Shown: in pieces, positions 1 through 64,000 of the stretch | How the letters are laid out: the number at the start of each line of letters is the position of its first letter | How positions within the stretch are numbered: position 1 is the stretch's first letter | Assembly (NCBI RefSeq): GCF_022539505.1 | Contig: NC_061508.1 | Coordinates: 340,641,484 to 340,705,483 of the forward strand | Length of the DNA stretch: 64,000 nucleotides | From: Lolium rigidum | Lineage: Eukaryota; Streptophyta; Magnoliopsida; Poales; Poaceae | Direction: 5' to 3' | Program-made: the position numbers and the translations under genes | The notes under the pieces: generated by a model | Told to the model about the DNA's origin: nothing | Database searches by the model: none | The model's input: the letters and a program-made list of their open reading frames with translations, nothing else

Positions 1-283
1 GGCCCCCTCGTGGCCCCTCTTCGTCTCGTCTTCGGTCTTCTGGAAGCTTCGTGAGAAAATAGGCCTCCGGGCTTTTATTTCGTCCAATTCCGAGAATATT
101 TCTTTACTAGGATTTCTGAAACCAAAAACAGCAGAAAACGAGCAATCGGCACTTCGGCATCTTGTTAATAGGTTAGTTCCAGAAAATGCACGAATATGAC
201 ATAAAGTGTGCATAAAACATGTAGATAACATCAATAATGTGGCATGGAACACAAGAAATTATCGATACGTTGGAGACGTATCA
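1..283 (-). repeat. LTR fragment, TGATACGTCTC-type LTR retrotransposon
   Basis: The segment ends at 283 with the complement of TGATACGTCTCCAACGTATC, the start of a large group of Triticeae LTRs, so it is the first ~280 bp of a minus-strand LTR cut by the window edge. The same sequence recurs at the right ends of the LTRs finishing at 36676, 41956 and 46678. No partner LTR or target duplication is visible. Confidence 0.8.
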
Positions 284-498
284 CCTACCTACAGCCCCAC
301 ATATATCCTGCTTTGCCGTGTGATTTGTTCTTATACCCTTGATATTCGTTTCGCTACATCCGTGCACTAGTTGTTACTATAAGTGGTAAGCAGTACTAAT
401 TCACTTTGGAGCGGTAAGATTTCCTTTTCTTATCAGTTTTGAGTGAGTTGTGAGAGTACCACCATATATTCTTGATTTAGTGCACTAATCTACTAACG
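284..498 (+). mobile_element. 5' leader of a Gypsy-type retrotransposon
   Basis: Untranslated sequence between the LTR fragment and the gag start codon at 499. It is on the opposite strand to that LTR, so it belongs to a different element. No primer binding site was recognised. The junction at 283/284 therefore joins two unrelated retrotransposon pieces. Confidence 0.45.
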
Positions 499-1375
499 AT
501 GTCTGCTAGTGATCACAAACTTGTTAACCAGGAAAACAAGAGTGCTGCAGATATCATCACATGGAGTAAGTTTGAGGCTCTTCGTAATGAGATGCGACGT
601 GAATTCTGCGCTCATGATGAGGTGCTTAATGGGACGGTTCAAGAGATCTCCCAAAAGCTGGATGCTACTAATGCGACCGTCACTACAATGCAAGATCAAA
701 TGGCGGATATTCAACGCACTCTTCGAACTTTGACAATGTCGGTTGAGAATCTTACAAATCAACAACAACAACAAAATGAAGATGCTGATGAAGCCCCTGG
801 TCGTGCTGATCGTCCTCGAGGTTGGGCTCCACTTGGCCGCAATGGTCGTGGAGAAGATGAGGAAGATGGATTGGGTAAGCCCAAATTTTCTATACCCAAG
901 TTTGAAGGAGGAGCTGATGTTGAAGAATACCTCACTTGGGAGCTCAAGATTGAGAAGTTGTGGAGTTTACATCCACATTACACTGAAGATAGGAAGATAA
1001 AGCTTGCTTCTTCCGAATTTGATGGTTATGCTTTGCGTTGGTGGGATCATTTTGTTCGTGCTCGCGAAGAAGATGGTGAACAGCCTATTATCACATGGCG
1101 TGCTATGAAGGCGGCCATGACTGAGCGTTTTGTGCCCACAAATTATTTGCGCAGCATATTTGATAAGTTGACCCTATTGAGACAAGGTGTGAAGACTATT
1201 GATGAATACTACATGGAGATGGAGATGCTCATGCAGCGTGGTCGTGTCAAAGAATCCCTTGAGATGACAATGACTCGCTTTCTCAATGGTTTGAAGTATG
1301 ACATCAAGGGCATTGTTCGTCATTACAGTTACACCACTATGAATGAGTTGCTACATCATGCAAGAGAAGCTGAAT
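499..1375 (+). pseudogene. Truncated Ty3/Gypsy gag (capsid) gene
   Basis: Gag forms the retrotransposon particle in the cytoplasm. About 293 codons are open from ATG 499. An N-terminal coiled-coil-like, Gln-rich region (NQQQQQNEDADEA, about residues 88-100) is followed by a retrotransposon-gag core (PF03732-like) with YALRWWDHFV, FVPTNYLRSIFDKL and an RFLNGLKYDI segment typical of the family. The reading frame stays open to 1542 but after about 1375 the sequence is an unrelated GC-rich minisatellite, so the zinc knuckle, protease and pol are missing. The break is a deletion or rearrangement. Family membership is firm; the exact Triticeae family name is not determined. Confidence 0.8.
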
Positions 1376-1395
1376 CCGGCCGTGGCGCCTCCACA

Positions 1396-1546
1396 CGGCG
1401 GCTCTCAGCAAATCCGTTCGTGCGCACTGCCTCTTCCAGGCTCTGCGGCGGCAGTTGGCGAAGCCGTCCGTGCGCAGCGCCTCCTCCTTGCTCGGCGTCC
1501 ACGGCTTGGCGGAGCCATGTGTGTGCCGCGCTTCCTCCTTGATGTT
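1396..1546. repeat. Three-unit minisatellite, period about 50 bp
   Basis: Three diverged copies of a GC-rich unit, recognisable by CGTGCGCA near 1419, CGTGCGCA near 1469 and GTGTGCCGC near 1519, each followed by a CCTCYTCC-like string. It begins where gag homology stops. It keeps an artificial reading frame open but is not coding. Confidence 0.6.
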
Positions 1547-2149
1547 GCCCTCCCATGGTGATTTGTGTGATAGAATGAGACTAGTAAGTATTATCATGCA
1601 CATGATACTAGTTTATGATACTACTCCCACAGTATCATAAGATAGAAGATACTTTGTGTATTCCCTCCGTCTATGTTTATAGGGCCTACGCGTATACTAT
1701 GTTTTGGTGAGCCACGTCAGATTTTTGCCAACATGCCATGCATGATACTACTTATGATAGGCTAGTCTAAGAGGATAGGAGAGGAATCCGTGAGAGGATA
1801 AGAGAGGAGGGTACGAGCGGTTGTGAGCCGCGTGATCCTTTATGTGAATCGTGAGCACCGCCGCACGAGGAAGCGACCAGTGCGGCGGTTTTCTAAATTT
1901 TGAAACCCTGTGCCTTTGTATTGAGTGGCAACATTCTCGCACCTCAATGTGCGGATGCATAGTCGAACTATGTATTCTACCGTGTTTTCTTAAATGGGGT
2001 TATCCCGGTCTCTATATTGACTGATGCTTAGGATGTTTTATTGTATTATTAGAAATATCAATATTTATAATTTATGGATCGGCCACTTAAAAATTGCAAT
2101 TACAACTATAAAAAATATACTTAATCAGCCGTGATTCTAGAAACATGTC
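1547..2149. other. Unassigned spacer
   Basis: AT-rich spacer with several GATACTA-type short repeats (about 1590-1630 and 1742-1760) and a fragment CCCTCCGTCTATGTTTATAG near 1664 that resembles Stowaway/mariner MITE ends. I could not pair it with a second terminus. No gene seen. Confidence 0.4.
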
Positions 2150-2513
2150 ATCAACCGCACAGGTTGTACGAACCCGAGCTACCATATCCATGCGGTTGGA
2201 CCTAGAAGTCATCTCCTGACGTAAGACATAATCACGTACGGATCTAATGAGAAGCCAAAGTGATAATATGTAAAAGGGAAAATTTTATTGTTAAAAATAA
2301 TATCATTGGGTGTGTTCCAAATGGGCCAAAGCAAGGCCCAAGGCTCCCACGCAAAATAGTTCTTGATCTTTGTTATTAACCCCAAATAACTAATTTCCGG
2401 AAAAAAATCATCATACTAGTTGAAGGAATAATGCCAAAAGTTATATGAACAGCACGCCAGATAAGTCTAGCACGAGGGCACTCAAAGAGTAGATGTTAAA
2501 TTGTTTCATCATG

Positions 2514-2529
2514 ACTAAAAGACCAACAC
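2514..2529. repeat. SINE target-site duplication, left copy
   Basis: ACTAAAAGACCAACAC, identical to 2821-2836; joins to restore the LINE remnant across the insertion. Confidence 0.95.
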
Positions 2530-2820
2530 GGAGAACCAATCTGTGGTTGGATGTGGGCAGTGGCACCCCAACCCACCAGAGTTCAAACCCCAGTTTGACA
2601 CTTTGGTGTCTCATTAAAGGCGGAATATTCTTCAGTACGACATTCTCGTCGACAGCGAGACGCCTATGGTGATTTCGTCAATCTCAAGACCTGTCGATAA
2701 CGTTTATTGGACGCAGTCTCTTGGAAATGCTCATAGGGATAGGGTGTGCGTGCGTTCATAGGGGTGAGTGAATGTGTGTATATGTGAGCGTCTACGTTTG
2801 TATTGTGTTTCGCAAAAAAA
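2530..2820 (+). mobile_element. tRNA-derived SINE (Triticeae Au-like)
   Basis: The body has a tRNA-like box A region (GGTTGGATGTGGGCAGTGG) and a box B-like GAGTTCAAACCCC, the internal RNA polymerase III promoter of tRNA-derived SINEs, and ends in an A-run. It is flanked by perfect 16-bp direct repeats, ACTAAAAGACCAACAC. The length, about 290 bp, exceeds the short Au SINE I know, so the subfamily is uncertain, but the insertion itself is clear. It sits inside the LINE zf-RVT remnant. Confidence 0.85.
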
Positions 2821-2836
2821 ACTAAAAGACCAACAC
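2821..2836. repeat. SINE target-site duplication, right copy
   Basis: Identical to 2514-2529. Confidence 0.95.
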
Positions 2837-2967
2837 TTGATGTTTCCTTCCCACTTTTTGTTTGCTAGTTTATATTTGTTAGAATCACCTGTTGATGGAG
2901 GAACCACGTAAAAATCCTAATATTTTTTTTCTTACCATGCATAAGCTCTCCCTAGGGCAAAGCATGA

Positions 2968-3043
2968 CCAACACCAGAATGTCATGGGTGTTAGGTACCT
3001 TACAATGTAATCTAAATTATTGACTCTAGTGCAAGTGGGAGAC
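2968..3043 (+). mobile_element. 3' end of Copia internal domain with polypurine tract
   Basis: The text running up to AAGTGGGAGAC at 3033-3043 is the end of the BARE/Angela/WIS internal region; the purine-rich AGTGGGAG primes plus-strand DNA synthesis. The remainder of the internal domain (gag-pol) is absent to the left, so the element is truncated. Confidence 0.75.
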
Positions 3044-4814
3044 TGTTGGAGATATGCCCAAAAGGCAATAATAAAATGGTTATTATAATATATATCTTTG
3101 TATTTATGATAAATGTTTGCATACCATGCTATAATTGTATTAACCGAAACATTGATACATGTGTGTTATGTAAACAACAAGGAGTCCCTAGTAAGCCTCT
3201 TGTATAACTAGCTTGTTGATTAATAGATGATCATGGTTTCGTGATCATGAACATTGGATGTTATTAATAGCAAGGTTATGTCATTGAATGAATGATATAA
3301 TGGACACACACCCAAATAAGCGTAGCATAGGATCAAGTCATTAAGTTCAATTTGCTATAAGCTTTCAGATACATAATAACCTAGTCCTTTGACCATGAGA
3401 TCATGTAAATCACTTATACCGGAAGGGTACTTTGATTACATCAAACGCCATTGCGTAAATGGGTGGTTATAAATATGGGATTAAGTATTCGGAAAGTATG
3501 AGTTGAGGCATATGGATCAAGAGTGGGATTTGTCCATCCCGATGACTGATAGATATACTCTGGGCCCTCTCGGTGGAATGACATCTAATTAGCTTGCAAG
3601 CATGTGACAAGGTCACAAGAGATGACATACCACAGTACGAGTAAAGAGTACTTGTCAGTAACGAGGTTGAACAAGGTATGGAGATACCGATGATCGAACC
3701 TCGAACAAGTAAAGTATCGCGTGACAAAGGGAATCGGTATCGTATGTAAATGGTTCAATCGATCACTAAGTTGTCTTTTAATGTGTGGGAGCCATTATGG
3801 ATCTCCAGATCCCGCTATTGGTTATTGGTCGGAGAGTAGTCTCGACCATGTCTGCATAGTTCACAAACCGTAGGGTGACACACTTAAGGTTTGATGTCAT
3901 TTTAAGTATATATGGAATATGGAATGGAGTTCAAATGTTGTTCGGAGTCTCGGATGAGATCCAGGACATCACGAGGAGTTCCGGAATGGTCCAGAGAATA
4001 AGATTCATATATAGGAAGTCACTTTCCAAGTTTGGAAATGATCCGGTGCATTTATGGAAGGCGCTAGAATGTTCTAGAACCTTCCGGAAGAAATCACCAT
4101 GGAAGGTGGAGTCCTGGATGGACTCCACCAACCCTAACCAGCCAACCAAGAGGGAAGGTGGACTCCATGGTGGACTCCACCACCTTGGCCGGCCAAGGAA
4201 GAAAGGAAAGGGGGAGTCCCACTCCCCCTAGGTTTCACCCTTTACCCTTTGGTAAGTTTTGGAGTTGGACTCTTATTCGAATCTTTGGGCTAACTCTGGG
4301 GGTTCCACCTATGTAATGAGGGAGAGAGGGAGGGGGCCGGCCAACCACTCGAGCCGCACCGCCCAAAGGCACCCAAGGCCGGCGCCCCAAGTGCCCCCTC
4401 TCCCCAAACCCTAGCCACCCCCTTCTCCCGATACTCCCGCGGAGCTCAAGCGAAGCCCTGCCGGAGATCTCCACCACCACCGCCACCACGCCATCGTGCT
4501 GTCGGGATTACGAGGAGGATCTACTACATCCGCCGCCCGCTGGAACGGGAAGAAGGACGTCGTCATCAACACCGAACGTGTGACCGAGTACGGAGGTGCT
4601 GCCCGACTGTGGCACCGTCAAGATCTTCTACGCGCTTTGGAAAGCGGAAAGTGATCGACTACATCAACAACGAGATCTAATCTCGTAGGCTTTGGAATCT
4701 TCGAGGGTTAGTCTCATGATCTTCTCGTTGCTACCATCTTCTAGATTGGATCTTGGCTTGTTAATCGTTCTTGCGGTAGGAATTTTTTTGTTTTCTATGC
4801 TACGAATCCCATCA
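3044..4814 (+). repeat. 3' LTR of a BARE/Angela-type Copia retrotransposon
   Basis: Begins TGTTGGAGATATGCCC and ends CCCATCA, 1771 bp, matching the roughly 1.7-1.8 kb of BARE/WIS/Angela LTRs. Internal landmarks of this family are visible, including the GTGGGAGCCAT region near 3785 and the CACGAGGAGTTCCGGAATGG region near 3970. The preceding polypurine tract shows it is the 3' LTR. Small open frames inside it are not genes. Confidence 0.9.
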
Positions 4815-4954
4815 TTGATCACCCGGTGGCTGGTATGTTCATCTTCACCTCCCTCACCTTTATATGCTTCACATATCTCCTCCATTTGCCACATCTCTTC
4901 ACATCTCCATTAGCCATCTCTCCCAAGCTCTCTCCCGTCGACGTCCCTGCCCCA

Positions 4955-5649
4955 ATGGAGCACCTCGCGCGCGTCCCGACTCCTCGATCTCGGGTGTACT
5001 ACCTCACGGCCGAAGGGATGCACTTCAAGATCACGGTCACTTTCCGTGCATAAAGGGTGGAGAGGTGGATCCGCGCCGTGAAGAGGGATTTTCTCGACGC
5101 CGCACCAATCAAGTGCGTGGGCTTGGACTGCGGGTTAACCAACCCTCGCGAGGGTAATCAGCGCGCCGCCGTCCTTCAACTCTCGGTGGCGACAATTTGG
5201 TCTTCCAAATTTGTTGAGCTGATGAAGTGCCACAAGTTCTCAAGAATTTCTTGCAGGACAAGACCATCAGGTTTTGCGGCGCGGCTATCAGCAAAGATGT
5301 GGAAATGCTGAGTTCCTACGGAATTGCTATTACGTCTGCATTCGACCTCCAAAAGATAATCCCAAACCCCACTAAAAATCTCATTCTGAGTCTGTATGAT
5401 CTGGATAATTCTATTATGGGGACAAAACTTGAGAAGAAGACGAGGAAGAGGGACAAGAAGAAGAATAAGAAGAAGGACGATGCGGAAGAAAAAGAAGAAG
5501 ATGAACTGATTTTTGGATGGGGTAATGTTTCATTGAGCTACGAGCAAGTGCACTATGCCGCTCTAGACGCTCGCCTGGGCTTCAAGATGGCTAGGAGGCA
5601 TTGGAGGCTACTTGGCTGCAATAGCCAGGTTGATCGTCTCAATATTTAA
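4955..5649 (+). pseudogene. Werner-like 3'-5' exonuclease pseudogene
   Basis: The translated pieces match the plant WRN-exonuclease/RNase D-like DnaQ fold: ERWIRAVKRDFLDAA, then a GLDC-x-LTNPREGNQRAAVLQLS Exo I region, then FCGAAISKDVEML, a lysine-rich insert (about 5440-5500) and the C-terminal LSYEQVHYAALDARLGFKMA (Exo III, Y-x3-D). The start ATG 4955 follows a TATA-like TTTATATG at about 4860. Decay is clear: in-frame TAA at 5051-5053, a frameshift around 5190-5200, a TGA near 5217 where the family has Trp, and the Exo I acidic pair reads D-C-G instead of D-x-E. It starts 140 bp after the Copia LTR. Such genes form families in grasses; this copy cannot encode the full enzyme. Confidence 0.8.
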
Positions 5650-7297
5650 AGATGATGAGTAGATGGTGGTGTGATGTGTGGTGTGTGTCTTCTATATTTT
5701 TATGAACCTATGAATCATCTCAATATATCGAATCTGTCTATTGTTATGTAAATTCCTCATATATTTCTAATTGCGTTTTACAGATTTCTCACATATTAAT
5801 TGCGCCACCGTTCATCTTCATGTGCCATGCGCCACTGCTCTTCTTCATGTGTCGTGCGCCACCACAAACATCTATATAATGCCACCCTTTCATCCTCAAA
5901 CTCCTCACACATCTCTCAAGTCACCACCGCATCTTCCTCTCAAGCCACTGCGGTACGATGGCATCGTCGACAGCCCTGAGAACGAGATCGGCCTCTACGT
6001 GCATATATTATTTGATAATAATAATAATAATAATGAATAATTTTTTATTTCATATTTAAATTCCTCACATTTTTCTAATAATAATGCATATATTATTTAT
6101 CCAATTGCGGTTTACAGATTTATAGATTTTAATTATTTGGCCATATTATATAAATAATGCATATATTATTTGATACTAGTTGAATACCCGTGCGTTGCTA
6201 CGGAAAACACATCCGAATAAGTAGCGAGTAAAAATAAAATCATATAATTCAATTTAAAAGGCAAGAACAAAATCTCCATGCAATTTATTTCATGTAATAC
6301 CCTCGCAATTGGTGATCCGCTTCTTCTCTCCACTCATGTATCTCGCGCCTCTCTCTTATGCTTATCTCACAATTTCGGTGCGCTTCACGCTTCATATTTA
6401 TCTAAAGCACCGAAAGGATGAACAATTACCAAGCAAATAAAATATTAAATATTTTGCGAGTGAATTTCCAATACGTACCACTGGGAATAAGTACATGTTC
6501 CTAAGCTTATCCATATTTGGATTGGGAGTGATCGGTTATCATTTAGGAATTTTAAGGGAGGAACAAACATTAGAAGATAAAAGAAAATTAATGTAACAAA
6601 GATTAGCGAAAGAAGCATGCATGTTTAAATCCAAACAATTAGTGGTTCCCGCTCTATTATGTATTCCAATTTCCTTGAATTGTAAACTATAGACGTAGGC
6701 ACATTAAATAAAATGTTAACATAAAATCAAACCATATTTGGATACAAAACAATAATCTGGATATGCAAAAAATTCCTAAAAAGTAATTGTTGAATTGCTT
6801 AGTGCCCAACTTTACTACTGAGACGAATATTCCGATTACGAAGAACATAACCGGGGTGACGATTTTAGCACTCAGTAGCTTCAGCAGGTGGACGGCTCAT
6901 CCGGTTGTGGTGAAGAACCTGGAAAATTATCAGAAATTAAGATGAGTCCGCATGTTCTCTTAATTCTCAATGCTTTCAAACAAGTAGTAGCAGACGATTA
7001 AAAAAACACTCTGAATCCTCTCCGCTCTTAAACAAGTAGCAGCACACAAGAAAAAACACTCTAAATCAGCCAAGCTAAATAATGTTGAAGCTTCACTCGA
7101 TCCTATCTTTTCCTCAAGCAGCAGCACACGTGCAAGCAAATTGTATCTCTCGAGCTCTCAAATGTTTGCTATCAAACTAAACAGTACGTATGCAAAGTAG
7201 CATCAACTGTAAAAAAAATCACACTCTATAACAAGGCAGATCGTCTCAATTCTCCAACACCACCTCTCTTAATCCCTACAAAATATAGCTCAATCTC
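5650..7297. other. AT-rich spacer, no gene recognised
   Basis: Contains an (AAT)n microsatellite at about 6015-6032 and, at 6183-6204, a GAATACCCGTGCGTTGCTACGG motif seen at the edge of many grass repeats; its partner end was not found. A promoter-like stretch with TCTATATAATGCC near 5870 resembles the region before the exonuclease pseudogene and may be a relic of a tandem copy. No coding evidence. Confidence 0.4.
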
Positions 7298-7378
7298 TTA
7301 GAGCATGTCTAACAGGCCCCGTATTTTTTCGCCCCGTAAAACACGAGTAGAAGGCCCTGTATCCGGTTTTCACCGGCC

Positions 7379-7473
7379 GAAAACTCGGACGAGCTAGCAG
7401 ACCCCGTTTCCCACCCCGTAAAACACTGTTTTACGGGGTGGGAAACGGGGTCTGCTAGCTCGTCCGAGTTTTC
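7379..7473. repeat. Perfect 95-bp palindrome (47-bp arms, 1-nt centre)
   Basis: The left arm 7379-7425 begins GAAAACTCGGACGAGC and the right arm 7427-7473 is its exact reverse complement; C7426 is the centre. It lies in the subterminal part of the Harbinger element and contains CCCCGTAAAACA strings also found in its TIR region. Confidence 0.95.
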
Positions 7474-7707
7474 GACCCCTCAAAACAGGGTTTTTTGACA
7501 AATTGCATATTAGAACCAACACACCATTCACATAAAATAAATGTTTTACATCACACAATAATCGTCTTAATTATTACAATAATGTTTGTCGGAAATATCA
7601 ACAAATGTTCTAATGGAAGAATTAAACAAATAACAAATGTTTCACACATACAACAAATAGGAAATGAATGTTCCACACATACAACAATGGGAAATGAATG
7701 TAAAAAC

Positions 7708-9044
7708 TCATTGGCCATGCAACTGCCAATGGTGATCAATCAGATCTTGGGTGAGCTGGTGATGAGTCTCGGCATTTTCAATGCCTCGATGAGCTGCAAG
7801 AAAAGCTTCAAGCCGATCAGGGTTCCTCTCGGGCTGCACTCGGGTGCCAACATTGTCATAGAAACATGGCAAGTTTAAACCTCTTTCATCTTCAATGATC
7901 ATGTTGTGAAGAATCACACAACATGTCATGACATCAACAAGAGTTTCCTTGTCCCAAAACCTAGCAGGACCCTTGACAATTGCAAACCTTGCTTGAAGGA
8001 CACCAAAAGCTCTCTCAATATCCTTGCGGCATGCCTCTTGATTTCTGGTGAAGCAAGCTTCCTTTCTTGTCAAAGGCCTATCCTTTTTCTCTTTTATGGA
8101 CTTGACAAGGGTTGCATAGTTAGGGTAAATACCATACTGTGAGATAGTACCCCATGGTGTACTCATTGTTCATAACTTTGTAGTTACAAGGTGGAGCATC
8201 ACCCTTAACTAGTCTTGCAAACAAAGGGGATCTATTCAAGATGTTGATGTCGTTGAGTGTCCCCGGCAATCCAAAAAAGCATGCCAAATCCATAAGTCTT
8301 GAGAGGCCACGGCTTCAAGAACAATGGTAGCATCACGGCTTTTGCCACAATACATGCCATGCCATGCTTTTGGACAATTTTTCCATGTCCAATGCATGCA
8401 ATCCAAACTACCAAGCATCCCCGGCCACCCCCTCTTTTCATTGATCTCCATGAGCCTTTTTGTATCATCCTCATTTGGAGCTCGGAGATACATCTCTCCA
8501 TACAACTTGATCACCATCTTGGCAAACATACGCACGCAATCCGTGGTTGTTTGCACACCAATGCGAAGGTACTCATCGGTATAATCTGCTGGTATACCGT
8601 AGGCAATAACCCTCATGGCGGCAGAAATTTTTTGGTATGGGCTAAATCCCATGACTTGGGCAGCATTTCTTTTTTGCTTGAAATAATTGCAATTTGCCTC
8701 ACAATCTTTGACGATTTTCTCGAACAAAGTCCTACGCATTCGGTACCGTCTACGGAAGAGGCGGGGAGGATAGGTCGGTACCTCGGCGAAATAATCTTGC
8801 ATCAGCTGCTCGTGGCCGAGCGCGCGGTTCCGCGGAATGCACATACGCCCCATCACGGATCCTTTCCGCCGATCCGAGCGGCTTCATGCGGTCCTCCGTT
8901 TGCTTCAATCCGAACAGGAGCAAGCATCATCTCCATCTCATCGTCGTTGAGCAGCTCCTCGATATCCGAATCGCCGGAATCCGACGACGACCAATCGGTG
9001 GTCGTCGCGTCCAAATCCGCCATGTGCACATCCTCCGAAGCCAT
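7708..9044 (-). pseudogene. Harbinger transposase (DDE_Tnp_4/HARBI1-like), frameshifted
   Basis: Transposase of the nuclease DDE superfamily that would cut and integrate the element. N-terminal acidic exon-like part from ATG 9044 (MASEDVHMADLD) leads through small frameshifts into 8856-8236, with CIPRNRALGHEQLM, FRRRYRMRRTLFEKIV and the first catalytic Asp in GSLDCMHWTWKNCP. After a 1-nt loss in a T-run near 8275 the frame changes; the second Asp (NDIN) follows and another indel near 8140 leads to 8166-7708, which carries the Glu of RKDIERAFGVLQARF. The DDE residues are all present but at least three frameshifts prevent a full product. Confidence 0.88.
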
Positions 9045-9559
9045 CTACCACGGTGTACCATACATCAGCCCCAAATCCGACCAATTTACCGGCGGCAACG
9101 AAGAAGAACGCGGCGGAATACTCACCGGCGGAGAAGACCACGGCGGGAGGGCGGGCGGCGCGCGCGGAGGGACGCGGAACTTCGGCGGGGGCGCGGCGGA
9201 GGTGCGGCGGGCGTCGAAGAACCTCGACGAGGGCTGGGCGGACGGCGGAGGGGCACGGATCCGACGGATTGCGGCGGCGGCGCGCGGGTGGCGGCGGCGG
9301 CGCGCGGGGAAAACGGGTGGGGGGAACTGAAATGTCCGCGCGCGCTTTTGGAATTGGGATGCTGGCTTCGCCCACTATCCCCGCTCCCACCCCGCACAAG
9401 TAGGAGGCGAGGACCCGCCCCGTACTCGAAAACAGCAAAAAAACGATTCGGGGGGCGTTTTTACGGGGCGTGCTAGACGGCCGGGTAGAGCCGAAACCCT
9501 CAAACCGGCGGTTATTATACGGGTTTGCCCTTTTACGGGGTCTGTTAGACCTGCTCTTA

Positions 9560-11475
9560 GAGCAGAACAATGGCAGGGGCCAAATATGCAATAATTCACT
9601 CATCTGTCAAGTGTCAACCTCTCGGGAGCTCCCGCCTGCACATCATCTGCTCGTGCTCGTGCTCGCGTTCAACCGCTGACCAGCACCGTTCATCTAGTTG
9701 CAAGCCAAACCAGCGCTTGTCCTCCGCAAGCAAACAATTTCGTCTAGCAGCTTGCCCAACTTCACCGTGCAAAAAAAGAAACAGCATCTTCCAGAGGTTC
9801 ACATCCATGGACGGCCCCACCAGCCTGTTTGCTGTGTGAGGCCCTTGATGTCGGCCGCCGCTTCCGCACAGGTCTATACTGATGCACTTGATTTCCGCTA
9901 CCGCCGCCACACAGGTCCAGGTCTACGCTGCTGGAGGCTCTCGATTTGTGGCGCTTACGTGGTGTCACCGGCCTGAGGTGGTCAGGATTTTCATCTCTGC
10001 GTCGTGAGGTGCTATGCCGCAGCCCCGCCTCGACCGCCGGCGAGCAGCGCAGTGCGTGGGCATTAATTCCCGTCTGGTTGGCCTGGCCCCGACGTAGCAC
10101 CTTGCCCAGATCATGGGGGCGCCACTGGAGAGTGGAGGCTGCGTCCGCAACCCCGTACTTGTATCCAGATTCCATAGACACAGCCGATGCAGAATTCCTA
10201 ACGAAACGGTGTTGTATAGGCATCGTACGCCTCGTGCTACAGTTGGATTCTGACACGAGGGAAAAAGTTAGCAGCCTGCGATCTAGTGTAGGCCCAACGA
10301 ACGATTTGTTTGTATAGGCAGCGGCCCATAGAAAATAGCGGCAAAAAATCGTAGTTTCGGCCACGACTTGGGAACCAGGGCTGCAATCACACGATTTGTT
10401 AAACTTTTCATTTTCATCGGCACCGTAAGCCATATGAACAATAAGATAAACAAACTGATCAGAAAAAAATACTTCAGTTCAAAAAAGAGTGGCAAAAAAA
10501 AAGAGTGGCAAAGTAAGGCATATGAATTCTCTATCCCGCTTTTTTTTTTCCATCGACAGTTTCAGTGTTCTATTCATCTAACCTTGCCATTGCACTTTCA
10601 TCGCTCAATAAGTCCATCCACTCACATTGCCATTGCTTGGCAATTTTGAAAATTAGAAATGGTCCTCACATGCCACAAGAGATGATGATGTATATGAATG
10701 TCTGGTTTAAAAGTGAAACGGTCTTCACCTACCTTGAGAGATGATATCATATTAAATGGTTGACACAAACAAAGAAAAATGTACCTAGGGCAAAAACAGT
10801 GTTTGCCTCTCCTTATACTTCAATGACAACAAAGATACTAATCACAAGAAACAAATACTGTGTACTGCTAAGAAAATCAAACTATAACAGTGCCTGATTA
10901 ACTAAACAGTGAAATGTGTTAAGAGTCGTCAAACTGACGAGATGCAAGTCATCAACCTTAAAAGGCCAATTTGTACTCAAACTTGCTAAAATGATTTTCG
11001 CTAACGATCAGCATCAGTCCATAGGAATAGGTTGCCTCGCTCCTCAATTGATTCCTTTATCACCTCCTCTCCCTCCTCTGCAGAAAATAGACATATCATC
11101 TGACCACACAAAAGTCTTATTACAAATGAACACGAAGAATATTTTTCAGCGCTACAAGCAAGGCTTCGAACACTTCTTCGTATTGCTATTTAATAATTTG
11201 CACCAGGTCAAATTCATCATGAGCTCAAATTATTTATGGTGCATGCCACCACATTTGTAATCTAGTTAGACTGGAATATAATGAACAAAATAAAGAATAC
11301 AAGCATCAATTGCCTAAACTTGTGAAGATTTCAAGGTCCAGGGGAAGAGAGACATTCTTGCCTTCTATATATTACATTATAGTTATTAAAGTGCTGCAAT
11401 GGAGCCGCTGTTCGCGCCAGCACAGGAGCCTCTGCTGGCGCGACCTGCTGTGGCTGCATCTCACCGCCTAAAGAC
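9560..11475. other. Spacer, no gene recognised
   Basis: Mixed GC/AT sequence. Moderately GC-rich part 9620-10330 has short open frames on both strands without recognisable domains or splice structure. AT-rich beyond 10340. Nothing supportable. Confidence 0.35.
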
Positions 11476-11782
11476 GTGAATGAAGACGCTGGCATACACA
11501 CCACTGGTGTTTCCCGCCACTCAAGCAACAGGATCAACGCCAAGCGCAGAGAGAAGCCGGTGGCGAAAGAAGCAGAGGCTTTCGTCTGCAGAAACCTAGG
11601 AATCATCCAGGATGGCCAGGTCGTCACAGAACAAGCACTCAGCGAGTTCGCAAAGATTCACTGATCAGGCATCTGCTGATAATGTGAGGGCACTGCGTGT
11701 CCTGTTCAAACTGGACAGTGCCCAAGACCTGGAGGTGGAGACGGCCATGCTCAACTGTGGAAGAGCTGCTGCCCTGGAATAG
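11476..11782 (+). pseudogene. C-terminal remnant of a repetitive plant ORF, product unknown
   Basis: A coding-like segment with KRREKPVAKEAEAFVCRNLG and QALSEFAKI changes frame at about 11657 and then continues open with RALRVLFKLD and EVETAMLNCGRAAALE to a TAG at 11780-11782. The joined text reads as one protein end with a single frameshift. The style resembles C-terminal parts of ORFs that occur many times in wheat genomes, possibly LINE ORF1, but I cannot name a family with confidence. Confidence 0.4.
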
Positions 11783-11889
11783 TTTGCATCTGGAGAAGCC
11801 TCTGTGAACGATGATTGACGACCCTGCTTCGTCTTTGCCCAGTCAGGAGACCCAGTGTATCCATGTTAAATGGGTCTGTTGTTCTGTTA

Positions 11890-13250
11890 GGCCATCTCCA
11901 ACGCGGCGACCCATCCCGCGTCCGGATGGGTCGTGCCGGATAAAATCGTGGTCCAACGCCGCGACGCATCCCGAAAGCGGATGGCTGCGGTGGCCGGGAC
12001 GACCCAAAATCTGGGCCAGGTTTGCGTGGCCGCGGATGGCACGTGGCGTCCGCCTGCTCGTTGTCAGGCCCACCTGTCGGCCCACCGCGGATGGCACGTG
12101 GTCTCCCTATCCAGTCCCCACTCCCACTCCCCACTCCACTCCGCACGCGCTCGAGCTTCCGCGCCGCCATGGCCCCGAAGCGCGAGTTCGAGCCTAGCGC
12201 GAACGACCACGAGGCCGGCAGCAGCCGGCGAGCCGCGCCGGCGGCTTTCGACATGGCGCGGTGGCCGGGACGACCCAAAATCTGGGCCAGGTTTGCGCCG
12301 CCGGGTGCCCGCCTGGCGGAGATCCCGCAGCAGCGCGCGCAGCTGCCAGCGGACCTCCAGGAGGACCCCGCCTACAGCGACACGAGTCCCTACTGGGACT
12401 TGTGGTTCTAGGTGGAGCACGATGCGCGTTGGCGCACCTGCTTCACCTCCGCGACGGCGAGGCCTCGCACGCAGCCGCGCACGCCGGCGAGGAGGGCAGG
12501 CCGCCGCCCCGACGGCCTCTACATCGACGAGCCCGCGGCTGCTCCGCCGCGGGCCGCGCTAGCGCCACAGGCCCAGCCCGAGGAGGAGGACGACCCCGAG
12601 CTGCGCGCCGCGCTCGCGGCGTCCCGCGAGGTCAATGACCTCGAGGAGCTAGCCAAATGGCCGCACCTCGCCGAGGTGTTGCGCCCCTTCGCGCTGGAGG
12701 AGGCCAGGAAGGCCAAGGAGGACGCCGACGCGTGGGCACTCCTTGAAATGGCGCGCTGGCAGGAGGAGGCCACGCGCCAGGCCACGCTTCGGGAGGAGGA
12801 GCGCCTACTCCGCCTCAAGCACGAGGCAGGGCTTGAGGCCGCTGCGGCGGAGCAGCGGCAGAAGGAGGCGGCGCGGCTGGCACGCCTGCGAGCCCTCCGG
12901 ACCCGCACTCCGCCTAGGAAAGGGCGCAGTGGTCGCCCTGGCCGGAGTCCCCGGCGCCCTCCGGCGTGTCCAGCCGGAACAGTGCGTTGCCGCCGGGGTG
13001 TATCGTCCTCATTGACGGCGACGACGACGAGTACTACTGGGAGTAGGTGGCGCGCCGGCGGCCACCGCGTCCCAAACCCTAGCCTAGGTTTCCACCTTTT
13101 CTTTAGTTAAAGCCCATATAGGGCTTTTTTGTGTAAAATTTGCCCAAAATAGGGCTAAGTTTAATGAACTTCAGTTTAAATTTAATTTGTTTTTGTTTTT
13201 GTGGTCTGCGTCCACGCGTTGGACGCACTGCGCGACCCAAACGGACCGTC
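11890..13250 (+). mobile_element. Harbinger/Tourist-like unit, left end intact, right end lost
   Basis: TTA at 11887-11889 is followed by GGCCATCTCCAACGCGGCG, a typical terminal sequence of grass Harbinger-related elements, and subterminal CCGGATGGGTCG strings. On the right, inverted subterminal text appears at about 13205-13250 (CCACGCGTTGGACGC, CGACCCAAACGGACCG), but the terminal repeat itself is missing, so the end coordinate is approximate. The body carries a broken ORF of unknown function. Confidence 0.55.
12169..13046 (+). pseudogene. Element-borne ORF of unknown function, broken
   Basis: ATG 12169 opens a GC-rich frame (MAPKREFEPSANDHEAG) that stops at TAG 12409-12411, directly re-opens in the same frame and runs through a long charged, probably coiled-coil segment (EEARKAKEDADAWALLEMAR, KHEAGLEAAAAEQRQKEAAR). 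A frameshift around 12950 then moves the ending into another frame, with LPPGCIVLIDGDDDEYYWE before TAG 13044-13046. Proteins of this layout recur in wheat-type genomes in association with Harbinger-like ends; no enzymatic domain is seen and I assign no function. A 38-bp noncoding segment from 11986-12025 is duplicated inside the frame at 12257-12297. Confidence 0.55.
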
Positions 13251-13980
13251 GGCCAGGTCTTTAAAAACTTGTTTACAGGCCGCGAAAACGCGATTTACTG
13301 GATCGCGCGGGCTGCGGCCATTCTGTTTTACGGTTTCAGTTTACGGGATCTGCCCGTGCCTTCTGTTTTAAGGTTGGGATCTGGCCGGGCGCAGCCCACG
13401 CGAGCCTCTAAAACATTGCTGCAGGACTGCATAGCCTGTATCTGCATGTGCCCTCAAACTAATACTAAGAAATACTGTAACCCAAGAAATTGCTTTGCTC
13501 CAAGAATGATTTTGCTATCAATTCTTATTGGTAAACTTCGAACTGGACAAATGAATCACTGAAACATGCATGAAGTGAGCACTTCAGCAGCACCCAATTC
13601 TAGGAAGAAAATAGAGTAAGATACCTTGAATCGTTTGATGGACAAATATTCTAACCAGCTTGTTTTTTCTGGTATATCTGTTACAGGAAAATAAGCCATC
13701 AAAATGCTACTAATGCAGAACAAATAGAAATGTGAGCAGTATTAGTAATGGCCAATAATATGAAATTAGATGTCCGTAAACACAAAGAAAATAAGCATAT
13801 GCATCTATTTTATCCTTCTAGATTGAATCTACTTTTTTTGGCAATTCACGTAGTTCATGTTAGCATTGGCACTAAAAATCATGGTTGAATCAGCATTTTT
13901 TTTTCAGTAAAAAAATAACATAATTAACTTTTCTAACCTATCTATGATAGATCAATTTTCCTATTTTTATTAATGTTGCT
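13251..13980. other. AT-rich spacer
   Basis: No domains, repeats with paired ends, or splice structure recognised. Confidence 0.35.
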
Positions 13981-13984
13981 GTGA

Positions 13985-14077
13985 CAGAGCCTTCCCTCGA
14001 CTTCCAAGGAGTTCTCCAAATTAGCCTCAAGAGATTGAGCATCATCTATCTTCTTCTGAGACGTAAACTTAACCAGA
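13985..14077 (-). other. Exon-like fragment of unidentified gene
   Basis: On the minus strand 31 codons read in a gene-like, lysine/acid-rich style (LVKFTSQKKIDDAQSLEANL followed by ENSLEVEG). It does not match the neighbouring NIPA-type exons. It could be an exon of another captured gene or chance. Confidence 0.25.
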
Positions 14078-14263
14078 GCTATCTCTTAACAAATTTCATG
14101 TACTCCTTTTCAAGCTACATATTCAAACAAACAAAAAGAAATAAGCATATTGCTGAGAGCATTTACACTCATAACCTGTTAGATCCTCACTGTCATATGG
14201 ACAACGGGGTTAAATGAAAACCCCATACAGAAATATCAACATGATTTATGCTAGAGCCAAGAG

Positions 14264-14885
14264 TTACATATTTGGGGAAAAGCATATGGTGAGGGGTCCT
14301 AGAGGAAAACAGACTCTGATGTACATCATGATGTTTGTTTGCCCATGTTGAGAGACAACAAAATATATAAGCACCAATAATGCTGCCACTACTATAGCCA
14401 CATATGAAATAAAATCTGAGAGAACAAGAAAAACTATTGTAAATCCATCTAGTTCATGAAATAGAAATAAAGTTATTGATGGCATCGTGATCAATATGTT
14501 TCAGTAGTAAATACCTGGCTCAGTTACAAGATCCCAAACTTCCCTTGCGGAATCAATATCACGCTCCAGTGGAGCATGGAGTCAATTGTGATCAATCCAA
14601 CTACACAAAGAAAACACCCAGGTATACCAAAGGTGTGCAGTTTCTCCTGTAGAATGGAATGGGTAAGTGCAGTACTTCAGACATTTAGAATGGACTGTGA
14701 CTGCAGTTTAATCAGAAGCAAGCTAAAACACATTATTAATAGTTTTCTACAGAATTGTAATGACTGTACCTGATGATAAATACTGAGTGTTTCAAGGTGA
14801 ATTACAAGACTAGCAGGAGCAAATGCATAAGCAACAAAATAAGCAATTTCACCAACGATCACTATGCAATCTTCAAAAAGACAAC
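14264..14885 (-). pseudogene. NIPA-type magnesium transporter pseudogene (exon remnants)
   Basis: NIPA proteins are multi-pass membrane Mg2+ transporters. Three consecutive minus-strand exon remnants match the family in order: 14885-14770 (VIVGEIAYFVAYAFAPASLV, then LSI, GT donor), 14646-14515 (AG acceptor, EKLHTFGIPGCFLCVVG, then after a 1-nt loss LHAPLERDIDSAREVWDLVT, GT donor), and 14415-14264 (AG acceptor, YVAIVVAALLVLIYFVV, SQHGQTNIMMYI). Splice-like borders are conserved, so this is a genomic copy, not a processed one. The frameshift in the second exon, stop in the third and lack of the remaining exons make it non-functional. A GC-rich exon-like piece at 15717-15899 may be its first exon. 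Confidence 0.72.
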
Positions 14886-16269
14886 ACCAAACAGGCATAA
14901 CCTGGTTCTGTCGATCCGATCCTTCAGGAAGCCAAATTGTGGATGTTGGCTGGTGCCAGGGCACTACGCCGGCTTCCCTTACATGCTAGACCTCCCGCTG
15001 ACACAACACTCCAGGATCTGCAGGCCTAACAAAGTTAGCCTTGTATAGTTTTTTCCTCTTCTTGGAACTTCTTTTGTAGCTCTGCTACCTCCATGTAATG
15101 CTCCCATCTTCTCGACGGCTTCTTCTAACATACAATTGCGCATGCTTAGGCATGTGTTCGAGAAAAAAAATGTAATTCAGAGATTTCATTGAATGTTTCA
15201 GGTCTGTGATACAAATTTGAGGATAAAGTTTTCCCCTTTACTAAAAAACACGAGTACGGGCCTAACTTCTGACTTGATAACACAATCTTCATATAAGTTC
15301 TAATTACACATGGATTAAGATTAACAGGGGCAATTACATGATGTATATTATCCATCAAATCGGAAAGCTAGGTTAGTGCTTGGACAAGGAATACTTCTGC
15401 TGTAAGAATTTGGGAGGCATACAAAAAAAGTGTTCTATGTTGACCAGATAAGCACATTAGGAAACATCCAAAAAAAAAAAGGACTGTATCTTAGAAGCAG
15501 ATCCATCTTTCCATGAACTTTGCGAGATAAGACAAAGGGCAGGACAATCTCACCAATGAGACCCATAAACAAACAGGAGGCTACCTAACAAACCTAGCAA
15601 CGCAACAAAATTTTATTTTCTGAAGTCTACAATACTCCTGGACAACAAAAAAAAAATCAATGAAAAACAAAAAGACACCATGAATGCCAACCACATAGAC
15701 ATGAAGGAAGAAGGATTCAACCTGCAGATCCGAGCGCCCTTGCCGCCGAATTTGGTGGAGGAGACCAAGTGAGAGGCAATGACCTCTGCTGCGTCGGCTC
15801 TATGGCAAGCCCCGTTCCCTTCATCGTCCTCCTTCCACTGTCGCAGACGCCGCGCTCAGCGAAGGGGAGGTGGCGCCGGGGCGGAAGGCCAAAAATCACA
15901 TGCCGTGCAACTTTATTGTTACACCTATGGTATCAGTAGTTTCCCTACATGCATAGAAAAAGCATAGAATTTTAACTGTTCTGTAAAATGTAAATGATGG
16001 AAGGACAAATTTAGAGCATCTACTTCCATTGCATCTTGATGCCTCACCCTTGTTGCATCCATTGTACCAGGGAACACAAGAAAGAAAAAAGAAATCACAT
16101 GATTTACATCTTGTTACATCTGTTTTATCAGTAGCTCCCTAACTGAAGAAATTGTACTAGGAAACATATGAAGCGGGAATAGAACATGTGCTGCATCTAT
16201 CTTTGTTAAATCTGTCATAACATGAGCTACCCAATGCATGGAGTGTAATTACATGAGGTTTAGATAATA
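14886..16269. other. Spacer around the GC-rich island
   Basis: Apart from 15717-15899 nothing gene-like was found; AT-rich with several A-runs. Confidence 0.3.
15717..15899 (-). other. GC-rich exon-like segment, possible first exon of the NIPA-type copy
   Basis: An isolated GC-rich island read on the minus strand as 60 open codons, ending at GATCTGCAG before GTTGAATCC, a plausible splice donor. It lies upstream of the NIPA-like exons on the same strand. The peptide is not recognisable, so the link is positional only. Confidence 0.25.
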
Positions 16270-16416
16270 TGGTGCAACAGCTCAAGCTACTACTCAAGCT
16301 ATTGTTCAAGCTACTGTCCGTCTGTTCCGAACCCTACTTCCAATAAGCTACTGTTCCGAAATCTGAACCCTACTTCCAATCAGACCACAGCTTCAGGGAT
16401 TCAATCATCTGGTACA

Positions 16417-16653
16417 GTGGCAGTGAATAACAGTAGAAACAGAACTGGTCAATCTAATCCTGGGGTTTCTGATGGTCAACAAAGCAAATCTTCAGCTGCA
16501 GGTATACAGTGCTACAAATGCAGGGATCATGGTCATGAAACTAAGAAATGTACTGTCAAAGTTGTTTGTCTTGTTTGCGGTAATGAAGCACACGTGACTG
16601 TATATTGCACTTGGCCAGAACAGCCGAAACCGACTGCAAAGTTTGTTGGTTAA
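16417..16653 (+). pseudogene. LINE ORF1 fragment with two CCHC-type zinc knuckles
   Basis: Seventy-eight open codons containing C-x2-C-x4-H-x4-C twice (CYKCRDHGHETKKC; CLVCGNEAHVTVYC). The flanking ORF1 sequence is broken by stops. It would bind LINE RNA in the intact element. Confidence 0.75.
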
Positions 16654-17389
16654 GCAGCCAAAGGATTGGGATGCCTGCTAATTCAGAGTGCTTAAGTGCA
16701 GATTAACAAGGAATACGTAATCCTCTTGCTGTTATTTATGTTAAGTCTGGCCAGATGAATGAGAGCACAGTAATCAAGGGATTTACTGATATGTTTGAAT
16801 GGAACTGCATCTGGAAAGCCAAAGGACAGGCAGATAATATTTATGTCATGAGTGAGGACTCCCAAATAAACAGAAGACTACAGAGCTGGCAAAGTTCAGG
16901 GAGTCTCTCTGCTGGGCACAGGATGTAAAATAGAAGCGACACCTTGGACTCATGATGTTACAGTTAAGGGGAAACTACATTTGGTATGGGTCAAACTGTA
17001 GATGGTGCCAGAAACAATGAGAAATTGAAAGGGATGCGCTGAAATATGTTCTCCATTGGGAGTTTTCGAAGAAGTGGACAGTGGACATTGAAAGTTTGAA
17101 AGAAAAGGAAGGGGTCAGGTGTCATGTAGGTGTTAGAGACCCAACCAAGATACCACTACAGAAGTTACTATTGAGGATTTGATGAATCATGAGGTAGGCG
17201 TTCTGCTGGAAAGTGTGATTGAACCGGGATGGTATAATTCTGGTGCTGGGGGGAAAGGAAATGCTAGAGAAGGGCAGCATGACGGAAATGGTGGGAATGC
17301 TCAAGATCCAAAGAAATCTAGACTTGAGGATGGGAGTGAGTCACTGCAGGAGACTAATAATGCAACGCAGCTTTCCACAAGTCTTGGAT

Positions 17390-18900
17390 ATTCGTTTCAA
17401 CTTGGAAAATATTCCAGTCACTGATCCTGAGGTGGCTCAGAATATGATGGGTGCTTTCTCTATGGATGAAATCAAAACTGTGGTTTTTGGAATGGCTCTT
17501 AACAAGTCAGCTGGACCAAATGGCTTTCCCATTGAATTTTATCAAAAATTCTAGGATCTCATTAAAAATGATTTAAAAGCACTTGTTGATGATTTCCAGC
17601 AAGGGGAGCTCGATATTGAACGTTTAAATTATGGTGTGATCACTTTGGTACCTAAATGTGAGGATCCTACTGATGTTTGGAATTTTCGACCAATCTGTCT
17701 TTTAAATGTCAGTTTTAAGATAATTACAAAGCTACTTATGAATAGACTATCTCCCGTTGTAGACCCAGTTGTGGAGCCTACAGAGACTGCTTTTGTGAAG
17801 AATAGGTATATCATGGAAGGGATTCTGATTTTACATGAAACTCTAAACTCACTTCATGCTGGAAACCGGTGTGGTATTATGTTTAAGGTCGATTTCGATA
17901 AGGCGTATGATAAATAAAATGGTCGTTTGTTTATCAGATGCTGAAACTTAAAGGTTTCTCGGATGCTTGGTGTGCCATAATTATGAAAACAGTAATTGCG
18001 GGGAAAGTTGGCATTAAAGTGAGCAATAGTATTGGTCCTTATTTTGCAAAAATACATAATCTGATTAAAACTTTGGTGCCGGAACTAGTGGACAGTGGCT
18101 TGGTTCTGTTACAGTGCGCGGATGATACTCTTTTTTTCATAGAAGATGATGTGGCTAGAGCACAAAACTTGAAATTCCTATTATGTAGCTTTGGACAGAT
18201 ATCAGGACTCAAGATAAACTTTAATAAAACAGAACTTTTTTGCTTTGGTGATGCTATTGACAAGAAAAATCAATAAGAATTGATCTTTTCTTGTTGTGTT
18301 GGTGAGCTTCCTATTAAATATTTAGGAATGCCAGTGGATTAGAAAAAAAAATTTAAACAAAGATTGGGGGAGAGCTGAAGAGAAAATGGAGGGCAAGTTG
18401 AGTTGTTGGAAGGGGAAGTTAATGCCAATAGGAGGGAGGCTAATTCTTATTAAATCTAGCCTCAGTAGTATACCGCTGTATATGATGTTATTTTATCCTC
18501 TGCCAGAGGGTCCGAAAGAGTGCATGGATTTTTTCACGGAAATTTTTTTTTTTGGGGGGAGGGCCAAGGAATCACGAAGTACCATCTTGTTAGATGGCAT
18601 GTGGTTTGCTCTCCTAAGGAATGTGGTGGCTTAGGAGTAAAAAATCTAGAATGTGCCAAGCTTCATGTACTAGCCAACGCAACCAAAAGACCGAACTTTA
18701 CACTTCACAACAGTATGAATGTTGTGCTTTTGTGCAAATGGCTTGGGAAGTTAGAGACTGCACAGGGCCTATGGCAATGTGTTCTGCATAAAAACTATGT
18801 GTAATAACGCACTCTCAGGGGTGTTGCCTAAAGCTGGAGATTCTTGCTTTTGGTGTGGCATTCTATAAGTGAGAGATTTGTTTTATTCCTTTGTGTACTA
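17390..18900 (+). pseudogene. LINE reverse transcriptase remnant
   Basis: Ordered RT motifs in at least two frames: SAGPNGFPIEFYQKF then TAG; LVPKCEDPTDVWNFRPICL; KVDFDKAYDK then a stop; CADDTLFFIED; SGLKINFNKTE; LSCWKGKLMPIGGRLILIKS; CGGLGVKNLECAKLHVL. The catalytic YADD has Tyr replaced by Cys. Non-functional. Confidence 0.85.
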
Positions 18901-19439
18901 GAAAAACTGGGGATGGAAAAAGAAGCCGTTTCTGGGAAGATCCTTGGCTGGGCAATGCTTCTTCCGCGGTCAGATCCAAACAACTCTATGACATTGTGAC
19001 ACGGCTGGTGTAACAGTGCATATGGTTTTGTGCCTTTGGTTTTAGGTGTAAACCATGATCTGCCCAACACACTTGTTCTGTGGTTGGATTAGAGAGTTTC
19101 CTAAAAAGGACAGACCAGCTATTTGTGTGGATGATGCAACGATGCTTTGGTCAATTTGGTGGACATGTAGTAATGCTTATTTTAGGTCAATTAGAACTGG
19201 CGATCCCCTTGCAGTGACTAAGATATGATTGGACAATTGGTTTCCTCATGGGCCATTTTGCAGGTAAAGGAAACATCTGGGAAGGCCAAGTTGCTGGTGT
19301 GGGCTGTCAAGCGAAGCAAATCCGCTCTCTTTAGTCACATTATTTGCATGTACTTCCTTAATAGATTGTATTCAGTGATTACACCTAACAAGCATAGAGC
19401 CGCATTAGGTTGTGGCGTGATTTACAACTAGCCTACAGT

Positions 19440-20854
19440 TATTTTATTTTAAGAATCGTTCATGTATGGGGATCCATCATAGAGACTGAGATTAACATCT
19501 ACCACAAGTTAGTACATGGGGACAAGATTAGTAGAGAACATCGCCGCCGTGAAGGGTGCGCAGGGAAGTGGACGCTTACCTGAAGAACAGGTGATCCTTC
19601 AAAAGAACCCTGTCGAATGGGAGAAACAGGGGATACGGGCGGAGGGGTAGGAGGCTCGTGGGGCCTCGTCGGAGGCTGGAGACGCAGCAGATCGACGCTC
19701 GGAGTCCGGGGCAGCCGTGGTGCCAATCCTTCCGCGCTGATGGCGGTGGCCCTCGAGGTGGCATACGAGAGCAGGAGCTCGTGGGGCCGGCGCCGGGAGT
19801 CCCAGGGCAGCCGGGGCCTCGCGGCACAGCGGTGCGAGAGCTCGGGCGGCGGGTTGGGATCTGGTTGCGAGTAGCTCGGGGAAGACGGGAAGGGAACCGT
19901 GTTTGGTTCCGCACTTCCACAACGAGAAGACCGGGACCGCTAGATTGAGATCGTGCGGTAGCGTGTGTGACCTCCTTGTTTTTTCTATTTACCGTGCGAT
20001 TGTCACGATAGCTGCAACCCAGCCCAAGCCACTTCAATTACCTTCTGTCCTGTTTTTCTTTTTTACTACTGTACTACTAGATAAACAACATCCAAGTTTT
20101 TGAGGGAATGCCATTCTGCTAGCTTTATTCCATACCAAACATGCTTACATCGTTTATCAAAGAGGTGATCATCGTCCCAAATATATCTAGTCTTTAATGT
20201 TTCTTTCCTCTTGCAAATATAGGTCAGCTTTTAACTAGCTGTCCCATATTCATTTGGGATACTCTTGAATTTCATTTAAATGGATTGCACAAGATCAAGA
20301 AACGACCAGATCATTAAAAATACCAACATGACAGACAAATGGATCTTCATTTCCCGTTGAAAAAAATGCCACGTACATAACTAACAAATGAATCCTAGAT
20401 AACCACCACGTTACTTGACTACCTGAAGCAGCTTTTAACTGAAACATGCGCAAACTATTCTGCACTCGCAAGTCCTTTACTCGGTGAAAATTTAAAACGT
20501 CCGTCACCTTTGCACAGGCAGCTCAATGCTGGAAATAGTGTGCCCAATTGCAAGCATGATAAATCACCGAAACGTCCATCAGCATAGTAGAGAGTAGAGA
20601 CCAACCGAAATAATTACCACTGATCTCAGAATCCAGCACACATAACAGCATTTCTAATTCTAGGATAGCACCAACAACAAGTCCAGAACGGAGACAGAAG
20701 AGAGAAAACTCCCGATTATGCGTGCCAAGCAATGCCAGAAAAGGCGACCTCTATCCACACCATATCTGCGTCACCGATACCAAAATTTTCAGTTAACCAG
20801 GACCCCGCCCCTATCCTACTAGCTAACATCTCACTCTGCCCACGATAGATATGC
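19440..20854. other. Spacer between LINE and HD2-like gene
   Basis: A GC-rich block at 19560-19890 has overlapping open frames on both strands with no recognisable domain. The right part, 20100-20854, lies downstream of the HD2-like gene's stop and should contain its 3' UTR and terminator. Confidence 0.35.
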
Positions 20855-23800
20855 CTAAGATGAGTCGGCGGACCCATGCTTCGCCTTGGAATGATCTCTG
20901 AGAGCCATTGGGGAGCTGAAATGCCTGAAGAGAAGTGCATGTGTGAGGATGTATAACAGCATATACATGGTACTAACAACTTGAAAGAAAAGGAATGAGA
21001 CTTTGCCTGCTGCATAAACTGCAGGTATGAGACGTGGGCTGCTTTGACGCATGTTTGCTTCCAGCTGCCTTGACATAGTCACTTGTGTTACAAGCCTGTT
21101 CTCCTGAATAACGGATCGCGACAATCTAGTGAGATTTATGTGCCAGTTAAAGGAGAGTGCGAGTTCAGCAGGTTAGAAATCAAAAGAAGCCCTTCGCACC
21201 AGTTTTGTTGCTCGTAGTTTGTGTTTCTATCTTTGTCTTCTTCCCCTGAGGTGCCTTCGGCAGTGTTCCCATTGGCCTTTTCTTGACCTTTGTTTCATGT
21301 ATATTAACAACACAAAAAAGAAAGAGTTTCAGGATTTTATAAAATGAAGAAGCATCAAAATAACAGATCTCTCTGAACAATCTCACACCTTTCTAGGAGA
21401 ATCCACATCTTCAGAACTCTCACTATCATCGTCATCACTTTGATTCTGTGTAACAGTCTTGCCCTGCAAATGTACTCAGCAATCAGCATACCAAATCCTG
21501 AAATCCATGTTAGGTTTTGGCATAAAAATAATACAATTCCCTAGGCCACTATTTCAGCTGCTACAGCCAACAACTACCATGGGTGGATCTGTCATCCAAG
21601 TAACAATAGCTACAGAATGTGGTAGGTTGCATAAAAGTTAGTAACTGCGTACACATGGAAGCCCAGATTTTGTACATAAAAAGAAAGCTGTCAAAAAGCA
21701 TGCACAGTCCACGCTAACTAACTTTAGTAACACAAAACTGGCATATGTTAGATTATACACTGAACTTGTTTACCAACATTCTTTTTTTTACACCTTTACC
21801 ATAGGGGCTTCCCCTACGGTAAAAAAAAAAAAAAAACAAAGTACAAGCAATCCAGAGAAAACAAATAATCAAGAAAACAATAGTCCCATCATCTTAATCT
21901 TAACAAAGTTACAAACCTTATCATCTCCCTTTGGCTTTGCAGGACTAGTTGGTTCCTCAACTGTATCCTTTGGTCCAGAGGATGGGGCATCAGCAGGCCT
22001 TGGTGCAGTAAGCTGATTGGCACCATGTGCAGCTTCATTTGAAAGTAAATAGAAACAAGCAAGTTAAGGGTCAATGTGGCATGTTCTAGTAGTAGAGCAA
22101 ATGCAAAGAGGACAAAGAACATCTTTGCTACAAATGAAATCTGCCTGGTGTCCTCAGCAAATAAATCATTCTGAACTAGTAAACAAGTAAACAAAAATTG
22201 TTATGCCTAGCAAAAGAACATACCATCCGTGTTGGGGTCGAGTGGAATTAGTAACGAAATATCCTCGTGAGATTCATTACCTGAAACATCAAATATAAGT
22301 AAGTTATATAACATGTTGCCAACTGTACGATGAAAATAGTATAGATACCCGATACCAAAATGAAAACAACATTTACCTTCTTTGGTAGATGTGTTATATG
22401 TGATTACAGACAGGAAACGGTTAAAGAACACAAGCGCATATTCAAGCTACTTACAAAGATTGAAGAAATCTAGAAAGATAAATGGAAGGATATCTGTCCA
22501 TAATATTGAATTTGTAGCCAGTAAAGCAGATGTTCGTGGTCCTTGACGAATGCCAAAGTTTAAACTTCGTTTTGAGCACCAGATTGGTTTCAAAATGAGG
22601 ATCATTATCAGCTGAAAGTGTTCCAAGCATAATACATTTATCATCAGTCTCCACGAAAACTTCCACATTCTCTTCAGTCCTAATCTCCAATGCTATCTGT
22701 AGTAAACGAAAAAAGAAAACGCCTAAAGAGTTGACAAACTTGATCCACCCTCAAGCGAGCTAAAAGGTCAAATATAAACATGTAAAGCGCACCTGCGATA
22801 AATGACGATATGACTTTCCTGGGTCACACTCTTTTTTCTCTCCAGGCTTGACGACAACTCCTAAAAATGTAAACATTCATGCATAGTAGCCATTCGTTAT
22901 TTCACAAATATGGTAGATTTGGGGAAAGGAGTATCTGTTGCTTTCGAAAGCACTCAAAAATATATACACCACACATTATTATGGCAAATACAATGGATAT
23001 TTCTTCACACAGAATAAAACCAATAAACTGGCGGTGCAAACACAGAATTACCAGAGCCTGCTTATCTTCAAAAGATATAGAGGTCACAGCAGAAAATATA
23101 AAATGTAGATTACTACTGGTGAAAGGTCAGACCATAATATACATCCAATCAAAAAGTGTCTTTGGCACATGAGCACCAGTGCTCCTGATTTTTAAAAATC
23201 ATATTTTTTGGATTCTAACAAAGTTGAAATTAAATATTCACATACATATAAACATTCCGAAGGTACGGTAGAAATTTTGGAGAAAAATATGTTGTAGTTT
23301 GAGCTATACAAAAAAGACAAATTTCTGACAAATATTTACCTATATACGTAGCCACAATTTTTTTTTCTGTAGCTCAAAATACAATGCAATTTCTACCGAA
23401 ACATCGCACGAATATTCAGTACATGTGTATGTATTCATGAAATAAATGTGACGATTTTTTGAAACGTAGATGTACAGTTTTAAAATATTTTCAAAACTAG
23501 GAGCACTGGTGCTCATGTGCACCAAATTTGCTTCCCAATCCAATCCGCTATTCATGAGATTGTTGTTCACACAAACCAGACAGGAAAAGCACAACAGAAG
23601 CAGGAAACCACGATACTCGCTCCAGATCAAGACACGGTACCCGCATTACTCTCTCCATATCTATCAGGCACAGTCAGATCAAAATACGGTACCCATATTG
23701 TTCTCTTCATATCAGGACAGCGTACCCAGATTACTCTCTCTGGATCAAGCCATGGTATGCAACCACAAGCCAACTAAATAATGCAATACTAATAACGGTT

Positions 23801-26800
23801 CCTAGGCGCGAACAGAAACCTCAGGAGTGCAGGTTGACAAATACAGGAAATTGGGAAACACAAGTATCTGTTGCTTTCCAAAGCGGCCAGAGAAATATAG
23901 ACAACACATGTTATTATGGCAAATAGAACGGGGACATTTCATCACACAAACAATCCATTGGCAGTGCAAACAGGCAATTACTACAGCATACTTATCTCCG
24001 AACGAAATACAAAACGCAACAAAACATATACTGTATCAAAGTTTATAACACATTACAATGTAGGTTACGAAATCCCCCCCCCCCCCCCATACAGACAAGG
24101 TCAAATGCACGATCAAATTATGGATTCAGAAAGTGGATACCCACCCCAGAAGATCTTTGCCTTCTTCTTGGAAGCAGATGTCTTCAAAGGAGTTTCGGCC
24201 ACCATGTTATTGCAATCCTCAAGCTGTGTAATGCACATTAAACATAGAAGAGAAATGTGAACGAACCCGACAATTGCAACAGCCAAAGACTAAATAGAAC
24301 AAAAATACAGTTACCTTTTGCTTTGCGACCCAGAAGAGCCCACGGGACTTGCCAGAGAAAAACTGGCAACTAGCCCGATTAGTGAAGATAAGTGGAGCAG
24401 TCAGTGGTGACATAGTTATCGGATTCACCTCTGGCTGCTTGGAATTGGCACCAGGCTTCTGCTTGGAAGTGCCACCGGGCACTTTTGCAAGCCTTTCCTT
24501 GTAGGACTGGTATTCAGGGTCCACTGCATTAACGGCAAAGTATAAGACCGAAAATACTCAAACCTTTCACTACTAGCTTTACATGTACGCAAGAACTTGT
24601 GTCTTTATGTGGCACCTAAATTAGTCAAAAACTACTACTGACCCAAGGTAATACACATGCTGCAAAAGCAAAATATAGTAAGACGAAGAAATGTCAAACT
24701 GTCTAAATCCGGAAACTTCAGTAACATGTCACATGTTAAAGCAAGAAAAATGTGAATTCCACAAAATCGTTATAATGTTAACTTTAAGTTTAAATAGCTA
24801 ATCAAAAGAACATACATGATAGTTTTGGAGTTGCCTTTAGATTAAGCTCATCAGGCTCTTTATACTCATTCAACTCTGCAAAATAAGAACAGAATATATA
24901 TCACCAACAAGGAAAAATACTATGCATGAGAAGTGAGAGAAAAAACGTTCATACCTTTTAGTTTAAAGTCAAACGGTTGGCTGGGCACCGTGTAGCCAGA
25001 GAAGAACACACTCGTCATATGTGAATTGTGTGATAAGCTAACCACATCATCAAACACGGAGTTTAACTGGGTACGATTGCAACCTACAAGCTCACCCAGT
25101 AATGTTCTCTCCTTACAGCGAAAATGAAAATTTATACTCTTGTTTGTGTTTTCCTTCGAGTAAACCTGCAGACCACACCAAAAATATTAAAAGCATTAAT
25201 AATATCGATTCAAGAAAAAGTTAACAAAATGAGATATATATCACACCTCCAAAAGGTGATACTCCTTTCCCTCGTCAAGAGGATTGATGTTAATCTCTTG
25301 AGATGGGGGCACCTCATCAACTACAAGCATAAAAGATTGTAAGATATGCCGCTCCCAAAATGATTAGTTTCCTTTTTATTGAAACATCTGAAAGAAATCC
25401 TTACTAAGGCCCTATTTATATCTTTTCAACTTTAATCAAATAAGTCAAGAAATAAAGGTACCCCTCAACCAAACCCTATTGCCTAATCTACCCAAAGCTA
25501 TGGTGCCACACCGACCGATGGAACCGTGTCAAGGGCGTCTGGTGAAAAGTACACACAAGATGTTGCATGTGTAAATATTAGCTTGGTACGTACCTCATCC
25601 TAGGAAGTTAACACCTATACAATTACTTCTGCATGTCTAGCATATGTCCCAAGTCCTCACACAAAACTAAGAGTGTAATTAGCCTTGGTGAAGCACCCTC
25701 ACATTCCATGTGAAGACCCTGCTTGACCTAGGTGAAGCGCCCTCACACTTCCGGTAATGAACCTGCTTGGCCCAAGTGAAACGCCCTCATGCTCCAGGTC
25801 AAGACCCCGCTCAACCAGGGTGAAGCTCGCTCCAAGTGAATCTCCCATAAGCAGAAGGGCATCACCCCACTACTAAGTCCCAAGGGCGGGCCTGAGACTG
25901 AACCCAAAATCATCTACTAGCCCTCACGTCTTGACCGCATTCCAAGCCAAGGTACATTCTTGGGACCAAGGAGCAAATGAAGACTAGATAGTTGTAAAAT
26001 AGCCAGAGTTGCCTCTCACAAGCATAGGGCCAAGTGAAAGTGTTGAAGGGCTGCATTGTTATATCAACTAAGTATTGTCATGCCCTAGAATATTCTTGTG
26101 AGTTTACTGAAATACCCATATGCCATGTGAAAAAGGACAACTGACATATATGTAATCTGCCTAGGGGCATGAAATGTAAATAGTCTGAACTTTCTCCAGT
26201 AAATTGAGAGGCATCAACCCTTTCTAAGTGGATGAGGGCATTTGATCAAAAGAAGTATAACCATTAGAAAAGCAAGGTCAGCGTACACACAACTGATAGA
26301 ACGCATACCGTCTATCCTCCAACAGTTGGCCCCAACAAATGTCACCTATACACCAACAAGTTTGGGTGCGAATCTGCATCGTGCGTTTTTCTGCATTAAG
26401 ATCTTAGCGTCTAATTCGCCGTAACCGTTGAAGCATTATCCAGAAAGAACTACGAGCATGCCAAGGCAGCCATATTGTGCATCCATAATGTACAAAATAA
26501 AGAAACAATAAGGCAACACCAGGAAACACCCAAGGAGGGCGTCGGAAGAGCAGCGAGAAGTCTAGCTCCTCTAATTGTAGATTGCTAAATACCGCACATA
26601 AATCAGCCAGTCCATGACATGGCGGACTGTGAACTTGTGAGGTTTCAGGATACTTTCTCAAGATACCAGCAAGTGTGGATGGACGAGTGGTTTGTGGGCC
26701 ACGTGCGAACAAGGAAACTCCAATAACACATCCAATTCCTTGCTGCCCTAGGAGACAATGCACCAGGAATAGTTTGACTAGAAAAACAGGAGAAAATCAA

Positions 26801-28055
26801 CCGGTGACAACATCGAAAGATGAGCATGGTCACGAGTAGCCTGCCTGGCTGTGCCCAATCAGGCCCTTCAACCACCATGGCCCAGGTTGCAACTACCAAG
26901 GAGCGTGCAACAGGCTCAAGGACTAGAGCAGCCAATGTGAACGAAGCAGGAGCTGTGGTTGTGCCCTAGCAGAAGTTCATTATTCGGTTTCGGCCACTCT
27001 AAGAGATCATGGCTATAAAAAAAACTACAATGGCTTGCAAAACAACAAAGAAGACTTAAATCAGAATGAGTAATAAGTAACATACCCCATAACTCTTTTG
27101 CTTCAAATGTGACAGGCTCCGGATTGGTGAAGCAAAACCCATTGAAGAACACGTCCCTCCTTACGGAGTCATGTGTGAGCACACAGTGTTCACCCAAAGT
27201 GAGCTCGAGTGGGATACATGGCTGTTTTGCAGATAAGGTACCGACCAGCACAGTACCCTCACAAGCACGCTTGACATATATGTGCGTGTCTTTAATGGTC
27301 TTCGCGTGCTTAGGACTCACTCCAGCCTACAATATAGTTCCAATCTGAAAGATGATTTGACTTTTTAATGAACTAGGTATGGCATGTAAATGGAAACGGT
27401 TGGGATATAAACCTCATAGATATAGAGTGGGAGCTTCTCTTGCGGCATCTGATTGAGGGGGAGTTTCTCCTTTGGCACCTCACTCTTCTTGTCATTTTCT
27501 TTCTCTGACTTCTCTCCATAAGTAAAACTTTCTCCCGGGCTCAGTTTTATGCCTGTAAGATAAAAAGAACATATGGATCAGGTTTTTGTTTTCAGATGTT
27601 TAAATATGGCACAAGTCATTTTCCCAAGCTTCGGAGAAAGTTTTATCTATCGAAATAAGTCCGAGGAAGGAAATAACGAGAAGAAAAATATCACATAATC
27701 AATTGGATGCAAAGATTGCAAGATCTTTTTATTCTCGAGGTATGTGATAAATGCGTAATCAGTGTTTTTTTCATTTTTAGTATCAGCTCCATTTTTAGCA
27801 TACTGGATTTACATGGCTGCCTTTGCAAGAAAACCACTATATCAAGAAGCATTCACACCCACAACATTATTGGACTATGAAATGCATTTAATTACCTCTC
27901 TTACACTTCAATGTTGCGCCACTCAGACCAAGCAACATGGTCGAGAGGGACTTCACATAGGGCTGTTGATACTGGCGTCTGACCATGGGAAAATGGTGTT
28001 TGTCTAAAATTGGGGACGATGCCATGACAGAAGTGGCAACCTCTTCATTGGACAT
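20855..28055 (-). CDS. HD2-type nucleoplasmin-like protein with three NPL units and a C2H2 zinc finger
   Basis: Plant HD2 (HDT) proteins are nucleolar chromatin factors. Seventeen coding exons join in frame (656 aa): 28055-27896, 27552-27413, 27326-27086, 25320-25247, 25165-24955, 24875-24816, 24523-24315, 24223-24145, 22860-22793, 22696-22494, 22399-22377, 22280-22224, 22032-21917, 21463-21389, 21287-21200, 21103-21007, 20924-20855. NPL-like units lie at about residues 54-168 (VLVGTLSAKQP, DVFFNGF), 181-265 (LLGELVG, SLSHNSHMTSVFFSGY) and 390-477 (FWGVVVKPG, YRHLSQ, LGTLSAD, CFTGYKF). An acidic tract follows (SDDDDSESSEDVD, 556-568), then a Lys-rich segment and a C2H2 finger C629, C632, H645, H650. 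Family members I know are about 250-310 aa with one NPL and start with M-x-FWG; here FWG is internal. Units 1 and 2 may not fold alike. The first exon is the least certain; joins are by eye. Confidence 0.75.
20925..21006 (-). other. Predicted GC-AG intron splitting the zinc finger
   Basis: The donor reads AG|GCAAAG and the acceptor CTTCTCTTCAG. Joining gives CSLCS-R-HFSSPMALRDH, a perfect C-x2-C-x12-H-x4-H finger. No GT donor would keep this frame. Confidence 0.7.
22400..22493 (-). other. Predicted U12-type AT-AC intron
   Basis: The 94-nt intron begins ATATCCTT, the exact U12 donor consensus, has TTCTTTAAC at 22428-22420 (U12 branch consensus TTCCTTAAC) and ends AC. Splicing joins ATG GAC AG to A TAT AAC and opens the 23-nt exon 22399-22377, whose end is in phase with the next exon. 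Branch-to-acceptor distance, about 21 nt, is at the long end. Confidence 0.65.
22494..22860 (-). other. NPL cassette 3 (two exons)
   Basis: Exons 22860-22793 (GVVVKPGEKKECDPGK, ending YRHLSQ) and 22696-22494 (VEVFVETDDKCIMLGTLSAD, KLWHSSRTTNICFTGYKF). This is the unit closest to canonical HD2, and the preceding exon supplies FW of the FWG start motif. The region where HD2 has F-D-L-V-F reads T-N-L-V-L, so the conserved Asp appears replaced by Asn. Confidence 0.8.
22905..23100. repeat. Intron direct repeat, copy 1
   Basis: Shares AAGTATCTGTTGCTTTCC-like and ATTATTATGGCAAATA-like strings in the same order and orientation with 23845-24045. Both copies lie in the 1.3-kb intron 22861-24144, one on each side of the MITE. 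Confidence 0.7.
23161..23526. mobile_element. MITE in an intron of the HD2-like gene
   Basis: Terminal inverted repeats of about 26 bp, with CACATGAGCACCAGTGCTCC near the left end and its complement near the right end, enclose an AT-rich 366-bp body. The TIR wording resembles Mutator-type MITEs of wheat, but no clear 9-bp duplication was found, so the superfamily is open. Confidence 0.75.
23845..24045. repeat. Intron direct repeat, copy 2
   Basis: Diverged copy of 22905-23100; see that entry. Confidence 0.7.
24955..25320 (-). other. NPL cassette 2 (two exons)
   Basis: Exons 25320-25247 (DEVPPSQEININPLDEGK, ending YHLLE) and 25165-24955 (INFHFRCKERTLLGELVG, VSLSHNSHMTSVFFSGYTV). Same phases as cassette 1: phase 1 outside, phase 0 inside. 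Confidence 0.75.
25687..25834. repeat. 44-bp tandem repeat in an intron
   Basis: Units begin at 25687, 25731, 25775 and 25819 (partial) with GGTGAAGC/AGTGAAAC followed by CCCTC. It lies in the 1765-bp intron between NPL cassettes 1 and 2 of the HD2-like gene. Confidence 0.8.
27086..27552 (-). other. NPL cassette 1 (two exons)
   Basis: Exons 27552-27413 and 27326-27086. The first holds GIKLSPGESFTYGEKSEK and ends LYIYE; the second holds THIYVKRACEGTVLVGTL and VFFNGFCF. Flanking introns are phase 1, the internal one phase 0. It is the most diverged unit: no His at the place where HD2 has HLSQ. Confidence 0.7.
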
Positions 28056-28074
28056 GCTTCCACCCTAGATGCAA

Positions 28075-28305
28075 CTGAAATCAAACAAGCAAAGCGAATA
28101 GTATTGACATGGAAATTAGTTTGCAGCATATAACAGAAACACAAATTGCTACTTGTGAAGAAAACAAGGACCTTTTGGAGGAAATAAGTTGGGTACGAGG
28201 CAGGCGGGGGAGGGAGCTTGCTGGACGTTCACGGCGGCCAAGTGCTGGAGGCGCTGGAGCCTGGAGTCTGCCAAAACCTAGATGACTTGCTGGAGGCACC
28301 GTAGC
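28075..28305 (-). other. Probable 5' UTR exon and intron of the HD2-like gene
   Basis: Upstream of the ATG at 28055 an acceptor GATTTCAG ends a 97-nt intron 28171-28075, whose donor is CCAAAAG|GTCC. The GC-rich exon from 28172 upward runs directly into the hAT insertion at 28306, so the transcription start may now be displaced to beyond 29987. Confidence 0.4.
28298..28305. repeat. hAT target-site duplication, left
   Basis: ACCGTAGC, identical to 29988-29995. Confidence 0.9.
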
Positions 28306-29987
28306 CACTGGCGGGCCTACATGTATTCATGGGTATTCAGCTGAATACCCATTTATTTTCACACAAAAAATCATAGTGTATTTAGTCCAACAAATCTAGC
28401 TACCATCTTGACCCAACAGCAGTCCAAGAGATAAGCAGCATCGATCCTAGGGAGGCCGCGCCAGTACACGCTCGCGTCCATGCATTGCTCCAGAAAACCA
28501 CGACTGGAGTAGGCGGGGCGTCAGGTAGTGACGGTTCAGTTGCAACTTGCGAGGCGAGCGCAGGTACGCCGTCGTAGCCTCGTAGGGGCCAGGGCGAGCG
28601 GCGGGAGGACTGGCACGTACCCAATCCGGCGACTAGCGATGGCGTGCGGCTGCAGACGCCCGTGACATCGAGTCATGGAGTCTCCAAATCATGTCAGGCT
28701 CTCACGGTAGGGTTCTAAAAATCCAACTCATTACTGATTCCTTTCCCATTTTCGAACTAGCCAATCCAATCAGTAATGTCTCTTCCAGGTTACAATTCTT
28801 TTTGCGAATTCTTCCAGGTTACAATTAGAGTACCTATATTTGGAATCAGTGGCGGACGCAGAAAAAAGTTGGAGGGTGGACACACGTTATTTTTTTTTGC
28901 GCCTCCCCTAAATGTGATAAATTTTGCTAAATGAGTAACATACATAGCCAATAGATTTCTAAAGTTGGTAGTTTTCAGACACCACCACCTCTAATGTGGT
29001 AGTTTCTCGTCATTTACTCCCTCCCATGATATCTTCATGCCTCTTCATAATTAATTCTACAATGACAATAGAAACAATAATAAAATTTATATAAGATATT
29101 GATTGCCATTTTCAATCATATATCATATACTCTAATTCTACAATGTACACAGCTGCTACACATAAATATCAAATGATTCTAATACTAGGCAAAAAAAATT
29201 TGCTAAATGCAAACAGAGAACTAGAGAAGCTATAGCAGAGAAGAGAGCCACAGAGAGCCAGACACGGACTCTCTGTCCAACTCCAACCTGCAAGAGGGCC
29301 GAGGGCGGAGGCGGCGTCCAACGGAGCAGCTCGGCTAGTAGAGAGGAGGAGATCGGCGAGGGCCCGCCCGGGAGGTGGTCAGCGATGACGGCGAGGGTCC
29401 GGGCCGTCCGGCGAAGGCGAGGAGAAAGGGCGGGGAGCGACCTGACCGCGCGAGCCGGCGAGGAGAAGGGGCGGGGTTCGACCGCCGTGGCCCGTCGGCC
29501 GTTCGCCGGCAGGGAGATGGACCGCCGGCCGCACCGTCTGGTCTGGAGACTGGAGCGGTCGAGCGGAGGAGGCCAGGAGGGGATCGACCACGAGTTTGTC
29601 CTGGACCTGGATGCCTTTCTCCGTCTCAGTTGGGTTAGAAATTTAGGGTAGTAAAAAAATCTCACAAAATTTAGGGCCACCCTGTAGGTCCGCCCAAATT
29701 GGAATGTATAGCAAATCAGTAATTTCTCTTTTCCAATTGTTGCAGCAGTGTTGAATTTGTATTTAGAAATTAAGAATAATTGACAGAAAGTTGAAATTGG
29801 CCTCTGGTGATTTGAAGTTATTGTGGAATGGAAACAGAAGACCGATTCCACCTCAACACCAGAACGATCAAGTGTTGATGTTGAATTTGGACTTCCAAAA
29901 CAAAACATTTTTTTAACCTTCGTGTTTTGCATTGGATTTTTTTTTTAAATTTGAATACCCATTGCCAATATGCTGTGCCCGCCCATG
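28306..29987. mobile_element. hAT-type DNA transposon, non-autonomous, in the HD2-like gene's 5' region
   Basis: Ends read CACTGGCGGGCC (left) and CATGGGCGGGCA (right, complement), followed inward by matching ATGGGTATTCA. A perfect 8-bp duplication ACCGTAGC flanks it, the size expected for hAT. No transposase is seen; internal GC-rich blocks may be captured host sequence. Confidence 0.85.
28847..29697. mobile_element. Second hAT-like element nested in the first
   Basis: Left end CAGTGGCGGACG, right end (complement) with GGGCGGACC; flanks TTTGGAAT and ATTGGAAT match at 7 of 8 positions. The GC-rich interior, about 29280-29640, is unlike the AT-rich ends and may be captured sequence. The exact right border is uncertain by a base or two. 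Confidence 0.65.
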
Positions 29988-29995
29988 ACCGTAGC
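29988..29995. repeat. hAT target-site duplication, right
   Basis: ACCGTAGC, identical to 28298-28305. Confidence 0.9.
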
Positions 29996-30096
29996 GCGAC
30001 TGCGCGGCCAAGTATGAAAGGAGAAGGTCAGCGAGTGTTTCAGAGGGGGCAAGGGCAAGTGCAGGGGCAGGGGCAGGGGCACCGGACCTCGGTGTC

Positions 30097-30200
30097 GGAG
30101 GCGCTGGAGCCTGGAGCCTGAAGCCTGAAGCCTGCCAAGGCCTAGAGGAGTCACCGGAGCGCGACGGCGCGGCCAACTCTGAAAGGAGAAGGGTCAGTGT
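30097..30200. repeat. Duplicated copy of the HD2-like gene's upstream segment
   Basis: Contains GGAGGCGCTGGAGCCTGGAG and a following CCTAGA...GCGCGACGGCGCGGCCAA region that matches 28246-28305 continued at 29996-30037, that is, the pre-insertion sequence around the hAT. It also has a local GCCTGAA/GCCTGGA run. Confidence 0.65.
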
Positions 30201-30395
30201 TGAACTTACAAGTAGAGTGTAAGAGTGGGCTAAGGGCAGGGGCCAGTGGTAGACCGGACCTCGATGTGGGAGGCGGCCGCCGTGTCGCCAGTGGTGCCCT
30301 CCGCTGGAGCTCGCCAATCCCCTTCTCGCCTCCGCTACCGAGCAAATGGGACGCCCCTCTCTCTCCTCTTCACAGATACAAGTGTACTAGTATAT

Positions 30396-31176
30396 GGGGC
30401 TTGCTCCAGTACAACCCCCTCCCCTCCTCCTAAACTTGTAGAGCCCATCCAAGCCCATATCCAAAACCATGTATATCAATGTATAGGTATACAGATCCAC
30501 GTATAGGCGGGATGTAGTCTTCAATCTCTGATCCGCACACAGCCCTGAGCCGCCTAACCTCGCAGCTGTCGACCTTCGTGCTTCTTCACTGCGGGCAGGT
30601 CAGCGTCTACTTGGCCGCATCGTCATCTCCAATCGCCGTCGGTCGGACAAGCAGCCAGACATGTCCGGCAACAAGTCCGGCAGCAAGTCCGGCAAATCTT
30701 TTTTTTTTTTGCTCATACTTATCCGACAACAAGTCTGGCAACTCCCACTAGCCCACATTAAAATTTCGTCGCCCAGAACTATCGCCGGACATGTATCCGG
30801 ACTGTCCGTCGCGTCAACGCGCCGCCGCCCTGCCGCACCTTCAACCATTGCCGGCACACAGCTACACGGCCATTCTGAGGTATGTGCCGGCCGGATCAAC
30901 CTCGGAGTGCATAGTGCCTGGCCAGCTTCGCCACCGCCACCAGTCCGCCATCCGCGACCGTCGCCAGCGATAAACCGGTGTACGTATGTACTAGTATACA
31001 TGCATATGGTAGAAATGCGTATAATTTAGTTGGGCTATACGGGTTTTGTTGGAGTATTAATTATGAAGAGGTATTAATTATGAAGGGGTATTGGGCAATC
31101 TCAGCCGTTCTTGTATTTGAGTTTGCCTAAGTTTGGGTTGAGTTTGAGGGGAGGGGGTTGTACGGGAGCAAACGCC
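30396..31176. mobile_element. Mutator-like element with GC-rich cargo (possible Pack-MULE)
   Basis: TIRs of about 29 bp start GGGGCTTGCTCCAGTACAAC on the left and GGCGTTTGCTCCCGTACAAC on the right (complement), both continuing with CCCCTCCCCTC. A perfect 9-bp duplication CTAGTATAT lies at 30387-30395 and 31177-31185, as expected for Mutator. There is no transposase; the interior 30540-30990 is GC-rich and gene-like in composition. Confidence 0.85.
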
Positions 31177-31397
31177 CTAGTATATACGGTCTTTGTTCTG
31201 CTCCCCTACGATTCAAATTAAATGACTCCACTTTACCTATATATGGATATATTTAGACTTATTTGTTAACTATATAGTACATCTATATTTAGACAAATTT
31301 ATGTCAGCTAATATGAATTGGAGTGAGTATGTTGAAGTTAATAAAATTTGATGAAATTCATTGCAACATGTAGCACATTTATAACACTAAATTAGTA

Positions 31398-31614
31398 CTA
31401 CCTCCATATCCATACAAGTTTATTTAGGTATTACGTACTTTGAGGAAAAAAGTTTAACCATTAATTTGAGCAACAAAATATGAGATATATATCACAAAAA
31501 TTGTACTATTAGAAGTTTTCAATGTTATAATATCTTATATTTTATTAACCAAACTAGTGGTCAAAGTTTTTTTTCTGAAACACGTAATACCCTAGAAAAC
31601 CGGTATGGAGTGAG
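31398..31614. mobile_element. Stowaway-type MITE
   Basis: Ends CTACCTCCAT and (complement) CTCACTCCATACC with extended subterminal similarity (TATTACGT, AAAAAAGTTT-like strings), flanked by TA at 31396-31397 and 31615-31616. The 217-bp AT-rich body fits Tc1/mariner-derived Stowaway. Confidence 0.8.
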
Positions 31615-31616
31615 TA

Positions 31617-34607
31617 CCACAAAATTTGTTTTGAAATGTAGTTTCATAATATTTTGATTTGATATCATATATATATTGCTACATGTATCTATAAAGTTGG
31701 TCATTTTTTAAAAGAAAATATAACTTTTAGGCCAAAAGCTAGATGTCCATGTATTTGTGGACGAAGCGAGTACATGTTACTACCAATATTGCTTCTTACG
31801 AGTCAGTGGAATGCCACACTACGCGGGTACACGGGTATACATATGCATTTTACTGTTCAAGGAATGCCATACCTTGCGTCATAGTAAAACTTTTGTTGTT
31901 CGGTCCAATCCGAAGGTCACATGTATGTAGCCAAGGGCGACACATATCCCGAAATCCACAGCTAGCTCCACCCCATGCATAGCTCTGGTCTAATCTGCGG
32001 CTGTTCAAACAATCTGCTTTGAAGTTTGGTGTTCTGCAGCAACTCACAACATCTAATGCTTTTGTGGACGAACTAGAGCATGCTAGCTCCAATTGAGACC
32101 AATTTGGTGTTGTCTTTTTTGTTCCCTTCAGGTCTTGTCAGGTCACTTAACCATACTGCCAACAGCCATGTGATGCACAACTGTTAACGACTTGAGTTTT
32201 CCGTTCTGCCATTGTGGAGCCCGCGTGTGCACGTTGTGTTGTTACCAAGAGTATTTATTGAAATTTTGTTGTACCAAGAGTAATGGCAAGCTATGTAATA
32301 AACAGCACCGAGAAAAAAGGAAAAATACTGAAGCATCCCATCACTGAAAGTCCATTGCTCGTGATCAGGTAGCCTCAGAGTTGTGCCCTTCTTCTCACCA
32401 TTTCCTTTGTTTTCCGCAGAGAGTTTGAGCATAACTTGGAAGCCTTTTGATTCCCAAACTTGAGCAAGCCAGCACAATACTAGTTGAGAAACAAAGGGGA
32501 AACCGTCAGTTTCAGCTTGGTTGCTTTTGCATCTGTACATGCTGCTCCAATTGCAATCCTTGGATCATTGGGAGAGTTTGAGCATAACTTGGAAGTCTTT
32601 TGATCCCCAAACTTGACCAAGGGCACCATGCACAGTACTAGTTCAGAAACCAAGCGGGAACCGTCAGCTTCACTGGCTGCTTTTGCATCGGTACAGCCAC
32701 TCCAACTGCAATGGTAACAACACTTGAATCCTTGGTTCATTGGGAAAGTACTAGATGCTGGTTCCACTTGCTCATTACCAAGGCTTGGTACCACGGAAGC
32801 CCCTTTCAGTGAGGATCTAGACACCTGATGAAAACTTTACTGCAAAAAAAAGGAAAACAAAGGAAATGAGAAATTCATTGCAACTTTTCTGTTCCATTTT
32901 ACTTCAGTAGACAATTAGAAATTAAGGCACATGTTGCCGTAGATCGGTGCATCGAGTATCATCGGGGTGGGACGGAAGAAAACGGGATCACCCGGCCGGG
33001 CTAACTATACATATGCAAGTTTGTGCCGAAACTAACACCTAGCTCTGTGACTTAGAAGATATAAGAAATCTGAAGCACCTAACAAAGAAAATCAAGCAGC
33101 CGACGAATCGATAGACAGAGACGAAATGAAGAAGCGGCCGGCCCTTAGCTAGGAACATACATGGATTTATCTACGCATGACCTTACTTGGTTCTACACGC
33201 ATATACATGATACATATGCTTGCAGATCTTGGCACATACAACATGTGCATAGATCTCGCGCTGGTGCTGGTGTTCGTGCTCGTGCTCGCGCCTGCCCAGC
33301 TACGGAAGTATAGAAGAGCAGCTGACGGGATCCTGGCCAGTCCGAGGAAACCTTCCGGCGCCACCCATATCCGTCTCCTCGGCGAGGAGGAGCATCGGCG
33401 GCGGCCGGGCCGGGCCGGGGTGGGTGAGGGAGGGAGGGAGGAGGTACGGGTACCGGATGCCGGCTTCGTTTTACGGGTGCAGGGTGGGGATACTTTTTCT
33501 GTCTTGTCATCTCCAGGTATCTACGGTGTACACGATTGTACTGTAGGTAAAGATTCAGTCTGCAGAATGGTGCCAGTGTGCCACGCCTGCTTATCTGGCT
33601 GGCTGCTTGTCTTGTCTCACGAATCTCCTCCTCTGCGTTCGCTTGGGTCCTTCCCTCCATTTTCTTCCGACTACTTACTTATTGGCCACGCCAGGGAGAG
33701 TATTCAAATGTACTGGTATTCCCAAAACTTTAAAACAAAAATTAGGTATATATATATATATAGTAGTATGTAGTGTGTACTATTTCGAAACAGAAGTATG
33801 TATGTTTACGAAAATATACAAAATATATTCAGCTAGAGATAAACAAATGAGGGATTTTCTGCCCTTATTTGGCAATTTCCCACCTCACATCATCTCGATG
33901 GACTAATTAGGCATTTGCCCCCTACCTATTATCTAGCTCAACTACAAATGCACTCAGACTTCACTGTGTTTGGTCGTTGCGTTGCTCCTCCTTGTCATTC
34001 CCCAACACGCAATTAGCCTCCTCCGGTTGAAGACCAAACCTAGGCCATGACAGTATCGGCGACGTCACGTCATGACACTTACAACAACACTTACACATAC
34101 TACTGGGACATACCAACCTCTTCTCGTCCCACCTCGTATATGTCTCCTCGTTCCTCGCCAATGGTTGCCGCTCTGCCAAACCATGGCCATGTCTTCGATC
34201 GACATCCCTCGCTCGTCGCTAGATTATGTTCAATTCTATGAATCGGTGGTATTGGGGACGCTCTAGGGCCTCTCGTCCTACGTGGCATCTTCCACCCTCC
34301 CCAGAGTCCCACGGTGACCATCTTGATCCGTGTCGGTTCATTTTCTCAACAGAAGGCAAGATCCTCCAACTTCCCGTATGAATAATAATAATATAGTATC
34401 AATGATAACTGTATGGCGTTGCCACAAATAAATGAAAAATGATATATTCAAATTGCAAGGATTCGTTCTAAATTCAATTTACAAATCAAAATCTTCGGAA
34501 AATAGTGCAAAACTTGCTCATTTATTACACTGAATCGAAATCTTTAGAAATTAGTGGAAAATCCCCACTGTTTTGTTTTTAGTACTTAAATAATATACCG
34601 ACATATG
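31617..34607. other. Spacer with a tandem duplication, no gene recognised
   Basis: Short open frames in 32184-32824 and GC-rich 33240-33480 carry no recognisable domains. See the separate entry for the duplication at 32419-32743. Confidence 0.35.
32419..32743. repeat. Two-copy direct tandem repeat, period 153 bp
   Basis: Copy 1 begins at 32419 and copy 2 at 32572, both with GAGAGTTTGAGCATAACTTG; TTGCTTTTGCATCTGTACA and GCTTTTGCATCGGTACA, then AATCCTTGG, follow in both. Divergence is moderate. Function unknown. Confidence 0.85.
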
Positions 34608-34985
34608 TGTTAGGAATATGTCCTAGAGAAGATAATAAAGTTTTTTATTATCATATTTCTAGTTCATGATATAAGTTTATATTCCATGTTGTAATTGAAT
34701 TAACAGGAAACATAATACATGTGTGGTTTAATAAACAACACGGAGTCCCTAACATGCCTCTACTTTTGTTAGCTCGTTGATTAATGATGGTTATAATTTT
34801 CTAGCCATGGACATAAGATCTCGATTGATAGGTCATATCATCAGGAGAATGATGTGATGGACATACCCAATTTAGCAAAGCAATAAGATCAAGTTACTCT
34901 GTTTAAATTTCCTAAGTTGATTTTAATGCCAAGTAACTTATTCCTTAGACCATGACTTTATGATACTCCCAGGTGAAAGGATACG
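34608..34985 (+). repeat. 5' part of a Copia LTR (BARE-related), cut by the gap
   Basis: Starts TGTTAGGAATATGTCCTAGAG and follows the BARE-type LTR order: CATGTGTGGTTT, GGAGTCCCTAA, TAGCTCGTTGATTAAT, GAATGATGTGATGGACA and CCTTAGACCATGA. It is more diverged from the 3044-4814 LTR than copies of one family would be. Sequence is lost into the N-run. Confidence 0.85.
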
Positions 34986-35085
34986 NNNNNNNNNNNNNNN
35001 NNNNNNNNNNNNNNNNNNNNNNNNNNNNNNNNNNNNNNNNNNNNNNNNNNNNNNNNNNNNNNNNNNNNNNNNNNNNNNNNNNNNN
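34986..35085. other. Assembly gap, 100 N
   Basis: Exactly 100 N, a placeholder of unknown true size. It begins inside a Copia LTR and ends about 9 bases inside another element's LTR. Confidence 1.
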
Positions 35086-36676
35086 GTTGACACACGTCCG
35101 TTGGGAACCCCAAGAGGAAGGTGTGATGCGTACGACAGCGAGTTTTCCCTCGGCATGAAACCAAGGTTATCGAACCAGTAGGAGTCAAGGAACACGTGAA
35201 GGTTGTTGGTGAGGGAGTGTAGTGCGGCGCAACACCAGGGATTCCGGCGCCAACGTGGAACCTGCACAACACAATCAAATTACTTTGCCCCAACGTAACA
35301 GTGAGGTTGTCAATCTCACCGGCTTGCTGTAAACAAAGGATTAAACGTATAGTGTGGAAAATGATGTTTGTTTGCGAAGAACAGTAAAGAACAGATTTTG
35401 CAGTAGATTGTATTTCAGATGTGAAAGAATGGACCGGGGTCCACAGTTCACTAGTGGTGTCTCTCCCATAAGATAAATAGCATGTTGGGTGAACGAATTA
35501 CAGTTGGGCAATTGACAAATAGAGAAGGCATAACAATGCACATACATATCACGATGACTACTATGAGATTTAATCGAGGCATTACGACAAAGTACATAGG
35601 CCGCTATCCAAGCATGCATCTATGCCTAAAAAGTCCACCTTCGGAGTTAGCATCCGCACCCCTTCCAGTATTAAGTTGCAAACAACAGACAATTGCATTA
35701 AGTATGGTGCGTAATGTAATCAACACAAATATCCTTAGACAGAGCATTGATGTTTTATCCCTAGTGGCAATAGCACATCCACAACCTTAGAACTTTCTGT
35801 CACTGTCCCAGATTCAATGGAGGCATGAACCCACTATCGACCATAAATACTCCCTCTTGGAGTTACAAGTATCAACTTGTCCAGAGCCTCTACTAGCAAC
35901 GGAGAGCATGCAAGAACATAAACAACACATATATGATAGATTGATAATCAACTTGACATAGTATTCCATATTCATCGGATCCCAACAAACACAACATGTA
36001 GCATTACAAATAGATGATCTTGATCATGATAGGCAGCTCACAAGATCTAACATGATAGCACAATGAGGAGAAGACAACCATCTAGCTACTGCTATGGACC
36101 CATAGTCCAGGGGTGAACTACTCACACATCAATCCGGAGGCGATCATGGCCATGAAGAGTCCTCCGGGAGATGATTCCCCTCTCCGGCAGGGTGCGGAGG
36201 CGATCTCTCGAATCCCCCGAGATGGGATTGGCGGCGGCGGCGTCTCTGGAAGGTTTTCCGTATCGTGGCTCTCGGTACAGGGGTTTTCGCGACGAAGGCT
36301 ATAAGTAGGCGGAAGGGTAGGGTTGGAGGCGGCGCGGGGGGCCCACACCATAGGCCGGCGCGGGCCCCATGCAGGCCGCGCCGCCCTATGGTCTGGCCAC
36401 CTCGTGGCCCCACTTCGTATCCTCTTCGGTCTTCTGGAAGCTTCGTGGAAAAATAAGACCCTGGGCGTTGATTTCTTCCAATTCCGAGAATATTTCCTTT
36501 GTAGGATTTCTGAAACCAAAAACAGCAAGAACAAAGAATCGGATCTTCGGCATCTCGTCAATAGGTTAGTGCCGGAAAATGCATAATAATGACATAAAAT
36601 GTGTATAAAACATGTGAGTATCATCATAAAAGTAGCATGGAACATAAGAAATTATAGATACGTTTGAGACGTATCA
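35086..36676 (-). repeat. 3' LTR of element 1
   Basis: About 1.59 kb, aligning end to end with 40355-41956 with scattered substitutions. Minus-strand start is TGATACGTCTCAAACG. The other end is truncated by the N-run. Confidence 0.92.
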
Positions 36677-39292
36677 AGCATCCCCAAGCTTAGTTCCTAC
36701 TCGCCCTCGAGTAGGTAAACGATAACAATGATAATTTCTGAAGTGACATGCTATCATAATCTTGATCAATACTATTGTAAAGCATATGAAATGAATGCAG
36801 TGATTCGAAGCAACGGTAAAGACAATGAATAAACAACTGAATCATATAGCAAAGACTTTTGATGAATAGTACTTTCAAGACAAGCATCAATAAGACTTGC
36901 ATAAGAGTTAACTCATAAAGCAATAAATTCTTAGTAGAAAGCTTTGAAGCAACACAAAGGAAGATATAAGTTTCAGCGGTTGCTTTCAACTTCAACATGT
37001 TTATCTCATGGATGTATCTCATGGATAATTGTCAACATAAAGCAATATAACAAGTGCAATAGGTTATCATGTAAGAATCAATGCACACAGTTGACACAAG
37101 TGTTTGCTTCTAAGATAGAAAGAAGTAGGTAAACTGACTCAACATAAAGTAAAAGATAGGCCCTTCGCAGAGGGAAGCATGGATTACTATTTTTGTGCTA
37201 GAGCTTTTCATTTTGAAAACATAGAAACCATTTTGTCAACGGTAGTAATAAATCATATGTGTTATGTATAAGACATCCTATAAGTTGCAAGCCTCATGCA
37301 TAGAATACCAATAGTGCTCGCACCTTGTCCTAATTAGCTTGGATTAACACGGATTATCATTGCATAACATATGTTTCAACCAAGTGTCACAAAGGGGTAC
37401 CTATATGCCGCCTGTACAAAGGTCCAAGGAGATAGATCGCATTTGATTTCTCGTTTTTGATAGATCTCAACTTAGGACAACATAGACAACAGATAATGGA
37501 CTCCTCTTTAATGCATAAGCATTCAACAACAGATAATATTCTCATGAGAGATTGAAGATTAGTGTCCAAACTGAAACTTCCACCATGATTCATGGCTTTA
37601 GTTAGCGGCCCAATGTTCTTCTCTAACAATATGCATACTCAAACGATTTGATCATGAAAATCGCCCTTACTTCAGACAAGACGAACATGCATAGCAACTC
37701 ACATGATATTCAACAAAGGTGTAATAGTTGTTGGCGTCCCCAGAAACATGGTTATCGCTCAACAAGCAACTTATAAGAAATAAGATACATAAGCTACATA
37801 TTCTTTACCACAATAGTTTTTAAGGCTATTTTCCCATGAGCTATATATTGCAAAGACAAAGAATAGAATTTTAAAGGTAGCACTCAAGTAATGTACTTTG
37901 GAATGGCAGAGAAATACCATGTAGTAGGTAGGTATGGTGGACACAAATGGCATAGTTTTTGGCTCAAGGATTTGGATGCACGAGAAGTATTCCCTCTCAA
38001 TACAAGGCTTAGGCTAGCAAGGTTGTCTGAAGCAAACTCAAGTATAAACCGGTACAGCAAAACTTACATAAGCACATATTGCAAGCATTATAAGACTCTA
38101 CACTGTCTTCCTTGTTGTTCAAACACCTTAACCGTAAAATATCTAGACTCTAGAGAGACCAATCATGCAAACCAAATTTTAACAAGCTCTATGTAGTTCT
38201 TCATTAATAGGTTCAAAGTACATGATGCAAGAGCTTAAACATGATCTATATGAGCACAACAATTGCAAAGTATCAAATTATTCAATACATTATACCAATT
38301 ACCACATGAAGCATTTTCTGTTTCCAACCATATAACAATGAACGAAGCAGTTTCAACCTTCGCCATGAACATTAAAAGTAAAGCTAAGAACACATGTGTT
38401 CATATGCAACAGCGGAGCGTGTCTCTCTCCCACACAAAGAATGCTAGGATCCGATTTTATTCAAACAAAAACAAAAACAAAAACATACAGACGCTCCAAG
38501 TAAAGCACATAAGATGTGACGGAATAAAAATATAGTTTCACTAGAGGTGACCTGATAAGTTGTCGATGAAGAAGGGATGCCTTGGGCATCCCCAAGCTTA
38601 GATTCTTGAGTCTTCTTAAAATATGCAGGGATGAACCACGGGGCATCCCCAAGCTTAGACTTTTCACTCTTCTTGATCATATTGTATCATCCTCCTCTCT
38701 TGACCCTTGAAAACTTCCTCCACACCAAACTCAAAACAAACTCATTAGAGGGTTAGTGCATAATTGAAAATTCACATATTCAGAGGTTACATAATCATTC
38801 TTAACACTTCTGGACATTTCACAAAGCTATTGAAAGTTAATGGAACAAAAAAATCCATCAAACATAGCAAAACAGGCAATGCGAAATAAAAGGCAGAATC
38901 TGTCAAAACAGAACAGTCCGTAAAGACGAATTTTTCTCGGGAACTTAACTTGCTCAGATGAAAAAGGTCAAATTGAATGAAAGTTGCGTACATATCTGAG
39001 GATCACGCACGTAAATTGGCAGGTTTTTCTGAGTTACCTACAGACGGGGCTGCTCAATTTCGTGACAGTAAGAAATCTGTTTCTGCGCAGTAATGCAATT
39101 CTAGTATCAACATTACTATCAAAGACTTTACTTGGCACAACAATGCAATAAAATAAATATAAGGAGATGTTGCTACAGTAGTAACAACTTCCAAGACTCA
39201 AATATAAAATAAAAGTGCAGAAGTAAAATAATGGGTTGTCTCCCATAAGCGCTTTTCTTTAACGCCTTTCAGCTAGGCGCAGAAAGTGTGAA
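36677..39292 (-). mobile_element. Noncoding 3' region of element 1
   Basis: About 2.6 kb without coding evidence. The polypurine-like complement of CATCCCCAAGCTTAG next to the LTR recurs at about 38588 and 38644. Most of it, 36886-39250, is homologous to 41957-44290 in element 2. Confidence 0.75.
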
Positions 39293-40002
39293 TCAAGTAT
39301 TATCAAGAGATGAAACATCAACATCATAATTTTCACAATTTGTCACAATAGGTATCTTAGGTGCTCCATCATCCATAGTGGTGCTAAGGGCTTTATCAAT
39401 TTTAGGCCTATAATAGTTTTTTGGCTTAGGCACTTTAGAGACATACATGAACTTTTGCTCCTTACCCACATAAGCTTTCTCCTTAAACTTAAGAGAAGAA
39501 AAAGTTGAACCCAAGGTTCCCATAGCTTCTTCAAGTTCACTAATCCTATGGGTTTGATTATCATGAGTAGCACAAGTTTCTAGGACGGCAATTCTCTCAT
39601 TAATTCCACCTAGAGATTTATCAAATTTATCAGTGCTATTAAGTAATATTCCCAATTTAGTCTCAACATTTGGAAGATTTTTCTCTATGGCCTCCAACTT
39701 TTTCATGACATCTTCAAGAGAGATTTCAATTTTAGCTTCATTAACAGGTGGTATTCCAACTAGACTCTCAATAATGCAACTAGCTTCTAAAGTAGGAGTG
39801 CCTAGGAAATTACCTCCCGCAAGAGTATCAAGAACATACCTATTCCAGCTAGAGATACCAACATAAAAGTTCCTAAGTAGGATAATAGTGGAGTGTTTCT
39901 TAGTGCACCTATGATGAGCATCACTAATTCTATACCAAGCATCTTTAAAACTTTCTCCCCTTGTTGCTTAAACGAACGGACTTCAACTTCAGGATTACTC
40001 AT
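39293..40002 (-). pseudogene. Gag remnant of element 1
   Basis: Starts at ATG 40002 (MSNPEVEVRSFKQQGE), shifts frame near 39955 into SFKDAWYRISDAHHRC and WNRYVLDTLAGGNFLGTPTL, and continues to ETKLGILLNSTDKFDKSLGG and a stop at 39293. The middle matches Gypsy gag capsid text; the C-terminus is a predicted coiled coil. No zinc knuckle. Frameshift and isolation from pol make it non-autonomous. Confidence 0.75.
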
Positions 40003-40239
40003 TTTTAGCAGTAGTAAATAAAGCAAACTAAATAAAGTAAATGCAAGTAACTATTTTTTTGTGTTTTTAATATAGGAACGCAAACAAGACAGTAAATAAA
40101 GTAAATGCAAGTAACTATTTTTTTGTATTTTTGATATAGAGAAAGCAAACAAAGCAGTAAATAAAATAAAGTAAAGCAAGACAAAAAACAAAGTAAAGAG
40201 ATTGAATGTGGGAGACTCCCCTTGCAGCGTGTCTTGATC

Positions 40240-40257
40240 TCCCCGGCAACGGCGCCA
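40240..40257 (-). repeat. Second copy of the tRNA-Asp primer site
   Basis: The same 18 bases recur 84 bp inside the element together with GAAAAATC-like flanks, so the primer-site region has been duplicated. Confidence 0.85.
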
Positions 40258-40323
40258 GAAAAATCATGCTGGCGTGCAGTTGACGTGGGAGATAGAAATC
40301 TTTGTGGTGTAACTTTCTTCAGG

Positions 40324-40341
40324 TCCCCGGCAACGGCGCCA
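40324..40341 (-). other. Primer binding site, tRNA-Asp type
   Basis: The minus strand reads TGGCGCCGTTGCCGGGGA, complementary to the 3' end (CCCCGGCAACGGCGCCA) of plant tRNA-Asp; it primes minus-strand DNA synthesis. Confidence 0.9.
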
Positions 40342-40354
40342 GAAAAATCCTTGC

Positions 40355-41956
40355 TGTTGGCGTGTTGACACACGTCTGTTGGGAACCCCAAGAGGAAGGT
40401 GTGATGCGTACAGCAGCGAGTTTTCCCTCAGTATGAAACCAAGGTTATCGAACCAGTAGGAGTCAAGGAACACGTGAAGGTTGTTGGTGACGGAGTGTAG
40501 TGCGGCGCAACACCGGGGATTCCGGCGCCAACGTGGAACCCGCACAACACAATCAAAGTACTTTGCCCCAACGTAACGGTGAGGTTGTCAATCTCACCGG
40601 CTTGCTCGTAAACAAAGGATTAAACGTATAGTGTGGAAAATGATGTTTGTTTGCGAAGAACAAGTAAAGAACAGAGTTTGCGATAGATTGTATTTCAGAT
40701 GTAAAAGAATGGACCGGGGTCCACAGTTCACTAGTGGTGTCTCTCCCATAAGATAAATAGCATGTTGGGTGAACGAATTACAGTTGGGCAATTGACAAAT
40801 AGAGAAGGCATAACAATGCACATACATATCACGATGACTACTATGAGATTTAATCAGGGCATTACGACAAAGTACATAGACCGCTATCCGAGCATGCATC
40901 TATGCCTAAAAAGTCCACCTTCGAGGTTAGCATCCGCACCCCTTCCAGATATTAAGTTGCAAACAACAGACAATTGCATTAAGTATGGTGCGTAATGTAA
41001 TCAACACAAATATCCTTAGACAAAGCATTGATGTTTTATCCCTAGTGGCAACAGCACATCCACAACCTTAGAACTTTCAGTCACTGTCCCAGATTCAATG
41101 GAGGCATGAACCCACTATCGAGCATAAATACTCCCTCTTGGAGTAACAAGTATCAACTTGGCCAGAGCCTCTACTAGCAACGAAGAGCATGCAAGAACAT
41201 AAACAACACATATATGATAGATTGATAATCAACTTGACATAGTATTCCATATTCATCGGATCCCAACAAACACAACATGTAGCATTACAAATAGATGATC
41301 TTGATCATGATAGGCAGCTCACAAGATCTAACATGATAGCACAATGAGGAGAAGACAACCATCTAGCTACTGCTATGGATCCATAGTCCAGGGGTTAACT
41401 ACTCACACATCAATCCGGAGGCGATCATGGCGATGAAGAGTCCTCCGGGAGATGATTCCCCTCTCCGGCAGGGTGCCGAGGCGATCTCCTGAATCCCCGA
41501 GATGGGATTGGCGGCGGCGGCGTCTCTGGAAGGTTTTCCGTATCGTGGCTCTCGGTACAGGGGTTTTCGCGACGAAGGCTATAAGTAGGCGGAAGGGTAG
41601 GGTTGGAGGCGGCGCGGGGGGCCCACACCATAGGCCGGCGCGGGCCCCATGCAGGCCGCGCCGCCCTATGGTCTGGCCACCTCGTGGCCCCACTTCGTAT
41701 CCTCTTTGGTCTTCTGGAAGCTTCGTGGAAAAATAAGACCCTGGGCGTTGATTTCGTCCAATTCCGAGAATATTTCCATTGTAGGATTTCTGAAACCAAA
41801 AACAGCAGAAAATAGCAACTGGCTCTTCGGCATCTCGTCAATAGGTTAGTGCCGGAAAATGCATAATAATGACATAAAATATGTATAAAACATGTGAGTA
41901 TCATCATAAAAGTAGCATGGAACATAAGAAATTATAGATACGTTTGAGACGTATCA
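40355..41956 (-). repeat. 5' LTR of element 1
   Basis: 1602 bp, TG...CA ends (minus strand TGATACGTCTC to GCCAACA), directly followed by a 13-nt spacer and the primer binding site. Confidence 0.92.
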
Positions 41957-44248
41957 ACAAGCATCAATAAGTCTTGCATAGGAGTTAACTCATAAAGCAA
42001 TAAATATTAGTAGAAAGTTTTGAAGCAACACAAAGGGAAGATATAAGTTTCAGCGGCTGCTTTCAACTTCAACATGTATATCTCATGGATAATTGTCAAC
42101 ACAAAGTAATATGATGAGTGCAAATAAGCAAGTATGTAGGACTCAATGCACACAGTTGACACAAGTGTTTGCTTCTAAGATAGAAGGAAGTAGGTAAACT
42201 GACTCAACATAAAGTAAAAGAATGGCCCCTTCGCAGAGGAAGCATGGATTACTATTTTTGTGCTAGAGCTTTTATTTTGAAAACATAGAAACAATTTTGT
42301 CAACGGTAGTAATAATTCATATGTGTTATGTATAAGACATCCTATAAGTTGCAAGCCTCATGCATAGAATACCAATAGTGCTCGCACCTTGTCCTAATTA
42401 GCTTGGATTTACATGGATTATCATTGCATAACATATGTTTCAACCAAGTGTCACAAAGTGGTACCTCTATGCCGCTCTGTACAAAGGTCCAAGGAGATAA
42501 ATCGCATTTGATTTCTCGTTTTTGATAGATCTCAACTAAGGACATCCATACCGGGACAACATAGAAAACAGATAATGGACTCCTCTTTAATGCATAAGCA
42601 TTCAACAACAGATAATATTCTCATAAGAGATTGAGGATTGATGTCCAAACTGAAACTTCCACCATGATACATGGCTCTCAAACCATTTGATCATGATAAA
42701 TCGCCCTTACTTCAGACAAGACGAACATGCATAGCAACTCACATGATATTCAACAAAGGTGTAATAGTTGATAGCGTCCCCAGAAACATGGTTACCGCTC
42801 AACAAGCAACTTATAAGAAATAAGATACATAGCAACATATTCAATACCACAATACTTTTTAGGCTACTTTCCCATGAGCTATGTATTGCAAAGGCAAGGA
42901 ATGAAATTTTTAAAGGTAGCACGCAAGCAATTTACTTTGGAATGGCAGAAAAATACCACATAATAGGTAGTTATGGTGGACACAAATGGCATAAGTTTTG
43001 CCTCAAGGTTTTGGATGCACGAGAAGCATTCCCTCTCAGTACAAGGCTTTGGCTTGCAAGGTTGTTTGAAGCAAACACAAGTATGAACCGGTACAGCAAA
43101 ACTTACATAAGAACCTATTGCAAGCATTATAAGACTCTACACTGTCTTCCTTGTTGTTCAAACACTTTTACCAGAAAATATCTAGACCTTAGAGAGACCA
43201 ATCATGCAAACCAAATTTCAACAAGCTCTACGGTAGTTCTTCATTAATAGGTGCAAAGTACATGATGCATGAGCTTAAACATGATCTATTTGAGCACAAC
43301 AATTGCCAAGTATCAAATTATTCAAGACCATATACCAATTACCACATGAAGCATTTTCTGTTTCCAACCAAATAACATTGAACGAAGCAGTTTTAACCTT
43401 CGCCATGAACATTAAGAATAAAGCTAAGAACACATGTGTTCATATGCAACAGCGGAGCATGTCTCTCTCCCACACAAGCATGAATTTATTCAAACACAAA
43501 CAAAAATAAAAGCACACAGACGCTCCAAGTAAAGCACATAAGATGTGACGGAATAAAAATATAGTTTCACTAGAGGTGACCTGATAAGTTGTCGATGAAG
43601 AGGGCATCCCCAAGCTTAGACGCTTGAGTCCTCTTGAAATATGCAGGGATGAACCACGGGGGCATCCCCAAGCTTAGACTTTTCACTCTTCTTGATCATA
43701 TTGTATCATCCTCCTCTCTTGATCCTTCAAAACTTCCTCCACACCAAACTCAAAACAAACTCATTAGAGGGTTAGTGCATAATCAAAAATTCACATATTC
43801 AGAGAGGACATAATCATTATTAACACTTCTGGACATCACCCAAAGCTACTGAAAGTTAATGGAACAAAGAAATCCACTCAACACAGTAAAAGAGGCAATG
43901 CGAAATAAAAGGCAGAATCTGTCAAAACAGAACAGTCCGTAAAGACGATTTTTTCAGAGGCACTTAACAGGCTCAGATGAAAAAACTCAAAACTAATGAA
44001 AGTTGCGTACAAATCTGAGGATCACGCATGTAAATTGGCAGCATTTTACGAGTTTCCTACAAAGAGATCTACTCAAATTCGTGACAGGTAGAAATTTGTT
44101 TCTGCGTAGAAATCCAAATCTTGTATCAACCTTCTATTAGAGACTTTACTTGGCACAACAATGCAATAAAATAAAGATAAGGAGAGGTTGCTACAGTAGT
44201 AACAACTTCCAAGACGCAACAAAACAGTAGCAAAATAAAAAACATGGG

Positions 44249-44983
44249 TTATCTCCCAAGAAGTGCTTTCTTTATAGCCATTAAGATGGGCTCAGTAATT
44301 TTAATGATGCTCGCGCAAGAAATAAGAGTTGAAGCAAAAGAGAGCATCAAAAGCAAATAAGAAACACTTTTAAGTCTAACCCACTTCCTATGAAAAGGAA
44401 TCTTGTAAATAAACAAGTTATGTAAGCATAATGCAACAAGCATAGAAAGGCAACACAGGCGCAACTTCAAGATTCTCAACATAAAGAGGGGAAACTTAAT
44501 ATTATTAAGATGCATATAACCATGTTTCCCTCTCTCGTAATAACTTTCAGTAGCATCATGAACAAACTCAAAAATATAACTATCACATGAAACATTCTTA
44601 TTCACATGCATAAAAGTATCATTACTCTCCACATAAGCATAATCAATTTTATTAGTAATAGTGGGAGTAAAACTATCACAACCATCATTGTAATTATCAT
44701 AAATTGCAGGCATGGTATAATCATAATAAACTTTATCCTCCATAGTAGGTGGCACCAAAATATCACTATCATTATAATCATCATAAATGGGAGGCAAAGT
44801 ATCATCAAAGAAAATTTTCTCCTCAAAACTTGGGGGACTAAAAATATCACAACCAGACTTCCCAAGCTTAAATTCTTCCATAGCATTAGCAATAATAGTA
44901 TTCAAAGAGTTCATGCTAATAACATTGCTACAACTATTTTGCAAACAAAGTTCCATGGGTTTTTTAATTCTCTCTTCAAACAC
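44249..44983 (-). CDS. Element 2 ORF, 244 aa, unknown function, probable membrane protein
   Basis: An uninterrupted ORF in the position where gag would be. The N-terminal half carries repeated acidic/aromatic motifs: SPPSFEEKIFFDDTLPPIYD, then VPPTMEDKVYYDYTMPAIYD, then TPTITNKIDYAYVE. The C-terminal half has hydrophobic segments (about residues 172-190, 211-230) around a basic patch (FHRKWVRLK). It matches no gag, pol or envelope domain I know. I recall near-identical ORFs from wheat repeats without an assigned role. Intactness suggests either recent insertion or selection. Confidence 0.6.
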   Translation of the reverse strand: MFEERIKKPMELCLQNSCSNVISMNSLNTIIANAMEEFKLGKSGCDIFSPPSFEEKIFFDDTLPPIYDDYNDSDILVPPTMEDKVYYDYTMPAIYDNYNDGCDSFTPTITNKIDYAYVESNDTFMHVNKNVSCDSYIFEFVHDATESYYERGKHGYMHLNNIKFPLFMLRILKLRLCCLSMLVALCLHNLFIYKIPFHRKWVRLKSVSYLLLMLSFASTLISCASIIKITEPILMAIKKALLGR

Positions 44984-45189
44984 ATCATGTCCTAATTCAA
45001 TATAAAGTTCATAAAGATCTCTAATTTTTGTTGTTGTTTTCCATTAAGCCTAACTAGTGAAAATAAAAACAAGAAACAAAAAGATATACTTGCAGGATCT
45101 AACGGAAATAGCTTTGAGCACTCACACACCGGCAACAGTGCTAGGAAATAGCTTAGTAGTCGGAGGATGTGAATACCTTGTACCTTACC

Positions 45190-45207
45190 TCCCCGGCAAC
45201 GGCGCCA
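45190..45207 (-). other. Primer binding site of element 2, tRNA-Asp type
   Basis: Same 18 bases as at 40324-40341. Confidence 0.9.
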
Positions 45208-45217
45208 GAAAATAGCT

Positions 45218-46678
45218 TGATGTCTACGCACGCTTCTATTCCTGTAGACAGTGTTGGGCCTCCAAGAGCAGAGGTTTGTATAAAAGCAGCAAGTTTCCCT
45301 TAAGTGAATCACCCAAGGTTTATCGAACTCAGGGAGGTAGAGGTCAAAGATATCCCTCTCAAGCAACCCTGCAATTAAGATACAAGAAGTCTCTTGTGTC
45401 CCCAACACACCTAATACACTTGTCGGATGTATAGGTGCACTAGTTCGGCGAAGAGATAGTGAAATACAAGTAATATGGATGATTATAAGTAGTAATTGCA
45501 ATCTGAAATAAAAATGGCAGCAAGCGAACATGTAGCAGAACTTGTTGGAAAAAGGTGTTTCAATGCTTAGAAACAAGGCCTAGGGATCATACTTTCACTA
45601 GTGGACACTCTCAACATTGCAATCATAATTGAATATAAATATAAGCACTTCACTATGCTATTCTGAATTACTCTCTGGCGGGATAACGAACACTAATTCA
45701 CCGTGTAGGGCTGCAAAAGCAAACCTTAAAGATGTATTCCCAAGTACTAATAAACACCCCACGCTGTCACCTTGTGAGCATTCATAGGAGGTACTAACAC
45801 ACCACAATTTCATAGAGACATCCAACTCAAATCATAACCCGGTGAACAAGTATTCTGTGAAATATAGCCTAAGAGACCCACACGGTGCACACACTGTCAC
45901 CTTTACACACGTGGGACAAGGAGTCTCCGGAGATCACATAAGTAAAATTCACTTGAATAGCATAACGACATCTAGATTACAAAGCTCATCATATGGATCT
46001 CAATCATGTAAAGCAGCTCATGAGATCATTGTATTGAAGTACATGGGAGAGAGAGATTAACCACATAGCTACCGGTAGAGCCCTCAGCCTCGGGGGAGAA
46101 CTACTCCCTCCTCATCATGGGAGACAGCAGCGGCGATGAAGATGGCGGTGGTGTCGATGGAGATGGCTTCCGGGGGCAATTCCCTGTCCCGGCGGCGTGC
46201 CGGAACAGAGACTTCTGTCCCCCGAACTTGGCTTCGCGATGGCGGCGGCCGCGTAACTTTTCTCGTCTCGTGGCTTATCTCTTTAGGGTTTTCGCGACGG
46301 AGAGACTTTATAGGCGAAGGGGCGATGTCGGTGGAGTCCCGAGGTGGGCTCCCCACCAGGTGGCGCGGCCAGGGGGTGGCTCGCGCCCCCCTATGGTGTG
46401 GGCTCCTCGTGGCCCCCCTTCGTCTCTCCTTCGGACTCCGTGAAGCCCCTGAAAAATAGGAACGTGGCCTTTTGTTTCGTCCAATTCCGAGAATATTTCA
46501 TGTGTAAGATTTCTGAAACCAAAAACAGCAGAAAACAGGAACTGGCACTTCGGCATCTTGTTAATAGGTTAGTTCCGGAAAATGCATAAAAATGATATAA
46601 AGTATGAATAAAAATGTAGCTATTGTCATAAAACTAGCATGGAACATAAGAAATTATAGATACGTTGGAGACGTATCA
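45218..46678 (-). repeat. 5' LTR of element 2
   Basis: 1461 bp, minus strand from TGATACGTCTCCAACG to TAGACATCA. Its first ~250 bp resemble the LTRs of element 1 and the fragment at 1-283; the rest differs (plus-strand TGATGTCTACGCACGCTTC end). Confidence 0.9.
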
Positions 46679-46688
46679 CCATGCACAC

Positions 46689-47036
46689 CATGGCGCGGCA
46701 TGGCGCGGCAGGCCGGCTCGAGCGCGGGGCAGGGCACCGCGGCCAGGGGCGGGCGGCTCGGGCGAGGGCGGGCGGTGTGGGCGCGGCCGGGCGGGGCGGC
46801 CGGCGCGGCCGGGCGCGGGCACGGCCGGGCGGGGGCGGCCGGCGCGGCGCGGGCGCTCGCGGCCGGGCGGCGGCGCGGCCGGCGCGTGGGGCGGCTGGCG
46901 CGGGCGCGCGCTGCCCGGGTCGGGCCAGGCGCGGCCATGGCAAGCACGGCCAGGCCAGGCCGGCGAGGGGGGCGGCCGGCGCGGCCGGGGGCTGGGCGGG
47001 AGCGGCCGGGCGCGAGGAGAGGCGGCTGCTGCTAGC
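46689..47036. repeat. Extremely GC-rich low-complexity island
   Basis: Starts 10 bp after the element 2 LTR. It is built from degenerate GCGGCCGGGCG/CGGGCGG strings. All six frames are long and open because of composition, so no gene is called. Confidence 0.8.
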
Positions 47037-47731
47037 TCTCGTCGATGCACGCCCATGGCGGAGCTCCTCGCTGTGGCCATGGCATGGCCGTCGCGGAGTC
47101 CGTGGCTATGCCATGGCCGTCGCGGAGGCCGTGGCCATCGTCGAGGAGCTCTTCCCATGGGCCATGGAGTGGATTAAGGAGAGAGATTAAAGAAGATCCT
47201 GGAAACACACGTTTCGTGGATGTTTCACCTTTTCCATCGCGGGGTCAAAGTTTGCATCAGCGGAGATGGGGATTTGCATCGCCAGGCCTATCCCTGGAGA
47301 AACTGCCATTCCAGGCATTCCTCCAGGCTTGTCCCAGGGATGCTTTAAAACCCGTGCCATGCAAGAATACAGTGAGGACCAGACAACCGAATGTACCAAT
47401 TTTCTTCTCCACTCATGAAAAAAAGGAGGATGCAGGCTACCAAACGCGCTCATAATAGCACTTGATGAGTTTGAAAGAATGGACATGAGGGACCTCTTGT
47501 GCTGTATTTCCATGTTTCCAAAGCTGGGCTCGAGTCGAGTACGTGATGACGTTACACACGACACGACACTGGCTCTACGCACAGACATGGGATGACCTAA
47601 CATATGACTGTTGACCATGTACACGGCAGGCAACAGTAGCACGGCACGCTGCGTTTCGGTCCAGATAGCTATGTTTTGTTCAGTTCTCTGTTGTTTCTTG
47701 CTTGCCCTCTTTACTGGCAGATCGTGGTATA
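47037..47731. other. Spacer
   Basis: Repeated CCATGGCCGTCGCGGAG strings at about 47080-47140, then unremarkable sequence. No gene. Confidence 0.35.
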
Positions 47732-47734
47732 TTA

Positions 47735-49898
47735 GAGCATCTTCAGTCGCGTCCCCCAAAGCGTCCCTCAAAGCAATTTGAGGCACGCTGGGCGAAAAAA
47801 CGGTTTTAGCCGCGTCCCTCAAAACCCAATTTTGTCCGGCGCGTTCCGATACGGTGACCGGCGTCCCGAAGCCGTTTCCGTCCCACAGGGGACGCTCCGA
47901 GCACGCCGGACACAACGAAAAGCGAGGCGAAAACGCGGGCTCCCACATGTCGGCGACGTGTTGCATAAACCGTTGATTCGCGCCTTTTTTCAGGTCGCTC
48001 CTTCCTTCCCGCGCCTCCCACCCCACCGCCATCGCTGGATTTGCCGGCTGTTTGAGCGTCTGATCTCTTCTGAGAGTCGGCGCCATCGCCGCGGCTAGCG
48101 CTCCCGCCGGTCGTTCCGCCGCCGCCGCTTGGCCATCGCGTCCCAGAACGCGGCGTCAAATCCGCCCCACCTCCGCGCACACAAGGTGCTCGACGACTTG
48201 CCAGGTAGGCGCGATTGGCCGCTGTTCGTTGCGTCGTCTGCCTCGGCGCAATTTTAACCATTGATTTTGCTTTTAGACATGGATAGCGACGATGATGGTT
48301 GCCCTGCTGCTGGAGGACGAGCAAGCCTTCGACGACGACCTCCGGGAGCATTTGCTGATCATCGCGTCCCTCTAGGACATGCTTGACGCCGAGGCGGAGA
48401 AGAGGAAGAGTCCGCGCCGCGGAGGATCAAGGCCGGGGAGAAGGAAGTCCAAACCCCGACAGAGGATGGAGGGGCATGCCATGCTGCACAATGACTACTT
48501 CGTCGACGATGCAACACATGCCGACAATTTTCGGCGCCGGTACAGGATGAGCAAGGGGTTGTTCGTGAATATCCTCCATGACGTTCGAGAGTTCGGCCCT
48601 ACTTCAAGCTCAAGCTCGACGCTGTAGGCGTTGTCGGGTTCTCGTCGATTCAGAAGTGCACCGCCGCCATGAGGATGCTTGCATACGGAGCACCTGCCGA
48701 TACACAGGACGACTACCTTCGCATGAGTGAGTCTACCGCCATTGAGTGCATGTACAAGTTTTGCCGAGCTGTGGTGGGAAAGTTTGGCAAATACTACTTG
48801 AGAGGGCCAACCGAGGAAGAGATCGCAAGGATCATGGCACAAAATGCTGCCAGAGGACTTCCTGGAATGCTTGGAAGCATCGATTGCATGCACTGGGCAT
48901 GGAAGAACTGCCCGTTTGCTTGGCAAGGTATATAGAAAGGGCGTCATAGATATTGCAGTGTGGTGCTTAAAGCTGTGGCAGATTATGACATGTGGATTTG
49001 GCATTCTTTTTTTGCCATGGCGGGATCACACAATGACATCAACGTGTTGCAGCAGTCTCCGGTGTTCAGCAGACTAGTGGAAGGGCATGCTCCACCATGC
49101 AACTATGAGATCAATGGCCACGAATATACCAAAGGCTATTATCTAGCCGATGGTATATATCCAAAATGGACCACTTTTGTCAAAACAATCTCGATTCCAT
49201 CAGGTCTGAAGAATTTCCACTTTGCTACGCGACAGGAGGCTTGCAGGAAGGATGTCGAGCGGACATTTGGTGTGCTTCAAGCACAATTTGCCATTGTCCG
49301 GTACCCTGCTCTAAGCTGGTCTCACGACCAAATGTGGGAGGTGATGCAGGCTTGTGTGATCATGCACAACATGATCATCGAGGATGACCTCAAGAATCAT
49401 GCCAGGACACATGCTGGTCCCTATGAGTGTGAGGGCCCTCTTGCGGAGGTTGATCATGAGTTGCCTGCAGATTTTGTTGATTTCCTCGCCATGCACGCAG
49501 AGATCCGTGACAGCAATGTTCATGATCAACTTCAAGCTGATCTCGTTGAGCATTTGTGGAGGATCAAAGGAAATACTGTGACACCTTGATCTAGCATCTA
49601 GCCCTATTTATTATATTTGTTTACTTGTTTTATTGTTTATTGTATCTTAATTTAAAAACAATCCTCGCAAACATTTTTATTCATATGCTATATTTGATCG
49701 CCGCTACTCTGATCGCGACGATTCGGCGGGAACGATCTCTTTTGAATGCAACAATTTGAATTTCTGATTGGGGACGGCGTTTGGGGGACGCGGCTGGGGA
49801 GCAACGTCCCCCAAACACAGCACGAACAAAACATGTCCCTCAAACGCTCAATCCGGCACAGTTTGGAGACGCTTTGGAGAACGCGACTGGAGATGCTC
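47735..49898 (+). mobile_element. PIF/Harbinger DNA transposon (copy 2)
   Basis: TIRs GAGCATCTTCAGTCGCGTCC (left) and GAGCATCTCCAGTCGCGTTC (right, complement); TTA at 47732-47734 and 49899-49901. 2164 bp with a plus-strand transposase pseudogene. TIRs and transposase differ from copy 1, so it is a separate family. No MYB-like gene seen. Confidence 0.92.
48295..49589 (+). pseudogene. Harbinger transposase (DDE_Tnp_4), broken
   Basis: From ATG 48295 (MVALLLEDEQAFDDDLREH) the frame meets TAG at 48373-48375, continues with [19 protein letters not shown], shifts near 48590, reads [20 protein letters not shown] and the first Asp in [19 protein letters not shown], then TAG at 48933-48935. From 48936 it is open to 49589: HNDINVLQQSP (second Asp), RKDVERTFGVLQAQF (Glu) and a complete C-terminus. 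The DDE triad is preserved but the N-terminal half is disrupted. An intron-like acceptor TTTTAG lies just before 48279. Confidence 0.88.
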
Positions 49899-49901
49899 TT
49901 A

Positions 49902-50274
49902 GAGCATCCCCACTCGTTGGCGCTCCCCACGCCCAAATCCGGCGAAATTTTCGTCCGGATTGGAGGAAGATTTGGCGTGGGGAGGAGTAGTTTCCCAGTC
50001 GTGTGCTCCCCAAGCGGCGTTTCTCGGGGAAAAAGAGGATGGCTCGGGGAATCCGGACGAAAGAGGAGACACGTGGGCGTGGACGGTTGGTTTAGCTTCA
50101 TCCGGAGTCCCCGGGAGACCCCCGGGAAACCGAGGATGGCATGGGGAGTCCGTACGAAAATAGGCTCAAATCCGAACCAAAACGAGGAACCGGGGACCTG
50201 ACTGGGCCTTTTTTCGCCATCCGGATGAAAAAAAGTGACCGTGGGGCTCTGTGGGGAGACGAGTGGAGATGCTC
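49902..50274. mobile_element. Tourist-like MITE abutting Harbinger copy 2
   Basis: TIRs GAGCATCCCCACTCG (left) and GAGCATCTCCACTCG (right, complement); TTA at 49899-49901 and 50275-50277. 373 bp, no coding. The left TTA is also the right target duplication of Harbinger copy 2. Confidence 0.88.
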
Positions 50275-50277
50275 TTA

Positions 50278-51164
50278 CCTTCGTCTCGGTCAAGAATGAT
50301 ACGCTCTCCGCGTCGATTCTTCACCTGTTTCCAACCTAGATGTTGAACGGCCTGTCATGTCCGCTCATGTCAGGTCAGCATCTCCTGATAAATGCAGTTA
50401 GTTATACAGAGACGTGAGACACGCTGGACCCTTTTAGATTCTCTAATCGGCCGGTCCGCGATCGCGAGAAGTCGATCACCGCGTTTGAGCCTTCTGGCCG
50501 CGGGGTATTATATTGGTCTGAAGTCTGTAGTCTGAACGATCAGACAGTAGTACAGTACACACAAGGACGGAGCTAGGCGAGTCTCTTGCTGACAGGCTGT
50601 TCTCCGTCGAAAGAAAATCATGTGCAGGCACATGCACGATCGATTAGTTTATCCAAGGTCGTAGGCGAGGTCTCAGCTCGATCCGTCTCTAGATCGACGA
50701 GCTACGAAGGCAAACAGTATCTTTCGACCCGTTGACTAGGCTTCCAGCTCGCATGCATTTCCATCCATCTTCTGTTCTTCTTCCCCAGTTGATTACTCCG
50801 TGGAATCAAGTCGCCGGCTGGTCCTTGCATTTGAACATACTGTAATCACACATGCATGAGCAACTTACGTTAGTTAATTGCGGTTTTGATTCCCGGCTGC
50901 TCGCATACAAGGGTGCGATAAACCGTCTACACGCAGCAGCAGCGGTATTGCAGCCACACATGGTTGGTCAGTCCCTAGAGAAGAACAGACTAACCATTGA
51001 CCGTACGATCTGCCAGATCACCTTCACCATCCTACATCCCTGTGGGATTTAACTAGGTTTTGACGATGATGATGCCTCGAACAGGAGGAATCGTCAACGG
51101 CTATCTAGGGAGAGATTGGACCGAGCTTGATCGGTATTATTAAGTCAAATGGTGATATAGATAT
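50278..51164. other. Spacer
   Basis: No domains or paired repeats recognised. Confidence 0.35.
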
Positions 51165-51225
51165 ATTATTATTTCCAAACTAGGAAAGGATTGAGACAAC
51201 GACACAAGGTGATCTGTTATCACCT

Positions 51226-51474
51226 ATGTTGTTCAATATAGTGATGGATATGCTAGCAATTTTAATTATGCGTGTCAAGGAAGATGGTCAAGTTGATGGG
51301 TTAATGTCACATCTAGTTGATGGTGGCATTTTCATCTTGCAAGATGCAAATGACACTATAATTTTTATTGAGCACAATCTTGAAAAAGCGCTCAATATGA
51401 AGCAGATTGTTTGTATATTTGAAAAATTGTTAGGATTGAAAATTAACTTTCATAAGAGCGAAGTTTTTTTTTAG
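51226..51474 (+). pseudogene. LINE reverse transcriptase fragment
   Basis: Eighty-two open codons covering the RT palm. The catalytic Y-A-D-D reads D-A-N-D, so it is dead. Confidence 0.85.
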
Positions 51475-52880
51475 TTTTGACAAGGCTAAGGATGTCGAGG
51501 TAGATTATATTAACCTCTTCGGCTGTGAAGGAAGATATTTCCCTTGCATATATTTAGGAATCTCAACTCAGCATCATAAATTAAACAGTAGTGAATGGAA
51601 AGCCATAGATGATCGCGAAAAATCGAGAGAAAACCGGCAAGTTCGATAGGAAAATTATTATCATATGGTGATCGGTTCGTGCTAATTAATTTAGTTTTAA
51701 CTAGGCTACCAATGTTTATGTTATCCTTCTTTGAAAGACCTAAAGGTGTATGAAAAAGAGTGGATTCCTTTAGATCAAGGTTTTTCTGTCAAAGATGGTC
51801 ATAAGTGGAAGTACAGAATTAATCGATGGAACATCATTTGTCAACAAAAAGATCAGGTCGTCCTTTGATTTTAAGTGCTAGAAATCAAGAATAAGTATTT
51901 ATTAAGAAAGTGGCTTTATAAACTTTTAACCGAACAAGGGGTATGGCAAGAGCTCCTACGAAATAAATATCTTCATTCTAAGTCCCAACCCAAGTAAAGT
52001 CACAATCTATGAACTCCCCATTTTTTTTGGAAGGGCCTAATGAAAATAAAGGAATAGTTTTTCCAACGAGGCTCTTTCACAATGGGAAATGGCGAGGGAA
52101 CTCGTCTTTGGGAAGAAATGTGGCTAGGGAACACACCACTTTCTCAACAACATCCATCATTATATAACATAGTACACTGAAAATAAGTTTCAATTGCTAA
52201 TTTTATGTAACAAAGGCCTCTAAAAATAGGTTCTCGACATGCCCTCACGTGTATCAGAGGTGATAGATGGGTTCACTTATGTACCCAGCTGATGGATATT
52301 CATTTGTCCACTCGACCAGATGTCTTTGTTTAGAAGATAACAACATCTAGTGTTTTCGGTCAAATAGTTGTATCTAGATTACATGAATAGCCATACAAAA
52401 TTTGTGCGCAAATACATTTGGAAAATGATAGTTCCATAAAATTTGGATTTTCTAAGCGGTTCTTAATTCACAGAGTTTTGCTTCATAATAAAATTTAGCA
52501 AAAAGGAATTAGCAAGGGAGTAAAAGATGTCGTGTTTGTGATAAAGATGAAACAATACAACATCTATTCATATCATTTTCTTTTGCAAAGATTGCTTAGC
52601 GTATTGTTCATATGGCTTTTAATATTATCCCTCCCACTTATATAACAATTTATTGGGGAATTGGGTGGGTGGGGTTGCAAAGAAGTAAAGTACAAATCAG
52701 AGTTTGGGTTTGTGCTTTACTTTGGGTCATATGGAATACTCAGAATGATCATATATTTACGAATGCAAAATTGAATTCTTTCATGCAGATAATATCGTTG
52801 GCTACGCAATGGACTCATATGTGGTCCTTCCTACAGCCAACCGAGAAGCGAGAGGATTTGGATATTGAGGGCAACCGAGT

Positions 52881-53410
52881 AAGGATTGCAATTTTATCCA
52901 CGGGTACGGGTACCCACGGGTACCGTACCCGCATGGTCAAGGTATAGGTACACTTTTATGCCCATGGATAATACCAAACCCTACATGTTAAGTCATGGGT
53001 AGGACACATGTATAGCCTTGTACCGGCGGGTATACCCATGCCCTGCATATTTATTGTCAATTTCTTACGTGACACGTCTACTTTTGTTGACTTATGAGTT
53101 AGAAAATGAGAGTATGATTTTTATCTTTTGTTAATTGTTATGTACTCAACTACCTCTAATCTTATTAGGTTGAGATAATTCATTTTTCAATAAAAAATTG
53201 TTATTGATATATGTAAAATTATGAGTAACTTGTGTACAATTTGACCTACCCATCGGGTACCCAATGGGTATGGGTACCTGCCGGGTATAGGTATGGGTAA
53301 AGTTTTATACCCATGGGTACGGGTATGGGTAGAAGTCTGTACCCATTGACTATACGGGTATGGGTATGGTATTGCTCTACCCTGCCCATATCCTACCCAT
53401 TTCCATCCTT
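52881..53410. mobile_element. hAT-like MITE with GGGTACCC-type repeats, inside the LINE
   Basis: Imperfect TIRs AAGGATTGCAAT and (complement) AAGGATGGAAAT enclose about 530 bp in which both ends are packed with CGGGTACGGGTACCC/CCATGGGTACGGG strings pointing inward. LINE sequence stops at the left border and a LINE-like tail follows the right. A target duplication was not resolved, so hAT is a guess from the Ac/Ds-like terminus. Confidence 0.5.
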
Positions 53411-53600
53411 AGACTCAAGAACGTTGCACTTGATTTATAGAGCTAGTGCAACTGGTGTTTTGATCGTAGAATAGCATGTTAGCGTAGAGCCACATCCGCT
53501 ATATGTTTCTCTTTTTGTTCAGATGTGATTCATGTATCGACTCTGTGTGACCATGATGTAGTCATTTGTAAGACTTGAACCTTAATAAAGTAATAAACGT

Positions 53601-54840
53601 TGCATGCAACAATTGATGCAGAGCTGGGACTATGATTCCATTTCAATAAAAACAAGCGAGTTAGCGAGTTATTTGTGAAGCTAATTATACTCAATCAGGA
53701 ATAGGATTAGGAGAATGAGCCTGTATTCATCGATACTCCATGCACATTAACCATCAAGTACTTCCGTCCAAAATTTGCTTGCATTGTGTTAATGTTACAT
53801 ATGTAATATATAATTGGAAAGATCAAATCTTTTGGTGGCAGTGTTAAAGATTTAAACAAAAGACAAGCGTTGTTCTTTTAGTGAACCCAGTGTGCTAAAC
53901 TTGTTCTTGATAGTTTAATGGGTTTGACGAGTTCAAGATGGCTCTCTATCTAGCCCTTGAAGGCATATGCAAGGGACTCCCGATCTTTCTATCCTTATCG
54001 ACAATTGATTCCTAGTAATTTTTAGGTGAAAAATGTCATGGCCGGATGGCAGAAAAATTAGCTCTATATTCACAGCACAATTACAATCGTAAACTTAGTT
54101 TACTTTATATGACGAACCATCCACTAGTCCAATGAACTAGGAGAGAGGGAGTGCCCATAGTCTATGATAGACCATATCTCCTCATACCACTAGTATAGCG
54201 GTCTATTTCATCATGTGCCTTGGCTTGGCATTTTAATTTGTTATCTCATCTATTTTGACTTATTGACTATGATTATATGTTTGGACATGTGTTGACTTAT
54301 TTTGATCTTGATGATGGTGCACTGTGTGCACTAGAGGTAGAACTTAGATATTCCTACAATAATTGGTTCCCTTATTTCTCTAAGGCCTCGGTCCTAATTT
54401 CATGGAAAGTTCATCTAGACCTTGGGCACAATGAAAGTGTCATTCCATAGGAGGATTGTACTCATGTTATTCAAACATTGTAACATCATGGTCACCTCTC
54501 TTCTTGGAATATACTTCACATTCTTCTACATGTTGGACTTGCTCACTTGTTGATACTTTTTTTTGCTGCTAATTAAATTTTCAATATGATTTGAATCTCA
54601 TACTTGAAACAACTAAATCATCCTCTTCCCTTTTTAGTATCCTCATTCTTCCTAGGATTTTATTAACGGAATTTCATTCACAACTTGTGATTTCCCTCTA
54701 CCTTCTTTGTTTCTTATTCTCTAGCACACTCCTTTAGCTTCTGTTGTGCATGTGGATGAGTAACAAATTACTTGCGAGGATCATTAAACTCGAATTCATC
54801 GGTGCACTGCGCACATAACTATCGAGGACCTCGGTCTCAC
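53601..54840. other. Spacer including one copy of a duplicated segment
   Basis: 53866-54060 is homologous, in direct orientation, to 55782-55807 plus 56938-57100. Otherwise nothing recognised. Confidence 0.4.
53866..54060. repeat. Direct duplication, copy A
   Basis: AAAAGACAAGC, then GTGCTAAACTTGTTCTTG, GAGTTCAAGATGGCTC and TTATCGACAATTGATT parallel copy B at 55782-57100, which is split by a retroposon. Confidence 0.65.
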
Positions 54841-55003
54841 AATTTCTTGCATTAGGTTGATGGTACTTAATTAATATAAAAACCGATCAAAAGCGTTTCT
54901 ACTCGATATACATGTTGAGCTGCATCTACTATTTATATTGGAGGGAGTCTTGTACATCAAGGAAAAGATTTAAATCTAGACCAAATTAGTTTATATCTTA
55001 ACA
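54841..55003 (-). repeat. Probable start of a Copia LTR
   Basis: On the minus strand TGTTAAGATATAAAC begins right after the RNase H remnant; an ACTCCCTCCAATATAAATAG TATA-like motif follows. The far end is not defined. Confidence 0.4.
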
Positions 55004-55260
55004 TATTAGGTTTTACATTTTTCCTACATTCTATTGTTAAGACCTTCCCTTAATCAACTTAGTCAAGTTGATATTATATTTGATACTTTCAAAAGCTCTA
55101 TTAGGAAGTGATTTAGTCAAACCATATGCTACTTGATCTTTTGAAAGAATGAACATGGTCTCCAATTTATTATTTGCTACCCTTTCTCTTCCAAAATAAA
55201 ATTCTATTTAAAAGTGTGTTGTAGCATAAAAACAAGGATTAGTACAAGGATATGTGGCTC
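55004..55260 (-). pseudogene. Copia polyprotein RNase H C-terminal remnant
   Basis: The minus strand reads NPCFYATTHF, a stop, then GRERVANNKLETMFILSKDQ, VAYGLTKSLPNRAFESIKYN and INLTKL, the signature end of Copia pol (R-E-R-V...SKDQ-A-D...TK-L). Upstream pol is not recognisable. This is the only trace of the element apart from the LTR-like sequence next to it. Confidence 0.75.
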
Positions 55261-55807
55261 TCATGTTTTCACACCACATACAAGGACCTTGATGAAATTC
55301 CACACAGTTACACCAAGTTTTTCTTGGAGACATCCAACCGAAATAATTTCAAGAGGGATATTTGCATGTGTTTTGTATTCTCATTTACTACTTGAGAGAG
55401 ACACCGTTACTTATTTGTTTACTCTGCAGAAAATAAGGTTGGAACCGAATGTATGGCAAAACCACTTGTATGTATCCCCTGGACAACCAGCCCGATCCGT
55501 ATATGAGAATGAACATAAAAGTGTAGGCTTTGATTTCACAAATGTAGTCCGACATTCGTAGTATTTTTATAACATATCTCAAAAAAAAGCAGTAGTCCAA
55601 TGAACTGTGGTAGAGCTATGTAAATACTGACAAACGTCAATATAAGTACCTTACCATAATCGGCTGTATAAGATTCTTCTTATTCTATCTTTAAGACTTA
55701 TGTCATCTTTTATAAGAAAATAAACATTATAGTGTAATGGTGTTGCTTGTTACCTTTATTTAACGTTTACCTAGTAAGAGAAAAGACAAGCCAAACTTGG
55801 GCTTAGC

Positions 55808-56924
55808 AACCACCCCTCCACCGCTCTCATCCATCTACAGTAGCTTTGAGAGGCGGAGTGCTCTGACCGGGCCACCGATGACCTCTCTGCCAGGGTAGCT
55901 GGCCGAAGCTAGTCTAGGTCTGGCGCCGGAGTAGTTTTTAGGGTTCCTTTGTAGTTTTCTCTTCTTGTTTTGGCTGATGCCGGTGTTTGGGCGGATGCCC
56001 TGTAGTCTAGGCGGAGCTTCGGATCTCCTCCACTAGATCCTTGCTGCTCTAGGGATGATGCTCGTCCTTCTGCTGCTCCTCCGGTCGGAGCGCGGTCTGG
56101 TCAGCAGCGCCACCGCCTTCTATAATAAAAAGGTGGATCTGAGATCTAATCTCCCTGGCTATGAGGTGGAAGGACTCCTATCCGGCCATGGTGGCAAGGA
56201 GGAGTACTGCGCCGGTGTAGCAAGGCTTGCTATCTTCCCTCTTCAGGCCGGCCGTGGTGGTGAGGTGGAGAAGAAGACTGGTGAGCTGATTTTCCCTCTG
56301 GAGTTCAGATCTCTCTCTCGGCATCGAAGCTGTTGTGTCTGCAAGTGTTCACCATTCTTCTCCCTGGCCGGCCGTGGAGGCGAGGAGGGAGCGGCCGTGG
56401 TGGACTTGCCGAGCAGGCCGCCAAGGTGCTTGCCTTCGAGGTGCTATGGAGTCATGCGTTGCAAGCTCCTCCGAGCGAAACACACGACGGCGATGCTCGC
56501 CGCCGTGATCTCTGGCCGGCAGGGCGGCCCGTTCTCAACCTCCTCCTTGAAGGCCTTGTTTGGTTTCTTCTGCTGGAGCTCGACGAGGAGCTTTCTCCAA
56601 GTGGTTTGTCCCCGGAGTCAGCTCAATGGCCGGCGGCAAGAACCCATCGTCGGAGTAGGGCTTTCGAGCGCCCAGCTCTCTGATCTCGGCGGTGACGCCT
56701 TGAGATCGCCGGCGGTCGGTGGCGGAGGCACCAGAGCACTGGATTGCTTTTCATCTTTAGGTGCTAGGGTGTTTTTTGTAATAACGAGGGCCCTTTCTTC
56801 AAATTTCTAGTTTCTTCGTGCGAGGGATGTAAAAGGGCCTTTGTGTAAATTGTACCTACCACATGTTTAATGGAGTTTCTCTGGGGTCTGCTAGACCCCG
56901 CTGTTGTTCAAAAAAAAAAAAAAA
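55808..56924 (+). mobile_element. Poly(A)-tailed retroposon of unknown family
   Basis: An A-run of 18 at 56910-56927 and imperfect 15-bp flanking repeats AAACTTGGGCTTAGC (55793-55807) and AAACTTTGGCTTTGC (56925-56939), 13 of 15 identical, mark target-primed retroposition. The GC-rich 1.1-kb body has repeated GGCCGGCCGTGG strings and an open frame 56055-56810 without known domains. It is too long for a SINE and shows no LINE enzyme; it may be a processed transcript or a non-autonomous LINE derivative. Confidence 0.6.
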
Positions 56925-56937
56925 AAACTTTGGCTTT

Positions 56938-57100
56938 GCTGTGCTGAACTTGTTCTTGCTAATTAACGAGTTGGACATGTTCGAGCTGGCTCGCTATCCA
57001 ATCTGTTATTTGAGCTGGATATATTATTGTCCTTATCGGCCACTGATTACCGGTTTCTTGCATGAAACATACGGCCAGAGACCGGAAACCAGATTTGCCT
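56938..57100. repeat. Direct duplication, copy B (right part)
   Basis: TGTGCTGAACTTGTTCTTG, GTTCGAGCTGGCTCGCTATC and TTATCGGCCACTGATT match 53890-54060. It lies just upstream of the kinase gene. Confidence 0.65.
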
Positions 57101-57259
57101 AGGTGGCTAGGTCAACACGCCGACACCGACCACGTCACGCACGGGCCGCAACCTCGTCACGCTGACGTGGCTGGGCCGTACCCAAGCCCAGGCCCAGGCC
57201 CAGGCCCTCGTTTGCCCGTTCGGCTGGGGCGGCTTGAGAAGTCAACTGTATTGACCGCG

Positions 57260-57601
57260 CCACGGCTTTAGTTAAGGGGAGAGATCGCCTCGCTTTCTTC
57301 TCGCTTTCGCATTGGAGAAAAACCAGAAACTCTCGAAGCTCCAGGCCAAGCAAAGCAAGAGCTGCCATTTTCAACCATCTCCTCCTCTCCCGCGCGCCGC
57401 CGTGCTCCGCAGCCGGAGGTTGGCAGGCTCCGGTGGATCACCTGCTTCCTCGGATCCGCTGCGTTGCCCCGGGCCGGAGTCTCGCTGTGTCGGGCTGTCT
57501 GTTCGGCGGAATCCGTCTCTGCGCCGGTGAAGTGGATACGCCGCCGGCGGTCGCGCCTCGCTGAGATCGTCGGATTTTGGCGCTCTCCTTCCGCGGTTCA
57601 G
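57260..57601 (+). other. 5' UTR exon of the kinase gene (start approximate)
   Basis: GC-rich, pyrimidine-rich leader ending in GGTTCAG|GTGAGAC, a strong donor. A matching acceptor TTCTGTAG ends at 59389, so a 1.8-kb intron would separate it from the coding exon. Similar long leader introns are common in this kinase group. The transcription start is a guess. Confidence 0.5.
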
Positions 57602-59413
57602 GTGAGACTCGCTGTTCCTCCTGGATCCTGCAACTGACGATTTGATGTTTTCTTTTCTTGCTCTGCTGTCGCGGTTTCTGAATTTGGTGGTTGTTGATGC
57701 TGTTGGCCGACAGAAAAGAAGTCATCTGTAGTCTGTAGAGGGTTGAATGTTCATCATCTGATAAGAGCATATAGCTAAACTATATACGCTAGAATTAGAT
57801 CCATGGATTACCTTATTGTCTTGGCTACCCTGTGACTATAGTCTATAGCACTCCATCCGCTTGCTTTGCTTGAATGCTTGTGGTTGGGGAATCGGGAGCA
57901 TAGAGATGAAGAAATCCAGTTACTATGTCCGCACTCTGGCTGTTAGTAAAACACGATTAGTTCAACTTCTGTTGGATTGTGATAGGATGTGGGGAGCCGT
58001 AGAAATGTCAAATGTTGAATGCTACAGAACTTGTGAGAAACAAATACAGTGTCTGTGACTTGGCCCAATCTTGCATTACTAGCGTCCAGAAATCATGTAG
58101 ATGACAGCTCAGATGTAACCTGCCCAATACCGTGTACTATATCCACCGTTCTGCCTCAGAAAGGAATCAATGACGTGCCTTAGGCAGATGTTTTGTTTGT
58201 TTATTCATGTAATATAGGTAGGGTGTCTTAGCATCCGTTGTTTATTCCACGAAATAAATATGTATGGATTTTTTTGTTTTGTCCTCAAGTTCTTAGATAT
58301 TTCAGGAATCAATCATGACACTGATGCATATCCAAGAAATATCTGAATTCTGAAAGAGACTATTTGAATTAGACAAAAGTTGTGGTGGCCTAGGCTACTA
58401 TCTTTGATGTCACATACTGCAGGCCAAACTAAACCACCGCAAACCAATGATTGGTCATTACATTAATCTTGATTTCCTACACTCATCTGTGAATTATATT
58501 TTTCTGGTGCATAAAACCCTAGGCATTATTTGGAGTAACGGAGGTGAAAGGCTTAAGAAGTTACTGTATTGTCTTCGCTGCTCACGTTTAAATCTGAAGC
58601 AAAGCCAGTTTGGTGTAGTTGTGCAATTAATGGAGACCCCACAAATGGCAAATGCAAATTAGTATATATACCCGCGTAGCAATATAACATATACAAACCA
58701 GTGGCTGCGGTGGCAGTTTAATGGAGCGCCCGCGAATGTGGAGTATTTCTCTTTGGAACAGCTTCTCTACCATTTGTTTCTCCACCGTTAAATTGAGCCC
58801 ATTAATCACGAGCTTTTAATGTGTCTGAACTTTTTGAATGAAACTAAGACTTCAAACATTACTATGTTGTCAAACAACCTTGGCATCATTTGAATGTGAA
58901 ACCTAAGTTCTACTTCAATAGCATTGGCATGGTCTCTGATGTGGCATTTTGACTGATTTCTTTCTAAATACGTTTTTTAATAAAAGCAGTTATAGATCAT
59001 GAAATTATATTTCGTAATGGATATTATCAATGTGGTGCTGTCAATGTTGGTAATTGTTTCGACATTCATTGTGAAACCTAAAAATGTTTGACTTCCTAAA
59101 CGACAAGTGTTTTGACTCAGAGATGCAAGTTTTGCGAAAAAGAAAATAGTCAATTGAACATGTTCGCCATAAATTTTACAGACTACTTTTCTTTAGGTAG
59201 CCTGAACTGGTTGTTCATATTCTCCTGCCTCTAGATATGATTACTGTTGCTAAGGTTGATGAACTGTGTTCCAGGATATTGGTTACTATTCTTGATCTCG
59301 AAGAATGATCCACTATGTGCCTATGGTTAGCTCGATGTTAAACTGATATCTCAAATAAGTGGACCACAGTACAGCGGTTTGTTCTGTAGCTCGAGAATTG
59401 AAACAACTTGGTG

Positions 59414-61403
59414 ATGAGTTGTTTTTCTCGCATTTTCAAAAGGACAAGGGGGCCCCAGCAGCAAAATGATCCATGGGATGAAGGTAATAACTTAGATTTC
59501 TGCAGCTTATGGGGAATCACCTCGGAATATGGTGTCACTTTGTCACCACTTCATCAATCTGCATTCATTAGTACTAACATTTAACCTTCTGCAGACCTAT
59601 CTGGAGCTGAGAATATAACAAGATTCAGCTACAAGGAGCTCGATAGGGCAACGGCAAAATTTGACCAATCCAATAAGATTGGTGAGGGTGGTTACGGACC
59701 TGTGTACAAGGTATTAACGTATTTATTATCTGCTTGACTTGATTACATGGCAAATGTTTAAAATTCGTTGGCTTACTATTCAGGGAACACTTAAAGATGG
59801 AACCGCTGTTGCTGTAAAGGTGCTCTCTTTGCAGTCTAGGCAAGGCGGGAGGGAATTTCTTAGTGAACTCCTTACGATCTCTGATGTTTCCCATAAGAAT
59901 CTTGTCAAACTTCATGGTTGTTGTGTGGAAGGAAGCCACAAGATCCTTGTCTATAATTATCTTGAAAATAATAGCCTTGCACAAACCCTTTTAGGTAGAT
60001 TCTCGTTACTTATTCCTCTATTTTCTTTTGCTATTGAAAAATGTCTCAGGTGCTCTAAGCCTTCTTGTCCTTGACATGTTTTAGGTTCTCGGAAAAGCGA
60101 CATCCAGTTTAACTGGAATACTCGAGTAAATATTTGCATTGGTATTGCCCAGGGACTAGCATACCTCCATGATGGTGTCCGCCCTCATATTGTCCACCGG
60201 GACATCAAAGCAAGCAATATACTTCTTGATGAGGATCTTACCCCAAAAATTTCTGATTTTGGCTTGGCAAAGCTTCTGCCAGCAGATGTATCACATATTA
60301 GCACAAGAGTCGCAGGAACACTGTAAGTGCAAACTGTTTTCTCGTACTTGTGTCCTCTGCAGGAGTAGATGTTAACTCGTTAGATTAAATGCTAGTTTGG
60401 CTGGTCTTTTGAACTAATAATATCAGTTGGCAGCATCATATCTGTCTAAACAATGAATGCAAACATATACCCTTTGTTAGTAAAAGTGTATAAAGATTGA
60501 ACAAAGTAAAATCGAAACGAGTATGTAATAATAACACATAAATGATATAGATGTCCCCTCTGTTGCTTTCCTCACTATGGTTTTTCTTGCAGAGGTTACC
60601 TGGCTCCTGAATACGCCATCCGAGGACAAGTGACACGGAAGTCAGATGTTTACAGCTTTGGTGTTCTGCTTATTGAAATAGTAAGTGGAAGATGCAACAC
60701 TGATACAAGACTGCCCTACGAAGACCAGATTCTTCTTGAGAAGGTACGGGAGTCTATTTAAAATAGAAACATAAGTGCCTCTTTGCTTGGACAATCCACA
60801 CCATAAATAACTTCTCCCTTCAAGTGAATGATGTTCTTCTTATCATCAAATTCCTATCATCAGTTTACAGAATTCCAACATAGCTTAATCTACAGTGTGC
60901 CTTGATTATGAAGCCAACATTTCATATATTGTAGTACCACCGCAAAAACGGGTCCAAATCTTCTGAATTGGGGCTAGTATTACTTGTTGCTATATTACCA
61001 CGAGATTATTGACCGCCAATCATCCTCGTCTTTGCAGACATGGACATACTATGACCAGGGTGAACTGCACGAGATCATAGACAGTTCGTTGGGCGACGAC
61101 CTGGATGTTAACGAAGCGTGCAGATTCCTGAAAGTTGGGCTCCTGTGCACCAAGAACGTCACGAAGCGCCGGCCCGACATGGCCTCTGTCCTCCAGATGC
61201 TGAGGGGCGAGATGGACGTGGACTCGCAGGAGATCACCCAGCCCGACGTGATCCGGGACTTCAGGGACCTGAAGCTGAGGAGCAAGGCGACGTCGTCAAC
61301 GCTGCTGACCTCCATCATGGCGCGGTCCTCCCCGTCGTCGTCCTCCGCGGGCAACACCACCCGCACCTCCATCACATTCACCGCCATATCGGACCGTGAC
61401 TGA
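59414..61403 (+). CDS. Receptor-like cytoplasmic kinase, CRPK1-like
   Basis: Ser/Thr kinase of the plant RLK/Pelle family, without signal peptide, ectodomain or membrane segment, so probably cytoplasmic or membrane-associated. Six coding exons join in frame: 59414-59483, 59595-59710, 59784-59994, 60085-60322, 60593-60743, 61038-61403, all GT-AG, giving 383 aa. Motifs: [13 protein letters not shown] start (Cys3 could be lipidated), [12 protein letters not shown]-loop (53-63), catalytic Lys74 in [14 protein letters not shown] (170-177, an RD kinase), DFGLAK (190-195), GYLAPEYA and [13 protein letters not shown] Ser/Thr-rich tail of about 60 residues ends at TGA 61401. The layout resembles cold-responsive protein kinase 1 and its relatives. 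All catalytic residues are present; it looks functional. Substrate unknown. Confidence 0.92.
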
Positions 61404-63373
61404 CGAGGCGCAGCGAAGCGCGCGAGAGAGTAACACGCGGACAGGAGGCCGGACGGATTGAAACTGTGCATACTACATAGCAAATAGCATAGCCCAGATT
61501 TTTTTTGCTTCTTCATTTTTTTTGTGTGCTTGGATGATTCTTGTGTGCTGTAGTCATGGGTTCCGTCCATGCTTTCGTTTACCTCACTTGGTTTTAGAGC
61601 CTAGACAAGTTGGGCAGCCAGATCCGAAAATACGGTGTCTGGTTTCAGGTACTCCTAAACCTCATATTCGTCCAGGCCCAAATCCGTATTTCCAGGTCTC
61701 CAAAAATTTCAAACAGAATTTTAAAAGTATGTGGCTTAGGCGAAAATAACAAGTTCCGAATGAATAGTCTAAAGCAAACTTCTTCCTCCCAACCTGGGTG
61801 CCCAGGTCCAGAAAATTCTTGTTCTACATTCAGATGTCATCCACGATGCATACATGTGCTGAGCTAATAATGTATCAACGGTGTCAAGAAACTTCTCTCT
61901 TTATCTGAAAGAAGAAACTGCGGTCATGAGGTGCGTGCACTGCACATTCCGCCTCCGGATATCTGTGTCTCGTGATCAGCTTCGTGCCTCTGCTGGGTGC
62001 AGGCCGGCGCAGCGACGGACGGACGTATGAGCGTGCCTGCCGGTGTGTCCGGCGAGCGGCCGGCAACCCGCGCAGGCGTCGTTCCACGGTGACGCGCTGC
62101 CATGGCAGGCAGCGGCTGCGCAAGTCGGCATCGATCGCTGGGGATTCGTCCGAACAAGGCCGCTGCCATGGCAGGCAGAGCAACTGAGCAAGTGTTTCCT
62201 CAACCCTCGCCATCCGCGGCACTGTGCCCTGTTGTGGTACGACCGTGTATGTACTCTGGGCTGGGCGAGTGGCCGGTGCCGTGCGATGGCGCTGGCAGAG
62301 TGGTCTGTGAATTCTTGGGGGTGTTTTGGCAGTTCCAGAAATGACCTGGGCCTGGATGCAGTGGCACAGTGGCAGTGCAAAGGAAGGCTGGATTGGGCCG
62401 GGGTTTTGGGATTAAACCTTTCAGTCTTCAGGATTTTGTCCCTCTTTGCAGCTACAATTGTCCATGGCCACAACCACAATGCCCAAAAAACAGGGCCTTG
62501 AAACTTTGCGGGCGTTGTGGTAAGTCGGGGCGGCGATCTCGAATGATGGCACAACTATTGTGGTCTACGAGCAGATATGCTATGTAGCTAGGGCTACAGA
62601 CAGTCGAGTCCCGCGATGTTGGTGGGTACTGATTTCTAGTTGTTCTTCAAAAACAACAAACTGAAAGTGTTGTAGTCTGAAAAAACAGTTTACCGAAAAT
62701 GTTCTAGTTTCAAAGAGTTTACTGAAACTGATGTATATGAAACAGGTGCCAACTTCCTCCATGTTCTTGTAAGCAAACACATTGAGCTGAGCCATCTTTT
62801 CAGTAGCATTGCCGCCTCGGACGCAACAACTTGAGAATTCTTAAATTTTCGTATCGAGATATAGTTCTCAGCAACTCATTTTGCTTCCGCTAGCTAGATT
62901 TTAAATAGTTCTAGTTCTAATAGCTGCTGGTATTTTAGCTGGAGAGGAGTAACTTTTTCTCCCACTGTTGTCAAATAAACACATGGAAAAGGTGGATCCC
63001 CCCGTTGGAGGAGGGGATCCTGTATGCACCCTAAAATTCCAGGTGGGGATATTATTTCCTGTTTTTCACTCCCCTAACAATCAAACAAAGGCTAAGTCAA
63101 CCATACATCTCCACATGCCCGAGGGCTGAATCCCTAAATGCATAAGTTAGGAATTCTAGATAGTAGTCAGTAGGTTTGTATTATAAAGGGGGATGTATAA
63201 AGTTTCCACGGTCATTCTATTCCCCACTTTAGACCATGATTAGGTAGCATTTAGATGTATAAAAGGATGGTAAACACTAATAATATGGTTTGAACTTTTT
63301 TTTCACGAAGCCATTTTTTCATTAAGATTAAGCAAAGTGATTTTATAATATTGTTACACGCGGGTCAACCACC

Positions 63374-63375
<2 letters not shown>
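61404..63375. other. 3' flank of the kinase gene and spacer
   Basis: 61404 to about 61700 is probably 3' UTR. GC-rich 61970-62540 has long overlapping frames on both strands and a CTGCCATGGCAGGCAG string twice (near 62097 and 62163), without domains. Nothing else seen. Confidence 0.35.

Positions 63376-63447
<72 letters not shown>
63376..63447. repeat. Compound (CT)n(CA)n microsatellite
   Basis: About 15 CT units followed by about 20 CA units. It lies at the 3' end of the minus-strand LINE fragment. Confidence 0.98.
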
Positions 63448-63449
<2 letters not shown>

Positions 63450-64000
63450 TGACTACTCCTCACTTCTACCCAATGGATTCCTACCCACCTTCCAGTTATC
63501 CAGGTAGCTATTGTAACCCTTATCAAGTGTGCAATGTTGGAGATTTTCCTCTCAAAAGTTCTTGTATTCCTCTCGAGCCAAGGCCGCTTCGTATCGACGA
63601 TTGCTAGAACAGTCACCTCCTTCCTTCTATTTTTTGGAGTTTTGGAGAACCACCAATCTCTAACAGTTTCGTGCCTTGTTGGAACAATGTCCACAACTGC
63701 TTGCTCTTGGCATAAATGGTACCAGTACTCCGTTGTGAAAGAGCACTGGACTAGGAGATGATCAATATCTTCTTGCTCATGATCACATAAGGTGCAATAG
63801 TCTAGGGCTTCCATTCCTCCTCGCGCTCATGCACAATGCAAGATGCCACGACTAATAGGGGACCCTTAAGGGTGGTAACCGAACCCGTACAAAGGTTGGG
63901 GAAATCTCCAAAACTTAATTGGAGGGTCCCAAGAAATCGGCCACAAAAGGCCTCAAGGTTGGTTGCAATGTCCAGAACTTAGTTGGAGCCCTCAAGAACA
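63448..64000 (-). mobile_element. LINE 3' region (zf-RVT), running out of the window
   Basis: The minus strand from 63814 encodes CTLCDHEQEDIDHLLVQCSF and WYHLCQEQ, then the C-terminal tail typical of plant LINE ORF2 (W-x-ERN-R-x-F). Upstream text to 64000 is frameshifted. The frame runs into the microsatellite, which translates as a Cys-Val/Glu-Arg repeat and is not real coding. Confidence 0.75.

Follow-up and report, generated by a model that had tools for sequence, protein, structure and literature searches.

At the locus lies a gene on the minus strand that runs from 28055 to 20855 of the window (by which is meant the whole stretch of 64,000 nucleotides analysed here). It spans 7.2 kb, and its 17 exons join to give 1971 nt coding for 656 amino acids and a stop codon; an in-frame TAG is located 5′ of the first ATG. 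Fourteen of the 16 introns are of the GT-AG type, the remainder being intron 10, which is AT-AC, and intron 16 (21006-20925), which is GC-AG. The individual features are as follows, with the evidence for each in brackets.

27896..28055, minus strand: exon 1, with the start codon and a lead segment, aa 1-53 (segment partly conserved in P0002, P0018 and P0019)
27413..27552, minus strand: exon 2, first half of NPL-like unit 1, entered in phase 1 (gene model, NPL profile)
27086..27326, minus strand: exon 3, second half of NPL-like unit 1, entered in phase 0 and left in phase 1 (gene model, profile, PDB search)
25247..25320, minus strand: exon 4, first half of NPL-like unit 2, entered in phase 1 (gene model, profile)
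24955..25165, minus strand: exon 5, second half of NPL-like unit 2, entered in phase 0 and left in phase 1 (profile; fold of unit 2 in P0018)
24816..24875, minus strand: exon 6, linker (also in P0018 and P0019)
24315..24523, minus strand: exon 7, linker LDPEYQSYK...SPLTAPLIF..RASC (final part common to the two-unit proteins P0018 and P0019)
24145..24223, minus strand: exon 8, the join exon, with Met372, an HDT2-tail-like stretch ETPLKT...KKAKI and then FW|G, the start of the HDT2-type NPL
22793..22860, minus strand: exon 9, first half of NPL unit 3, entered in phase 1 (Pfam, gene model)
22494..22696, minus strand: exon 10, second half of NPL unit 3, entered in phase 0 and left in phase 2 (Pfam, gene model, structure)
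22400..22493, minus strand: intron 10, AT-AC, of U12 form (ATATCCTT ... TTCTTTAAC ... AC), 94 nt (junction from P0001)
22377..22399, minus strand: exon 11, a micro-exon of 23 nt (gene model)
22224..22280, minus strand: exon 12, HDT2-type tail (gene model, Lolium HDT2 proteins)
21917..22032, minus strand: exon 13, HDT2-type tail (gene model, Lolium HDT2 proteins)
21389..21463, minus strand: exon 14, short acidic stretch SDDDDSESSEDVD (gene model)
21200..21287, minus strand: exon 15, basic segment KVKKRP...GKKTKI (gene model)
21007..21103, minus strand: exon 16, tail and first cysteines of the finger, with the GC donor at its end (gene model)
20855..20924, minus strand: exon 17, remainder of the C2H2 finger and stop codon (gene model)

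A gene of 17 exons and 656 aa at this place is what an earlier, sequence-only reading of the same DNA had proposed, and it has held up as to coordinates, strand, number of exons and length. The public protein P0001, which represents 17 member sequences, is identical to the model at 654 of 656 residues (the differences being T597M and V612I), and it is encoded on contigs of no more than 3886 nt, in which the frame is free of all 16 introns. Given that the gene itself occupies 7.2 kb, this implies that the introns are removed in nature, those of the AT-AC and GC-AG types included, and that the match to the gene model is not a matter of chance. The gene is intact and apparently transcribed, an RNA origin for P0001 (and likewise for P0018, a relative discussed below) being suggested by the missing introns. 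The AT-AC junction of intron 10 has a matching protein junction in Lolium HDT2 proteins; a model of 16 exons that admitted only GT and GC donors lost the frame after exon 10, and was superseded by the AT-AC model derived from P0001. Searching the window by tblastn with P0001-P0017 (E up to 0.01) gave no other HDT or NPL match outside 20855-28055, while neither RNA families at gathering score nor tRNAs were found in it.

Three NPL-like units in one reading frame, derived from HD2/HDT proteins, had been claimed for this gene, and that claim too is supported, P0001 being the spliced counterpart. Unit 3 is the clearest of the three: Pfam scores it as NPL with 57.4 bits at aa 390-475, it shows the NPL fold, and the structure matches of the full model cover this unit almost alone and have no bearing on unit 1. 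Unit 3 is not an N-terminal NPL of the (M)EFWG type, as 389 residues precede its FWG (390-392); the HDT2 proteins of Lolium begin MQQDLRFWG.

For units 1 and 2 the evidence must be assembled from several sources. Pfam matched neither of them on the window protein, and unit 2 of P0018 reached only a sub-threshold 14.6 bits; single-sequence PDB matches were weak (E 0.12 and 0.19), as was the similarity between the two units themselves (pairwise E 0.066, without composition correction; hhalign probability 6.9, E 0.0014). Taken together these points might be held to mean that units 1 and 2 are unrelated beta domains and not NPL at all, a view that is disfavoured and indeed scarcely credible. Profile-profile comparison of unit 1 with an NPL profile gave E 5.6e-9, its best PDB profile E-value was only 0.0035, and it has eight predicted strands and one helix. 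For unit 2 the NPL fold was found, the match having been obtained on unit 2 of P0018, for which the structure model is poor (mean pLDDT 33.2). In pairwise comparisons without composition correction, units 2 and 3 are 32% identical (E 8.3e-7) and units 1 and 3 are 27% identical (E 2.4e-4). The NPL profile comprised 14 of the 19 proteins, leaving out P0018 and P0019 together with P0002, P0008 and P0009, in whose annotation the NPL is incomplete, and an HDT-only NPL profile comprised 13 proteins. Because units 1 and 2 resemble each other so weakly, the case for both is built on how each matches the HDT NPL domains and not on how they match one another; profile and exon phase support homology to those domains, as does the fold in the case of unit 2. 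The sequence-only reading had named the lack of an NPL HMM match for these two units as something that would count against it, and as regards Pfam that lack is real, but it is outweighed by the profile-profile, PDB profile and structural evidence. A possible fourth NPL in the exon 7 linker was rejected (E 0.86 against the NPL profile).

C-terminal to unit 3 the protein continues with an HDT2-type tail and a finger, CSLCSRHFSSPMALRDHSKAKH, the spacing of which is by pattern canonical, C-x2-C-x12-H-x4-H. The finger had been described as a perfect C2H2 finger, and in its spacing so it is; four Pfam finger models are listed for it, all scoring below cut-off. The acidic tract and basic tail that had also been claimed fare less well. 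The short acidic stretch SDDDDSESSEDVD is present but weak, and the most acidic 30-aa window of the protein (-8, from aa 421) lies inside unit 3 and outside the tail; a basic segment is likewise present, but the tail as a whole (482-656) has a net charge of 0. The corresponding most acidic windows, counted for 18 of the 19 proteins (all but P0017), range from -6 to -10 in 11 Pooideae HDT2-type proteins and from -14 to -19 in four other grasses and one dicot. AtHDT2 is reported to require its acidic tract in order to bind histones (PMC11993163).

The C-terminal half of the gene is of HDT2 ancestry. In a tree of 15 of the 19 proteins (two Erythranthe sequences, P0018 and P0019 being left out), exons 8-17 group inside Poeae HDT2 with support 99/96, and the fusion copy is placed after Avena with support 91/95, there being no resolved order among the fusion copy, Alopecurus, Puccinellia and Loliinae HDT2. 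Exon 8 may itself carry a relic of an HDT2 tail exon, although the evidence for this is suggestive only. When its 24-residue start was compared with 11 of the 15 proteins of the HDT search, none of 2000 shuffles reached the observed score for five proteins, and for the other six the number doing so was 1 (three proteins), 2, 5 or 9 (one each); against the window's own exon 15 there was no protein-level alignment, and at the DNA level one 15-base block (2/2000 shuffles). Units 1 and 2 occur without any HDT2 part in P0018 (53% identity over 90% of the query) and in P0019 from Puccinellia (45% over 84%). As to the lineage, placement in the Triticeae, as originally suggested, has to be given up, the nearest named relative being Lolium rigidum and the lineage Lolium-like (tribe Poeae). 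A 605-aa relative annotated in that species (P0002) has 88% identity to the window protein; searches of proteins returned no fusion protein under the name Lolium perenne, whereas they did return Lolium perenne HDT2.

The interpretation that probably best accounts for all this, to which we would give a probability of roughly three in four, is that an intact and apparently transcribed Lolium-like gene arose by fusion of a two-NPL Poeae gene (exons 1-7) with a copy of HDT2 (exons 8-17). The first part would descend from a fast-evolving Poeae gene whose protein has two diverged HDT-type NPL domains, while the second would stem from the HD-tuin gene HDT2, copied at the level of DNA together with its NPL domain, U12-form intron, short acidic stretch, basic segment and C2H2 finger. 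The direction of change would be fusion and not fission. The converse, that the triple gene is the older and the two-unit proteins are its truncated or split descendants, seems unlikely. Short isoforms or split annotations could account for P0018 and P0019, and the lack of a resolved order in the tree, together with support of only 91/95 for placement after Avena, means that the join could predate the Lolium-Puccinellia split; however, exons 8-17 fall inside Poeae HDT2, so that on the tree the triple form is no older than Poeae, P0001 and P0002 were the only fused proteins returned among 6086 candidates, and the ends of P0018 and P0019, which stop after the exon 7 region, are different and bear no trace of HDT2.

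It is also distinctly improbable that the 656-aa product is a minor read-through from a locus with two main products, exons 1-7 giving a two-unit protein and Met372 serving as the start of an HDT2-like protein with a single NPL. That residue does have a good start context (AACATGG) 18 residues ahead of the FWG of unit 3, and two-unit proteins lacking the HDT2 part are known from other sequences, but P0001 spans the full join, and P0002 is annotated across the same join of exons 7 and 8, with the fused frame kept. Moreover, intron 7, at only 91 nt, leaves little room for a separate terminator and promoter, and protein searches returned no separate protein for either half of the gene (neither a two-unit nor a Met372 protein near-identical to the window's), so that the separate genes for the units envisaged as a refutation by the sequence-only reading did not appear. 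Very unlikely indeed is a decaying or non-functional chimera, for which one might cite the fast evolution seen in the identity to L. rigidum, the weak acidic tract, and an annotated L. rigidum isoform (X2) without half of unit 3. Against this, 656 codons are open over 17 exons with usable splice signals throughout, P0001 represents 17 sequences, and L. rigidum keeps not only the fused frame but also 108 of 119 aligned residues of unit 1 and 87 of 95 of unit 2.

If the fusion interpretation is right, the protein would probably be nuclear, and unit 3, as the best-preserved NPL, could still form a nucleoplasmin-type ring, either alone or mixed with separate HDT2, to which each subunit would then add two extra diverged NPL modules and a finger. 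The whole might work not as a deacetylase but as a histone chaperone or repressor of the HD-tuin kind, larger than usual and probably modified. For both assembly and function the reasoning is by analogy. Nucleoplasmin-type proteins commonly reach five-fold symmetry by assembling copies, and a chain with three NPL domains, where one is usual, provides a natural test of whether that symmetry can be covalently altered, and of what extra modules do to histone binding. A bolder and rather doubtful suggestion is that the chain builds a nucleoplasmin assembly of a kind not described in the literature consulted, either a unit-3 pentamer in which ten tethered NPLs make up a further, diverged ring, or a ring that several domains of one chain close, and that the third domain could be turned on or off by splicing around the U12-form intron beside unit 3; with either assembly, if real, the histone sites would be set in number and order. 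As a young fusion within a single grass tribe, the gene would link a chromatin protein to a gene as yet unstudied, and its unfused relatives can serve for comparison.

Among known systems the closest parallel is grass HDT2 (HD-tuin/HD2/HDT), which has the same FWGVVVKPGE start of unit 3, the same tail, the protein junction of the U12-form intron and the C2H2 finger; Lolium perenne HDT2 is 60% identical over 94% of the query. The fusion protein differs in the place of its HDT2-type NPL, which is preceded by two further NPL units and lies inside the chain (aa 390-475), and in its length of 656 aa; of the nine Pooideae HDT2 hits P0003-P0011, eight measure 295-327 aa and the ninth, barley P0010, 386. 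What the fusion protein has in common with the two-unit Poeae proteins P0018 and P0019 is units 1 and 2, the linker and some of the lead segment. The classical nucleoplasmins NPM1 and NPM2 are not known to have an HDT-type finger. These are described as having one N-terminal core domain and acidic tracts (PMC11993163), while the FKBP-type nucleoplasmins AtFKBP43 and AtFKBP53 combine an N-terminal NPL with a C-terminal FKBP domain (PMC9797600 and PMC11993163); for the fusion protein Pfam shows no FKBP family at E up to 10. Nucleoplasmin-type proteins as described in PMC11993163 have one NPL per chain, at the N-terminus, and no description of a multi-NPL HD2 was found among the literature matches listed, which is weak evidence of absence. 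The histone deacetylase activity of HD-tuins is disputed, none having been found for Arabidopsis HD2 NPL (PMC4414354). Fusion genes are common in grasses, 310 having been reported in four Oryza species (PMC9199173), so that it is not the event itself that is unusual here, but its outcome in terms of domains.

The gene consists of 17 exons on the minus strand, running from 28055 to 20855, with 1971 coding nucleotides (656 aa) and an in-frame TAG upstream of the ATG. Of its introns, 14 are of the GT-AG class; the two exceptions are intron 16, with GC-AG ends, and intron 10, with AT-AC ends:

22400-22493, minus strand: intron 10, AT-AC, 94 nt, adjoining unit 3; it starts with ATATCCTT and contains TTCTTTAAC, which ends 20 bases short of its last base.

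In form, this is a U12-type intron. Intron 8 contains a MITE-like inverted repeat (about 23160-23530, ends GGCACATGAGCACCAGTGCTCC), with the copies of a diverged direct repeat on either side (22901-23100 and 23834-24030). Elsewhere in the window, ORFs at 7708-8883 and 48936-49589 look like pieces of PIF/Harbinger-type transposases, and those at 36118-36651 and 41425-41931, about 5.3 kb apart and largely identical in translation, are perhaps the paired repeats of a retroelement.

When a preliminary gene model was searched against about 5.8 billion proteins, two of the 6086 candidates matched at an E cut-off of 1. One of these, P0001 (656 aa), represents 17 member sequences and derives from two contigs, each of at most 3886 nt. 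It is identical to the corrected gene model at 654 of 656 residues. The sequence-only description of a 17-exon gene for an HD2-like protein with three nucleoplasmin-like (NPL) units proves correct, with support from outside the window. Since the gene spans 7.2 kb and has 16 introns, the uninterrupted frame of P0001 points to spliced RNA as its source, the alternative being an intronless retrocopy. The other match, P0002 (Lolium rigidum LOC124660761 isoform X2, 605 aa), keeps the exon 7-8 join, yet the latter half of unit 3 is missing from it. At the point of this jump an in-exon GT (22635) is present in the window, so the gap comes either from alternative splicing or from faulty annotation near the AT-AC intron; it could be real alternative splicing by which one domain, NPL unit 3, is lost. 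The Festuca HDT2 annotation (P0008) contains LNMHLCSLTV...LSVITYNTSTK, which resembles a read-through of intron 10 of the window, and that from Puccinellia (P0009) skips a segment matching the intron 10 region, hinting that annotation has mishandled the segment in both.

Pfam NPL matches only unit 3 of the three units (57.4 bits, cut-off 23.4). In single-sequence searches of the PDB, Arabidopsis HDT NPL domains rank first for every unit, with E values of 7.8e-12 for unit 3 and, weakly, 0.12 for unit 2 and 0.19 for unit 1. Two further relatives made profiles possible for units 1 and 2, and when aligned with an NPL profile built from 13 HDT proteins these gave hhalign probabilities of 95.4 (E 5.6e-9) and 97.5 (E 3e-11) respectively. 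With a 14-row NPL profile the scores were 49.2 and 66.8, the best among 100 column shuffles being 15.7 and 15.6; reversed alignments gave E 0.79 and 0.55. Against all PDB sequences, the only four matches of the unit 1 profile up to E 10 were AtHDT1-4 (best 0.0035), and AtHDT1-3 supplied three of the four matches for unit 2 (best 4.5e-7). Compared directly, units 1 and 2 show a weak likeness, and the linker did not match the NPL profile (E 0.86). The exon-phase layout agrees with this evidence on three units: two exons code for most of each, entered in phases 1 and 0. Units 1 and 2 are both left in phase 1, and unit 3 is left in phase 2, where the AT-AC intron begins.

With the N-terminal 392 residues as a two-row alignment query, four of the 6210 candidate proteins matched at an E cut-off of 10: P0001, P0002, P0018 (356 aa) and P0019 (Puccinellia, 404 aa). 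The latter two end after the exon 7 region, without the HDT2 part. The simplest reading is that the gene is a fusion joined at exons 7-8, which adds an explanation to the sequence-only picture. Exon 8 ends with the FW|G of HDT2 and also has a Met in good context; it holds a stretch resembling the HDT2 tail, a likeness that is no more than suggestive. In Puccinellia, P0009 and the two-unit gene P0019 lie on different contigs (151,803,130 and 220,446,683 bases). The L. rigidum fusion gene and an HDT2-like gene are both listed on a contig of 361,799,021 bases, and are thus probably on the same chromosome.

Unit 3 and the tail are closest to Lolium perenne HDT2 (60% over 94% of the query), other Pooideae HDT2 proteins coming next. 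In the tree P0001 and P0002 group together (100/100) within an Avena/Alopecurus/Puccinellia/Festuca/Lolium HDT2 clade (99/96). Avena branches earliest in this Poeae HDT2 clade, with support of only 91/95, and the tree gives no firm order for the remainder. The four genera Lolium, Puccinellia, Avena and Alopecurus are members of tribe Poeae, and the earlier guess of a Triticeae lineage was wrong. The window gene and Lolium HDT2 proteins have in common the protein junction at the AT-AC intron, so the HDT2 copy was probably made at the DNA level.

As to function, nucleoplasmins are described as falling into three classes, of which HD-tuins are one; HD-tuins have a domain at the N-terminus, acidic tracts and possibly a finger, and the acidic tract of AtHDT2 is reported there as necessary for histone binding (PMC11993163). 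The account given in PMC4414354 has an Arabidopsis HD2 NPL fitting a dimer of pentamers in solution, deacetylase activity not having been found for it. From these features the protein might be an enlarged HD-tuin chaperone or repressor, in which unit 3 would lead assembly and units 1 and 2 would add two diverged modules per subunit. The most acidic 30-aa window anywhere in the protein, however, measures only -6 to -10 in the 11 Pooideae HDT2-type proteins, as against -14 to -19 in the proteins measured from four other grasses and a single dicot, and only -4 in P0018 and P0019; such weak windows would argue against a strong histone-binding role. The acidic windows of the Pooideae HDT2 matches P0003-P0011 (-6 to -9) are themselves much weaker than those of the four grasses and the dicot, a difference that may be relevant to how Pooideae HDT2 proteins in general bind histones.

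We would file the protein as an HDT2-derived fusion, distinct from ordinary HD-tuins because its HDT2-type NPL lies away from the N-terminus, whereas in HD-tuins the domain is N-terminal.
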